Below are positions 1-48,297 of a DNA stretch of 48,297 nucleotides, one piece after another. A program made the translations under genes and the position numbers. Under the pieces are notes generated by a model. It did not search any database. It had not been told where the DNA came from and saw only the letters and a program-made list of their open reading frames with translations. Positions within the stretch are counted from its first letter, which is position 1. Every line of letters starts with the position of its first letter. Origin of the DNA: a virus; IMG/VR virus record IMGVR_UViG_3300037119_006157, positions 1 through 48,297 of that record; one strand, written 5' to 3'.

Positions 1-595
1 AAATCGAGGCAAGGCAGGCCTGCCCACCGCCATCGAGGGTGGGCTGGATGGCGGCCCAGTTGGCGTCGGCCCACGGGTGGAAGGCCGATTCGTCCATGAA
101 GGCGAAGCCAGCGGTGAAGCCCCGCCCGGCGTCCTCGGTGGAGGGCAGGGCCATGATCGTGCCGCCGTTCTCGAACTCCATGGTGGCGGGGCTGCCGTGG
201 CGGTAGGCGTCGCGCTTGGTGGCGAGGTGGTGGCGCTTCTTGAGGAGCAGCAGGTAGAGCCTGTCCACCTTGGCGAGGAGTTCGTTGGCGTCGGGCTGGG
301 AGCGGCTGAGGGCGAGGGAGAGCCCGGGCTTGTACATGGCCCGCCAGAGGAGGTAGGCGGCGAAGAGCCACGAGACCCCCACCTGCCTCGCCTTGAGGAC
401 GCAGAGGTTCTCGCCGTTCTGGAGGTGGTGGGCGAGGGTCATCAGGTGGGGCCACGGCTCCAGCCGGATCTCGCCCCGGTGCTCGTCTGGAATCCAGAGG
501 CGCTTAAGGAAATCAGGGAAGGACTTTCGCACGAGGTACAACTCGGCAAGTCTTTTTACTTCCTCGCGCTCATCGACGTGGACGGGGGCGGTCAT
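1..595 (-). CDS. terL: Terminase large subunit, N-terminal part (gene split by contig ends)
   Basis: ATP-driven DNA-packaging motor. The reading frame is open from an ATG at 595 down to base 1 and continues in frame in the segment at the other window end. Joined, the protein is 497 residues, normal for the family. Visible here: an adenine-motif region, a Walker A-like KARQVGVSW at residues 68-76 (the deviant R/K-x-Q form typical of large terminases) and Walker B FAFMDE at 164-169. The start overlaps the TGA of the 73-aa gene upstream (ATGA). The catalytic nuclease half lies at 47267-48297. The assignment is secure; only the cut is artificial. Confidence 0.95.
   Translation of the reverse strand, partial: MTAPVHVDEREEVKRLAELYLVRKSFPDFLKRLWIPDEHRGEIRLEPWPHLMTLAHHLQNGENLCVLKARQVGVSWLFAAYLLWRAMYKPGLSLALSRSQPDANELLAKVDRLYLLLLKKRHHLATKRDAYRHGSPATMEFENGGTIMALPSTEDAGRGFTAGFAFMDESAFHPWADANWAAIQPTLDGGGQACLASI
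4..129. repeat. 126-bp direct repeat joining the window ends (left copy)
   Basis: Bases 4-129 are identical to 48169-48294. The three outermost bases at each end do not match. The repeat lies inside terL, and overlapping the copies keeps the terL frame. It is most simply an assembly overlap from a circular or circularly permuted genome, not a biological terminal repeat. Confidence 0.93.
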
Positions 596-813
596 TCCTC
601 ATCCAGCCGTACCAAGGTGTTGCCGATGCTGGCCTCGTTGTCGGCGTAGGTCACCACCCACCAGTGAAGGCGATAGCCGTCCTGCATGATGGCCGCGTCG
701 TTGAGGAACTGGATAAAGCTCTCCAGCGCGGCCCTCGTGAAGGTGAGGGTGACCCGGTCGTCGCTCTGCATGACCGGGCGATACATCGAGTCGAGGTTCT
801 CGTGGACGCTCAC
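592..813 (-). CDS. Hypothetical protein, 73 aa, directly upstream of terL
   Basis: Not recognised. It starts at GTG 813, which overlaps the stop of the preceding gene (GTGA), and its TGA overlaps the terL ATG, so it sits in a chain of coupled genes. The protein is acidic at its N-terminus and C-terminus and has a Trp-Trp pair (HWWVV). There is no membrane segment or cysteine motif. Its fixed position before terL suggests a role in packaging or the late switch, but that is inference only. Confidence 0.7.
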   Translation of the reverse strand: MSVHENLDSMYRPVMQSDDRVTLTFTRAALESFIQFLNDAAIMQDGYRLHWWVVTYADNEASIGNTLVRLDEE

Positions 814-998
814 TTGAGTTCGGCGACCTCGTGGATCTGGACGTCGAAGAGCTTGCGGTCGTAGCGCAGGCGCTCCCTGAGGAGGCGCTTGGCCTCCCTG
901 AGGGCGGCGTCGGTGCCGCAGGCGCGCACGTCGAGGTCGAAGGGCCCGAAGCCCCGGACGTGGCCCCTGACCATGAAGGTGCGCTCGCTAGGCTGCAT
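810..998 (-). CDS. Hypothetical protein, 62 aa
   Basis: Unrecognised small basic protein with a helical Arg-rich centre (LREAKRLLRERLRYDRK). I chose the ATG at 998 because a GGGGG tract lies about nine bases upstream and because the longer frame to 1082 would run through most of the preceding membrane-protein gene, which ends at 988. An ATG at 1007 is an alternative. It overlaps the next gene by GTGA. Confidence 0.6.
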   Translation of the reverse strand: MQPSERTFMVRGHVRGFGPFDLDVRACGTDAALREAKRLLRERLRYDRKLFDVQIHEVAELK

Positions 999-1161
999 CC
1001 AGCGCATCCCCCAGAAACGGCACCACGAACGAGGCGAAGGCCGCGCAGAGGAAGGCCGTGACGCTTGGCCGAGACTCGGCACGCACCCAGTCGATGACGG
1101 CCCCCACGAGCGCGAGCACCAGCGCGATGATGAAGAAGACGGCTTTCAGTCCAGCGTCCAA
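988..1161 (-). CDS. Small two-helix membrane protein, 57 aa (holin candidate)
   Basis: A gene read from a TTG start placed directly after the TAG of the preceding gene, with GAGGTG six bases upstream as a Shine-Dalgarno site. The protein has one hydrophobic stretch at about residues 8-24 (VFFIIALVLALVGAVI), a short charged loop (DWVRAESR) and a second hydrophobic stretch at about 33-50, then an acidic tail ending DALDAA. Size and topology fit a class II type holin or another small phage membrane protein. It is in the same frame as the upstream 90-aa gene, so TAG readthrough would fuse the two. Confidence 0.72.
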   Translation of the reverse strand: MDAGLKAVFFIIALVLALVGAVIDWVRAESRPSVTAFLCAAFASFVVPFLGDALDAA

Positions 1162-1434
1162 CTACTTCACCTCGGCCTCGGGCGGGGCGTTGGCCTCCTC
1201 GACCTCCTTCTGGTTGACCTCCTCGATGGTCTCGAAGGTCTCGCCCTGAGAGGCAGCCATGCCTTGGAAAGCGGCGGTGGCGGCTTCGAGGTCTTCGCCC
1301 TCGACCGAGGCGTACTGGGTGAAGCCGTTGAGGCTCGTGCCCTTGAGGTGGTAGGTCTCGGTGCCAACCGCCTTGGCGGCCTTGGCCTCACCGGCGGTGT
1401 CGATCTGGCCGGGCTTGTCCATCTTGTCTGGCAT
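1162..1434 (-). CDS. Hypothetical protein, 90 aa
   Basis: Not recognised. The ATG at 1434 is preferred over GTG at 1437 because AGGAG lies six bases upstream of the ATG. The protein is Ala/Glu-rich and probably helical, with an acidic C-terminus (EEVNQKEVEEANAPPEAEVK). Its TAG is followed at once, in frame, by the TTG of the small membrane protein gene. No domain or cysteine motif is visible. Confidence 0.68.
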   Translation of the reverse strand: MPDKMDKPGQIDTAGEAKAAKAVGTETYHLKGTSLNGFTQYASVEGEDLEAATAAFQGMAASQGETFETIEEVNQKEVEEANAPPEAEVK

Positions 1435-2003
1435 CACTCTCTCCTGAAGGTGGGTTCCCCATCGGGCCCCACGCCCTCGGGGAATATACGGCTTCGCTCG
1501 CGGCTGATGTTGTCGTAGACGCGCTCCATCTCCCTGCCCTCAAGGGCGGCGACGCGGGCCTCAAGGTCGTTGTAGTGGTCGTTGAAGACCCCGTAGGCGG
1601 CGTCCATGCGGGCCCCTAGCTCGTCGAGGCGCTGGACGAAGCCCCAGTGCTTCTCGTCCTCCTCCGAGAGCGGCTCACGGGGGTAGCGCCCCCACTCCAA
1701 CTCTTCGGCGCGTTTCGTCAGTGACGCAAGGGTGTATCGCTCGTCGTTATTACCGTAATCGTGAGAGTCCCGGATCGCCGGGTTTTTGGCATCCCCCAGC
1801 TTCAGACCCGTGCGCGTGTAGGAGGCGGCATCCGACACATGCTCCAAAGCTGCGAGGGGGTCAACGGGGGTCATCTCGCCCGAGATGTAGGTGTTCATGA
1901 AGGCGTTGGCGAGCTTGAGGTGCTGGAGTTGCTCCTTGAGGGCGTTGTTCTCGTGCTGGAGCAGGCGGTTCTCCGCTTCCAGCGCCTTCTCCAACTGGTT
2001 CAC
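1434..2003 (-). CDS. Coiled-coil hypothetical protein, 189 aa
   Basis: The GTG start at 2003 overlaps the upstream stop (GTGA) and follows an AGAGGGGAAG Shine-Dalgarno. The first 35 residues form a leucine-zipper-like coiled coil (QLEKALEAENRLLQHENNAL). The rest is charged, with a second helical segment near residues 130-165. There is no catalytic motif. It could be a structural or regulatory adaptor. A similar zipper appears in the 89-aa gene at 2715-2984, so the two may be related in role. Confidence 0.72.
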   Translation of the reverse strand: MNQLEKALEAENRLLQHENNALKEQLQHLKLANAFMNTYISGEMTPVDPLAALEHVSDAASYTRTGLKLGDAKNPAIRDSHDYGNNDERYTLASLTKRAEELEWGRYPREPLSEEDEKHWGFVQRLDELGARMDAAYGVFNDHYNDLEARVAALEGREMERVYDNISRERSRIFPEGVGPDGEPTFRRE

Positions 2004-2440
2004 GACTTCCCCTCTGCTTTCGCGTGCTGCTCGACGTGGTGCGAGCGGCAAAACCACCGCACGTCCAGAGGTCGGGCATAGTCGTCGTGGTGAGCGTCGG
2101 TCTTCACAGCCCCGCATGACTCGCAGGGCTGCCGCTCCAATGTTCCTGCCGCGATAGCCCGGTTGACCTGCCAGCGCGCCTCATGACGCGGCCGAAGGTG
2201 CGGAGCCTTGGCGTACTCGCGCATTAGCGCGTTTCGCCGCTCTCGCTTCTCGGGAATCTGGTAGTAGGCGGCGCTGTATTCGCGGTGGTACTCACGTGAC
2301 ATTCGAGTGCCGCTGACTGGCTTGCCTTCGGCCCGCCGGGCTGCCCGCCACTCTTGGTCGTACGCCTTCCGGCAGGGCGGGCAGCGATAGCCGTTCCCGG
2401 TCGGGATAAAGGTTGCACCACACTGGCCGCACGTCCTCAT
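2000..2440 (-). CDS. HNH-like zinc-binding protein, 146 aa
   Basis: Two zinc-knuckle pairs open the protein (CGQCG at 4-8 and CPPC near 20-23). The C-terminal third carries CESCG, then DAHHDDYARPLDV, then FCRSHH, the layout of small phage HNH endonucleases: Cys pair, HH-containing strand, Cys/His pair. The middle is very basic and may bind DNA. HNH proteins encoded near terminase genes assist packaging cleavage in several phages (established for HK97-like systems). A role with TerL here is inference. It is linked to both neighbours by ATGA and GTGA overlaps. Confidence 0.78.
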   Translation of the reverse strand: MRTCGQCGATFIPTGNGYRCPPCRKAYDQEWRAARRAEGKPVSGTRMSREYHREYSAAYYQIPEKRERRNALMREYAKAPHLRPRHEARWQVNRAIAAGTLERQPCESCGAVKTDAHHDDYARPLDVRWFCRSHHVEQHAKAEGKS

Positions 2441-2718
2441 TCAGGCGCTCCGGTGGCCTTCTCGATGGCTTCGCGGCATTGCTTCACCCTGTCGCCAGCC
2501 AGTGCGTCTCCTGCGGGGGACAGCGATTCGTAATCGCGGAAGCCTTGCAACAGCAGCGTCGCCGCCCGGCACGCCTCAAGGAGGGCGTCGCGCTGGACTT
2601 CCAGCCGCCCGTAGTCGGCGTCTACGGCAGCCCACTCGGCCTTCCAGTAGGCCACCTGCTCGTCCAGCGGTAGAAGTTCGACCACTTGCTCCGGGGCCAT
2701 CCAGCGGGAGTCGCTCAT
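2437..2718 (-). CDS. Hypothetical protein, 93 aa
   Basis: Unrecognised. A helical, moderately acidic protein with a Trp-rich segment (YWKAEW) near residue 25 and a long predicted helix through QRDALLEACRAATLLLQGF. It starts at ATG 2718 and ends at 2437, with ATGA overlaps at both ends. It has no zinc or membrane motif. Confidence 0.68.
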   Translation of the reverse strand: MSDSRWMAPEQVVELLPLDEQVAYWKAEWAAVDADYGRLEVQRDALLEACRAATLLLQGFRDYESLSPAGDALAGDRVKQCREAIEKATGAPE

Positions 2719-2984
2719 CGCCCCGCCTCCAGCGCGTCGAGGGGTTCCAGTCGGTCGAATGCTTGAAGCCGCCGCAGCGCCTCCAGTTCGGCCAGCAGGG
2801 CTGCGTTATCGCGCCGCAGCCTTGCGTTCTCGTTGACGAGGCGGCTCAAGAGGTCGAGTTCGGGGGCTGGCTGCGCGGCCTCTTTTTGGGGGGCCTCTGG
2901 GACAGTCCAGTAGTCCTTGTCCCAGTCGGGGGCCCCGGGGTGGTCGCGTTGCTGCTTCAGGCGGGCGAAGAGGGTGTACGACAT
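2715..2984 (-). CDS. Coiled-coil hypothetical protein, 89 aa
   Basis: The ATG at 2984 (MSYTLFARLKQQ) shares one base with the stop of the upstream membrane-protein gene. The N-terminal half is polar and Trp-containing. The C-terminal half is a clear heptad helix (NENARLRRDNAALLAELEAL). No enzyme motif is seen. Its place next to a holin-like gene might suggest a spanin-like or structural role, but there is no signal peptide or lipobox, so that is weak. Confidence 0.7.
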   Translation of the reverse strand: MSYTLFARLKQQRDHPGAPDWDKDYWTVPEAPQKEAAQPAPELDLLSRLVNENARLRRDNAALLAELEALRRLQAFDRLEPLDALEAGR

Positions 2985-3172
2985 CAGAGCCCCAGCCACT
3001 GGCCCAAGAGGGGCCCGAGAAAGACGAAGCCCGTCATGGTGCCGCTGGCGATGAGGACGTATTTGAACTCCTCGCCGCTGAGCCGCCACGGGCGAACCGT
3101 CCAGACAAGGATGAGGGCCGTGATGGCGAGGAAGACGGCGGGCACCATGAGGACTACCCAGAGGCCGCTCAC
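2984..3172 (-). CDS. Small two-helix membrane protein, 62 aa (holin candidate)
   Basis: The GTG start at 3172 overlaps the upstream stop (GTGA). Two hydrophobic spans are obvious: residues 5-25 (VVLMVPAVFLAITALILVW) and 38-60 (KYVLIASGTMTGFVFLGPLL), joined by a short charged loop (RPWRLSGEE). Size and topology fit class II holins. It competes with the 57-aa protein at 988-1161 for that role. The endolysin is far away, at the end of the late unit. Confidence 0.7.
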   Translation of the reverse strand: MSGLWVVLMVPAVFLAITALILVWTVRPWRLSGEEFKYVLIASGTMTGFVFLGPLLGQWLGL

Positions 3173-3486
3173 CTGAGGCCGTCCGCGCGCTGGAGGGCAT
3201 TGAGGATGCGGCGCTTCAGGTTAGAGAGGGTGCGCTCGCCGCTATAGGCTTGGACGACGGCGTGGAGGAGGAAGTACATCTCCTCGTAGCTCGACTGGCG
3301 GACGAGGAAGTTGGCCTGCGTGGCCCTCCCCCTAGAGACCCGCTTGCGGTAGCTGGGGTGGCGGTGCTGCGGGCAGTAGCGGAAGGAGCGGGGGCTGTTG
3401 ACGAAGGCCTCGCCGCAGTAGGCGCAGGCCGCCATGCTGAAGCCAAGCTCCTCATAATCGGGTACCGGCAGTTCTACCGTAACCAT
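3169..3486 (-). CDS. Zinc-ribbon protein, 105 aa
   Basis: It starts at ATG 3486 behind a strong GGAGGTG. An N-terminal zinc knuckle is formed by CAYC near residues 21-24 and CPQH near 38-41, followed by a basic stretch (SYRKRVSRGR) and a helical C-terminus. The same C-x2-C then C-x2-H plan with a basic follow-on recurs in the 52-aa protein encoded just upstream, suggesting paralogues. Nucleic-acid binding is likely; the target is unknown. Confidence 0.75.
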   Translation of the reverse strand: MVTVELPVPDYEELGFSMAACAYCGEAFVNSPRSFRYCPQHRHPSYRKRVSRGRATQANFLVRQSSYEEMYFLLHAVVQAYSGERTLSNLKRRILNALQRADGLR

Positions 3487-3526
3487 GTGACACCTCCAGA
3501 GTCACACCTTAACAGGTCAGTGCTGG

Positions 3527-3685
3527 CTAGACGTACTCCTCGACCGTGAGCAGCACCGGGAGGCGCTTCCCCTTCCAGACGCCCCTGCGCCGGTTCTGGG
3601 GCTTCTGGTGGCGCGGGCAGTAGACGGTGCGAGCATGGGGAGACCAGATAACGTCCCAGCAATAGCGGCAGCGCTTCACATCCAC
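3527..3685 (-). CDS. Tiny zinc-ribbon protein, 52 aa
   Basis: Read from GTG 3685 with AGGA upstream; a second GTG two codons later is an alternative start. The protein has CRYC near residues 6-9 and CPRH near 23-26, then a basic region (QKPQNRRRGVWKGKR). It is the first gene after the 470-bp gap and resembles the zinc knuckle of the next gene (3169-3486). No function is known. Confidence 0.65.
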   Translation of the reverse strand: MDVKRCRYCWDVIWSPHARTVYCPRHQKPQNRRRGVWKGKRLPVLLTVEEYV

Positions 3686-3761
3686 GGTGGTGTCCTATGG
3701 GCGTCAAGTGTATGCTCGGCTCGCACTCGGCGGCCAGAGCATGGCGGGTTTACACGATTTT

Positions 3762-3778
3762 CCCTTAGACCTTAAGGG
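3762..3778. promoter_or_regulatory. Inverted repeat CCCTTA-N5-TAAGGG, copy 1
   Basis: Six-base arms with a five-base centre (GACCT). It matches the longer palindrome at 3905-3927 in arms and spacing, as expected for a dimeric protein-binding site or a small hairpin. Confidence 0.5.
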
Positions 3779-3904
3779 TGCCCATTTCCCCCTCTTTAGC
3801 TTCAATTAGTTGACGATAAGCCCCCTCCTTAAAGGGGGGTCTGGGGGGTTCGTCCCCGGCTCTCCATTCGGTTCACATAGCGGGGTAACTGCGAGCTACC
3901 AGAG

Positions 3905-3927
3905 CTACCCTTACGTCTTAAGGGTAG
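3905..3927. promoter_or_regulatory. Perfect 9-bp inverted repeat with 5-base centre, copy 2
   Basis: CTACCCTTA, centre CGTCT, then TAAGGGTAG: nine perfect base pairs. The core CCCTTA-N5-TAAGGG is shared with 3762-3778, and a compact relative (CCCTTAAGG) lies at 4908-4916 upstream of terS. Operator-like. Confidence 0.55.
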
Positions 3928-4155
3928 GGCGTAATACTTCGAGCTATTTTTGGTACACAGGCTACCCGCCCGCCATGGGGCCCCCCACAGGACGCGAACC
4001 ACCGTTGGGGGGTCTGGGGGCACACGCGGAGTGCCCGTAGGAGCCCGCAGGAGGCCGCTCACGGGCTGATACGGGGCCTTGGGGTAGGTAGAGACGGGCA
4101 GCAGCGCAGAAAACGCCTCAGAGCGACGTCAGCGGGACGGGGGTATTCCCGGCTC

Positions 4156-4830
4156 TCAGCCATCGACCACACCCCATTCCCCATCGCCCTCATCGATAGC
4201 CGGGGTGTGCGCCTCCGGCGGTGCTGGGGGGCCTACGGCCTCTGAGAGGGGTTGGTCGAAGGGGCCTTCGGGCTCACCTGAGGCGAGGGCTCTGAGGTCG
4301 TCGAGGGTGGCGCTGGAGAGCGCGGGGATGACGACCTGCGTCCTCTGGTCGAAGACCGTGGTGCTATCCAGCCAGCCCGATAGCTGAGCCAAGAGGCGGC
4401 TGGCCTCCAGCTTGTCCCAGAGCTTGATGTAGGCGGTGCCGTCGCGGTTCACCCGGATGGAGGCGATCGCTCTCCGGGCGTGCTCCGGGATCTCACTCAG
4501 CGTCCTCACCCGGTAGCCCGATTCGGATTCAATCAGCATGTCCATTGGGTCTGAGAAGGCCACCGCCGCCAGTTCGGCCTGTAGGCGCTCTCGCGACGCG
4601 CTCAGGGCGTTGTTCCACTCCCGCTTGGCCTGCGCTATGGCGAGCGCCACACGGGGCCTCTGGAGGGCCTGCTGCGCCCCCCGGACGGTGTAGCCCGCCG
4701 CCTCCGCCGACCCCACCACATCCCTCGTGATGACGTAGCTGTCCACGAACGCCTGCTCCCTCTGCGTCAGGGGCCTGCTGTGGTCGATGGGGTTCAGCCG
4801 GGACTGTGGGCGGGGCAGCGTGCGAGCCAT
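4156..4830 (-). CDS. terS: Terminase small subunit, 224 aa
   Basis: The DNA-recognition subunit of the packaging motor. The N-terminal region (LTQREQAFVDSYVITRD, then AAGYTVRGAQQAL and a following V-x3-I) matches the helix-turn-helix portion of Terminase_2-type small subunits. A central helical and beta region follows, and the tail is acidic and Pro-rich, as is usual for the part that contacts TerL. It starts at ATG 4830. Unusually, about eleven small genes and a 470-bp gap separate it from terL on the same strand. Confidence 0.82.
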   Translation of the reverse strand: MARTLPRPQSRLNPIDHSRPLTQREQAFVDSYVITRDVVGSAEAAGYTVRGAQQALQRPRVALAIAQAKREWNNALSASRERLQAELAAVAFSDPMDMLIESESGYRVRTLSEIPEHARRAIASIRVNRDGTAYIKLWDKLEASRLLAQLSGWLDSTTVFDQRTQVVIPALSSATLDDLRALASGEPEGPFDQPLSEAVGPPAPPEAHTPAIDEGDGEWGVVDG

Positions 4831-5105
4831 CAGCGGAGCCTACCCAACTTTCTTGGTTAAGATTTAGCTCGTTAGTTTCGTACCCGGTTGCAACCGCACT
4901 GACTAAGCCCTTAAGGTGACAGGGTCGAAGCCCCCCATGGAGGTCGGGGCAGCCCCAGAGAACGAGGGACACGCTGGGAGTCCCGACCCCCCCCGATGCC
5001 GACCGTCACAACAAGGCGGAGAACCCGGGGCGAGGTCAGGCCCGCGACGAGTAAGCCCAGCGCGGAGCAGCAGCAGCCCCCGATGTGGGGGCGACCATCC
5101 CCCGA

Positions 5106-5127
5106 CCCGCCGGAAGGTACCGGCGGG
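5106..5127 (+). promoter_or_regulatory. Leader hairpin, 8-bp perfect stem
   Basis: CCCGCCGG, loop AAGGTA, CCGGCGGG. Very stable; no U-tract follows, so it is a leader structure or protein site rather than a terminator. Confidence 0.5.
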
Positions 5128-5219
5128 CTCCGGACTGCAAGGGATACCCCAGACCTCATTCCGCCTCGCGGCTCGAACGCGGCGTGGCGCGCAACCAGTC
5201 CCCAAGGGACAGGACGAGG

Positions 5220-5255
5220 CCGGGAGCGATCAACTCCATCAGCGAGCGCTCCCGG
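5220..5255 (+). promoter_or_regulatory. Leader hairpin, 9-bp perfect stem
   Basis: CCGGGAGCG (5220-5228) pairs with CGCTCCCGG (5247-5255) around an 18-base loop. It lies in the presumed 5' leader of the plus-strand operon. Confidence 0.45.
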
Positions 5256-5263
5256 TCGCCTTC

Positions 5264-5320
5264 GTTGTCGGCGTGCAAGGCGTGCGAGCCCACGGGCTGC
5301 CGGTTCAACACCGGGACAAC
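5264..5320 (+). promoter_or_regulatory. Structured leader element with T-loop-like arm
   Basis: GTTGTC (5264-5269) pairs with GACAAC (5315-5320). Inside are AGCC-CACG-GGCT and CCGG-TTCAACA-CCGG; the latter has the TTCRA pattern of a tRNA T loop. At 57 bases, with no D arm and no good anticodon arm, it is not a standard tRNA. It sits just ahead of the Shine-Dalgarno of the first early gene. Confidence 0.35.
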
Positions 5321-5342
5321 CAACAGGAGAACCCCTACTCAG

Positions 5343-5648
5343 ATGGCTACCCACCTCAGCCTCAACCTCGACGCCTACGCCGCTGGGCTGCGCTTCAGCG
5401 ACCGCGAGGGCGTCATCCCCAAGAGCCTCAAGCAGGCCGCCATCGAACGCGCCGACGCCATCTACGAGGTCGGGGTCGAGGTGGACTTAGGCGTGAAGTC
5501 CTACTGGGCCTACCTCAGGACGGGCTTCACCAACACGCACCTTGAGTGCGGAACCATCCACGAGCGCCGCGCCGCCGACGCCATCTACCAGATCAAGCAC
5601 TGCATTCAGCCCGTCAGCAGCGTCTTCACACAGGAGGTGACCCCATGA
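5343..5648 (+). CDS. Hypothetical protein, 101 aa, first gene of plus-strand operon
   Basis: Unrecognised. The ATG at 5343 follows AGGAGA, though at a long 13-base spacing. The longer upstream reading frame is low-complexity and spans the leader hairpins, so the short start is preferred. The protein is mixed alpha/beta with no cysteine cluster. It ends in EVTP with its stop overlapping the next ATG through the motif GAGGTGACCCCATGA, which recurs twice more in this operon. Confidence 0.72.
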   Translation: MATHLSLNLDAYAAGLRFSDREGVIPKSLKQAAIERADAIYEVGVEVDLGVKSYWAYLRTGFTNTHLECGTIHERRAADAIYQIKHCIQPVSSVFTQEVTP

Positions 5649-5809
5649 GCTTCGTCAGACAGCCCCGCATCGTGGCCGTCATCTGCCCGCGCTGCGGCGT
5701 CACGCAGCGCCTCTACAGGCCCGAGCCGAGCCTGCTCCACGTCAGCCCCAGCCGCGTCTACAAGCGCTGCCTCATCCCCTGCCAACCCAAGAAAGAGGTG
5801 ACCCCATGA
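5645..5809 (+). CDS. Small zinc-ribbon protein, 54 aa
   Basis: It starts at ATG 5645 in an ATGA overlap, with GGAGGTG upstream. It contains CPRC near residues 14-17, and two more cysteines (RCLIPC) near 44-48 complete a zinc knuckle. It also ends in EVTP with the same coupling motif. The role is unknown; such small zinc proteins are common early phage products. Confidence 0.7.
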   Translation: MSFVRQPRIVAVICPRCGVTQRLYRPEPSLLHVSPSRVYKRCLIPCQPKKEVTP

Positions 5810-6117
5810 GCAACCCCACGAGCGTCAAGCAAGACGGCTACCTCATCCGCCTCAGCCTCAGCGGCGGCAGGCACACCATCCTCTTCGCCGAGGACGGCAA
5901 GCCCTTCCCCAACAAGAGGGAGGCGGCCCGCCGCCACAGCCAGATCGTCAAGGAGTGGCGCTGGGGCCAGCACGCCTACCTCCTCCCCTACACCAACGCC
6001 CGCACGGGCTTCAGCGCCCACAACAACAGCGCCACCCGGAGCGCCGAACTGCGCTTCCGGGCCTCGACCGTGGGGCGCATCGAAGTCCTGCCCAACTACG
6101 TGGAGGTGCCCGCATGA
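5806..6117 (+). CDS. Hypothetical protein, 103 aa
   Basis: Not recognised. A beta-rich, basic protein. The N-terminal half (YLIRLSLSGGRHTILFAEDG) looks like paired strands, followed by a KREAARRHSQIVKEW helix. Small surface-loop proteins of this kind often bind nucleic acid, but no family is clear. It is coupled to both neighbours by overlapping start and stop codons. Confidence 0.7.
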   Translation: MSNPTSVKQDGYLIRLSLSGGRHTILFAEDGKPFPNKREAARRHSQIVKEWRWGQHAYLLPYTNARTGFSAHNNSATRSAELRFRASTVGRIEVLPNYVEVPA

Positions 6118-6446
6118 GCTACCAGTACACGAGCCCGTCCCGCCCGCTCGACACGGGCTGGATTCCCGACAAAGAGGTGGGGGACAGCTTCGACATCGAC
6201 GCGTGGCTGGAGGACGCCAAGACGCTCGGCTTCGAGTGGACGCCCACCCGCGTCTACACCTTCGGCAAGGCCCTCCCCGAGGACTTCGTGGATCGCTGGG
6301 GGCTCAAGTCCGTTCACCGCTGCGAGCAGTGCGGGGCAACCGTGGACAGCGACCACCGCATGTGCGGCTACGAGTGCCTCACCCGCTGGAACGACGAGAC
6401 CGCCGCCGGGGCCAGCCCCACGCGGCGCAGCGCCTTCTCCGCCTGA
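6114..6446 (+). CDS. Zinc-finger-containing protein, 110 aa
   Basis: It starts at ATG 6114, overlapping the previous stop, with GGAGGTG upstream. The N-terminal 65 residues are acidic and Trp/Tyr-rich. The C-terminal part has CEQCG near 70-74 and CGYEC near 86-90, a four-cysteine zinc knuckle around DSDHRM. The function is unknown. A 79-bp gap with a CCCC-GTGA-GGGG hairpin follows. Confidence 0.7.
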   Translation: MSYQYTSPSRPLDTGWIPDKEVGDSFDIDAWLEDAKTLGFEWTPTRVYTFGKALPEDFVDRWGLKSVHRCEQCGATVDSDHRMCGYECLTRWNDETAAGASPTRRSAFSA

Positions 6447-6525
6447 CGAGCAGCCCGGTGGCTCCGGGCCGAATCCCCGTGAGGGGACGCGGAAAGCCAA
6501 CCGCAAGAAAGAGAGACCGGCTCAC

Positions 6526-6783
6526 ATGACCTTCGAGACCCTGACTCAAGCCGCCCTCACCGCCCGCGACGACGCCGCCCGCACAGGCGAGCGCCACGTC
6601 GTCACCAAGAGCCCCTACGCCTTCCACGCATGGCCGGTCAGCCTCCTGCCCATCGACCTGCCCGAGCGCCACGACCCGACCTTCAATCAGGCCGTGGCCC
6701 TTCAGGCCTGCCTCAACCCGGGGGAGGCCCTCCTCGCCGTCGTCCATCCCTCCGGGCGCTGCACCTTCAGGAGCCGGTGCTGA
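6526..6783 (+). CDS. Hypothetical protein, 85 aa
   Basis: Unrecognised. It starts at ATG 6526 after AAAGAGAGA. The first 25 residues are helical and Ala-rich, followed by a segment that reads like beta strands (HVVTKSPYAFHAWPVSLL). Its stop shares a base with the next start (TGATG). Confidence 0.66.
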   Translation: MTFETLTQAALTARDDAARTGERHVVTKSPYAFHAWPVSLLPIDLPERHDPTFNQAVALQACLNPGEALLAVVHPSGRCTFRSRC

Positions 6784-7070
6784 TGAGAGAGGACAGCTAC
6801 GAGCCCTTCCTCTACGAGCGCAGCTTCGTCGCCCACGTCGAGGTGCGCTTCCTCAATGGGGTCGGGGTGAGCGACATGGACTGGGTCGCCGCCCACCTGA
6901 CCGACTACCTCGCCGCCTACACGCGCAGCCTGACCAACCTCCGCGACCTCAACCCCGAGGTGGTGGCGGTCTCGGGCGAGCACCGCGCCAGCTTCCTGCA
7001 CCCCCTCGCGGGTGCCCGCACACCGTTCGAAGGCATGGTCATCGACCTGCCCGGAGGAGACCCCAAATGA
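6783..7070 (+). CDS. Hypothetical protein, 95 aa
   Basis: Unrecognised acidic protein (MREDSYEPFLYERSF). The start at 6783 overlaps the previous stop, and its own stop overlaps the next ATG. It has a helix-rich centre (WVAAHLTDYLAAYTRSL) and no motif. It may be structural or regulatory; undecided. Confidence 0.66.
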   Translation: MREDSYEPFLYERSFVAHVEVRFLNGVGVSDMDWVAAHLTDYLAAYTRSLTNLRDLNPEVVAVSGEHRASFLHPLAGARTPFEGMVIDLPGGDPK

Positions 7071-7495
7071 CCATCGCGAACAGCGCCGACGTGACCATCC
7101 AGACCCCCCATGGGGACAGGCCCCGGGCCTTCCGCTTCGTCTTCGCCGACTACTCCCGCGACGAGTCCCGCGAGATGAGGCTGGAGTACCAGTCGGGTGT
7201 CAGCGGGGAGCAGGAGTGGCGGCTGGTGGGTGGCGAGGACGGGCCTCACCACCGCGTCTCGTGGGCCGCAGGCGGCATCGGCGTGGGGAGCCTGCTCTTC
7301 TCCGCCTACCAGAGCCCGCCGCCCTACTGGCCGGGCGACAAGGCCAAGCCCAAGGATGACGTGGTCGAGTTCTTCCACGTCACCGCCTTCCGCCGGGAGG
7401 ACGACACCACCGCCCGCGCCACCTACTTCTACGTTGACCTGCTCTACCTCGGTCGCACCACCCGGGGCGACCTCAAGCGGCAGTGGGGGCGCTGA
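7067..7495 (+). CDS. Hypothetical protein, 142 aa
   Basis: Not recognised. Beta-rich and aromatic (YSRDESREMRLEYQSG, EEFFHV-like strands, TYFYVDLLYLG). No cysteines or hydrophobic spans. ATGA overlap with the preceding gene and GGAGGAG upstream of the start. It ends two bases before the GTG of the next gene. Confidence 0.7.
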   Translation: MTIANSADVTIQTPHGDRPRAFRFVFADYSRDESREMRLEYQSGVSGEQEWRLVGGEDGPHHRVSWAAGGIGVGSLLFSAYQSPPPYWPGDKAKPKDDVVEFFHVTAFRREDDTTARATYFYVDLLYLGRTTRGDLKRQWGR

Positions 7496-7496
7496 C

Positions 7497-7769
7497 GTGA
7501 CGCCCTTCGCAGAGCGCCCCATCGACCAGCGCCGCGCCATCACCCACGCCTACGAGACCGTGGTCGGCCACCGCTTCCTCTGGAGCGGCGGCAAGACCCG
7601 CTACGAGCAGGGGCGCTGGCAGCGCTACTACCTCATCGGCCTGCGCCTTGAGGCCCACATCAACGGCGACCCCGTCCGCTGGGAGTCCGCCCTCTTCTCG
7701 TACGCCAACCGCCACAACAGCCTCGCGGCCATCTGCGAGACCCACGGCATTCAGGAGGTGACCCCATGA
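7497..7769 (+). CDS. Hypothetical protein, 90 aa
   Basis: The start is GTG 7497, after a GGGGG tract. It is basic and Tyr-rich (RYEQGRWQRYYLIGLRLEAHI), with no recognised domain. It ends in QEVTP and carries the third copy of the GAGGTGACCCCATGA coupling motif, so its 3' end resembles that of the 101-aa and 54-aa genes. Confidence 0.67.
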   Translation: MTPFAERPIDQRRAITHAYETVVGHRFLWSGGKTRYEQGRWQRYYLIGLRLEAHINGDPVRWESALFSYANRHNSLAAICETHGIQEVTP

Positions 7770-8044
7770 CCGGCTACCACGAGTACACCGTGAGGGGCAC
7801 GGGCGAGTTCCCGATCGACATGCTCCGCTACGACCGGAGCGCCCCCCAGAACGAGGCCGACTCGGCCCGCATCCACCTCAGCTTCCACGAGCGCCTCGAC
7901 GGCGACCGCGTCATCGCCCTCACCCACCCCTGCCTCGACCACAAGCGCAACTGCCAGTGGCAGCCCACCTTCCGGCGCTGGGAGTCCTTCCTCTGGCGCG
8001 TCACGACCATCAATGGCGAGCCCGTGCTGGTGCGCCGTGACTGA
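7766..8044 (+). CDS. Hypothetical protein, 92 aa
   Basis: Unrecognised. It starts at ATG 7766 in the coupling motif. The composition is beta-like, with a CLDHKRNCQW segment (two Cys, one His) that is too sparse to call a zinc site. Its 3' end overlaps the DUF2786 gene by eight bases. Confidence 0.66.
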   Translation: MTGYHEYTVRGTGEFPIDMLRYDRSAPQNEADSARIHLSFHERLDGDRVIALTHPCLDHKRNCQWQPTFRRWESFLWRVTTINGEPVLVRRD

Positions 8045-8762
8045 GCCGACGCGCGAGCGCATCGCCGAGAGGGTGAGGCGGCTCCTCGCTCTCTCGAAGT
8101 CGCCCAACGAGCACGAGGCTGCGGCGGCGGCTCAGAAGGCGCAGGAACTGCTCCTCAAGCACGACCTGAGCATGGCCGAGGTGGACGTGGCCGAGGCCCC
8201 CGAGGTGGTGGAGGGGAGCACCAAGCTGGCCAACGGGGCGGGCTGGCGCATCACCCTGCTCTTCCGCGTGGCCGAGGCCTACGGCTGCGAGATGACCTAC
8301 AGCACCGGCACCGGGGGGAGGTGCCAGTTGTACGGGCGCGCCCACGCCATCGAGGTCGTGCTCCACGTCAACGAGTACCTCGCCCGCACCATTGAGCGCC
8401 TCGCCGAGGAGGCAGCCCGCAACATCTCCTTCTGGGACACGGGCGAGTCCCGCAAGTGGCGGACGCGCTTCCGCTACGGGGCCGTCCGCACGGTCACCAC
8501 CCGCCTCAAGGAGAGCCGCCGCACGCTCGCGCAGGAGAGCGCCCAGACGCAGGCCCTCGTCCTCGTCAACGACAAGGCCGTGAAGGAGTTCTTCCAGCGC
8601 CTCTACCCGCCCGGCACGCTGGGGCGCTCCAGCCTCGGCTCAGACATGGGTGGGCACGGCTACCGGGCAGGCCGCGAGGCAGGCCACGGCATCGCCCTCA
8701 ACGACGCAGTGCGGGGGCCTTCGGGCTCCCGTGCCCCACAGCTTTCTGGAGGAAGCAGATGA
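8037..8762 (+). CDS. DUF2786 family protein, 241 aa
   Basis: The N-terminal 45 residues (RIAERVRRLLALSKS, then NEHEAAAAAQKAQELL) match the DUF2786 helical repeat found in many phage and bacterial proteins. The following DUF7168-like part is mixed alpha/beta with a conserved-looking LYGR turn and a basic helix. The biochemical role of the family is not established. GTG 8037 is chosen because it overlaps the previous stop and because the residues ahead of it look non-coding. The last 35 residues are Gly/Ser-rich. Confidence 0.8.
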   Translation: MTEPTRERIAERVRRLLALSKSPNEHEAAAAAQKAQELLLKHDLSMAEVDVAEAPEVVEGSTKLANGAGWRITLLFRVAEAYGCEMTYSTGTGGRCQLYGRAHAIEVVLHVNEYLARTIERLAEEAARNISFWDTGESRKWRTRFRYGAVRTVTTRLKESRRTLAQESAQTQALVLVNDKAVKEFFQRLYPPGTLGRSSLGSDMGGHGYRAGREAGHGIALNDAVRGPSGSRAPQLSGGSR

Positions 8763-9457
8763 CTGTCCGCAGCTACGAGAGCCTCTCCCCCTTCCCCGAC
8801 GACCTCAGCGACGCCCAGCTTCAGGCCCTCATCGACTACGCCCGCGACCGCGAGTCGCGGGAGGAGGAGCAGGCCATGGAGGTGGCCAGCGCGCTGGCCG
8901 ACAAGCTCCGCCGCCCGGGCGAGACAGAGGAGGAGCACGCCGAGCGCGTGCCCTCGCACATCTACCGCCACGGCATCACCTCCAGCGACGTGTCGTGGGC
9001 GGCCAAGTCCATCCGCGAGCGCGAGGCCGAGGCCAAGAAGTGGGAGAACTTTGGCTCTGTCTTCTGGCACGTGCTGAACAACCGCCAGCACGCCGCCGAG
9101 GCCGAGGCCTTCGAGTCCCAGAGGGCCCTCGTCGAGGTGGGTGACCCGGTGGACGCCAACGAGGCCTATGCCGCGCTGGGCTGCTCGCCCCCCGACCAGA
9201 CGCGCTGGTCGGACGGCCCCACGCGCTACGAGTACCGCTCGGTCTCCCTCGACGAGCAGTTCATCGGCTACGTGCGGCGCAAGCCCAAGCAGTCCTTCTG
9301 GAGCTACACCCGGCTGGGCGACACCTCCTCGTGGAACGAGCAGGTCGAGCCACGCTGGAACAACGGCGGCTATGGCCAGCGCTACCGCCACCAGCAGGAG
9401 GCTGCGGATGGCCTCGTGAAGGCCGTCCTCAAGGCGCGTCAGGCGGTGTCGGCATGA
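8759..9457 (+). CDS. Hypothetical protein, 232 aa
   Basis: Unrecognised. It starts at ATG 8759 (ATGA overlap) behind GGAGGAAG. The N-terminal third is strongly helical and acidic (YARDRESREEEQAMEVA), the middle is helical with KSIREREAEAKKWENF, and the C-terminus is aromatic and Gly-rich. It has no catalytic signature. One of the larger early proteins and worth a structure prediction. Confidence 0.7.
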   Translation: MTVRSYESLSPFPDDLSDAQLQALIDYARDRESREEEQAMEVASALADKLRRPGETEEEHAERVPSHIYRHGITSSDVSWAAKSIREREAEAKKWENFGSVFWHVLNNRQHAAEAEAFESQRALVEVGDPVDANEAYAALGCSPPDQTRWSDGPTRYEYRSVSLDEQFIGYVRRKPKQSFWSYTRLGDTSSWNEQVEPRWNNGGYGQRYRHQQEAADGLVKAVLKARQAVSA

Positions 9458-9681
9458 CGACTCACTCTCGCCTCGTGGGGCACGTCGCCGACGTCGTGGA
9501 CTACGGCAGCATCGTCACCGTTTACGTGATGGTGGCCGACGCCCACGGGCAGGTGGAGCCCATCCACTTCGACCATCGCATGTTCCAGCACTTCGCCGAG
9601 GCCGAGGGCTACGCCCTCATCGGGCGTGGCATCGAGCGCGACGTGGTGGACGGCGTCGAGACCGTCAGCCTGCTGGGCTGA
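9454..9681 (+). CDS. Hypothetical protein, 75 aa
   Basis: Unrecognised small acidic beta-rich protein (VADVVDYGSIVTVYVMVADA). It is coupled to the preceding gene by ATGA. An 81-base gap with GC-rich inverted sequences (CCCCCGGGGG near 9692) separates it from the next gene. Confidence 0.66.
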   Translation: MTTHSRLVGHVADVVDYGSIVTVYVMVADAHGQVEPIHFDHRMFQHFAEAEGYALIGRGIERDVVDGVETVSLLG

Positions 9682-9762
9682 CTCGCATCCCTACCCCCCG
9701 GGGGCGCTCACGTGTCCCCGGGCGGCAGGCCGCGAGGCCTAGCACGACAGAGGAGACCAACC

Positions 9763-10917
9763 TTGACGACCTCAACAGACACCGTCATCGCCCGCTCGCG
9801 CGAACAGGCCGTTGACCTGATCGCCGAGCTAGACCGCCGCCGCCAGAGCGCGCGGGACATCGTCATCGACGCAGGACGCCTCGACCACGGGGTGAACATC
9901 AGCCCCGATGGCAAGGCCAGCTACCGGCTGGGCGTGCCCTTCGTGGGCGACGCCTTCGAGGGCTTCCCCCTCAGCCCCACCGCCCTCGGGCAGGTGGCTC
10001 AGGCCGCCAGCATCCCGGGCGACTACGCCAAGCGCATCCACGGGGACTACCCGCTGCTCTTCGCGGACAGCGTGGCGACGCTCCTGCCCAAGGACAAGGC
10101 GCGCATGGTGCGCTCCCTCGACGGGCGCGTGCGCGCCTTCCTGTCCGACCGCTACCGGGTGCTCGACAATTTCGACCTCGCCTTCTCGGTGCTCACCGAG
10201 GCCAACAAGGTCGGGGCGGAGATCCAGCGCTGGACGCTCACCGAGGATCGCTTCGAGGCGCGCCTCATCGTCCCCGACTGGCGCGAGACCATCGGCTACC
10301 GCGACCTCGGGCAGGGCGGCGGCGGCCACCAGTTCTTCAAGGCACCCTCTGACGGGCAGGGCGGCAGCGTCATCATCCCGGGCCTCTACGTCTCGAACTC
10401 CGAGACGGGCAAGGGCGGGCAGGTGGTCAGGCCGTACCTCCTCGACAGCGTGTGCAACAACGGGGCCCTCATCGAGACCACGCTCCGCACCGTCCACCTC
10501 GGTGGGCAGGTGGGCGAGGGCATCCTCACCCGCGAGGCCGCCGAGGCCGACAGCCGGGCGGTCTGGCTGCGGGTGCGCGACGTGATCGCTGCGGTCTTCG
10601 ACCGCGAGGCCTTCACCAAGACGGTCGAGCAGTTCCGCAAGACCGGGGAGTTCGAACTGGGCAACCCGCTGGAGGCGGTGGACTACGTGGTCACCAACCA
10701 CGGGCTCACCGACGAGGACAAACAGGCCCTCATCAACGAGTTGATCGCCCCCAGCCACGGGCGCAACGCCAACGGCACGGTGCTGAGCCTGCTCAACGCC
10801 ATCACCCAGAGGGCGCAGGCCTACGAGACCAGCGACCCCGAGAAGGCCACCGAACTGGAGGCCATCGGCGGTCGCATCATCGCCAACCCGGCCCAGTACG
10901 TGGTGGTGCGCAAGTAG
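9763..10917 (+). CDS. DUF932 family protein, 384 aa
   Basis: Member of the DUF932 / phage-plasmid-like protein group (TIGR03299-type), recognised from FSDRYRVLDNFDLAFSVL-like text (here LSDRYRVLDNFDLA), a Gly-rich loop and the conserved SVCNNG region. These proteins occur on phages and plasmids, often near recombination genes; the biochemical role is unknown. The start is TTG 9763 with AGAGGAGA upstream; the longer frame passes through non-coding sequence. It ends with TAG at 10917, before a GNRA hairpin. Confidence 0.82.
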   Translation: MTTSTDTVIARSREQAVDLIAELDRRRQSARDIVIDAGRLDHGVNISPDGKASYRLGVPFVGDAFEGFPLSPTALGQVAQAASIPGDYAKRIHGDYPLLFADSVATLLPKDKARMVRSLDGRVRAFLSDRYRVLDNFDLAFSVLTEANKVGAEIQRWTLTEDRFEARLIVPDWRETIGYRDLGQGGGGHQFFKAPSDGQGGSVIIPGLYVSNSETGKGGQVVRPYLLDSVCNNGALIETTLRTVHLGGQVGEGILTREAAEADSRAVWLRVRDVIAAVFDREAFTKTVEQFRKTGEFELGNPLEAVDYVVTNHGLTDEDKQALINELIAPSHGRNANGTVLSLLNAITQRAQAYETSDPEKATELEAIGGRIIANPAQYVVVRK

Positions 10918-10946
10918 GGGGCCACCAGCGCCCTCTCCGTAGCCCA

Positions 10947-10972
10947 GAGGGCCTCCCGCAAGGGAGGCCCTC
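10947..10972 (+). terminator. 11-bp perfect hairpin with GCAA tetraloop
   Basis: GAGGGCCTCCC, loop GCAA, GGGAGGCCCTC. Very stable, with a GNRA loop, but no U-tract follows. It may be a partial terminator or a 3'-end stabiliser for the DUF932 message, with the following genes translated from a fresh GGAGGAG site. Confidence 0.5.
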
Positions 10973-10992
10973 GCCACATCTCTGGAGGAGAC

Positions 10993-11199
10993 ATGACCGA
11001 CCACGTCACCGACCTTCGCTGCACGCGCTGCAACGAGAAGCTGAACCCCGTCCGCACCGTGTGGCTCGAACTGAACAACCACACCAACACCTACCACGAG
11101 GAGGGCACCGTCCCGCCCGCCCAGTCGCAGGGCGGCTTCTCCTTCGGACAGGCGTGCGCGCGCCGGGCCCTCCGGGGCGACATGGGGCAGGCACGCTGA
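10993..11199 (+). CDS. Small zinc-finger-like protein, 68 aa
   Basis: It has GGAGGAG eight bases upstream of ATG 10993. CTRC near residues 10-13 is a zinc knuckle half; H30, H35 or C55 may complete it. Similar small proteins with one CxxC and a GxxFGxxCAR-like tail are common in phages; none has an assigned role that I know. TGATG overlap with the next gene. Confidence 0.67.
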   Translation: MTDHVTDLRCTRCNEKLNPVRTVWLELNNHTNTYHEEGTVPPAQSQGGFSFGQACARRALRGDMGQAR

Positions 11200-11504
11200 T
11201 GCCCATCAAGCCAACCACCAGCCGCCTCATGGTCATCACCGAGGGCGACCTGCCGCCCGCCATCCTCAACGACCTCGTGGTGTTCCTCGCAGAGAAGGGC
11301 GTGAGGGCCGGGGTCATGCTCTCGTGGGACAACTACAGCCAAGCGGTGCTCGACCTCATCGCGGCCTGCTACGGCTTCATCGCGTTTCACCCGGGGGAGT
11401 GCCCCGACCCGGACTGCCCGGCCATCGCGGCCCGGGCAGCCCTCAGGGCCGTGGGCCACGACCCCGACGACGAGGGCATCCACCTGAACTGGCCGGGCCA
11501 GTGA
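11199..11504 (+). CDS. Hypothetical protein, 101 aa
   Basis: Unrecognised alpha/beta protein: a beta strand (RLMVITEG), a helix (AILNDLVVFLAEKG), a strand (RAGVMLSW), a helix, then CPDPDCPAIAARAAL, where two cysteines may bind metal. The start shares a base with the previous stop; the end overlaps the GTG of the next gene. Confidence 0.68.
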   Translation: MPIKPTTSRLMVITEGDLPPAILNDLVVFLAEKGVRAGVMLSWDNYSQAVLDLIAACYGFIAFHPGECPDPDCPAIAARAALRAVGHDPDDEGIHLNWPGQ

Positions 11505-11701
11505 CCGGGCTGGTCGAGTGGCTGGCGGTTGACTCCCTCCGGGGCACCCGCCGCCGGTCGCTCGTCCACGACGTGAGCGAGGAGGCGAGGACGCGCTGCG
11601 GCGTGCCTGTTCCGCCCTTCGCGTGGCCCGTGGCAAGGCTCCATACGGAACTCCTCTGCCGCCGCTGCCGCAGGGCGGCTCTCAAGGAGGCGGGCTTTTG
11701 A
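11501..11701 (+). CDS. Hypothetical protein, 66 aa
   Basis: GTG start in a GTGA overlap. Basic, with a C-terminal CRRCRR knuckle and one more Cys (RTRCG) near residue 36. Possibly nucleic-acid binding. Not recognised. Confidence 0.6.
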   Translation: MTGLVEWLAVDSLRGTRRRSLVHDVSEEARTRCGVPVPPFAWPVARLHTELLCRRCRRAALKEAGF

Positions 11702-11895
11702 CCACCCGCCGCAAGTCCACCAGCACCGCCACCTGCGAGCGGCAGGACAAGGTGCGCTACGAGAGCGAGGAGGAGGCCCGCGACGCCCTGCGCGTCCTGA
11801 GCGCCCTCTCTCGCGCCAGAAACGTCCGCGTCTACAGGTGCCCGGGGGGCGACCCCCACTGGCATCTCGGGCGCGGGCGGAGGAGGAACAGATGA
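11698..11895 (+). CDS. Hypothetical protein, 65 aa
   Basis: TTG start at 11698 behind AAGGAGG, overlapping the previous stop (TTGA). It has a helix (SEEEARDALRVLSALSRAR) followed by a strand and PHWHLGR, a plan seen in small phage proteins whose relatives end in a zinc-binding C-P-x-C-x2-WHL motif; only one of those cysteines remains here. Function unknown. Confidence 0.65.
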   Translation: MTTRRKSTSTATCERQDKVRYESEEEARDALRVLSALSRARNVRVYRCPGGDPHWHLGRGRRRNR

Positions 11896-12353
11896 CCAAC
11901 ACGAGCCCGACCAACCCCAACCGGGTGAACTGGCACGGGGCGGAGGTGACCTACGGGGACTGGCGCGACCGCCTCGTGCAGGAGGCCAGAATCAGCAACC
12001 CGCTCATGGACAACTACCGCCGCTTTCTGCCCATCCCTCTGGGCGAGGGCCTCATGCTCAGCGCCCAGAACAGCCCCTACCACTACGTCACGGGCAGGGC
12101 ATTCAGCCTCGACGCCGAGGGGTTCGACCCCGTGGCCCTCGTGGACTTCGAGGTCGCCTTCTTCTTCGAGGGCGGGGGCGACCTGCTGGAGAAGGGGCAG
12201 TTCGCCCCGCTCGACCGGCTCCTCGCGGAGGCGGACATCGTGTGGAACGGGGACATCGTCATCGGCTGGGTGCCCGCCGAGAACATCGGCAGGCTCCTCA
12301 GCCGCGTGCAGGAGATGGCGAACCCGCCCGCCCCGGGGGCCGACGATGCCTGA
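11892..12353 (+). CDS. Hypothetical protein, 153 aa
   Basis: Unrecognised. ATG 11892 follows GGAGGAA. Acidic, with a beta-rich centre (ALVDFEVAFFFEGGG) and a helical end. No motif. It overlaps the next gene by eight bases. Confidence 0.68.
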   Translation: MTNTSPTNPNRVNWHGAEVTYGDWRDRLVQEARISNPLMDNYRRFLPIPLGEGLMLSAQNSPYHYVTGRAFSLDAEGFDPVALVDFEVAFFFEGGGDLLEKGQFAPLDRLLAEADIVWNGDIVIGWVPAENIGRLLSRVQEMANPPAPGADDA

Positions 12354-12513
12354 CGTGCTCGACTCCCTGCCCGCCAGCGTGCAGTTCTCCCTGAGGCTGC
12401 GCGTCCCCCTCTATGCCCGCCTGCGGCGCTACAGCGACGCCTCCGGTGAGCCCATGAACACCCTCACGGCGCTCGCGCTGGAGGAGTACCTCGACCGCAT
12501 GGAGGCCAAGTGA
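12346..12513 (+). CDS. Ribbon-helix-helix-like regulator, 55 aa
   Basis: A short gene starting at ATG 12346 inside the end of the previous gene. The protein has a beta strand (SVQFSLRLRV), then two helices (PLYARLRRYSDAS, then NTLTALALEEYLDRM): the compact fold of Arc/CopG repressors, which dimerise and insert the strand pair into the major groove. It may repress one of the phage promoters. A second protein of this class opens the opposite operon at 19253. Confidence 0.65.
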   Translation: MPDVLDSLPASVQFSLRLRVPLYARLRRYSDASGEPMNTLTALALEEYLDRMEAK

Positions 12514-12734
12514 TGAGCATCACCAAGGACGACCTCGTCCTCGTCTGCCGGGACACGGCGGACTACCTCGCCGGGGAGAACGACGACGCCCTCCACTGCC
12601 TCGCCTGCGGGGCCACCGGGGGCTGGCGGATGGCCTCGCACGGGAAGGCCCGCCTCCTCCCCAAGACCATCGAGCATGGGCCTCGCTGCCCCGTCCCCGT
12701 CCTCAGGGAGGCGGTGCAGGCCGCCATCGCCTAG
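12513..12734 (+). CDS. Hypothetical protein, 73 aa, last gene of plus-strand operon
   Basis: ATG 12513 follows GGAGG at seven bases and shares a base with the previous stop. It has CLAC near residues 30-33 and C60, a possible zinc site. Its TAG overlaps the TAG of the convergent minus-strand gene (CTAG). A strong terminator follows within 15 bases. Confidence 0.68.
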   Translation: MSITKDDLVLVCRDTADYLAGENDDALHCLACGATGGWRMASHGKARLLPKTIEHGPRCPVPVLREAVQAAIA

Positions 12735-12916
12735 CCCGCCAGAGAGCCCCCATCACCTCCGGGTGGTGGGGGCTTTTTTGGTTTCAGGGACTGGCCCCAG
12801 CGGTGCTCTCCGCAGTAGCGCTTGCCCCGGGGCCCGCCCTGCGTCCAGATGCGCTCGCCACAGGACGGCTCCGCGCAGTCCGCGAGGTAGACCGAGGGCG
12901 AGCCATCTGGCTTCAC
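12731..12916 (-). CDS. Small zinc-binding protein, 61 aa, last gene of minus replication operon
   Basis: GTG 12916 overlaps the previous stop (GTGA). It has C17-x4-C22 (CAEPSC) and a later C-x2-H (CGEH), a zinc ribbon plan, plus a Pro/Gly-rich C-terminus (KPKKPPPPGGDGG) that is encoded by the plus-strand terminator itself. The tail may therefore be dictated by the terminator rather than selected as protein. Confidence 0.65.
   Translation of the reverse strand: MKPDGSPSVYLADCAEPSCGERIWTQGGPRGKRYCGEHRWGQSLKPKKPPPPGGDGGSLAG
12745..12779 (+). terminator. Rho-independent terminator of the plus-strand operon
   Basis: A 13-bp stem (AGCCCCCATCACC / GGTGGTGGGGGCT, one G-T pair) with a TCCG tetraloop and six T residues (12774-12779). 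Textbook form. It lies inside the 3' coding end of the convergent minus-strand gene. Confidence 0.92.
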
Positions 12917-13044
12917 AGGCGCATCCCCAGCCAGATGGCGGCGAGGATGAGAAGGGCGGTCATGGTGAGGCTGGCCACAACCGAGAGGACGGCCAGCACC
13001 AGCGCAACCCATCCGATCGCGTCGTCGAAGCGCTGGTTGTCCAC
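12913..13044 (-). CDS. Small membrane protein, 43 aa
   Basis: Read from GTG 13044 to TGA 12913, overlapping the next start (GTGA). After a polar start (DNQRFDDA) residues 10-42 are almost wholly hydrophobic (ALVLAVLSVVASL, then ALLILAAIWLG), one long or two short membrane helices. No strong Shine-Dalgarno. It lies in frame downstream of the TAG at 13057. It could be a holin or an early membrane peptide. Confidence 0.6.
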   Translation of the reverse strand: MDNQRFDDAIGWVALVLAVLSVVASLTMTALLILAAIWLGMRL

Positions 13045-13056
13045 GTCACGGCGATT

Positions 13057-13425
13057 CTAGTCGAACATGCGCTGCTGCCAGCGCGGGAGGTGCTCTGCCG
13101 ACCAGCGCTCGCGGCGCTCGGCCCGCTCGACCATCGTCCGGGCCTGCGCCCGCAGGCGGCGCGTGCCGTGCTCGGCCTCGTCACAGGACTGTGCGACGCC
13201 CAGCTTCTCGTCGCTCAGCGCGAGCACGAACTCGACGCCATCGGCGGCAGAAAGGGCCGCGCGCACGGTGCGCCCCCCGATGCTCGTGGCCTGCGAGACC
13301 GCCTCGTAGGTCGTGACCCCCCGGAGGCTGGCCATGAAGGCGACCACCCGGGCGTACTCCGCCGAGGTGTACTCCCGGCCCCCCGTGTCCTTCTGCCCTG
13401 TCCACCTGCCACCCCTGCGCGCCAT
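13057..13425 (-). CDS. Hypothetical HTH-like protein, 122 aa
   Basis: ATG 13425 overlaps the lysozyme gene's stop (TAATG). The centre reads as a helix-turn-helix (TYEAVSQATSIGGRTVRAAL), with a winged-helix feel, followed by a long basic helix (TRRLRAQARTMVERAERRER). DNA binding is likely. It may be a regulator of the replication or lysis genes; no family is assigned. Confidence 0.65.
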   Translation of the reverse strand: MARRGGRWTGQKDTGGREYTSAEYARVVAFMASLRGVTTYEAVSQATSIGGRTVRAALSAADGVEFVLALSDEKLGVAQSCDEAEHGTRRLRAQARTMVERAERRERWSAEHLPRWQQRMFD

Positions 13426-13961
13426 TACCAGCACGACCATGGCTGCCAACCCCGGGCGCTGTACTTCTCCCACGCGAGGGCCGTGCTCGCCGCCGCGCTC
13501 CCGTAGCCCGCGCAGGGCAGGTGCTGCCAGAGGCCACAGGCCCCGGAGGACGGGTTAACGGCGTAGATGTCGCCGTGGCTCTCGCACTCGATGATTCGCA
13601 GCGCCGTCGCGCAGTCCCACGCGTAGGAGCACACGAGCGCGACCCAGTCCCCAGAGGCCTGCGCCCCGACGCTGTTCGCGGGTGGGTTTCGCGGGGGCTC
13701 AGGCGTGGGGGTTGGCGAGGGCGTTGGGCTCGGTGTCGGAGTCGGGATCGCCCTCGCCAGAGCGTTAGCGTGGCCGTCCGAGGGGGCGAAGGCAACGAGC
13801 CCGTAGAAGCCCGGAGAGGGCGTGGGCGTGGCCGTTCCGACGTAGCCGGGGTGAGACGCCGCGCTGGGGGCTTTCGGGCCACCAGCGCCTCCTCCTGCGC
13901 CCACAGCGGCAAGCCCGGCGGCCAGCGTGACGAAGGCGCAGGAGAGGAGCGCGAGCCTCAC
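13425..13961 (-). CDS. Secreted lysozyme/transglycosylase-like protein, 178 aa
   Basis: The GTG start at 13961 gives a signal-peptide-like N-terminus (RLALLSCAFVTLAAGLAAV), then a low-complexity spacer with a TPTPSPTPSPTPTPEPP linker (about 72-91). The last 75 residues hold a compact lysozyme-like domain: IIECES with probable catalytic Glu at 125 or 127, then SSGACGLWQ, the typical goose/SLT/Rpf-type signature. Seven cysteines (one in the signal region) could form disulfides outside the cytoplasm. It probably cleaves peptidoglycan from outside the membrane. Its place in the replication operon rather than the late unit is unusual. Confidence 0.78.
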   Translation of the reverse strand: MRLALLSCAFVTLAAGLAAVGAGGGAGGPKAPSAASHPGYVGTATPTPSPGFYGLVAFAPSDGHANALARAIPTPTPSPTPSPTPTPEPPRNPPANSVGAQASGDWVALVCSYAWDCATALRIIECESHGDIYAVNPSSGACGLWQHLPCAGYGSAAASTALAWEKYSARGWQPWSCW

Positions 13962-14197
13962 GACTTCCTCACGAGCTTCATGCTCTGGACGGCAGGACGG
14001 GGGATGGAGATGTGGTTGCAGTACTCGTCGGTCGTGAGCGAGCGCCCCTGCGCGAGGGTGACGCGCTTGCGCCCGTCCTTCCGCAGGTAGCCGACCGAGA
14101 GGCAGTCGGTCGCCCGGGGTAACTCGCCCTCGGCCCGCCAGCCGCCCGACCACGCCGAGTCAACCCACTTCACCTCGACGATGTCGCCGCGCTTCAC
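13958..14197 (-). CDS. SH3-like hypothetical protein, 79 aa
   Basis: GTG start in a GTGA overlap with rusA. The text KRGDIVEVKWVDSA then SVGYLRKDG resembles a small beta-barrel protein common in tailed phages near replication genes. Its role is unknown. It ends overlapping the lysozyme start. Confidence 0.7.
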   Translation of the reverse strand: MKRGDIVEVKWVDSAWSGGWRAEGELPRATDCLSVGYLRKDGRKRVTLAQGRSLTTDEYCNHISIPRPAVQSMKLVRKS

Positions 14198-14631
14198 GAG
14201 ACCACCTCCCCTTGGGGGCGGAGGACGAGGACGGTGCGCGGGGCGATGTGCTCGCTGGCGTAGCGCTTGCAGGCGAAGAGGTCTACCACCTGCGCGTCGT
14301 CCTTGATGACGCGCCCGGTGAGCACGTCGAGCACGTTGCGCGCCATCTTGTCCAAGTCCGGGGCGACGGTGGGGTACTGGCGCTTCTTCACGGGCACGGA
14401 CTTCGGGCGCGTCATCCAAAAGGTCAGGCTGGCCGAGACCGGCCCCGCGTGGAGCACCTCCTGCTTGGTGACGGCGGCGTTGGCGGCCCGCACCCAGCGC
14501 TTCTGGTTGGTCGAGAGCATGGGCACGAGTTGGGCCTTGCCCGTGGCGTGGTTGGTGACCACCCGCATGGAGCCCTTGGGCACGGGCTCGCCCGGGATGG
14601 TGGCCTCGAAGCCCTCCCACGCGTCACTCAT
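14194..14631 (-). CDS. rusA: RusA-family Holliday junction resolvase, 145 aa
   Basis: Cuts four-way DNA junctions, resolving recombination and replication intermediates before packaging. It has the family start GEPVPKGSMR (about 12-21) and the acidic active-site set PDLDKMARNVLD and KDDAQV, matching the conserved aspartates of RusA. The length is slightly above that of E. coli RusA. ATG 14631 overlaps the previous gene by eight bases; the longer frame upstream is the antisense of that gene. Confidence 0.88.
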   Translation of the reverse strand: MSDAWEGFEATIPGEPVPKGSMRVVTNHATGKAQLVPMLSTNQKRWVRAANAAVTKQEVLHAGPVSASLTFWMTRPKSVPVKKRQYPTVAPDLDKMARNVLDVLTGRVIKDDAQVVDLFACKRYASEHIAPRTVLVLRPQGEVVS

Positions 14632-14911
14632 CGTCTTCTGCCCCTTCAGGCCCGTTCTCGCGAGCGATGAAAGCCCGAGGGGCCATTCCCCGCCCCCACA
14701 CAGTGCCGTGAGAGCCCTCTTCTCTCGCGAAGAGAAGAGGCTCACCGGCTTTTGTCCTCAGCGCGAGCATCTCGTCTGGCGTAAGGCAGCGGCGGGTGTA
14801 GGGATCGTGCTCGCCCACGCGGTGGAGGTCGAAGGCGTTAACCCCCCCGAAGGTCTCGTGACAGGACGGGCAGTGCGTCTTGTAGATGGGCTTGCCGCAG
14901 GGCTCAGTCAT
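14624..14911 (-). CDS. Zinc-finger protein, 95 aa
   Basis: ATG 14911 in ATGA overlap with the initiator gene. CPSC near residues 14-17, then FDLHRVGEH and later RRCLTPDEM: a C2H2-like zinc finger (C-x2-C ... H-x4-H) found in many siphovirus and podovirus early genes next to rusA. Probably nucleic-acid binding. The C-terminal 45 residues are variable and acidic at the end. Confidence 0.75.
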   Translation of the reverse strand: MTEPCGKPIYKTHCPSCHETFGGVNAFDLHRVGEHDPYTRRCLTPDEMLALRTKAGEPLLFAREEGSHGTVWGRGMAPRAFIARENGPEGAEDDE

Positions 14912-15672
14912 TCGAACAACTCGTCCTTCTTCTGGGAGGCGAGGTAGGCCTGCCGCTCGGCGAAGGACGGCGGCTTGAGGCCGTTGGGCTTGGGGGCACC
15001 GAAGCGCTCCTCCATGTCGGGGCGGTCGGCGTCCCGGCCCTCGCTCTTCCAGCGCTGGACGATCGCCTTGGTGTAGCTCCACTTCTTCACGCCGTTCTCG
15101 CCCGTCTCCCTGATGGCGTCGGCCAGCCAGTCCTCGGGGAAGCCCTCCTCAAGCTCGTGCGCCAGCCACTCGGTGAAGAGGGCTGTGACGGTCGAGGTGG
15201 TCGCCTTGTGCCAGACATCCACAAGGCGAGCTATAGCCGCAGAATCACCAGCAGCAGCTAGCTCTGGTTCATATGGGCTCTCGTTAAGACGGGCTTTGGT
15301 TTGTGCCGCATCCTTGCGGTCACCTGTCACCGCACCGTTGCCCCCACAGGTCACCGCATCCTTGCGGTCACCTTGACTGAAGAACAGGTGGTAGCGGCTG
15401 CTCAGGAGGTCGCCGTCCTCGCTCGTGCGGTGCTCCACCTCGACCGCCGAGATGGCGACTAGCTCCTTGAGAGCGCGGTCAACGGTGTCGAGTGAGCAGT
15501 GCATCTGTTCTGCCAATCGCTTCCGCGCAGGATAGATGCCGTTCGGGCCTTGGTGGCGGATGAGAACGGCCCAGAGCCTGATGGCATTGCTCGACACGTC
15601 GCTATAGAGCACCCACTCGGGCACTCGCGCGTAGTGCTCGATGCCATGGAGAACGACCCCATCCTCGCTCAT
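14908..15672 (-). CDS. DnaD-like replication initiator, 254 aa
   Basis: The N-terminal 95 residues form a winged-helix DNA-binding domain (SSNAIRLWAVLIRHQ, then RKRLAEQMHCSLDTVDRAL). The C-terminal half ends in the DnaD-type signature YTKAIVQRWKSEG. This pairing is typical of phage primosome/initiator proteins that melt an origin and recruit host helicase; helicase recruitment is inference. The linker (about 98-125) is encoded by DNA with 20-bp direct repeats, giving GDRKDA twice, a common place for a phage origin. ATG 15672 overlaps the upstream gene. Confidence 0.82.
   Translation of the reverse strand: MSEDGVVLHGIEHYARVPEWVLYSDVSSNAIRLWAVLIRHQGPNGIYPARKRLAEQMHCSLDTVDRALKELVAISAVEVEHRTSEDGDLLSSRYHLFFSQGDRKDAVTCGGNGAVTGDRKDAAQTKARLNESPYEPELAAAGDSAAIARLVDVWHKATTSTVTALFTEWLAHELEEGFPEDWLADAIRETGENGVKKWSYTKAIVQRWKSEGRDADRPDMEERFGAPKPNGLKPPSFAERQAYLASQKKDELFE
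15306..15373. repeat. Direct repeats inside the initiator gene (candidate origin)
   Basis: A 20-bp sequence, CCGCATCCTTGCGGTCACCT, occurs at 15306-15325 and 15354-15373, 48 bases apart. Between them lie partial copies (TCACCGCA at 15327-15334). Each unit is itself a near palindrome. An A+T-richer stretch flanks them (about 15265-15305). Iterons inside the initiator gene are the lambda-type origin plan. Confidence 0.55.
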
Positions 15673-15941
15673 GACGACTTCTTCTTGAGCGCCACCTTCT
15701 CCATGTGGTGGCTGAGGACTGCGATGTTGGCCCCGTCAGGGTTAGCGATCGCCTGCTGGAGACAGAACTCCACATCCGTGAGATAGGTCAGCGCTTGGCG
15801 CACGACCCCGAGGCCAAGGTGCGGGGAGAGCGCATGAAAGATCGCCACCTCTCGTGGCGATGTCCTGTTGGCGGCGAGAAGCCAGATGGCATCCCAGAAG
15901 GGCTCCGCGCCCGCGACGTAGGTTCCTTGTTCTTCCGACAT
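15669..15941 (-). CDS. Hypothetical protein, 90 aa, ahead of the initiator
   Basis: ATG 15941 lies six bases after AAGGGGG, which is part of a perfect inverted repeat. The protein is largely helical, with PREVAIFHALSPHLG and VVRQALTYLTDVEFCLQQAI, and a Lys-rich end (KKKSS). It might be a helicase-loader-like or regulatory partner of the initiator because they are coupled by ATGA, but no family is recognised. Confidence 0.7.
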   Translation of the reverse strand: MSEEQGTYVAGAEPFWDAIWLLAANRTSPREVAIFHALSPHLGLGVVRQALTYLTDVEFCLQQAIANPDGANIAVLSHHMEKVALKKKSS

Positions 15942-15947
15942 GAAAAT

Positions 15948-16043
15948 GCCCCCTTCGGGTGAGTGAGGTAGTTGTCACGCTATCTCGCCGAAGGGGGCTT
16001 CTAAGTCTGGGGGAAAGCTCACTCACGGGAGCGATAGCGTGAC
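15948..16043 (-). promoter_or_regulatory. Three interleaved perfect inverted repeats upstream of the initiator genes
   Basis: Arms A (GCCCCCTTCGG, 15948-15958) with A' (15988-15998); B (GTGAGTGAG, 15959-15967) with B' (16018-16026); C (GTCACGCTATC, 15974-15984) with C' (16033-16043). The order is A B C A' B' C', so every pair crosses the others. Arm A holds the Shine-Dalgarno of the 90-aa gene, and on the minus strand is followed by ATTTTC. This suggests an RNA switch, attenuator or pseudoknot controlling initiator expression; paired operators are an alternative. Confidence 0.65.
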
Positions 16044-16061
16044 GCGGGCGAGTCTACACCA

Positions 16062-16322
16062 TCACGGCCCCGTCGCCTTGGCGCTCTTACGGAACTCGTC
16101 GGCGTGTTCACAATCGGCGAAGTGGTTCACCCCCTCCTTCGTGTAGGGCGCGAACTTGCCCGACTTGGTCATCTCCAGCCAGAAGATGTCGCGCCCGCAG
16201 GCCCGGCAGACGCCCGGCCTCCCGGCCACCATCAGTAGCTGGCGGATGTTCTTCTCCAGCCACGCCACGCGCTGCTCGGTGAGGCTGGCTTCGCCGGGTT
16301 CAGGCATCGGGGGCTGGGTCAT
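16062..16322 (-). CDS. Zinc-binding hypothetical protein, 86 aa
   Basis: ATG 16322 follows a strong GAGGAGG. A helical N-terminus (LTEQRVAWLEKNIRQLL) leads to CRACG (about 40-44), then FAPYT, H and C (NHFADCEH) near 65-72: a treble-clef-like zinc site seen in many phage early proteins. Function unknown. It precedes the 120-base regulatory gap and overlaps the upstream gene by 23 bases. Confidence 0.72.
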   Translation of the reverse strand: MTQPPMPEPGEASLTEQRVAWLEKNIRQLLMVAGRPGVCRACGRDIFWLEMTKSGKFAPYTKEGVNHFADCEHADEFRKSAKATGP

Positions 16323-16491
16323 AGTAGGCCTCCTCGTAGACGACATGGCAGCCGCAGCGCAGGGCGAGGCAGCCATTCTTGCCGTGGATGCGGAGGCTGT
16401 GGCGGCAGGACTCCTCGCTGCACTTCATCGAGGGGTGGAGCATCTTGGCCGGGATGGGGGCGCGGCGCGGCGTGTAGGACTTGAGGCTCAT
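16300..16491 (-). CDS. Small Cys/His-rich protein, 63 aa
   Basis: ATG 16491 in ATGA overlap. The centre holds C24, C29, H31, H36, C41, C46, C48 and H49, enough for one or two metal sites. The C-terminus is acidic and aromatic (VYEEAYYDPAPDA). Unrecognised; probably a zinc-bound nucleic-acid adaptor. Confidence 0.68.
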   Translation of the reverse strand: MSLKSYTPRRAPIPAKMLHPSMKCSEESCRHSLRIHGKNGCLALRCGCHVVYEEAYYDPAPDA

Positions 16492-16769
16492 AGCGCCTGC
16501 ACCCCACCGAGGGTGACCTTCTTCCAGACCGGCACCTCGAAGCCGCCCCCGCCGCGCTCCTTGCCGCTGAGCACGTAGGCCCCGCAGCGCAGGCGCTCGC
16601 CATCGGCGAGGGCGTACTCCTCGACCACCGTGCGGACGACCTTGCGCGCCTTGAGGTAGGCCCGGTAGGCGTCCTGTGCGGCGAGCATGTCCTCGATCGC
16701 CTGCTCGATCTCGGGGCTCTCGATCGTGCGATCCCAGAGACCCCCTTGGTTGTCCTCACGCGGTGGCAC
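16488..16769 (-). CDS. Hypothetical protein, 93 aa
   Basis: GTG 16769 behind GGGAGGTG; shares a base with the TAG of the ATPase gene. Helical centre (QAIEDMLAAQDAYRAYLKARK) and a beta-rich C-terminus with one Cys. Not recognised. Its position after a Sak4-like gene might suggest a recombination accessory, which is a guess. Confidence 0.68.
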   Translation of the reverse strand: MPPREDNQGGLWDRTIESPEIEQAIEDMLAAQDAYRAYLKARKVVRTVVEEYALADGERLRCGAYVLSGKERGGGGFEVPVWKKVTLGGVQAL

Positions 16770-17680
16770 TAGACACCTCCCTTGGTGTTGGCGACCGGCT
16801 CCTCTTCGCGGCGGTCGCGCACCACCCGGAGGAGGGCCTGTAGCTCGTCGCGGGTGAAGGCGCTGAGGTCTTCGCTGCCCGCCGCGTGGTAGACCGTCTC
16901 GGGCAGGATGCCGTCCTCGGCGGCCTTCACCCAGAAGGCGTTGAGGAGTTCGCTGCTGGCCCCCAGCTTGGCGCGGTGGGTGGGCTCGGCCCCCTCGTTC
17001 AGCCAGCCCGCGAGGCGCTGGCCCAGTTCGGCGCTGGGCTTGACGTGGCTCTCGCCCTGAAAGAGCCCCGTCCTGTCCTTGCTGACGACGAGGGTGTTGT
17101 CCTCGACGAGGAGGTCGCCGACAACATCGAACTCATACTCCAACCCCTCGCGCTGCACGGGCTGGAGCCCCAGCTTGGCGACCCTCTTCTTGCCCGAGGA
17201 GTCGGTCTGCTCGGCGAAGGCCATCTTGCTCCGCAGGGTGACGATGACGTGCCCGGGGAAGCTGAGGATCGTGTCCACGAGGCGCGTCTGGATGGGCGTG
17301 GCCTTCGACCACGGCTCAGTCCACTGGTTGCGCGCCGTCGCCTTCACCTTGTCCACGTATTCGAGGATGCCGTCCTTGCCCGCCCACGCGTGGGAGAGCG
17401 AGTCGATGATGAGCACGCCGAAGCCCTCGGCCTCGGCTGCCTCCATGGCGAGCATGTAGTTCGCCGGGGAGAACGAGGTCAGTTCGAGGGTGCTGTAGTC
17501 GAAGCGGTCGGCGTACTTGTTGGCGCTCCCGCGCTCGGTGTCGATGACGGCGATGGGCCCACCGAGTCCGGTGGCGATCGCCAGTGCGCTGTAGGTCTTG
17601 CCCGCACCGGGCGGGCCCACGAGGCAGAGCCTCAGCTTGGCCTTCTCTTTGCTGGCCTTGGCGAAGGTGGGGGTGGTCAC
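16769..17680 (-). CDS. RecA/Sak4-like ATPase (AAA_24 family), 303 aa
   Basis: P-loop NTPase of the phage AAA_24 / Sak4-like recombinase class: Walker A GPPGAGKT at residues 22-29, a DTERGS segment, and Walker B FGVLIIDSLSHAW at about 75-87. These proteins bind single-stranded DNA and promote annealing or strand exchange with a partner SSB. Upstream genes encode a RecB-like nuclease and a zinc-ribbon protein, together a plausible recombination module. GTG 17680 overlaps the previous stop; the region ahead of it is antisense noise. Confidence 0.85.
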   Translation of the reverse strand: MTTPTFAKASKEKAKLRLCLVGPPGAGKTYSALAIATGLGGPIAVIDTERGSANKYADRFDYSTLELTSFSPANYMLAMEAAEAEGFGVLIIDSLSHAWAGKDGILEYVDKVKATARNQWTEPWSKATPIQTRLVDTILSFPGHVIVTLRSKMAFAEQTDSSGKKRVAKLGLQPVQREGLEYEFDVVGDLLVEDNTLVVSKDRTGLFQGESHVKPSAELGQRLAGWLNEGAEPTHRAKLGASSELLNAFWVKAAEDGILPETVYHAAGSEDLSAFTRDELQALLRVVRDRREEEPVANTKGGV

Positions 17681-18393
17681 GGGTCTGTCCTTTCCGCCGC
17701 CACGCTGCTCGTCTTCACGCCGCGCACCCCGGGCATCGCGAGGTCTTGCCTCATGCCCCGGGCCACGTTGTTGAGCCACGTGCGGTTTGCTAGCAGCGCC
17801 TGCTGGGAGATGAAGCCCGAGGCCACTGCTGCTATGAGCGCCTCGAAGTCGTAGACGACTGCGCTCCACGTCTCGCGGTGGCTGATGCCCCGCGCGTAGG
17901 GGGTCTCAGGGGCCTCCAGCCCCCCGTCAGGCCCCTCATCCGTGGAGAGGGAGTAGTAGGTGCCGATGGCTGCCTTCAGCAGTCTCTCGGCCTCCTCAAG
18001 GCGCTCTGTCGGCTCGCGAAAGAGCGTCATGATTCGCTTCTTGCTCTCGTCGAGGGGACGGGTCAGGGAGAGGCGTAGCTGGAGGAGGTCGGACTGCATG
18101 CCCTTGATGGAGCGCAGTTGCTCCGCCGCCTCGCTGTACTCCTCGTCGTCGGTCACCTCGTAGAGGCGCAGCATCTCCACCAGCCCCACCGAGGCCATGC
18201 TGATCTCGTTGGCCTGCTCCTCCAGCGGGCTGGCGCGGTGCTCCGCGAAGTCGATGGGCTCCTTGTGAAAGTCCCAGCCGCCGCAGCCGTCGCAGGCCAG
18301 CCGGGCCACGTCGTCCTCCGAGATGCTGGCGCGGTAGGCCCGGCCCCCGCACTCGTTGCAGACCCACGCGGGCTCAGTCGAAGGCGATGGCAT
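17677..18393 (-). CDS. Zinc-ribbon, coiled-coil recombination-module protein, 238 aa
   Basis: N-terminal zinc ribbon (CNECGG at 12-17, CDGCGG near 34-39), then long helices including LTRPLDESKKRIMTLFREP and ERLEEAERLLKAAI, and a C-terminal region with NNVARGMRQDL and a PGV turn. Phages often encode this helical plan beside recombination nucleases; the function is not established to my knowledge. It overlaps the nuclease gene by 20 bases. Confidence 0.7.
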   Translation of the reverse strand: MPSPSTEPAWVCNECGGRAYRASISEDDVARLACDGCGGWDFHKEPIDFAEHRASPLEEQANEISMASVGLVEMLRLYEVTDDEEYSEAAEQLRSIKGMQSDLLQLRLSLTRPLDESKKRIMTLFREPTERLEEAERLLKAAIGTYYSLSTDEGPDGGLEAPETPYARGISHRETWSAVVYDFEALIAAVASGFISQQALLANRTWLNNVARGMRQDLAMPGVRGVKTSSVAAERTDP

Positions 18394-18985
18394 GCTCGTG
18401 CTCCCAGCGGTGCAGTCTGAGTGCGGTCAGGAATGCGTCGAGCCCGGCCTCCAGTTCGCGGGGGCTGTGGCTGACCACGCTGTAACGCCCCGAGGGCTGG
18501 AGGTAGAGGCAGACTGCGCGCTCTATCTCCAGCCCAAGGCGCGGCTCCCATTCGTTCAGGGCCTGCTGGTAGGCGGCCAGTTGGAGGACGTGGGTGGGGT
18601 GGGTCGAGCCGGACTTGATCTCCAGCAGGACGAACTCTCCCGTGGGCAGGCGGAAGACCCGGTCGAGCGTGCCCGCGTAGCGGTAGGTGCTGCTCGCCAC
18701 CGCCATCTCCAGTCGCACTGGCTCCCAGCGCCCTTCCTCGCGGAAGGCGATGTAGGCCTTGCAGTAGGGCTGGTGCTCCATGGGCGGGGAGTGGTCGCCG
18801 AGGTCGTAGACCACGGAGTACTCATGCACCTTGGTGCCGCGCTGCATGGCGAGGTAGTTGTCGTTCAGCCAGAAGCGCGAGAGGACGTTGGTCACCGAGG
18901 GCATGGGCTCGCCGTCGAGCAGGTAGCTGTGCGTCCCCGCGTCGAAGCTCAGGCGCTGGCCGATGGTGTTGTCGGTCGTGATCAC
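18374..18985 (-). CDS. PD-(D/E)XK exonuclease, RecB/Cas4-like, 203 aa
   Basis: Nuclease core in order: RGTKVHEYS (the entry His), YAGTLDRVF with the first Asp, LEIKSGS with the E-x-K, then HVLQLAAYQQAL, the QxxxY motif of the RecB-like group. It probably resects DNA ends for the Sak4-like recombinase. GTG 18985 overlaps the stop of the 33-aa gene. No iron-sulfur cysteines are seen, which argues against a full Cas4-type protein. Confidence 0.85.
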   Translation of the reverse strand: MITTDNTIGQRLSFDAGTHSYLLDGEPMPSVTNVLSRFWLNDNYLAMQRGTKVHEYSVVYDLGDHSPPMEHQPYCKAYIAFREEGRWEPVRLEMAVASSTYRYAGTLDRVFRLPTGEFVLLEIKSGSTHPTHVLQLAAYQQALNEWEPRLGLEIERAVCLYLQPSGRYSVVSHSPRELEAGLDAFLTALRLHRWEHEHAIAFD

Positions 18986-19083
18986 CAGAGCCCCCAGATG
19001 ACGTTGCCCACGAGCAGGCCCATGAGGCCGCCGCAGGCGATGGCGATGAGCAGGAAGAGCGGGTCGCCCCGGAAGGTGCCCAT
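18982..19083 (-). CDS. Very small membrane peptide, 33 aa
   Basis: ATG 19083 shares a base with the regulator's stop (TGATG), and its TGA overlaps the exonuclease GTG. One hydrophobic span (PLFLLIAIACGGLMGLLVG, residues 8-26) after a short charged start. Overlap on both sides supports it as real. Role unknown. Confidence 0.6.
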   Translation of the reverse strand: MGTFRGDPLFLLIAIACGGLMGLLVGNVIWGLW

Positions 19084-19253
19084 CAGCGCCTGACCTTGAG
19101 CTTGTACTTGTCCATGACGGCGCGACGCACTAGCTCCGAGACCGTCGTGCCGTCCGCCTTCGCACGCTCGCGTAGCTCGTCGGCCACGTTTGGCGCAAAG
19201 AAGATCTGAAGAAGGGTGTTGGAGGCGTGGCGGTTGCGTGGTGTGTCTCCCAT
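19083..19253 (-). CDS. Ribbon-helix-helix regulator, 56 aa, first gene of replication operon
   Basis: Beta strand (NTLLQIFFAP) then two helices (NVADELRERAKADG, TVSELVRRAVMDKYKLK): the CopG/Arc fold. Probably an autoregulator of the minus replication operon, since it is its first gene and lies just downstream of a candidate promoter. ATG 19253 is chosen; an in-frame ATG at 19313 would overlap the promoter region. Confidence 0.8.
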   Translation of the reverse strand: MGDTPRNRHASNTLLQIFFAPNVADELRERAKADGTTVSELVRRAVMDKYKLKVRR

Positions 19254-19272
19254 CCCGGCAGAGTACCATGAC

Positions 19273-19301
19273 CTTATCAGGGTCGGGAGAAATCCTGCTA
19301 A
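19273..19301 (-). promoter_or_regulatory. Candidate promoter of the minus replication operon
   Basis: On the minus strand TTAGCA (19301-19296), a 17-base spacer and GATAAG (19278-19273), each four of six matches to the sigma-70 consensus. It is between a terminator and the first gene, where a promoter is expected. Sequence support is modest. Confidence 0.4.
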
Positions 19302-19356
19302 TCTTTCTGGCACGGGAACACGGTCATGGTCTCCTCATCCGGCTCCCGTGAGGCAA

Positions 19357-19397
19357 ACAGAAAGCCCCCGAAGCTCGGAAGCTCGGGGGCTTTCTGT
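19357..19397. terminator. Bidirectional terminator ending the late unit
   Basis: Perfect 15-bp arms (ACAGAAAGCCCCCGA / TCGGGGGCTTTCTGT) around an 11-base loop that adds three inner pairs (GCT/AGC). T-rich on both strands (CTTTCTGTT). It separates the amidase from the replication operon. Confidence 0.88.
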
Positions 19398-19418
19398 TCG
19401 AGCGTGGAGCGCTCGGGG

Positions 19419-20246
19419 TCAGTCTACGACGCCGCCGGGGTAGTGCTCGTGCTCCGACACCTCGGTTCCGCCCGGGTGGTTGGTGACGTGCCCGTTGAGC
19501 GCGGTCTGGGTGTTGGCGAGGCCCGCCACCAAGATGATGTCCTGCTGCGAGGCGAGGCTGTTCATCACGGCGAGGGCGTCGGCTATCGACTGGAAGTCGC
19601 CGCCGCTGGGGTCGCCCGCGACCACGGTCGCCATGGCCAAGAGCAGGGCGCGCTCCTCTGCTGTCATCTCGTCCTCCTGTCCCGCCTCGATGAGCGAGAA
19701 GAACTCGTTGTACCTGCGGCTGGGGCAGGCCGTTGGCCCGACCGTGTTGTAGTCCCAGAGCACGACCTCGTTGTGCTCCCAGAGCGTGCGGTCGGCAGGC
19801 CCCTTGATGTTGGGGTTGGTGCCGTGGGGCACAAGCGGGCCGCTCCCTCGCGTGGGCGTCCAGCCCGCCCACTCCCCTATCTCGGGCACGAGGCGGAGGA
19901 GGGTCTGCACCTGCGCCTCGCTGAGGTCGGTGCGGATCGCTGGCTTCTGCCAGTCGCCGACGCCCTCGGCCTCAAGGCAGATGGTCTTGGTGTTGGCCGA
20001 GTAGCAGCCCGAGCCCCAGCAGGAGCGCCCGAGGGGGTAGTACTGCGCCAGCGTGCCCTCTGTGCTGAGGAAGAAGTGCACCCCCAACCTGCCTTGGAAG
20101 ACTTGTGGGAGGCGGAGGCCGTCGATGTAGCCTTCCACGCTGTGACAGGTGAAACCCTCGCAGGTGTTCGCCGCCTTGTAGTAGTTCGCCGGGGCCCCAG
20201 CGATGAAGGTGGCCCAGTCCACGATGCCGTCCGCTGAGATGGTCAT
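19419..20246 (-). CDS. N-acetylmuramoyl-L-alanine amidase endolysin, 275 aa
   Basis: Amidase_2/PGRP-type domain in the first 170 residues: FTCHSVEGYIDGL with the first zinc His, a CLEAEG strand, LVPHGTNPNIKG and HNEV with later His residues, and GPTACPSRRY, where the family has its last zinc ligand. It cleaves the amide bond between muramic acid and the stem peptide. The C-terminal 90 residues are helical then Gly/His-rich and may bind wall. No signal peptide, so release needs a holin. ATG 20246 overlaps the 87-aa gene. Last gene before the terminator. Confidence 0.85.
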   Translation of the reverse strand: MTISADGIVDWATFIAGAPANYYKAANTCEGFTCHSVEGYIDGLRLPQVFQGRLGVHFFLSTEGTLAQYYPLGRSCWGSGCYSANTKTICLEAEGVGDWQKPAIRTDLSEAQVQTLLRLVPEIGEWAGWTPTRGSGPLVPHGTNPNIKGPADRTLWEHNEVVLWDYNTVGPTACPSRRYNEFFSLIEAGQEDEMTAEERALLLAMATVVAGDPSGGDFQSIADALAVMNSLASQQDIILVAGLANTQTALNGHVTNHPGGTEVSEHEHYPGGVVD

Positions 20247-20506
20247 CCCGTGGACCTCACCTTCCAGCCCCAGACCCCGCCCGCGTCCCTGAGGCAGATG
20301 TACTCGATGTCGGGCGTGCCCCTCAGCACAAGCTGCCGGTAGGCGAGGTCGGCAGAGGCCGTGGGGAGCACGTCGCGGCTGGGCACCTTGGGCAGGCCCC
20401 CGCGCACGGGCGGCCCGACCCACGTGTTCTGGATGGCACTGTCGATCCAGTCGGTCTGGGCCTCGTCGATGTAGGGGTTGGCGATGCCGCCCCTCGGGTC
20501 AGTCAT
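20243..20506 (-). CDS. Hypothetical tail-module protein, 87 aa
   Basis: Starts at ATG 20506, eight bases inside the end of the large tail gene. Polar N-terminus, then a strand-rich end (IEYICLRDAGGVWGWKV). Its place between tail protein and endolysin fits a minor virion protein or lysis accessory. Not recognised. Confidence 0.68.
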   Translation of the reverse strand: MTDPRGGIANPYIDEAQTDWIDSAIQNTWVGPPVRGGLPKVPSRDVLPTASADLAYRQLVLRGTPDIEYICLRDAGGVWGWKVRSTG

Positions 20507-23500
20507 AGGGGGTACACCTCATCCGTAGCTGCACGGCGTAGCTCGCCTCCTCCTCATTGCGGAACTGCTGCTCCTTCCACGCCAGCCCCACCACCACGGC
20601 GTGCCGGTCGCGACCCACAACATCGCGGAAGGGCACGGCGGCGGCGTTGGGGCCAGCGATCGCCTCCAGTGCGGCAAGCTGCTCACGCGCAGTGCGCCTC
20701 ATGGAGGTGCCATCCTCGTGCTCGCCACCAGAGAGCACGAGATTGGTCTCGATTAGCTGGGTGGTGAGCGGGCGGTAGCTCCCCTTGAGGACGCCCTCTC
20801 TGGGGGTCACAGCGGTGGCCACCTCGCCCACGTCGAGCGAGGGCACGCGCCACTGGATCTGGCAGTAGTGCCCGACCGCAGCCTCGGTGACGGGGAACCA
20901 GAACTGGTGGAAGCCCGTGGTCATGGCGGTCTTGGCCGCGCCGTCCTCGTCGGTCAACTGGTAGGCCCCGCGCCCATCCACGTCGGCCCATATCTGGAAG
21001 CCCGGGATGGTCAGGTCGTCGCTCGCCTCGGGGTCGAGTTCGACCCATGTCTCGTAGACCCGGTAGACCTTCTCCACCCCTCGCTGGGGAGCCCAGCGGC
21101 GGCTGTGGTAGAGCGTGGCGTCGGAGGTGGCCTTCTCCACGGTGGGGTCGTTGGCGATCGTCAGGCCCGCGTGCGGGAGGGCGTATAGCTGGGGGCGGCA
21201 GGTGGCCCTGTCCTCGGCCACGTGGAGGACAGCCACGTAGGAGTTCAACTCGGCGTTGCCCGAGACGGTGTAGTAGACCGTCATCTCGATGTGATCGACC
21301 CTCGCCGTCCAGTTGGTGCCCGTGTCGGCGGAGATGACCACGCCGAAGGTCGCTGCCTCCACCTCGGCAGGCGTCCACGTGGTGCCCCAGAGGTCGCTTG
21401 AGCCCCCGTACTCCTTCACCTCGTCCGAGAAGGGCCAGTAGTCGGCGGCAGTGGTGGCTGCCTTGTTGTCTCCGACGACCGTCCCCGCCTTGACCAATCT
21501 GACGACGCTATCCACCACGTCGCGCTCGGGCCTTAGGAAGACGCCCAAGGTAACGACGGAGATGCCCCAGACGAGGCTGGAGACCATCGTCTTCGCGGCC
21601 ACCGTCCCGTCATTCTGGTTGTCGGAGCAGACGTGGATGTGCCCTCCCGCCACGCCGCTGAGGTCGGCGTCTTCGTGCTCCGTGTAGCCGCTAGGCGGGG
21701 TAACAGTGAAGCCCGTATCGAAGGCCCCTGAGGTAAGAATGATGTGGAGGCAACTGTTTTCCGGGCAGTCCGAAGCAGGAAGGACGGCGTTAACGATGCC
21801 GCCAATGTCCTTCTCGCCCCCGTCCGAACCGGTTGCCCACGGCGTGACCTGATCGCCCCCGGTGAAGGCTGCGATGTAGACGCTTCCTGACTTGGCGGAA
21901 GAGAATCGCCAGCGCCAGTCGGTAGGGATGGTTCCCGCCGCCTTGCCGTAGAGACGGTGCCCGTGCTCTTGGGTGAACCCGCCACCGCCAACGCTCAGCA
22001 GTTCCCAGCCGTTCGGCACTTCAGAGGGAATGGCGTTCTCGTCCGCCGTGATGACGTAGGCCAAGAGAGCATCCGTGGCGGCTGCCGCAGACGGCGGCGT
22101 CACGTCCCAGTTCTTGCCGCTGAAGTTCTGCAAGCTGTCGCTACGGAAGGCCGGGGGCGTCACGCCGCTGGTGTTGCTAGTGGCCTTGTCGATGGCGACC
22201 TTGATGCCCGTGACCGTGGCCCCGGCGGGGAGGGACGGCCCGGGGTTGAGAGCCTTGAGGTAGTGCGAGATCCCCGCCGCCGCAGTCGCGTCGGTGCCAT
22301 CGTTCACAGAGGCGGCACCAGTGTTGCCCCACGCGATGGTGCCCACGGCGCTGTCGTCCGAGAAGGTCGTGGGGGTGAGGGCCTCGACGGGCTGAGCCGC
22401 CACCTGCACCAGCGTGAGGCCCTCATAGGAGGCCGGACTCTCCTCGTGGTGGACGTGCGGCACCACTGGCCCTCGCTCCCGCCGGGGGGGCTGAAGCGAG
22501 GCCAGCGCGGCGCTCTGGTCGAGGGCGTTCGTCACCCCGTAGTAGGCCGTTGGGCCGTAGGTGGCGATGCCACTGACGCGCCCCCAGCCCCTCGACAACT
22601 CGCCCTCCAGCGCACCCTCCATCTCGGGCCCGACGAAGCGATAGGCCCCGGGCCGCCAGCGGATGAAGCCCGCCTTGTTGGGGATGAGGACGTAGGCGTT
22701 GGAGTACTCCGCCCCCACGCCATTGCGCGGGTCGGGTGCCAGTTCGAGGTCGGGCAACCTATTCAAGGTCGTCAAATCCTCTTCAAAAGTCCAAAAGCCA
22801 TCGGTCTTACAGACCCCGAGGAAGTTGCTGTAGATGACGAGGTCGGTGATCGGCGAGTCGCTGTCCCCCACCTCGTAGCCAGAGCCGTCCGCCGGGGCCC
22901 AGTCGCCCGAGACCATGGGGTCGTCCGAGACCGCGTAGATGAGGTTCTGGTCGGCGGCGTACATCTTGTTCGAGGTGAAGCGCCGGAAGCAGCGGAACTC
23001 CCTTGTGGCCGGGCCCTGAGTCCACGTGTCGTTGACGCCAGCCGTGGTGGTGTTGTGAGCGATCGCGTGCGCCCCGCCCGTGGTGCTGTCGGTGCTCGTC
23101 ATCGGAGCCGCCGAGGCAGAGCCGGTCGCGCCCGAGGCACCGGTCATCGTGATGGTGTGGGTGAAGTTCGGGGTGGTGCCGGTGGTCACCACGGTCACCA
23201 GTTCAAGCCCGGGGAGCAGGCGCAGGGCGGCTTGCAGGGTAGCCCCGCTGGCATTGAAGACGAGGGCCGTGGTGGTGAAGCCCTGCCACGAGACGGTGTA
23301 CGTGCCCCCCGTGGGCGTGCCCGAGATGATGATGGTCTGCACCTCGGCCACCGAGTTCACGACGGTGGTCAGTTGCATGAAGCGCTCATTGGCGTCGCTG
23401 GCCGAGTCCTTGAGGGGCACGTAGAGCAGGCCCTTGTAGCGCTCTGGCCGTCCCGCCACCACGTCGCCCGTGCCGAAGTACTTCACCTCAAGGATCGGCA

Positions 23501-23906
23501 TCACTGCCCCGGGCGTGTCGCTGTGCTCGTACTTGACGGCGTAGCTGCCGCGCAGCAGGTAGAGGTAGCCCTCGTGGAAGCGCAGCCAGCCCCCGAAGTC
23601 CTCGGTCTCGAAGGTCTCGCCCGTGACGAGGAGGGGCCACGTGATGGGCTTGCCGGGGGTGGTGGCGTCCCAGCGGTCGGCCCAGTCGTAGGTGCCCGGG
23701 GGGCCTTCGAACGAGAACCCCGCGCCCTCAGAGCAGTCCCCCACGGGCAGCGAGAACTCTACCAGCGGATCGGCCTCCTGCGCGGGAACCGTCTGCTCCT
23801 GCCAGTCGCGCCCGCCCTCTTGGGGATGCGCGAGCAGGTAGCGCTCGCCGTTGAGGGAGATGACGCGCTCCGAGATGCGCGGGGAGTTGAAGAAGGCGGA
23901 GGTCAT
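20499..23906 (-). CDS. Large tail/nozzle protein with nested adhesin domains, 1,135 aa
   Basis: ATG 23906 overlaps the upstream stop (ATGA). The framework (about 1-185, 295-505, 885-1135) is beta-rich with repeated short blades (TDGFWTFEEDL, PNKAGFIRWRPGAYRF), like podovirus nozzle proteins. Three inserts are seen. Residues about 189-292 are an Ig-like module (GGTYTVSW, LQAALRLLPG, TITMTG). Residues about 513-575 and 796-884 are two halves of one adhesin-like domain (GATVTGIKVAID; DLWGTTWTPAEV; VDHIEMTVYYT). Between them, about 580-795, sits another complete domain resembling the N-terminal domains of the 352-aa and 493-aa proteins. Receptor binding is likely but inferred. Confidence 0.75.
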   Translation of the reverse strand: MTSAFFNSPRISERVISLNGERYLLAHPQEGGRDWQEQTVPAQEADPLVEFSLPVGDCSEGAGFSFEGPPGTYDWADRWDATTPGKPITWPLLVTGETFETEDFGGWLRFHEGYLYLLRGSYAVKYEHSDTPGAVMPILEVKYFGTGDVVAGRPERYKGLLYVPLKDSASDANERFMQLTTVVNSVAEVQTIIISGTPTGGTYTVSWQGFTTTALVFNASGATLQAALRLLPGLELVTVVTTGTTPNFTHTITMTGASGATGSASAAPMTSTDSTTGGAHAIAHNTTTAGVNDTWTQGPATREFRCFRRFTSNKMYAADQNLIYAVSDDPMVSGDWAPADGSGYEVGDSDSPITDLVIYSNFLGVCKTDGFWTFEEDLTTLNRLPDLELAPDPRNGVGAEYSNAYVLIPNKAGFIRWRPGAYRFVGPEMEGALEGELSRGWGRVSGIATYGPTAYYGVTNALDQSAALASLQPPRRERGPVVPHVHHEESPASYEGLTLVQVAAQPVEALTPTTFSDDSAVGTIAWGNTGAASVNDGTDATAAAGISHYLKALNPGPSLPAGATVTGIKVAIDKATSNTSGVTPPAFRSDSLQNFSGKNWDVTPPSAAAATDALLAYVITADENAIPSEVPNGWELLSVGGGGFTQEHGHRLYGKAAGTIPTDWRWRFSSAKSGSVYIAAFTGGDQVTPWATGSDGGEKDIGGIVNAVLPASDCPENSCLHIILTSGAFDTGFTVTPPSGYTEHEDADLSGVAGGHIHVCSDNQNDGTVAAKTMVSSLVWGISVVTLGVFLRPERDVVDSVVRLVKAGTVVGDNKAATTAADYWPFSDEVKEYGGSSDLWGTTWTPAEVEAATFGVVISADTGTNWTARVDHIEMTVYYTVSGNAELNSYVAVLHVAEDRATCRPQLYALPHAGLTIANDPTVEKATSDATLYHSRRWAPQRGVEKVYRVYETWVELDPEASDDLTIPGFQIWADVDGRGAYQLTDEDGAAKTAMTTGFHQFWFPVTEAAVGHYCQIQWRVPSLDVGEVATAVTPREGVLKGSYRPLTTQLIETNLVLSGGEHEDGTSMRRTAREQLAALEAIAGPNAAAVPFRDVVGRDRHAVVVGLAWKEQQFRNEEEASYAVQLRMRCTPYD

Positions 23907-25006
23907 CCCGTGCCCACCACGCTCTGGTCGGGTACCTGCCCGCTGTAGCGGCTGAGGAAGGCCGCGCGGCACATGGCCCACTCGCTCTGGTACTTGCCCC
24001 CGCTGAGCAGGCTGAGGTGCTCGAAGAGCTTCATGGCGGTGGCCGGGGCCAGCAGGTCGAGGTTACACGAGGTCACGTCGGAGTCCCGGTAGATGGCGGG
24101 GTAGGGCCTGTTCACCTCGGCGATGATGGTGTCGGTGGGGCGGGGCGGGATGGAGAGCCTGATGCTCTGGTCGTCGTCACCATTGCTGATGAAGTCCCAG
24201 TAGCGCAGTTGCTTGCTGGCATCGACGTCGTGGGGCACCCCGTTGTTGTCGAAGGTGCGGAGGTAGACGTGGCGGATATCCTCGCGCCTGAGCGAGAAGA
24301 GGAAGGGCGAGAGGCTGAACTGCTTGTCGCGCGTGGCGGTGCCCACCCCCAGCACTAGCTGGTCGATGTAGTAGATCTCGGCGAGGGCGTCCCGCACGGC
24401 GCGGTTCCATGAGTAGGCCGCCCCGGGTTGGTCGAGCGGCGGCACCAGCGTGTAGACCTCGTAGACCTCGCCCTCGGCGGGGGGGTCTGCCCATGGGCGC
24501 ACGGGGGCGAGGGCCCCCGTGGTCAGGTTGAAGGGGTTCAGCGAGGTGCGGCGGAGGAGGTCGCCCGCGTCGGCGGCGTCGGGCCTCAGCACCCATGCGC
24601 CCTCGGCGAACTTGGCGTCTATCCCTTGGTCGAGGAGGGTCTCGTCCACGAGCGAGGTGGCGGTGCCCAGCGAGGAGCAGGTGCCGTAGGTGGCGCGACC
24701 GCAGAAGATGCCCGCCTCAAGGCGGGCCGTCCTCATGGAGAGGCCGCGCGCCTGCCATGGCTCCGATAGCTCGGTCTGGTCGAGGTTGACCGAGTGGAAG
24801 AGGCGGCTCCTGTACCAGCGCCCCGGCACCCCCGTGCTGTCGCTCACCTCGTAGGAGGTCTGGTCTTGGACGAGGTCGGTGGGTGAGCCCGAGACCTGCG
24901 AGGTGAAGGTGCCATCGGGCACGGTGTCGTGGTAGACGCGTAGCTCGTCGAAGGTCGCCATCTGGGTGTTCACGTCCTCGACAGGGACATTCAGGGTCGT
25001 CGCCAT
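23903..25006 (-). CDS. Virion connector/tail structural protein, 367 aa
   Basis: ATG 25006 follows GGGAGGTT and sits directly after the TAG of the preceding gene, in frame. An N-terminal fibronectin-III-like domain (FDELRVYHDTVPDG, then PGRWYRSRLFHS) leads to a helical/beta middle and a C-terminal part with LAPATAMKLFEHLSLL. Order and size fit a head-tail adaptor or tail-tube protein of a podovirus. The family is not certain. Confidence 0.65.
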   Translation of the reverse strand: MATTLNVPVEDVNTQMATFDELRVYHDTVPDGTFTSQVSGSPTDLVQDQTSYEVSDSTGVPGRWYRSRLFHSVNLDQTELSEPWQARGLSMRTARLEAGIFCGRATYGTCSSLGTATSLVDETLLDQGIDAKFAEGAWVLRPDAADAGDLLRRTSLNPFNLTTGALAPVRPWADPPAEGEVYEVYTLVPPLDQPGAAYSWNRAVRDALAEIYYIDQLVLGVGTATRDKQFSLSPFLFSLRREDIRHVYLRTFDNNGVPHDVDASKQLRYWDFISNGDDDQSIRLSIPPRPTDTIIAEVNRPYPAIYRDSDVTSCNLDLLAPATAMKLFEHLSLLSGGKYQSEWAMCRAAFLSRYSGQVPDQSVVGTG

Positions 25007-26065
25007 CTAAACCTCCCTGCGAGCGCTGCCGGGCGCTGCTGGCGCGCTGAGCCTAGCAGTGCCGCCGGGGCCACGGGTAGCCACCACCGCGCCACCAGCG
25101 GCTCCTGAGGGGCTCAGGCGGGCACTTCCCGGGTAGCCAGCCCAGCCATCAGTGGGGGACTCGCCCGCCTGTACGACAGGGGCGATGCCGGTGAGCACGA
25201 GCACTGCCGGGTCGGGGATGAGGAGAAGCGTGGCCCCCACTGTGACGGCGGGGGCCACGCCCGTGAGCGTGAGAATGGTGGGGTCTGGCGAGATGGTCTG
25301 GTGAGCCGTGGCTGTGACGACGGGCGCTACGCCCGTCAGCACGAGCGAGGCATTCGCGGGAGCGAGGGTCTGGTGATTGGAGACCGTGACCACCGGGGCT
25401 ATCCCCGTGAGGACGAGGGAGGCCTGCGTGGGGACGCTCACGATGGGAGCCGTGGAGATGAAGCAGACCAGCGAGTCCGAGTCGGGGCCGATGCTGATCG
25501 AGGAGGTGATAGTCCTCGTGGCACTGGCGAAGCCGCTGATCGAGGTTCTATTCACATAGAGCCATTGGGTCGTCCCGATCTGCCCGTCGAGAGCCTCTGT
25601 GCCAGTGGTCGAGACCGCCGTCACGGCGGCCCCAGCGTTGTCGCTGAAGATGCCGAGGTAGTAGCCCCCGTCGCTCGATGCCCCCGCCGTGATGGACGGG
25701 GTTTCATGAGATGTGCCCGTACTCCCCGACTCGGTGGCCTCCTGATCGAAGCTAACGAGGTGGCCGTCTGCCTGCCGAAAGGCGAGGCAGACCAAGATGA
25801 TGTTGGCCGAGTTCACCCACGAGAGCGTCTCGCTCGCGCCCTCCGTGCCATCGGCCCGCCGGTAGTAGACGTAGGTGCGCGCGCTGTAAGCCGAGAGGGG
25901 GGTCTGAGTCCAGCCCGTAAACGTGCGCGTGCCAGAGGCCACCGAGAAGCGCACCACCACCACCAGCATGTCGCCCGCCGTGAGGCCCGAGGGCATGGTG
26001 ATGTCCACGCTCGTGGCGCTGCCGGGGTTGACCACGGTCACTGGCGTGCGCGTCGTCCACGTCAT
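25007..26065 (-). CDS. Tail fibre-like protein with four LTG repeats, 352 aa
   Basis: Residues 1-205 form a beta-sandwich-like domain (GDMLVVVVRF, TGWTQTPL, YVYYRRADG, IILVCLAFRQ) of a kind also found inside the 1,135-aa tail protein and at the start of the 493-aa protein. Residues 211-302 are four 20-25-residue repeats of the form P-x2-a-x-L-x-LTG-x-AP-x-V. The last 50 are Gly/Ala/Pro/Arg-rich. Coupled to the 493-aa gene by ATGA. Probably a virion surface or fibre protein; repeats may set its length. Confidence 0.7.
   Translation of the reverse strand: MTWTTRTPVTVVNPGSATSVDITMPSGLTAGDMLVVVVRFSVASGTRTFTGWTQTPLSAYSARTYVYYRRADGTEGASETLSWVNSANIILVCLAFRQADGHLVSFDQEATESGSTGTSHETPSITAGASSDGGYYLGIFSDNAGAAVTAVSTTGTEALDGQIGTTQWLYVNRTSISGFASATRTITSSISIGPDSDSLVCFISTAPIVSVPTQASLVLTGIAPVVTVSNHQTLAPANASLVLTGVAPVVTATAHQTISPDPTILTLTGVAPAVTVGATLLLIPDPAVLVLTGIAPVVQAGESPTDGWAGYPGSARLSPSGAAGGAVVATRGPGGTARLSAPAAPGSARREV
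25160..25435 (-). repeat. Four tandem LTG-type coding repeats
   Basis: Four units of 60-75 bases encoding variants of LVLTGIAPVV. The DNA is also similar between units and to those at 26152-26832. Confidence 0.85.
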
Positions 26066-27543
26066 GGCCGGGGCCCCCTCGCCGAGCCCCGTGGGCCCGC
26101 TGCCGGGAGCCTAGCGGAGCCCTGCCCGGAGGGGTGGGCCCACGGGCTGACCGAGCCCGCTATCACCACTGGGACGATGCCGGTCAACACGAGAACGACT
26201 GCCGCCGGGATGATGGTGGGGCTCCCCACGGCCACGATGACATCGGGCGCGACCCCCGTGAGGACGAGGGCCCCCGGGGTAGGCCCGACCACGGTATGCG
26301 AAGTGGTCGTAACGGTTGGCGCTACCCCGGTGAGCGTGAGGGTAGCCTGCACCGGGCGCAGCAGGGTAGGGGTCTCGACCACGGGAGCCACGCCCGTCAG
26401 CACCAGCGATGCCGGGTCGGGGGCCAGCGCCGTGGGGGTGAGCACCTCGGGGGCCACCCCCGTCAGCACCAGCACCGCCGGGTCGGGCACGAGGATGACC
26501 TCGCCGCCGACCATGACCACGGGCGCGATGCCGGTCAGCACGAGGGTGGCGTTGGCGGGGGCAAGGAGTTCCGGCGTGAGCACCGCCGGAACCTGCCCCG
26601 TGAGCGTCAGAGAGGCCGCTGCTGGCACGAGAAGCTGGTGGTCGGTGGCAGTCACCACCGGGGCCACGCCAGTGAGCACGAGGGTGACTGCCGGGGGCAC
26701 TACCACGACGGGGGTCAAGACCAGCGGGGCGATGCCCGTCAGGGTGAGGCTGGCGTTCGCCGGGGCGAGCGTCTGGGGCGTGAGCACGACCGGGACTTGG
26801 CCCGTGAGCGTGAGGGCGGCGGCGGCGGGCACGACGGTGACGCTCGCCGAGGCCACCTTGATCTCGAAGATGGTCTGGCCCGAGGCCCCCACCGACTGCC
26901 CGAGGTCGGTGATGGTGACCGAGTTGGAGGCAGGCGTGAGGTCGTAGCCAGCGTAGTTGTGGTTGTAAATGCCAGTGCCGTTGGCAATCTGGGTGTAGCC
27001 GCTGGGGCTGGTTTGGCCACCCGCCACGTCGTTGCTGCGAGCGGAGACGACGAGGACGGCGTTGCCCGATGTGAGGGCGCTCCCGAGGGCCACGGTGGCG
27101 GACTCCGAGTCGCCGCCCCCCTCGGTCTGGCACTGCGTGACGATGGCCTGCTGGACGGGGTCGCTGGGGTCGAAGTCTCCGCTCACCGGGGTTATCTCGA
27201 TGATGATCCACGAGGCCCAGAACTCCGCAGCCGAGCCCACTGCCCAGTCGAAGGTGAGGGTGCGCGAGGTGGTGCTGCTGACGACACGACGCCAGACCTT
27301 CATCCGGCAGGAGTAGTTGACGTCACCCACCCAGCCAGCCTCCGAGGAGGTGTTAACGACCGTCCATGTCTCGCCCGTGGAGTCGGTCAGGGAGGGGTCA
27401 GATGGGGTCGAGTGGTTGTGGCGCTCGCACCAGCCGATGGCATACATGACCCCGCCAGCGACGGGGCTGAAGCTCGCTGTCGTGGTCGTCTGGGCGAAGG
27501 TGGTTGCGCCTGAGGCGTTGAGGAGGGAGGCGATGGTCGGCAT
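26062..27543 (-). CDS. Tail fibre-like protein with ten LTG repeats, 493 aa
   Basis: Same plan as its neighbour: residues 1-235 are a beta-rich domain (GGVMYAIGWCE, GETWTVVNTSS, MKVWRRVVSS, WASWIIIEITPV), then ten repeats at 238-464 of 20-26 residues each (LTLTGQVPVV, LVLTGVAPEV), and a short Arg/Pro/Gly tail. Each unit looks like a beta strand, an LTG turn and a second strand, as in elongated fibre shafts. It starts at ATG 27543, sharing a base with the preceding stop. Likely a paralogue of the 352-aa protein. Confidence 0.72.
   Translation of the reverse strand: MPTIASLLNASGATTFAQTTTTASFSPVAGGVMYAIGWCERHNHSTPSDPSLTDSTGETWTVVNTSSEAGWVGDVNYSCRMKVWRRVVSSTTSRTLTFDWAVGSAAEFWASWIIIEITPVSGDFDPSDPVQQAIVTQCQTEGGGDSESATVALGSALTSGNAVLVVSARSNDVAGGQTSPSGYTQIANGTGIYNHNYAGYDLTPASNSVTITDLGQSVGASGQTIFEIKVASASVTVVPAAAALTLTGQVPVVLTPQTLAPANASLTLTGIAPLVLTPVVVVPPAVTLVLTGVAPVVTATDHQLLVPAAASLTLTGQVPAVLTPELLAPANATLVLTGIAPVVMVGGEVILVPDPAVLVLTGVAPEVLTPTALAPDPASLVLTGVAPVVETPTLLRPVQATLTLTGVAPTVTTTSHTVVGPTPGALVLTGVAPDVIVAVGSPTIIPAAVVLVLTGIVPVVIAGSVSPWAHPSGQGSARLPAAGPRGSARGPRP
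26152..26832 (-). repeat. Ten tandem LTG-type coding repeats
   Basis: Ten units of 60-78 bases. The core codes for L-x-LTG-x-AP-x-V; spacers such as VLTPQT, VTATDHQ and VMVGGEV vary. Unit types alternate, which suggests duplication of pairs. Confidence 0.88.
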
Positions 27544-27968
27544 CAGGGAAGCTCCCCGCCCAGTTCGAGGAAGCGCACGACCTCGGGCTCGCCCTCCCCG
27601 AAGTCCTCAGCGATGCCGAAGATGCACCCCTCAAGAAGCGCGACGACGAGGGCCTCGGGCCAGCGCCATTCGTGCTGCACTCTCAGTGGCGCGATCTGGT
27701 ACTTGCCCACCTCGCGGGGGTTCTCGGGGGGCTGGCCCCTAGAGGCGTAGGGGATGTCCTCCCAGACGCCGTCCACGGGGCGCGCGTTCTCGGGGATGAT
27801 CAGGCGGGTACGGATGAAGCCGCTGCCCTCGCGCACCGACTCCCACGTCCAGCGCTCCGGGTGCTCGCCATTGGAGCGCGGGTCGAAGCGCCCGTAGTAG
27901 CCCTCGTCGCCCTCGACGAAGCCGTAGGCGTCGAGCGCCCTGATGGCTTCCGGCGAGGGGTCAACCAT
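27543..27968 (-). CDS. Hypothetical virion-module protein, 141 aa
   Basis: ATG 27968 follows GAGGTG at seven bases. The protein is acidic, with YYGRFDPRSNGEH and a WEDIPYASRG segment, then a helix (EALVVALLEGCIFGIAEDF). Unrecognised. Its place between small head/tail genes suggests a minor structural role. Confidence 0.66.
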   Translation of the reverse strand: MVDPSPEAIRALDAYGFVEGDEGYYGRFDPRSNGEHPERWTWESVREGSGFIRTRLIIPENARPVDGVWEDIPYASRGQPPENPREVGKYQIAPLRVQHEWRWPEALVVALLEGCIFGIAEDFGEGEPEVVRFLELGGELP

Positions 27969-27978
27969 GGCTGTCACC

Positions 27979-28020
27979 TCAGGCCAATTGAAAAACGCCC
28001 CCCGCAGGTGGGTCGATCGT
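27979..28020 (-). pseudogene. Vestigial second copy of the upstream gene's C-terminus
   Basis: Fourteen codons reading TIDPPAGGVFQLA-stop, the same peptide that ends the 141-aa gene at 28033-28074, in the same frame and 54 bases downstream. Third-position differences are many, so it is an old or imported copy. It has no start of its own. Confidence 0.8.
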
Positions 28021-28032
28021 CTTACACACCCG

Positions 28033-28458
28033 CTAAGCGAGTTGAAACACCCCTCCAGCCGGTGGATCTATTGTCAAAGTGTTCCCGCTGGTGGCCGTCA
28101 CGTCCGCAGGCGTTGAGTCGAGCAGGCAGAAGAAGGCCACGTCGCCGCCCACCTCGTAGATGCAGGCGTAGCGCGCCACGATGCTCCCCCCCGAGGCCGT
28201 CCAGACGGGCGGCGTGACAAAGTCAACGATGACGGTGGTCGTGCCCGCGAAGTTGAAGGTGACCGCGATGCCGCCTGCGGTGTAGCCGTTCGCCGCCGCG
28301 TGCTCGTCGGTGCAACCCGCGAAGGTAGTCCTCGCAACCCCCATGTTCGAGGTCGAGAGGAAGAGCGCCACCTTCCAGCTATCGCTGTCCCAGTCGAACT
28401 GGCTCTTAAGGATCTTCTCGCGGGTGGTGTCGGTCGGTGTCCATGCCCCAGCAGCCAT
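28033..28458 (-). CDS. Structural hypothetical protein, 141 aa
   Basis: ATG 28458 overlaps the previous stop (TAATG). Beta-rich, with WKVALFLSTSNMG, YTAGGIAVTFNFAG and ARYACIYEVGG, a pattern seen in small phage head or tail decoration proteins. It ends TIDPPAGGVFQLA. A remnant of the same end follows downstream, so this gene was probably once duplicated. Confidence 0.7.
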   Translation of the reverse strand: MAAGAWTPTDTTREKILKSQFDWDSDSWKVALFLSTSNMGVARTTFAGCTDEHAAANGYTAGGIAVTFNFAGTTTVIVDFVTPPVWTASGGSIVARYACIYEVGGDVAFFCLLDSTPADVTATSGNTLTIDPPAGGVFQLA

Positions 28459-28565
28459 TACTTCTTACCCTTTACGGCCTTCTTGGCCTTGCTCCTGCGA
28501 GCCTTGTTGGCGGCCTTATAGCCAGCCGGGGAGTATGGATAATGCTTTTTGCCGACGACAGGCAT
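28458..28565 (-). CDS. Small basic protein, 35 aa
   Basis: ATG 28565 follows GAGGAG. Sequence MPVVGKKHYPYSPAGYKAAN then a Lys/Arg-rich tail. Tiny basic proteins starting with a short GKKHYPYS-like motif are common near structural genes of podoviruses; their role is not known to me. Confidence 0.75.
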   Translation of the reverse strand: MPVVGKKHYPYSPAGYKAANKARRSKAKKAVKGKK

Positions 28566-28566
28566 C

Positions 28567-28953
28567 TCACCACTCCTCGTCTAGCTCGGAGCCGCTGCTG
28601 ATGAGGGGCGCACGCTTTGGCTCCTCGGTATAGAGGCGATAGGCGCGTGGGGCGTTGCCGAAGAACTGGAAGAACTCCCTGCGGCGGTTGATGCGCTCCT
28701 GCTCGGCGTCCTTTGGAAGCCCGTCGATCCTGCACATCCCGTTGTAGAAGCTATGGCCTCGGATCTCCCCCGAGTAACCGGGCTCGTAGGTGAGCACCCA
28801 GTGTGTGAAGAAGGGGTCGAAGTTGAAGAAGTCGGCCTCTGGGAGGTCGATGCTCCCGAAGCCCTTCTGGGCCTCGTAGCGCTCCTTCTCCACGCGGCGC
28901 TCCTCGGCCTCCTCGCGTTCCTCCGCGCTGATGAGACGTGGGCTGGTGCTCAT
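28567..28953 (-). CDS. Hypothetical virion-module protein, 128 aa
   Basis: ATG 28953 in ATGA overlap. A charged helical N-terminus (EEREEAEERRVEKERYEAQK), then an aromatic centre (ADFFNFDPFFTHWVLTYEPG) and an acidic end. Unrecognised; the neighbours suggest a minor head or tail role. Confidence 0.68.
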   Translation of the reverse strand: MSTSPRLISAEEREEAEERRVEKERYEAQKGFGSIDLPEADFFNFDPFFTHWVLTYEPGYSGEIRGHSFYNGMCRIDGLPKDAEQERINRRREFFQFFGNAPRAYRLYTEEPKRAPLISSGSELDEEW

Positions 28954-30293
28954 GAGTGCTCCTTCCTGATGACGGCGAGGTTGTCCTGCTGGTGGATCAT
29001 CTCGTAGTGCTCCTTCTCCAGCAGTTCGCTGAGGAGGGCGTTGACCCCCGGGAACTTAAAGTCGTGGAGGGCGATGATGGCATTCTTCGCGAGCACCCTC
29101 CGCCACGCCTCGAAGTCCCGCCTGACGGCATCGGCCTCGTGGTCGCCGTCGATGAAGATCATGTTCACCGGCTGGTCATGCTTCGACCTGTAGGCGTCGG
29201 CTGCGGCAGCCGTGTCGCACTGCCAGATCTCCACGTTCTCGAAGTCGCTCAGGTTGGCCTCGGCCTCGGCGAGGTAGCCGCCCTCGGCGTGGCCCTCTTC
29301 GAGCTTGCCGGGGAGGCCCTGCTCACCGAGGTCGTGGTCTACGCAGATGAGCCTGCGCTGGGCCTGCGCGAGACAGATGGCGCTCTTGCCCTTGAAGGTG
29401 CCCAGTTCCACCACCACGCCCTCCGGGGGCGTCATCAGGGCCAGCTTGAAGAGGCTCAGGCCCTCCTTGTAGGTGAGGTAGCCCGGCACCCCATAGGGGA
29501 ACTGGAGCATGCCCTCCATGCCCGCCTCGCTCACCCTCTGGCCGTCGCCATTGGGGCCGACCTCCACGATCAGCGGGGTCGCCCAGTCGTAGGCGTCGTC
29601 CTTGCCGAAGCCGAAGGCGGTGGCGAACTCCTCGATGCCGGTGAAGGCGTGGCTTAGCTCGTGGGCACCGAGGACGCAGAAGTCCGCGTAGACCTTGAAG
29701 CCCTCCCGCTGGGCGCGCTCGCAGAAGTCGAAGTCCTCGCCCCCGGCTGAACCCTTGCCATTGACGAACCACGGGCTGCCGATGGCCTCGAAGACCTCGC
29801 GCTGGACGAGCAGCATGCCCGCCCCCACGGCGTCGCATTGGACGAGGTGGTGGCCCTCAAAGACGACGGCGTTTGGCTGCTTGAGCACGTCGGGGTGGGC
29901 TTCGAGGAACTTCATCGTCTCCTCGCCCATGGGGTGATACCAGCGGTAGCCGAGGGCGTCCTCGCGGACGAAGTCGTAGACGTGCGGCACGGGCTGGTCG
30001 GTGCGGGCGAAGTAGACGCCCGAGACGACCGGCAGGTCGTTCTCCAGCAGGTGCTTGAGGGTCAGTTCGTGGAAGCGGATGTCGGCGTCGAGGAAGAGCA
30101 CGTGGGTGAGGGCGGGGTCTTGGAGAACCCTGTCCACGAGCGCGTTGCGGGCGATGTCCACGGGCTTGTTCTCGACCCGGAAGAGGGCATGGCCCCCCTC
30201 GGGCGGCTTGGCCAAGGCCATGAGCGAGTCCACGAAGTAGCCCGGCAGGGGGCCGAGGTGGGGCACGCAGATCGCTACTCGCGGTTCGCTCAA
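28950..30293 (-). CDS. Glycosyltransferase-methyltransferase fusion, 447 aa
   Basis: TTG start at 30293 with GGAGG seven bases upstream. Residues 1 to about 215 are a GT-A glycosyltransferase: VAICVPHLGPLPG, the DxD motif in LFLDADIRF (about 68-76) and GGEDFDFCERA. Residues about 235-447 are a class I SAM methyltransferase of the Methyltransf_24 type: VVELGTFKGKSAICLA, CVDHDLG, FIDGDHEADAVRRDF and ALHDFKFPG. It would add and methylate a sugar, on virion or host surface; the target is unknown. It sits between head and tail genes, behind a hairpin. Confidence 0.82.
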   Translation of the reverse strand: MSEPRVAICVPHLGPLPGYFVDSLMALAKPPEGGHALFRVENKPVDIARNALVDRVLQDPALTHVLFLDADIRFHELTLKHLLENDLPVVSGVYFARTDQPVPHVYDFVREDALGYRWYHPMGEETMKFLEAHPDVLKQPNAVVFEGHHLVQCDAVGAGMLLVQREVFEAIGSPWFVNGKGSAGGEDFDFCERAQREGFKVYADFCVLGAHELSHAFTGIEEFATAFGFGKDDAYDWATPLIVEVGPNGDGQRVSEAGMEGMLQFPYGVPGYLTYKEGLSLFKLALMTPPEGVVVELGTFKGKSAICLAQAQRRLICVDHDLGEQGLPGKLEEGHAEGGYLAEAEANLSDFENVEIWQCDTAAAADAYRSKHDQPVNMIFIDGDHEADAVRRDFEAWRRVLAKNAIIALHDFKFPGVNALLSELLEKEHYEMIHQQDNLAVIRKEHS

Positions 30294-30316
30294 GGGTTGG
30301 CCTCCGGGGGCATGGA

Positions 30317-30348
30317 GAAGCGGGGCCGCTGGAGGACGGCCCCGCTTC
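30317..30348 (-). terminator. 12-bp hairpin after the capsid genes
   Basis: GAAGCGGGGCCG / CGGCCCCGCTTC around an eight-base loop, just past the head-protein stop. No long U-tract, so partial termination or protection of abundant capsid mRNA is likely. Confidence 0.6.
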
Positions 30349-30355
30349 GAGTCGA

Positions 30356-30760
30356 TTACGGCGTGGTGGTCTGGAAGCCCACGGCGGCGCGGTTCCACGT
30401 GTCGCGGTCGCCGATGCGGGCCTTGGCGGCACCGAAGTCCGGGGTGGTGCCCGTGAGGTCGAAGTTCAGCCTGACGTACTTCAGGGGGGTGAAGAAGCGC
30501 CGGGTGATCTTGAACGGCACGGTGCTGGCCGCCGCCACCGAGACGGTCGTCTCGATGGTGAGCAGGTCAGACCACGCGGAGCCGTTGGACGAGTGCTGGA
30601 GGAGCATGTGGAACTGGTCGCCGACATCCTTGCGGGGAATGTCGATGACCACGGCCAGCCCGTCGATGGGCGTGCCGCCGATCTCCACAGTCGGCCCAGT
30701 CTCGTCCTGCGTGAGCGAGGTCGTGAGGGTGCGGAGTTGGAGGTTGCTGTCGAAGACCAT
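30356..30760 (-). CDS. Probable head decoration/structural protein, 134 aa
   Basis: Directly follows the capsid gene (10-base gap) with GGAGG seven bases before ATG 30760. Beta-rich (GLAVVIDIPR, KYVRLNFDLTG), Thr-rich, no cysteine. Small proteins of this size after the capsid gene are often decoration or head-completion proteins; that is inference from position. Confidence 0.65.
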   Translation of the reverse strand: MVFDSNLQLRTLTTSLTQDETGPTVEIGGTPIDGLAVVIDIPRKDVGDQFHMLLQHSSNGSAWSDLLTIETTVSVAAASTVPFKITRRFFTPLKYVRLNFDLTGTTPDFGAAKARIGDRDTWNRAAVGFQTTTP

Positions 30761-30770
30761 GGTGTCCTCC

Positions 30771-31778
30771 CTATGCTGCCGTGAAGCCGTAGAGCTTCGA
30801 GATGCTGCGCGGGCCCCAGTTGGCCAGCCCGTAGGTGGCCTTCAGCCGCCAGCGCAGAACATCGGTGTCTTCGAGCAGGCCGATCTCGTCGAAGCTGGGC
30901 ATCTCGACCGAGAGCCCTTCGAGGTCTTCGGGGGACTGCTTGATGAAGAAGATGCGGCTGCCGTCGCCCGACTGGCTGCCCTCGGTGTAGGTGTTGAGCA
31001 TGACGTTGGTGGTCTGGTCGGCCTTCACCCCGAGGTCGTAGAACGGCACCTTGCGGTAGACGAAGGCTGGCTTCGTCGAGGCCGTCCGCAGGCTGCGCCG
31101 GGGGTCGTCCACCTCAAGGGCGCGCTCCACCCAGTCGTGGTCGTCGCCGCGAAGCTGGAGGCGCATGAGGAGGTGCTCCAGCGCCAGCAGGGTCTCCGAG
31201 TTGGCGAAGGCCGCCGTGGGGAGGTGGCCCTCCACCCGGTGCATGGCGAGGTGGAGCTTCTGGATGAAGGTGTAGGCGTGGGCGTCGGTGTGGGTGGCGA
31301 TCGTGATGTCGCCCGTGTCGATCGACTGGGACGAGGCCAGTTCACCGACCAGCTTGTTGATGCCCTCGAAGCTGTTCGCGTCGGAGGACTGGTCGCCATT
31401 GATGAACGTGTCGTTGAGCTTGTAGGCCGCGCCCTTGATCGCGAGGGACATCTGCTGCGTGCTCTGGCGCTCAAGCTGGGTGGCGTTCTGGGTGTCGAGC
31501 AGCCTCGGGACATCGATGTGGAGCGCCATCTGGTAGACGCTGTACGAAAGCTGCTTGCCCTGCACCGAGCGCGTGGTGATGGCTCCGCCGAGGGCGAGCC
31601 AGTCGGGTTCGTTGACGGCGTCGAAGCGGACGCCCGACTCGCTGAGGGCACCGCCGGTTGAGCGCCACGAGAAGATGTCGGCGACGACACCCTCCTGCGC
31701 GATCCCGAGCATGATGCCTTTCTTCAATGGATGCTTTTCGAGCATCGCATATTGGGCAAGGGTGACCGTGGAAGGCAT
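30771..31778 (-). CDS. Major capsid protein, HK97-like fold, 335 aa
   Basis: Length, position after the scaffold and text (a helical N-arm MPSTVTLAQYAMLEKHPLKK, Gly-rich E-loop-like strands, DRVVLG-like repeats replaced by IAIKGAAYKLNDTFINGD, and a C-terminal domain) fit HK97-fold capsid proteins of podoviruses. It forms the icosahedral shell around the scaffold. ATG 31778 follows GAGGTAGGAA. No protease gene is seen nearby, so maturation cleavage is not indicated. Confidence 0.82.
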   Translation of the reverse strand: MPSTVTLAQYAMLEKHPLKKGIMLGIAQEGVVADIFSWRSTGGALSESGVRFDAVNEPDWLALGGAITTRSVQGKQLSYSVYQMALHIDVPRLLDTQNATQLERQSTQQMSLAIKGAAYKLNDTFINGDQSSDANSFEGINKLVGELASSQSIDTGDITIATHTDAHAYTFIQKLHLAMHRVEGHLPTAAFANSETLLALEHLLMRLQLRGDDHDWVERALEVDDPRRSLRTASTKPAFVYRKVPFYDLGVKADQTTNVMLNTYTEGSQSGDGSRIFFIKQSPEDLEGLSVEMPSFDEIGLLEDTDVLRWRLKATYGLANWGPRSISKLYGFTAA

Positions 31779-31781
31779 TTC

Positions 31782-32786
31782 CTACCTCGTTGTTTTTCGA
31801 CTGACCTCCTGCACGCCCTGTCGGAGGAGTGACTTGTACCCGTCCCCGGCCAGCGATTGGAGCGAGTTCGACCCATTGGAGGGTCGGCCCCCAGACCCCG
31901 CGTCCACGGTCTGTTTTGCGCGGGTCTTCGCTGCCTGTTGGCGGGCCTCCGCCTTCTGGCGCACAGGTGCCCTCTCCGCCTCTGCCTTCTGGGCCGCGAT
32001 GGCCTGCTGGGCAGCGCGCACGTCGCCGACGAGGTTGAACCTGCCGGTCTCGTTGTCGTCGTAGCGGCGAGGGTCTTGGTTGTACCAGTGCTGAAGGATG
32101 GCCTTCACCTGCTGGTCGTTCTTGATGACCTCCATGGCTTGGAGCACGGGGGCGGGCTGCTGGGGCTGCTGCCCCGCGACGTAGGCGGCGTAGCGCTGGG
32201 GGTTGGCTCTCGCGAACTCGCCCAGTTCCGCGTCGTCCATGGCCTCTATCTCCTGCCTCTCCTGCTCCGCCGTGATGGCTAGCTCGCGCTCCTGCCAGCC
32301 CCGTGCATAGGACTGGTCTCGCACGATGTTGACGGTCTGGAGAGCAGCCTCCCGAACCTCGTCCGCTGCGGACTCACGCGCCAGTTCGATCGCCCTGTCG
32401 ATCGCCTCGCCCCGTATCGCGATGGGGACAGACGACCAACGCTTGCCGCCCTTGGCCAGAAGGTTGGCGAACTTGTCGATCTGGGCTTGGGGTTCGGGCC
32501 GCTGCTCCGGTGCTGGCTCCGGTTCTACCTCAAGAGGAACCTCCGCCTCGGCGGGAAGAGCTTCGAGTTCATCCTCGTCCTCTTCTTCGTCCTCAAGGGG
32601 CTCATCCTCGGGTTCCTCGGGAGGGGCCTCCCCCACTGCCTCTCCTCGCGAACGCGCCTCATGGTCTCGGGAGGACTGAAGTACTCCCTCTCTCAGGAGG
32701 TCATCCACGAGAATGTCGAGTCGCTTCGAGGGCTCTGGGCCAGTGCCTGTCGCTTGCTCTTGCGCCTCAGGGGCAGGTGAAGTCAT
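31782..32786 (-). CDS. Scaffolding protein, 334 aa
   Basis: Very acidic N-terminal third (DEPLEDEEEDEDELEALPAE), long helical middle (ELAITAEQERQEIEAMDDAE) and Gln/Ala/Lys-rich C-terminus (AAQQAIAAQKAEAERAPVRQ), directly upstream of the capsid gene. This composition and order are diagnostic of internal scaffolds that guide procapsid assembly and then leave. ATG 32786 behind GGGAGAT. Confidence 0.82.
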   Translation of the reverse strand: MTSPAPEAQEQATGTGPEPSKRLDILVDDLLREGVLQSSRDHEARSRGEAVGEAPPEEPEDEPLEDEEEDEDELEALPAEAEVPLEVEPEPAPEQRPEPQAQIDKFANLLAKGGKRWSSVPIAIRGEAIDRAIELARESAADEVREAALQTVNIVRDQSYARGWQERELAITAEQERQEIEAMDDAELGEFARANPQRYAAYVAGQQPQQPAPVLQAMEVIKNDQQVKAILQHWYNQDPRRYDDNETGRFNLVGDVRAAQQAIAAQKAEAERAPVRQKAEARQQAAKTRAKQTVDAGSGGRPSNGSNSLQSLAGDGYKSLLRQGVQEVSRKTTR

Positions 32787-32861
32787 GCCATCTCCCTGTC
32801 GCCCGGGTATGACCCGGCTCGGCCAACACCAAGGCCGTAGCGCGCAGATGGTAGCACAGGG

Positions 32862-35800
32862 TCAAGCGGCGGCTTCCTCGGGCTCCACGAGGCCGCCCAC
32901 GGCCTCCAAGTCCTTGGGGGTGAGCTTGCCCCGCCGGAAGATGAACTCGGCCTCGGGGTGGGCCTTGCGCCACTTCTCGCGGTCGGTGCTCTCCTTGAGC
33001 AGGCCCAGCACCCTGCGGCGCGCGCCCTTGATGACCTCGGGGTCTACGTCCTTGAGCGTCCGCAGGTAGGCCAGCATGGAGAGCTTGTCGCCCTCGCGGC
33101 GTCGGCGGTTGAGGGCCTCCTGATAGACGGCGTCGATCAGGGCCGCCTGATCCGAGGTGTAGCCCCGGTACTTGGATAGCTGGTAGTACTCGGCCCGGAA
33201 GTCGGCGTACTTGCGCGTGAGGCCCGTGCCCCCGAGGCCCGTGTTGCGCTCGATGTAGGCCCTGTCCTCGGCGCTCTGGAGCCCCTCCCACTCGCGCACG
33301 GCGTCCCAGTCCACCTCTCCCGTGCGGGGGTCTTTGGCCTCGTTGATGGCGTTCGACCACCTGTCCACGGCGTTCTTGGGCTTGCCGACCGCGCGCTCCC
33401 CGTAGACCTCGGAGAGGCGGGCACGCTGCTCAACGGCGCGCTCCTCAAGCTGCTCCTGCCACTGCTGGAGGGTGATCTTGCCGCTCTTCAGGTCGTTGTC
33501 GCTGGCGCGCTGCTGCTCGGTGAGTTCGCCCCTCACCTCCTCGGAGCGCTGCTGGGCGGTGCTCCCTTGGCTGACGTAGCGCTCCCAGAGGTCGGGGCTC
33601 TGCTTCTTGATGCGGTCGCGGTCGGCGGCCTCCAAGTCCCAGAACTTGACCGAGCCGCTGTACTTGGGGTCGCTGCCCGAGAGCTTCTCGGCGGCGTTGT
33701 CGAGGTCGTCGATCGGCCCGTGGTAGGTGGTGGCACCGAGCCCGACGAAGGCCGACGCGCCCACCACCGGGCCAGCGATCGCGCCCTCCAGCAGGCCCGT
33801 GCTTGGGCCTCCCTGTGCGACCAGCGAGCCCGGGCCCGCCCTGCCCGTGGCCGCCGTGAAGGCGTCCTGAAGGAAGAGCGGGACGGTGTGCTCCCAGACC
33901 TGATCGCTGAGGTACGCGGGGCTGAGGCCGGGGTCTTCTCCCCAGCGGCTCTCGCCCCGGAAGATGTCGAGGAAGCTGCCCCCCGTGGGGGAGAGCTTGC
34001 CCTCAAGGAACTTCCCTAGCTCGCCCGTGAAGCTGCTGGGCACAGCCTCCCCGGCGGCGTTAACGGACTGGCCCGTGGCCATGCGCGCGATGGTGCGCGT
34101 GAGGGGCGCGTAGCCCACCCAGAAGTCGAAGCTGACGGGCCCGGCCTTGACCTTACCCCAGTTGCTCGCCCTCGGGTCGTAGCCCACGTCGGCCCCCGCG
34201 AGCGCGGCCATGGCCATGACCGTCGTGCCCAGCCCGACCATGCCCCCGAGGCCCTTGGCCGCCATCTTCCTCGTGACGGGGTCGGTCAAGAGCCACGGAG
34301 TCTGGAAGCGGCTGGCCGCGAAGCGCGGGCTGAAGAAGGCCCCGTTGATGAGCGGCCCGTAGGCCCCGAAGATGTCGCCCCCGCGCCCGCTGATGATGCC
34401 GATGCCCTTGCCGAGCTTCTCCAGTTCGGCAGGCCCATAGACCTTCCCCGCCGCGTCCCACTCGTCGAGGGTCTTGTTGAAGGTGGAGTCGCGGAGGAAG
34501 TTCAGGAGAATGGTGTTGGCCCTCGCCGTGGCGCGCATGCCGGGGATCTTCGAGACCCAGTTGCTGGCGTAGTTCTCCTCGCGCTTGGTCAGGGAGGTGC
34601 CGCTCTTGCCGGGCTTCCACTCGGTGAACTCAAGGTACTTCTCGGCGAGCTTGGCTCGTGGCCCGTTCTGGATGGCCGTCATGATGGCGTCGGCGTTCTG
34701 CTCGCTCTTCATGGCGTTGTAGGCGGCCTTGGCGGCCTGTCCGTAGCCCTTGGGGTTGATGAAGGCGAAGAGGAGGGCCTGCCGCAGGCCATTCGACACG
34801 TCCCCGGCAGCGATGAGCGAGCGCGGCAGGTTGAGGATGTCCGCGAGCACGTTCATGGAGCGCTCGTAGGCAGAGGGGCCAGCGGCGATCTCCTCGGGGG
34901 CCCCGTGGCCTCCCTCCCAGCCCTCCAGCACCGGCTGCTGTGCGCCCATCTCGCTCGGCCCCGGCCTCCTGCGCGCTGGCCCGCGTCCGAACTGGGACTG
35001 GGGGCCGCCCTCCTCCGCGAGGCCCTCGTTGAACTTGCGCCTGACCTTCTCCGCGAGGGTCTCCTTGGCGCTGGGCTTCTTGGGGGGAGCGCTTAGCTCG
35101 GCCATGGCCTCGGGGGGCATGGTGATGGGCCTGTCGGTGGGGAGGGGCACGCCCCGGCGCTCAAACTGCACCCGCCGGGCCGACTCCTTCATCTCGGGGG
35201 TGCTGGTGGGGCTGGAGGCGATCTTCTCCAGCGCCATCATGTCTTCGCGGTCGGCGGCGCTGAGGTAGTGCGCGAGGGTCTGGCTGCCCTCTGGCACCGA
35301 CTCCTCGACGTAGCGCTGCCACTCCTCGGGGCTGGCCCCTCCCCGCTTCGCCTCTGGGGTGGCCAGCATCTTGGCCCGGCGCTCCGCGTATTGCTGATAG
35401 CGCTTGGTGCGGGCGTCGGGTGCCAGTACCCAGTTCGGGCTGCGCCCGTTGTTGGTCTCCCCGTAAAGCTCGGTGAGCATTTGCCCGGCCTGCGTGCGCT
35501 CGCGCGACTCCGCTGGCGAGAGGAGCCCCTGCGCCTTGCGCCGGTCGAGGTCGCGCAGGCGCTTAACCATGACGTCGTCGAGCCCCAGCACCTCCGCCAT
35601 CTCCGAGGGCAGCATGCGGATGAAGGTGGGCTTCTCGGCAGCCCTGACGGCGGCCTCGGCGGCGTCTGCGAGCGGCCCCTCGGGGTTGCCCTCGATCTGC
35701 TGCTTGAGCTTGTCGGGGTTGAGGCCCTTGCTCGCGAGTCGCCGCGCCCGCGCTCCATCCACCATCCCGAGGCGGGGGATGTCGTCGCCGGGCTGGAAGA

Positions 35801-38800
35801 CGTTAAGAATGTCATTCCACACGGCCCTCAGGCCCGCAAGTTCCTCGGCCTCGGCGGTGGCGCTGTAGACCACCTTGTCCTCGGGCATCTCCACGGGGCG
35901 GGCCTTGAACTCCTCCAGATAGGCCTCGGCTGCCTTCTTGGCCTCAGCCTCCACCTCGGCCCGGATCTCTGCCTTCGGCTTGGTGACGCTGTATTCCTTC
36001 GACCAGTAGTCCTTCCCGCCAGCCCAGACCTCGGCGTAGATGGCGCGGTCGGTCATAGACGGGTCGCTGTAGACCTCACTGAAGGTGCCCTGCCCCATCC
36101 AGTGGACGTAGGTCTGCGGCTCGTCGGGCTTCCGCACCAGCCATATGCCCGGCTTGGCGATCTCCTCCTCGATGCCCCGGATCTGGTCGAGCTTCTCGGC
36201 CTCCTTGATGGCGTACTCGCGGAACTCCTTGATGTCGGCGTGCTGGCTGAGGAACTCCACGTCGGCCCCATCGGGCACGTCCTTGGGGTTGATGCCCTTG
36301 GTGATGACCGGGTGCGCGCCGATGTCCCCATCGAGCACGATCGCGACCTCGCCATCGGCCCCCGGGCTGACGTGGTAGACCACCTGAAAGTCGTAGCCCC
36401 GCATGGTCTCGGCGAGGTAGGCCTTGATGACCTGTGCATCGTCCTTGGGGGCCCACGCTGCGCTCCTGCCCGACCCGTCTGGGGCCACGCCCCCGAAGAT
36501 GCCCCTCTCGCTCGCGAGATAGTCCCAGTAGCCCCGCGCCACAGGGGACGCGCCGCCGTGGGTGCTCCGCAACACCGCCCCCAGTTCGTAGAGCGCTATC
36601 CCGAGGGCATCGCGGTACTGGTAGCTGGCGGCGTACATGGTGCCGTCGCTGAGGACGTGCCTGCCCGAGGCCCTCGCGTGGGAGAAGGGGTTGCGGCGGT
36701 CGCTGTGGTCTCTGGGCCAGAACTCCCCGGGGAGGGCCGGGCCCTTGGATGTCTGCCACGCGGTTGGGGCCTGCTCCATCTCGAAGGCCCGCCCCACCGT
36801 GTCATCCACCTGCCGTGGGTCGATGCCAGTAGCCACGCCAGCGGCGTAGAGGCGCTGCACGATGTCCTGCTTCACATGCTCCCACGAGACCTCGCCCTCC
36901 ACGCCGTTAATGGGGTCGCTGGGCCTTACGTAGCCCGGGAGGTCGAGGACGTTGCCGGGCTTCACGTCTAGCTCGGTGGCGTAGAGGTAGCCGGTGCTCC
37001 CGCCGTACTCGTGGGCAAGCTCGGGGTGGGAGGAGTGATAGGCACCCGGGAACTGGGTCGTGCCCCAGAGACCGAACTCGGGGTCAACGCCCCCGTGCTC
37101 CTCGGTCGTGCCGTGGAACCAGATGCGCCCCTCCACGTCGGGCATGGGGGTCTCGCGGCGCTTCTTGAGGGCCCACTCGGCGTCCGCGCGGGTGGCGAAG
37201 CCGCGCTGCATCCACTCGGCCCTCTCGTAGCGGGTGCCATCGTAGCGCCCCGTCATCGCCCCCCAGTCGCCCCGCTCGGGGTCGTTGAAGACCGCCGCTC
37301 CCGCCGGGCCACGGCGCATGCCGGTGCCGCGCATGGACTGGCGCGGCATGCTCGGGTCTGCCGTGCGGAGGGGCTCCCCTATGACCTGCTGGTCGGCATT
37401 GAGGGCCTTGTAGACGATGAGCCCGTCGAAGTCCTCTTCGGGCTCACTCCAGCCCGCGATGGGGTCGCGCTTCTCGGCGATGTAGCCCTCGCGCATGACC
37501 GTGCGCGGGAGGTTCTCAGGGCCGCGTGGGAACTCCTCGCTGGGGCGACCGAAGCGGTCGTTCTCAGGGGCTCGGCCCCGCCGTATCGCAACCTCTGCGG
37601 CGGGGACATCCTCGGCGGCGCGCTGGGCTGCACTGCCCACTGAGCGTGCCGTGGCGGCCCTCACGCCCAGTCCAGTGCCAAGGGCGGTGCCACCGGCCAA
37701 GAGGGCGCTCTCGGCCCGGCTCTGGCCCTCCTCGGGGTTGAGCGCGCCATAGGCCGCGCCCCCGGCTGTCTGGGTGGCGGTGCGGAGGGGTGTGCCCCCG
37801 AATGCCTTGCGGAGGGCTGCCCCTAGTCCCTCGGGAGCAGCGTCGAGGGAGCTTGCGTACGGGACGAAGCCGGGCTTTTGCGGAACTTCCGGTCGAACTC
37901 CGCCTCCAGTTCCCTCAGTTCCTCCTGCAAGCGGCTCAACTCCTCGGTAGGAGCCGATGCCGTGCTCGGCAGAGAACTGGTCGAGGACGACCCCGGAGCG
38001 CCCTCGAAGGTCATCCGTAATCTCCCGAAGCGTTGGGGCTCCCGGCTTGCTTGGCTTGGCTTGTTCGTCACGGCGCAGTATCTCCTCGACCCCATCGTCG
38101 GTGACGCGCTTGCCGTCCACCGCGACCGTTGCGGGTGTTCTCTTCGAGAGAACACCGGGGAAGGTCTCCCTGAAGGTGGCCTCCATTATCTCACGCCGCT
38201 TGGCGTTGATCTTCGCGAGGGCCTCTCGCTCGGCCTCCGGCACCGACTCGCGGATGACGCTCTTCATCTTGATTTTGGCCGCGCGCTGCTTGGGCGTGTC
38301 GACCTCGGTGCGGGCGGCAACCAACAGGTCGCGCTCGTTGGGGATGGCCCAGATCACAGTGCCGCGCTCGTTGGGCGTGACCACGTAGGCGTCCCCGAGG
38401 GCCTGCTGGAGAGCATCACGCGAGGGCGGGTCGAGGCTTGCCCCAAGGTTCAGGTCGACGCCATTGCTCATCCACACGGGCGCGGAGGGAAAGAAGCGGC
38501 TCCAGACCACCGCTTTGCCCCCTCGCCAGTGGGCCGTGACCGCAGCGATGTCATCCAGCTTCTGGCGTTGGGCGGGGTCTACGAGGTGTACCTCCGAGGC
38601 GATGGGCCCGACGCCGAGCGTCTCAGCGCCATCGTCGAACTGCCCAAGGCGGATGTTGCCCATGCGCCTCGCCACGCGGTCGAGGCCGTCGTCGTCGAGG
38701 TGCAGCGTGCCGAGGCTCGTGAGCAGGTCAGCCTGCACCTCCGGCGCAAGCTCGTCCCAGCCGTCGAGGGAGGCGCGCACTTCCGGCGGGAGAAGCTCGC

Positions 38801-40538
38801 TGGCCATGGTGGCGGTGTGCCGCCCCAGCGACTGGAAGTAGTCCGCGCCTGCCTCCGTGATGGCCTTGCGCTGCCACTGCGACATGAAGCTGATCCACTG
38901 GGCGGCCTGCACCTGCTTGGGGTGCCAGCCAAGGTCTTGGGCGATCTTGTGGATGTCCTGCTGCATCAGTTGGCGCTGGGCGGGCGTGGGGTGGTCGCCG
39001 TAGCCGTAGAGGCGCGAGATCCACACGTCCACGGTGGCCCCCGCCCCCGACTTGGCCCTGATGGCGGTGGAGAGTTCGGGGTTCACCTCGTCCACGAGGT
39101 CAAGGAAGAAGGAGCCCAGCTTGGGCGTCTTGGCCTTGCCCGCCACCTCGAAGGGATTGGCCACGTTGTTGGCCACCTCGTCGATGAAGGCCTGCGGGTC
39201 TCGCCGATAGAGTTCGATGTGCTGCTGGGCTGCCCTGTCGAACTGGCTGAAGCGGTGGAGGCCCTCGATGGGCTCACCGGCTTGGCGCTGGGTGTTGGTA
39301 CGCATGAAGCCCGTGGCCTGCCCGGTGGTGGTCTGCTGGGGCGATCCGAAGGCGAAGAGGATGGCCTGCTCGGTGCCCGCATCGGGGTCGCCGCCCGAGG
39401 CAAGACGGATGGCCTTGGAGCCCCTCTCGTACCAGAAGCGATAGTCGGCCCCTCGCCCAACGTGCAGGCGGGCCCTCCTCGTCTGGTACTCGGTGAGGGG
39501 CTCGATGCCCTGCCTGCGCGCAGCCGCCATCACGGGCGTGAGGTCGCCCACCATCTCGTTGGCGCGCGCGCGGATGCCCTCAAGGCCAGCGTTGCGGGCG
39601 GCCCGCGTGACGCCCGGCACGGATGCCCCGAGGAGCCCTCCGCCGAGGGTGGCCCCGAGGGTGGCAGCCGGGCCGAACTCCTGTCGCTCCGATAGCTCGG
39701 AGCCAGCGGACGCCCCCAGCACGCCGAGGCCAGCGGTGTAGCGGGGGTTCTCAAGGAGGTTGCCGACGATGCTCGCGCCCCTGCTGGTGCCCATGGCCGA
39801 GCGCAGGCCCAGCTTGGAGATGGCGGCAGGGCCGATGAAGTTCAGGGGGTCTGGGGCTGCCCGCGCGAGCGTGTTCCAGCCAGCGCTGTTTTCGGGGTTG
39901 GCGAGGTACTCCTCGCGCCCCGTGAGCACCTCCCCGGGGTCGGTGAAGAGCTTGCCCGCCGTCCTCGCGATGTTGCCCGGGTAGTCGAACAGCCCGGGGT
40001 CGCGGTAGTAGCCGACGACGTTGCCGTCCTTGTCCTTGATGGGCTTGCGCTCTGCGCCGGGCAGGCCGGAGGCCACCGACCAGAGGCTGCCGCCAGCCTT
40101 CTCGCTGGTGTCGAGCACCTTCAGCACGTCGCGCCCGATGCGCTTGGGCACGTCGGTGACTACGTCCTTGACGAAGGAGATGGGGTTCCAGCCCTTGCCG
40201 CCCTTCTTCTCCTCGTCAGGCTCCTCTGAGGGCCTCTCAGCGGGCTTTCTTGGGGGGACTGCGTCTCCCCGTGCCCCTTTTGGGACGAGGTCATCCCTGC
40301 CCTGTGCCGCCGCCCTCTTGGCGAAGTTCTCCTGCACCTTCTGCTGGAGGCGAGCCCTCGTCTCCTCCTTGCGGCGGTCGCCCGAGACCAGCGCCTTGGC
40401 CTGCTGGAGGGCACCGGGCTGGGCGCTGTTGACGAGGGGCGTGACCTGCTGCATGAGCCCGTCGAACTCGCGCAGTTCCCTCTGGACGCGCTTGCGCCGG
40501 GGCTCCCAGCGCCATGACTCGTAGCGTGCTGGCGGCAC
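32862..40538 (-). CDS. Giant polyvalent-type ejection protein, 2,558 aa, with ART-like domain
   Basis: Probably carried in the head and injected with the DNA. The N-terminus is basic and helical; a Gly/Ala-rich membrane-active-looking stretch is near 255-310. Residues about 355-560 (RGADYRFWYERGSKAIR, then GDHPTPAQRQLM) resemble a domain shared by phage polyvalent proteins. Residues about 1135-1200 look like an ADP-ribosyltransferase: WFHGTTEEHGG, AYHSSHPELAHEYGG, YATELDVKPGNVLDL. Near 2095-2118 a hydrophobic run (GGMVGLGTTVMAMAALAGA) may cross the host membrane. The GTG start shares a base with the previous TAG. Injection is inferred from position and plan. Confidence 0.75.
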   Translation of the reverse strand: MPPARYESWRWEPRRKRVQRELREFDGLMQQVTPLVNSAQPGALQQAKALVSGDRRKEETRARLQQKVQENFAKRAAAQGRDDLVPKGARGDAVPPRKPAERPSEEPDEEKKGGKGWNPISFVKDVVTDVPKRIGRDVLKVLDTSEKAGGSLWSVASGLPGAERKPIKDKDGNVVGYYRDPGLFDYPGNIARTAGKLFTDPGEVLTGREEYLANPENSAGWNTLARAAPDPLNFIGPAAISKLGLRSAMGTSRGASIVGNLLENPRYTAGLGVLGASAGSELSERQEFGPAATLGATLGGGLLGASVPGVTRAARNAGLEGIRARANEMVGDLTPVMAAARRQGIEPLTEYQTRRARLHVGRGADYRFWYERGSKAIRLASGGDPDAGTEQAILFAFGSPQQTTTGQATGFMRTNTQRQAGEPIEGLHRFSQFDRAAQQHIELYRRDPQAFIDEVANNVANPFEVAGKAKTPKLGSFFLDLVDEVNPELSTAIRAKSGAGATVDVWISRLYGYGDHPTPAQRQLMQQDIHKIAQDLGWHPKQVQAAQWISFMSQWQRKAITEAGADYFQSLGRHTATMASELLPPEVRASLDGWDELAPEVQADLLTSLGTLHLDDDGLDRVARRMGNIRLGQFDDGAETLGVGPIASEVHLVDPAQRQKLDDIAAVTAHWRGGKAVVWSRFFPSAPVWMSNGVDLNLGASLDPPSRDALQQALGDAYVVTPNERGTVIWAIPNERDLLVAARTEVDTPKQRAAKIKMKSVIRESVPEAEREALAKINAKRREIMEATFRETFPGVLSKRTPATVAVDGKRVTDDGVEEILRRDEQAKPSKPGAPTLREITDDLRGRSGVVLDQFSAEHGIGSYRGVEPLAGGTEGTGGGVRPEVPQKPGFVPYASSLDAAPEGLGAALRKAFGGTPLRTATQTAGGAAYGALNPEEGQSRAESALLAGGTALGTGLGVRAATARSVGSAAQRAAEDVPAAEVAIRRGRAPENDRFGRPSEEFPRGPENLPRTVMREGYIAEKRDPIAGWSEPEEDFDGLIVYKALNADQQVIGEPLRTADPSMPRQSMRGTGMRRGPAGAAVFNDPERGDWGAMTGRYDGTRYERAEWMQRGFATRADAEWALKKRRETPMPDVEGRIWFHGTTEEHGGVDPEFGLWGTTQFPGAYHSSHPELAHEYGGSTGYLYATELDVKPGNVLDLPGYVRPSDPINGVEGEVSWEHVKQDIVQRLYAAGVATGIDPRQVDDTVGRAFEMEQAPTAWQTSKGPALPGEFWPRDHSDRRNPFSHARASGRHVLSDGTMYAASYQYRDALGIALYELGAVLRSTHGGASPVARGYWDYLASERGIFGGVAPDGSGRSAAWAPKDDAQVIKAYLAETMRGYDFQVVYHVSPGADGEVAIVLDGDIGAHPVITKGINPKDVPDGADVEFLSQHADIKEFREYAIKEAEKLDQIRGIEEEIAKPGIWLVRKPDEPQTYVHWMGQGTFSEVYSDPSMTDRAIYAEVWAGGKDYWSKEYSVTKPKAEIRAEVEAEAKKAAEAYLEEFKARPVEMPEDKVVYSATAEAEELAGLRAVWNDILNVFQPGDDIPRLGMVDGARARRLASKGLNPDKLKQQIEGNPEGPLADAAEAAVRAAEKPTFIRMLPSEMAEVLGLDDVMVKRLRDLDRRKAQGLLSPAESRERTQAGQMLTELYGETNNGRSPNWVLAPDARTKRYQQYAERRAKMLATPEAKRGGASPEEWQRYVEESVPEGSQTLAHYLSAADREDMMALEKIASSPTSTPEMKESARRVQFERRGVPLPTDRPITMPPEAMAELSAPPKKPSAKETLAEKVRRKFNEGLAEEGGPQSQFGRGPARRRPGPSEMGAQQPVLEGWEGGHGAPEEIAAGPSAYERSMNVLADILNLPRSLIAAGDVSNGLRQALLFAFINPKGYGQAAKAAYNAMKSEQNADAIMTAIQNGPRAKLAEKYLEFTEWKPGKSGTSLTKREENYASNWVSKIPGMRATARANTILLNFLRDSTFNKTLDEWDAAGKVYGPAELEKLGKGIGIISGRGGDIFGAYGPLINGAFFSPRFAASRFQTPWLLTDPVTRKMAAKGLGGMVGLGTTVMAMAALAGADVGYDPRASNWGKVKAGPVSFDFWVGYAPLTRTIARMATGQSVNAAGEAVPSSFTGELGKFLEGKLSPTGGSFLDIFRGESRWGEDPGLSPAYLSDQVWEHTVPLFLQDAFTAATGRAGPGSLVAQGGPSTGLLEGAIAGPVVGASAFVGLGATTYHGPIDDLDNAAEKLSGSDPKYSGSVKFWDLEAADRDRIKKQSPDLWERYVSQGSTAQQRSEEVRGELTEQQRASDNDLKSGKITLQQWQEQLEERAVEQRARLSEVYGERAVGKPKNAVDRWSNAINEAKDPRTGEVDWDAVREWEGLQSAEDRAYIERNTGLGGTGLTRKYADFRAEYYQLSKYRGYTSDQAALIDAVYQEALNRRRREGDKLSMLAYLRTLKDVDPEVIKGARRRVLGLLKESTDREKWRKAHPEAEFIFRRGKLTPKDLEAVGGLVEPEEAAA

Positions 40539-42826
40539 TACCCGTACCCCGTGGCCCCGACTGCCCCGACTCCCGGGGCGGCCCGTGCTGAGCGACCCAT
40601 GATGTCACCGAAGTGCGTGGAGAGCCCCTTGCCGTAGAGGTTCTGGGCGGCTAGCTGGGCTGACTCGGGCATCATGTTCCACGTCGCGAGGTTGAGCGTG
40701 TCGGGCATGCCCTTGATGCCGAGGCTGGGATTGTCGAGCGAGGCCCCGAAGCCCGACCAGAGGCTCTGGGGGCGCTTGCCCTGTAGGGCCTGAATCCACG
40801 GCTGGTTCCCGATGGTCTTGGGGTCGTACATGTTGAAGACCATGGAGGGGTCGGTGGCGGCGGTGCCGTAGCTCCCCCCGGCGGCGGCCATGGGCATGGG
40901 TGGCATCTCCATGCCGGGCGGCAGGCCCATCTCGCCCATCCCCATCTCCTCCTCGGGCGTGCCAGCGCCCTCCAGCCCGAGCATGGCGATGATGGCGTCG
41001 GCCTCGGGGCCGAGGCACTCCCTGAGCATCCGCACCAGTTCGGCGTTCTTGCCCATGGGGTTCACGGGCTCGACGTTCATCTGGGCGTTGGGGTCTGAGG
41101 TGGTGACCGAGACCGCCTCCTGCGTGCCGCCCGGCTGGCCCGAGACGGGGTCGCCCGTGAGCACCGGCCCGATCTCGAACTTGCCACCCGCCGCCGCCCG
41201 GGGCATGCCCTGCCCCTGCCAGAAGCGCGACCTCCCGGTGGCCTGTTCGCCCATCTCGGGCATCCACCGGCTGTACATGTCGTCCACGAAGGGCTGGCCC
41301 TGCTGGCCGCCGCCCTGCATGCGTTGCATGAGTGCAGCGATTCCGGGGGGCATAGCACCCCCCTCCCCCCCGAAGAGCCGACCCCAGTTGTTCAGGGCGG
41401 GGGGCGCTGCCGGTGGCTGCTGGAACTGCGCGAAGAGGCTCTGGATGGCGTTGGCCATGCCCTGCTGGCCGCCCTGCTGGCGGGGCTGCTGGGCCGTGAA
41501 GGCTGACTGCATGCCCATCCCTCCTGCATTGGTCGAGTTGGTGCCGGTGGTGGTCTGGAACTGCGGGGGGCGAACCTGCTGGGCGGTGCCCGGTGGTAGG
41601 GTGGTCGCTGGCTGGGCTGTGGAGGTGGCGGTACCGCTCCCGTTCGCCCCCAGCCCGGCCATCGATTGCTGCGCCATCTGCTGGGCCAAGGGCGTGTAGG
41701 TTCCCCCGGCGGCTGCGCGAGGGGTGGCCCCCGGCACCAGCCCGCCAGATGGGTCGTTGGGCACCGGCAACTGGGCCGTGGCCGGGGCGGCGGCGGCGGC
41801 GGTCTGGCCGGTGCGCTGGAGCCAGTAGGGCGTCCCGGCAGCGATCGTGCCCGTGGCCAGAGAGGTGGGCTGGCCCTTGGCGGGGTCTCCGATGTAGGCC
41901 TTCACCGAGGGGTCGAAGCGGCTCACGTCGATGGCGTCCGCCGAGCCCGTGGGGAGGTAGTTCCAGCCCTCCTTGACGAGGTTGAGGGGCACGCCCGAGC
42001 CCCACTCCGCGCCCGTGCCGCGCCCCAGCGTGTTGTAGGTGAAGTTGTTCTGGACGGGGGTCTGGACGTAGTCCGAGACCGGCCCGAGGCCCCCCGGGGC
42101 GGGGGTGCTGACGTTGGCTGGCAGGGGCGGCGGCTGATAGTTCTGGTTTGCGCCGAACAAACTCATGTATTGCGAGGCGTTGGGGGCCTGAGCGGTGTGC
42201 TGCTGCACCAGCCCCGAGGTGTCGAGTTGCTTGCGCGCCCACGCGGGCACGTCGGCCTTGCTGGGCTGGTTGACGTTCTTGAGGAGGGCGAGCGGGTCAA
42301 CGCTGCCTGTGGCCGCAGCCTTGGGCCCGCTCAGGCCCTCCAGCATGGAAGCGTAGCCAATCCAGTCCTGTGGCCCAGAGCGGTCGGCCAGCATCCCGAG
42401 GGCGCTCTGCTCCAGCCCCGCCACGGTGGCGCGCTGCTGGAAGTTGGCCATGTCCTTTTCGAGGTCGAAGCGCCCGAGGTCGATCCCGCGCGTGAGGTCT
42501 TGGAACTTCAACTGGGCTTCCGAGAGGCGCTGCTGGAAGTTGTCGCGGGCCACCTGCGCGCCGTAGTTCTTCATGTCGATGTCGTAGGCGGCGGCGGCCT
42601 GCTTGCCCTGCTGCTGGTACTGCATCATCGCTTGCAGGTAGACCATGTCCTGCCCGCGCTGGGTGATGTCCTGCCCCCGGACATCGATGTCCTGCCCGCG
42701 CTGGGTGAGGTCTAGCTGCTTGGCGTTCTGAGCGTTTTTCAGAATCAAATCGAGAATATAGGCGGCGTCCAACGGGATTTGCGTGCCGCCGACCACGTCG
42801 ATGGGTGCTTCTGCGGGCTGGGTCAT
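40538..42826 (-). CDS. Internal virion (ejection) protein, 762 aa
   Basis: ATG 42826 behind GGGAG. The N-terminus has repeated QRGQDI/VRGQDI units (about 42-60), then helices (KDMANFQQRATVAGLEQ). The centre and C-terminus are low-complexity, rich in Gln, Pro, Gly and Met (GMGEMGLPPGMEMPPMPM). The plan and place between two other large inner proteins fit an internal core protein. No enzyme domain seen. Confidence 0.68.
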   Translation of the reverse strand: MTQPAEAPIDVVGGTQIPLDAAYILDLILKNAQNAKQLDLTQRGQDIDVRGQDITQRGQDMVYLQAMMQYQQQGKQAAAAYDIDMKNYGAQVARDNFQQRLSEAQLKFQDLTRGIDLGRFDLEKDMANFQQRATVAGLEQSALGMLADRSGPQDWIGYASMLEGLSGPKAAATGSVDPLALLKNVNQPSKADVPAWARKQLDTSGLVQQHTAQAPNASQYMSLFGANQNYQPPPLPANVSTPAPGGLGPVSDYVQTPVQNNFTYNTLGRGTGAEWGSGVPLNLVKEGWNYLPTGSADAIDVSRFDPSVKAYIGDPAKGQPTSLATGTIAAGTPYWLQRTGQTAAAAAPATAQLPVPNDPSGGLVPGATPRAAAGGTYTPLAQQMAQQSMAGLGANGSGTATSTAQPATTLPPGTAQQVRPPQFQTTTGTNSTNAGGMGMQSAFTAQQPRQQGGQQGMANAIQSLFAQFQQPPAAPPALNNWGRLFGGEGGAMPPGIAALMQRMQGGGQQGQPFVDDMYSRWMPEMGEQATGRSRFWQGQGMPRAAAGGKFEIGPVLTGDPVSGQPGGTQEAVSVTTSDPNAQMNVEPVNPMGKNAELVRMLRECLGPEADAIIAMLGLEGAGTPEEEMGMGEMGLPPGMEMPPMPMAAAGGSYGTAATDPSMVFNMYDPKTIGNQPWIQALQGKRPQSLWSGFGASLDNPSLGIKGMPDTLNLATWNMMPESAQLAAQNLYGKGLSTHFGDIMGRSARAAPGVGAVGATGYG

Positions 42827-42829
42827 GGC

Positions 42830-44770
42830 TTAACTCCCGTAGGTGTCGTCGGCACGCCAGCCGAAGAATGTGCCCGGGTTCCCCCAGTCGGGGTTAATGG
42901 GCGATGCCGGTGCCGAACCCGGCGTGGGCCATGGCGGCGGTGTATAGGTGCCGCCACCAGTGGACGCGGTAGCCCCCGGTGCTGCCCCTCCGCCCGAGGC
43001 TGGCGGGCCCGGCGTGTAGCCCGGGTACGTGTCCAGAACTGGAAGGTCTGGGTAGTTGGCCGTCCCGATGTCGATGTCGCCCGGCTGGGTGAGGAGGTCG
43101 GGCACGCCCGGGATGGTGCTGGGCACCCCGTACTTCTCGTCGTATGCCTTGATGAGGCCCGCAGGGTCGAGCGTGATGCTGGTGGGGTACTGGATGACGG
43201 GGGAGTCCATCGACATGCCCGCCATCGCCGCGAGCGAGCCGATGCCTCCCCCGAGGTCTCGACCGGTGAAGCTGGTCTTGCCCGCCGTGGTGGCGTAGGG
43301 GGCGGCGAGGCGGCGCTGCTCGGTGATCAACTGGGCGCGCGAGCGGCTCTCGGCCATGGTGTCGAGGGCGCGGTTGATGGCGTCGCGCGCCTGATCGAGG
43401 CGTAGCTGGTCGAACTGCATCTTGCCCGAGAGGGCACTGACCTTGTTCTGGAACTCGTTCTGAGCACGGTCTGCGGCGAGCCCGTAGGTCGTGATCTTCA
43501 TGTCGTTCATGAGCTTGGTGAAGCCCATCTGGGCCGCCTGCTCAAGGGCCGCGCGCTGCGCCGGGGGGAGGTCGCCCCACGGGATGGGAATCCCGTCAGG
43601 GCCCTCGAAGTAGCCCCCCGCCATCGCCCTCAGGGCCGAGGCCGTGTCGATCGCCCCTTGGAGGTTGACCGACCACTCCGAGATGGCGGCGTTGTACTCG
43701 CTCCTGCCCTCGGGCGTGGACATGTCGTAGTCGGTCTGGTCGGGGTAGGAGTCCCTCAGCGACTCGATCACCCAGTCGGCCAGTTCGAGCTTGTTGTCCC
43801 AGTCGCCCGGGCCCGCCATGAGCCCTTCGATGCTGTTGCCGCTGGTGCCACCCGTGGTGGTGGTGGTGCCGCCAACGGCCTTGAGGTAGCGGTCGGGGTC
43901 GATGAAGTGCCCGCCCGTGGTGTCGGTGATGTCGTAGCTGACGTGCGGCCCGGTGCTCGCGCCCGTGCTGCCAGCGGCACCCAGCGACGTACCGGCATTC
44001 ACCTGTGCGCCCACTCGGACGTTGGCGCTCTCAAGGTGCCCGAAGTTGTGGATGTAGCCCGAGGCATCCTTGACCCTGACGTAGATGCCCCATGGGTGGT
44101 TGGCGTTGAGGTTGACCTCGGTCACCGTGCCGCGCACCGGGGAGGTGACGTTGGTTCCCTGCTTGACGGCGAAGTCTTGGCCCACGTTGGCGTGCTCGGC
44201 CCAGACCCAGCCGTCGCCCGGCGGGCGGTTGGTGTTCTTGCTGATCTGCCCGGTGTTCTGGTTGTACCAGCCCCCGCTGTCGAGGCTCTCGCTGGTCGGC
44301 CCGAAGCCCTGCCCGCCTTGGAGGTTGGCGGCAGTCATCCATGGCTGCTGCGTCCAGCCCGTCTGGTTCATGGTCTGGCTCCCCGTCCTTGGTGCGCCCG
44401 GCACCACCCCACCGAGAACCTTGGAGACGTAGGTGCGCGCCTCGTCGGGGACATAGCCGCTCCCGGGCTGGGTGTAGTACATGCCCATGAGGTAGCTGGC
44501 CACGGCCATGTCGTAGCGCCCGAACTTGTCGAGGGCCTGCTTGAGGTAGCGCGCAGCGGCTTCGATGCTCGCGTAGGGGTCGTATGGGTCGATGCCGAAC
44601 TCGCGGGCGGTGGCGGGCATGAATTGGGCGATCCCGATCGCCCCCGCCTCCGAGACGACACCCGGCTGCCAGTTGGACTCGGTCGTGATGAGGTTGGCGA
44701 GCACGGTGGGGTTGACCCCGTACTTCTGGGCCATCGCGTTCGCGTGAGCACGGTAGTCGGCAACACTCAC
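42830..44770 (-). CDS. Virion-associated lysin: SLT plus M23-like domains, 646 aa
   Basis: Residues 8-120 are a soluble-lytic-transglycosylase domain: TTESNWQPG with catalytic Glu31, then GAIGIAQFMPATA and a C-terminal YLMGMYYTQPG. Residues about 185-300 resemble an M23 endopeptidase (HANVGQDFA, then GYIHNFGHLES), but the final HxH is PHVSYD, so one zinc ligand appears lost. The rest is helical with a Pro/Gly/Ser tail. It probably opens the wall locally during DNA entry. GTG 44770 overlaps the previous stop. Confidence 0.85.
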   Translation of the reverse strand: MSVADYRAHANAMAQKYGVNPTVLANLITTESNWQPGVVSEAGAIGIAQFMPATAREFGIDPYDPYASIEAAARYLKQALDKFGRYDMAVASYLMGMYYTQPGSGYVPDEARTYVSKVLGGVVPGAPRTGSQTMNQTGWTQQPWMTAANLQGGQGFGPTSESLDSGGWYNQNTGQISKNTNRPPGDGWVWAEHANVGQDFAVKQGTNVTSPVRGTVTEVNLNANHPWGIYVRVKDASGYIHNFGHLESANVRVGAQVNAGTSLGAAGSTGASTGPHVSYDITDTTGGHFIDPDRYLKAVGGTTTTTGGTSGNSIEGLMAGPGDWDNKLELADWVIESLRDSYPDQTDYDMSTPEGRSEYNAAISEWSVNLQGAIDTASALRAMAGGYFEGPDGIPIPWGDLPPAQRAALEQAAQMGFTKLMNDMKITTYGLAADRAQNEFQNKVSALSGKMQFDQLRLDQARDAINRALDTMAESRSRAQLITEQRRLAAPYATTAGKTSFTGRDLGGGIGSLAAMAGMSMDSPVIQYPTSITLDPAGLIKAYDEKYGVPSTIPGVPDLLTQPGDIDIGTANYPDLPVLDTYPGYTPGPPASGGGAAPGATASTGGGTYTPPPWPTPGSAPASPINPDWGNPGTFFGWRADDTYGS

Positions 44771-45105
44771 TGCATCCCCGTGTACGGGGGTGGCACGCCC
44801 CCGGGCGGCTCAAAGGGCGAGGGGTAGAGGGAGTCTGGTGGAGGGCCGTACAAAGCCGCCAGATCCTCCAGCCGCTTGGCCGCACCGGGGTCGGCAGTGT
44901 AAGCCGGGTCGCCAGCGGCGCGCAGGGCGAGGAGGTTCTCGTACTGACTGCGAGGCGAAGCCTCGACGGAGAAGGGCGGCCCGCCGTCCTGATAGAGGTT
45001 CCCGATGAGGAACTCCTTCATGTCGTCGAAGCGCTTCTGGGCGTCGTCGCGCACGTCCTCCCAGAACGAGCGCCCGACCTGCGGGAAGTAGTTCGACCTA
45101 GCCAT
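44767..45105 (-). CDS. Hypothetical protein, 112 aa, after the portal
   Basis: ATG 45105 lies inside the portal gene's end. A polar helical N-terminus (FWEDVRDDAQKRFDDMKEFL), then a Pro/Tyr-rich end (PPPDSLYPSPFEPPGGVPPP). Not recognised; likely a minor head or ejection accessory by position. Confidence 0.7.
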   Translation of the reverse strand: MARSNYFPQVGRSFWEDVRDDAQKRFDDMKEFLIGNLYQDGGPPFSVEASPRSQYENLLALRAAGDPAYTADPGAAKRLEDLAALYGPPPDSLYPSPFEPPGGVPPPYTGMQ

Positions 45106-47158
45106 TGAAGCCCGCCTGCGGTGGGGGTGGGGCGTAGGTCTGGGGCCCGGCCCCGTTGATCTGGCCCTGCGCCGAAAGCATCTGGCTGGCGGCGGCTGGC
45201 GCAGCGCCGACAGAGGGAGCCTCTACCGGGGCAGGGCCCTGACCGGGTGGGAGGGGAGGCACGCCTTGGGGCGATGATGCCGCCGCCATCGCCTCGGGGC
45301 CTCCCGGCAGCATCTGCTCCTCGGGGCCCTTGACCTCCTGAATGGCCTCGTCCTGAGCGACGGCGGCGAGGCGCTTCATCAATTCCTCGACGGCGAGGAG
45401 GTGGTCTTCCGCGAGCGTGTCCTCGATCCCGAAGCCGGTGCGCTGCACCCGTTCGCGGGTGATGTAGCCGCCCTGATTGCCGCTCATCAACCACTGGGCC
45501 ATGGCCATGCGCTGCTGGTCGCTGAGGGGGTCGATGGTGCAGATGGAGGGGGTCTGGTCTACGTCGTCGGGCCCCAGCCCCAGCCACTCCGTGCCGCCCC
45601 GGCGGTCGTCCATGGGCACGTCGAGGTAGACGCGCTCCTTCACCCTCCCCCGGATGTCGGCCCGGACGAAGTCCACGACCTCCTCCCAGAAGCGCGCCTC
45701 GTTGTCGGCGGGGCCCTCGTAGGGGCTGAGGGCAGCCGACTGGAGGGTGTTCACCGTGTAGCCTGCTGGGTCAGCGCCGGGGGACTGGCCTTGGGCGATC
45801 GGGTTAAGCCCCGAGCGCTGCCATTGAGCCTGTAGGAGCCCGAGGATCTCGGTCTGCAAGACCGGGGTGAAGTCCTTGGTCACGTCCCGGACGGACTGTC
45901 CCGGGAGAAGCTGCTCGACGCGCTTGGGGTCGCTGAAGTTGTAGGTCTTGGGCTGTCTGTCCGCTCCGAGGGCGAGACGCCCGTCAACGGCGGTCTCCAC
46001 CACCAGCTTGGGAGTGCTGAAGCGGTAGGCCGTGTCCACCGCGAGCGTCAGGAGGTCGTCGATCGCCCTCTCGATGTGAAGCATCCCCTGAGTGATGCCC
46101 ATGCACTCCTCCACCCGGTTGGGGCTGGAGGTGACGAGGCACTTAAGCTCGAAGATGGGGATGCGGTTATGGCCATGGAGACGCGGGCCGTCGATGCAGT
46201 GGCCACCGACGATGTAGGCGTACCAGAGGCGGTCGTAGTAGGTGATGCACTCCACCACCCCGTTCGAGGTCGAGTTCGCATAAGCGGCCCCCACGTGGAT
46301 CGCTTGGTCTTGGAGGAGAAGTCCTTGAGTACTGGTCGGCCAACCGCCAAGCCCCGGTCGCGGGAGGCGAAGCTCGTCATGCACATAGGCCCGGCCATGC
46401 TTGCTTACGGCTCGGTGGTAGACCTGCCGGTAGGGCTTGTTCTCGACGACCAGCACGTAGTCGTCTCCGCCAATGCCCGCCTCGGGGAAATAGCAGGTGG
46501 GGTCGATGACGCGCGCTCCCCACGGCAGACCGGCCCCGATGAGGGCCTTCTCGGTACGTTCGAGATAGTCCTTCTCGGTCTCCATGTTGCCATCGGCGTC
46601 GATGCGGTAATCGAATTCAACGTTCTCATACGCCTCGTTGGGGAAGAGCCAGAGGATGCCCCTGCCGGTCGATAGCTGGGAGTCAACGAGCTTGCGCCTG
46701 AGGGCCTCTCTGGCGCTCCTCTCAAGCCCGATGATGAGCGAGTTTGCCCAGCGGGTCTGCTGCTTGGAGCGCTCGGGGCCGCCCTTGCCGGTCTCCGCGA
46801 TGGGGACGTTGAAGCGCGGGGCATTGCGGCACTGGTTAGCAACTACTCTAAAAATTTCATTGAGTGACAGGCGCGAATAAATGCGCCTGCCGTCTTCGAG
46901 GTCGCGCCCCCACTTCTCGGGGGTCTCGGTGCGCTGGTAGAAGTTGTCGCGCGCCAGTTCGACGAGGGAGTGGGTGGCGTTCCAGTCGGTCTTGAGGCCC
47001 GCGTACTTGGCGATGATGTCGCCCACGTCGGGCTTGGGGAAGAGGTCTTCGAGGAGTTCGTCGAGGGCGGTCGCCTCGGACTCGTCCAGTTCCTCTTCGA
47101 GCGCGGGGTCATCCGAGCGGACGGCGCGGCGCTCTTCTGCGGTCAGCGTGGGGGGCAC
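45098..47158 (-). CDS. Portal protein, 686 aa
   Basis: Forms the dodecameric ring through which DNA enters and leaves. The N-terminal third is helical, the middle beta-rich with YIDP-like turns (RVIDPTCYFPEAG), and residues about 330-500 hold the typical wing/clip text (HNRIPIFELKCLV, ERAIDDLLTLAVDTAYRF). The C-terminus is Pro/Gln-rich. Size and location after terL match podovirus portals. GTG 47158 has only a weak Shine-Dalgarno. 108 bases separate it from terL. Confidence 0.85.
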   Translation of the reverse strand: MPPTLTAEERRAVRSDDPALEEELDESEATALDELLEDLFPKPDVGDIIAKYAGLKTDWNATHSLVELARDNFYQRTETPEKWGRDLEDGRRIYSRLSLNEIFRVVANQCRNAPRFNVPIAETGKGGPERSKQQTRWANSLIIGLERSAREALRRKLVDSQLSTGRGILWLFPNEAYENVEFDYRIDADGNMETEKDYLERTEKALIGAGLPWGARVIDPTCYFPEAGIGGDDYVLVVENKPYRQVYHRAVSKHGRAYVHDELRLPRPGLGGWPTSTQGLLLQDQAIHVGAAYANSTSNGVVECITYYDRLWYAYIVGGHCIDGPRLHGHNRIPIFELKCLVTSSPNRVEECMGITQGMLHIERAIDDLLTLAVDTAYRFSTPKLVVETAVDGRLALGADRQPKTYNFSDPKRVEQLLPGQSVRDVTKDFTPVLQTEILGLLQAQWQRSGLNPIAQGQSPGADPAGYTVNTLQSAALSPYEGPADNEARFWEEVVDFVRADIRGRVKERVYLDVPMDDRRGGTEWLGLGPDDVDQTPSICTIDPLSDQQRMAMAQWLMSGNQGGYITRERVQRTGFGIEDTLAEDHLLAVEELMKRLAAVAQDEAIQEVKGPEEQMLPGGPEAMAAASSPQGVPPLPPGQGPAPVEAPSVGAAPAAASQMLSAQGQINGAGPQTYAPPPPQAGFNG

Positions 47159-47266
47159 GGGGTGCTCTGGCCGGGTATGTGCCCGAAGGCCGAGGGCTTG
47201 GCGTTATGCCCGTCGAGATGCTAACAGGTCACCGCAAGCGAAGCGGCGGGCGACTGGCGCGCAGCG

Positions 47267-48297
47267 TCAGTCCCAGAGCAGTGACCCGGTCGAGAGGAAG
47301 TCAGTGGGGGCCAGTTCCTCCTCCTCGATGTACATGGCGATATAGCGCTCCCCGTCCTTGTGGTCGCCGTGCGTCCAGTGCGCCACCTTGGTGTTGAAGC
47401 GCTCGCCGGTCTGCTGGTCGCGGCGCTCGTCCCAGCGGTAGTGGAGGAACTCCTCGACGGCCACCGGGCAGCGCTCCGGGTTGATCGTGAAGCGGCGCTC
47501 CTTGAGGAAGCGGCTGAGGGTGGCGAAGCCCTCCTCGCGGCGCACGTCGGCGGCCCGCGCCGGGAGCCCGAGGCTCTGTAGCTCCGCGATCGCGTTGGGG
47601 GCGTCGCGCCCGCACTGGATGGTCTCGAAGCCCATCCCGTAGCCCGTGGGGTAGGGGGCGTGCTGCATGAAGAAGCCAGCGATCTCGGAGACGGGCACGG
47701 CCCCCTGCTTGCTGAACTCGGCGAACTGGTGGATGCGCCCGGTGGAGGTCACGCCCACGAGCCCGCAGGCCGTGGGGTCGCCCCCGCCCCAGTCCACGTA
47801 GCCGAGGTGGTACTTGCAGTCGCGCCAGCGGCAGGGGTCGGGGCTGAGGTTGCCGCGCGGGTGCTGCTCGGGGCTGTAGATGAACTGGCCGTCGTCGTCC
47901 ATGGTGAAGTAGACGAGCCCGCCGCGCGCTGACCATGCCTCCTGCTCGGTCGAGGGGAACTCCTGCGCGAAGGCCGCCGGGATGCCCGTGAAGGCGCGGC
48001 GCTGCTCCTCCAGCCAGACCGTGTTGGGGACGTGCTCGCGCGCCACGATGTCGCAGAGGGCCCGGCTGGGGCGCGCGAACCACGGCACAAAGATGGCCTT
48101 CATCGAGTTGTCCGGGGCCTTGGCCGCCTGATAGGTGCGGTAGAAGAAGCCGCTGGGGCCAGCAGACGTCGAGGCAAGGCAGGCCTGCCCACCGCCATCG
48201 AGGGTGGGCTGGATGGCGGCCCAGTTGGCGTCGGCCCACGGGTGGAAGGCCGATTCGTCCATGAAGGCGAAGCCAGCGGTGAAGCCCCGCCCGGTCC
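47267..48297 (-). CDS. terL: Terminase large subunit, C-terminal part
   Basis: Continuation of the gene begun at 595. It carries, after Walker B, the coupling motif STSAGPSGFF, then the RNase-H-like nuclease: YVDWGGGDPTACGLVGV with the first metal Asp, later FETIQCGRDAPN, and a final Asp in HWTHGDHKDG. It cuts concatemers and finishes packaging. Residues 1-166 are at 1-595; the 126-bp overlap is shared. TGA at 47267. Confidence 0.95.
   Translation of the reverse strand, partial: TGRGFTAGFAFMDESAFHPWADANWAAIQPTLDGGGQACLASTSAGPSGFFYRTYQAAKAPDNSMKAIFVPWFARPSRALCDIVAREHVPNTVWLEEQRRAFTGIPAAFAQEFPSTEQEAWSARGGLVYFTMDDDGQFIYSPEQHPRGNLSPDPCRWRDCKYHLGYVDWGGGDPTACGLVGVTSTGRIHQFAEFSKQGAVPVSEIAGFFMQHAPYPTGYGMGFETIQCGRDAPNAIAELQSLGLPARAADVRREEGFATLSRFLKERRFTINPERCPVAVEEFLHYRWDERRDQQTGERFNTKVAHWTHGDHKDGERYIAMYIEEEELAPTDFLSTGSLLWD
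48169..48294. repeat. 126-bp direct repeat joining the window ends (right copy)
   Basis: Identical to 4-129. See the left copy; it marks where the contig closes on itself. Confidence 0.93.

Follow-up and report, generated by a model that had tools for sequence, protein, structure and literature searches.

An intergenic region in the genome of a virus carries inverted repeats in a strongly non-random arrangement; they make up an RNA-like control element that covers the ribosome binding site of a phage replication initiator operon. The region lies in a window of 48,297 nucleotides (positions 1 to 48,297 of the IMG/VR virus record IMGVR_UViG_3300037119_006157). The strongest clue to the role of the element, absent from the earlier note on this DNA, is that the last of its six arms on the minus strand carries the Shine-Dalgarno site of a gene encoding a 90-aa protein. 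The mRNA probably folds here as a three-helix knot of a rare kind or a timed switch, which hides the ribosome site and so limits the production of the protein that starts replication.

Three interleaved inverted repeats over a ribosome binding site

On the plus strand, arm A (15948-15958, GCCCCCTTCGG) pairs with 15988-15998 over 11 bp, arm B (15959-15967, GTGAGTGAG) with 16018-16026 over 9 bp, and arm C (15974-15984, GTCACGCTATC) with 16033-16043 over 11 bp; all three pairings are perfect. Along the sequence the arms run A B C A' B' C', and each of the three pairs crosses both others. The arms and their order at 15948-16043 thus represent a genus-1 ABCABC arrangement, which consists of three stems with every pair crossing. 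The earlier note had reported perfect, fully interleaved arms of 11, 9 and 11 bp at these positions, which proved exact on re-inspection, and had placed them just upstream of the 90-aa gene and a DnaD-like initiator gene, in agreement with the gene boundaries (Table 1). The gap between the neighbouring gene, which ends at 16062, and the 90-aa gene, which starts at 15941, measures 120 bp, and the element takes up 96 of them. Arms A, B and C are mutually unrelated, with no common 6-mer on either strand, and no arm of at least 9 nt recurs elsewhere in the window, so that the repeated copies of one motif that characterize an iteron array or origin are not found here.

Table 1. Coordinates of the interleaved arms, the surrounding leader region and the genes downstream.
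Feature	Position	Strand	Basis or remark
Intergenic leader region, nearly filled by the element	15942..16061	-	Gene bounds; fold z about -2.6 to -3.6
Arm C', first in the RNA, GUCACGCUAUC	16033..16043	-	Perfect 11-bp complement of 15974-15984
Arm B', GUGAGUGAG	16018..16026	-	Perfect 9-bp complement of 15959-15967
Arm A', GCCCCCUUCGG	15988..15998	-	Perfect 11-bp complement of 15948-15958
Arm C, GAUAGCGUGAC	15974..15984	-	Predicted to form helix C when the transcript ends at 15974-15955
Arm B, CUCACUCAC, abuts arm A	15959..15967	-	Perfect complement of 16018-16026
Arm A, CCGAAGGGGGC, holds the Shine-Dalgarno site AAGGGGG of the 90-aa gene	15948..15958	-	Anti-SD duplex -10.1 kcal/mol
90-aa gene	15669..15941	-	Start codon 6 nt past arm A
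DnaD-like/replication initiator gene	14908..15672	-	ATGA overlap with the stop codon of the 90-aa gene; own Shine-Dalgarno site weak (-1.1)

All neighbouring genes are encoded on the minus strand, where the RNA reads GUCACGCUAUC-6-GUGAGUGAG-19-GCCCCCUUCGG-3-GAUAGCGUGAC-6-CUCACUCAC-0-CCGAAGGGGGC-AUUUUC-AUG (C' B' A' C B A; numbers are linker nucleotides). Helix A gains four further pairs in this RNA only (AGAA at 15999-16002 with UUUU at 15943-15946), which include one G-U pair and one bulged base and cover the spacer before the AUG. In the plus-strand equivalent, the sequence turns the G-U pair into an A-C mismatch. Because the extension pairs fully only on the minus strand, by virtue of the G-U pair, the minus strand is favoured as the functional RNA.

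Among the Shine-Dalgarno sites of the window, that in arm A is one of the stronger, and it is spaced 7 nt from the AUG of the 90-aa gene. The following gene has profile matches to HTH_36 (3.5e-7), phrog_186 (DnaD-like helicase loader; 1.8e-12) and phrog_270 (1.9e-12), and the PHROG labels describe both a DnaD-like helicase loader and a replication initiation protein. Because this gene overlaps the 90-aa gene and has almost no Shine-Dalgarno site of its own, its translation most likely requires that of the 90-aa gene, and one element could therefore control both genes. The 90-aa protein itself has no match in Pfam, PHROGs, viral contigs or phages; its AF2 model, of low confidence (pLDDT 69), shows four helices and has no match in the PDB.

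The arrangement exceeds chance expectation

The simulations gave figures that are strong but are not formal p-values, because the triple was selected post hoc from many windows: crossing triples in order-2 Markov copies of the window numbered 425 with stems of at least 6 bp, 6.5 with at least 7 bp and 0.115 with at least 8 bp; none with every stem of at least 9 bp occurred in 200 copies; and when helix A was fixed and the other bases were shuffled, two extra stems, all mutually crossing, arose at a frequency of 2e-5 if 8 bp or more were required and in 0 of 250,000 shuffles if 9 bp or more were required. The second-best crossing triple of the window has stems of 7, 7 and 7 bp. Real sequence is a better control than simulated copies and was used as well (2.40 Mb, comprising the window and 2.35 Mb from 224 phage and bacterial loci). 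No other triple in this set combines arms unrelated to one another with stems that all reach 9 bp and a span of at most 110; the runner-up totals 25 bp with a minimum stem of 8.

Other ABCABC triples do exist in the 2.35 Mb, and those inspected were either iteron-like arrays of a single motif in mixed orientation or located within genes; they were rejected as equivalents of the element. Three of the loci contain mostly non-coding, mixed-orientation arrays of the GTTACC, ACCATTGGT and TTTGATA types (L108:4154-4334, L032:12064-12173 and L044:813-990), which are likely iteron or origin regions. Their inverted repeats cross because a single motif is repeated in mixed orientation.

Predicted folding of the leader

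Nested folding can accommodate one of the helices A, B and C at a time. In the growing transcript, the nested MFE structure first contains helix C, at transcript ends from 15974 to 15955 (-31.8 to -33.1), and once arm A is complete, helix A replaces it (-43 to -49; -49.1 for the full transcript). Folds forced to contain C or B are about 8 kcal/mol worse than that with helix A. In the nested equilibrium ensemble, the Shine-Dalgarno site in helix A has a probability of being unpaired of 0.00, as is expected of a sequestering leader.

A fold that retains all three helices is energetically plausible, because their stacking energies (-27.7, -17.6 and -21.6) sum to -66.9 kcal/mol, whereas the most stable nested structure of these 96 nt reaches -35.4 kcal/mol; the difference leaves about 31 kcal/mol for pseudoknot penalties. 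The topology of such a fold is a three-way junction: linkers of 6, 3 and 0 nt lie between the helices, and stretches of 6 and 19 nt connect the outer ends. In a coarse rigid-helix 3D model, which disregards linker volume and threading, every linker was satisfied and no clashes occurred; the model indicates feasibility only, because most permuted linkers pass as well, and the linker test was rejected as evidence for the fold.

A putative translational control leader

On balance, we favour the interpretation that the element acts in cis as a translational control leader in which helix C can form first, with the Shine-Dalgarno site open, and the RNA closes over the site when helix A is made, either as one hairpin or as a three-helix pseudoknot. 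Located on a minus-strand polycistronic mRNA, such a leader would determine how much of the 90-aa protein is made and, through coupled translation, how much of the DnaD-like initiator. The arms C', B' and A' would be transcribed first. When C follows, the 11 bp of helix C could form while the Shine-Dalgarno site is still unmade or open; after the emergence of B and A, helix A (11 bp, or 15 with the extension) would close over the site and its spacer. Helices B and C may be retained alongside A, since no gap separates arms B and A and every linker is long enough, which would yield a three-helix ABCABC pseudoknot. Initiator output would then depend on whether the fold stays paired or is opened, be it by a ribosome or by the binding of a protein from the phage or its host.

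That the helices truly interlock (11, 9 and 11 perfect bp) and control the initiator operon by locking the ribosome site step by step during transcription is a tentative proposal, possible but not the expected outcome. Such a lock would close only once all three helices had been made in order, and it might be released or stabilized by the 90-aa protein or the initiator protein, which would make the control autogenous.

Alternative explanations

The arms could also form mutually exclusive hairpins that never coexist. Helix C (and B) would then form early and counteract sequestration, helix A would be the final structure that hides the Shine-Dalgarno site, and the leader would act as a kinetic switch or timer that needs no pseudoknot. 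The passage of the nested MFE series from C to A and the poorer energies of folds forced to C or B agree with such hairpins, whereas the summed stacks of the three helices, before penalties, surpass any nested fold, and a two-state switch requires two helices and leaves the 9 perfect pairs of B unexplained. Exclusive hairpins are a serious possibility, although short of probable. A hairpin switch of two or three states is the live alternative to the pseudoknot, and both place the Shine-Dalgarno site under the same arms. An ordinary sequestering hairpin, in which helix A alone matters and B and C are coincidental, is distinctly improbable: in nested folding, helix A by itself would indeed seal the site, but neither the shuffles with helix A fixed nor the 2.4 Mb of real sequence produced anything comparable to the additional stems.

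The repeats might instead act in the DNA, as an operator, an origin or a single-strand initiation site, with the arms serving as protein half-sites or as hairpins in single-stranded DNA. The element adjoins a replication initiator gene, repeats are frequent in phage replication regions, and mixed-orientation iteron-like arrays at other loci also yield ABCABC triples. However, the arms A, B and C show no sequence relationship to one another, unlike iterons, their spacings of 29-50 nt are unlike those of operators, an iteron-like array sits elsewhere, inside the DnaD-like gene, and the exact abutment to the Shine-Dalgarno site would be unexplained, all of which renders a DNA-level element unlikely. 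Binding of a single protein to the arms as half-sites, raised earlier as the observation that would speak against an RNA fold, is unlikely in particular because the three arms have no 6-mer in common.

Another potential role is that of a target for a counter-transcribed antisense RNA from the plus strand; plasmid replication is controlled in this manner, and here both RNAs would form the three helices. A plus-strand RNA would bear the same arms, and there is a precedent in ColIb-P9 repZ, whose translation needs a pseudoknot that an antisense RNA blocks (PMC8383071). The extension of helix A, however, favours the minus strand, and a promoter scan revealed no promoter-like site on the plus strand, which makes an antisense target very unlikely; the scan for consensus promoters found none at the element. 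A plain intrinsic terminator or attenuator at helix A is a weak candidate, because the helix is followed by AUUUUC, with just four U; the terminator scan lists none here, although it covers loops of up to 8 nt and the 29-nt loop of helix A is beyond its range.

Searches for relatives

The putative translational control leader has no homologue in viral contigs, phages or plasmids, in search sets that may omit records very near this genome. Searches of viral contigs with the DnaD-like and AAA-ATPase proteins and with three joined-arm DNA patterns returned no close relative, and the major capsid protein has relatives in these contigs whose full-length identity does not exceed about 28%. The AAA ATPase, encoded at 16769-17677, belongs to phrog_1366 (function unassigned there; Sak4/RecA-like) and is widespread, with 409 phage records. 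Its alignment led to 160 viral and bacterial loci; the relatives of the DnaD-like protein among them are partial, and neither the 90-aa gene nor the leader has a counterpart in any of these loci. Rfam covariance models gave no match at the gathering threshold (the best, suhB, has an E value of 0.16 and is below threshold), and a tRNA scan detected nothing at the element.

Other repeats and hairpins

Three tandem 24-nt iteron-like copies (CCGCATCCTTGCGGTCACCTGTCA; 100/71/83%) are present at 15306-15377 within the DnaD-like gene and are a candidate replication origin inside the initiator gene. A prophage-like locus of Nocardia abscessus (L221) carries mixed-orientation iteron-like repeats (9043-9154) in the middle of its DnaD-like gene (8675-9481), whose product is related to that of the window (43% over 75 aa). 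At 19356-19398, a 16-bp perfect hairpin with a T-rich tail resembles a terminator on the minus strand (fold z -6.7) and separates the tail/endolysin module from the replication module. The region between convergent gene runs at 12735-13056 has an unusually stable fold (z -4.6 on the plus strand) and is probably a terminator region.

Comparison with known systems

Both the ABCABC topology and pseudoknotted translational operators are already known, and the pseudoknot of the E. coli alpha operon is reportedly cited as an example of the former in the topology literature. The ABCABC class, a genus-1 'pseudotrefoil' of subclass 1C, is represented by 51 RNA STRAND sequences with a mean length of 74 nt (PMC3390330). 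Like its members, the element has three helices that all cross one another in arm order; unlike them, in a comparison at class level, it has helices of 9-11 perfect bp located over a phage initiator operon. The earlier note had interpreted the arms as a three-way pseudoknot or the alternative hairpins of a replication switch and had considered the design new; the position and a switch-like element are supported, whereas the topology is the known ABCABC type.

The mRNAs of the E. coli alpha operon (uS4) and rpsO (uS15) carry pseudoknotted translational operators that act by entrapment (PMC10931766). They share with the predicted leader a complex pseudoknot that includes a ribosome binding site and controls the first cistron directly and others by coupling, but the element has no match in Rfam and precedes a phage initiator operon rather than genes of ribosomal proteins. 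The gene 32 mRNA of phages T4, T2 and RB69 contains what a 2010 review considered possibly the sole viral pseudoknot in translational autoregulation (PMC3014915). It too is a leader pseudoknot of a gene for a phage replication protein, as predicted here, but it is a simple pseudoknot of two helices about 67 nt upstream of the start codon, and the ribosome binding site there is A+U-rich, whereas the element has three long helices with the Shine-Dalgarno site within them. In ColIb-P9 repZ, an RNA pseudoknot switches the translation of a replication initiator (PMC8383071), as would be the case here; there, however, the pseudoknot activates and an antisense RNA represses, whereas the fold predicted for the element hides the Shine-Dalgarno site.

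The element may resemble these operators in the way it works, a likeness that we propose as an analogy and not as membership in any of them. If its three helices coexist, the element would be unusual among natural ABCABC pseudoknots in its size and regularity, and it would have a clear job, the control of phage replication initiation. Short and self-contained, it would be a suitable model for the ordered co-transcriptional folding of pseudoknots. Compared with the known systems, what appears to be a new variant is the placement of three long and perfect helices, all crossing, over the initiator operon of a phage.
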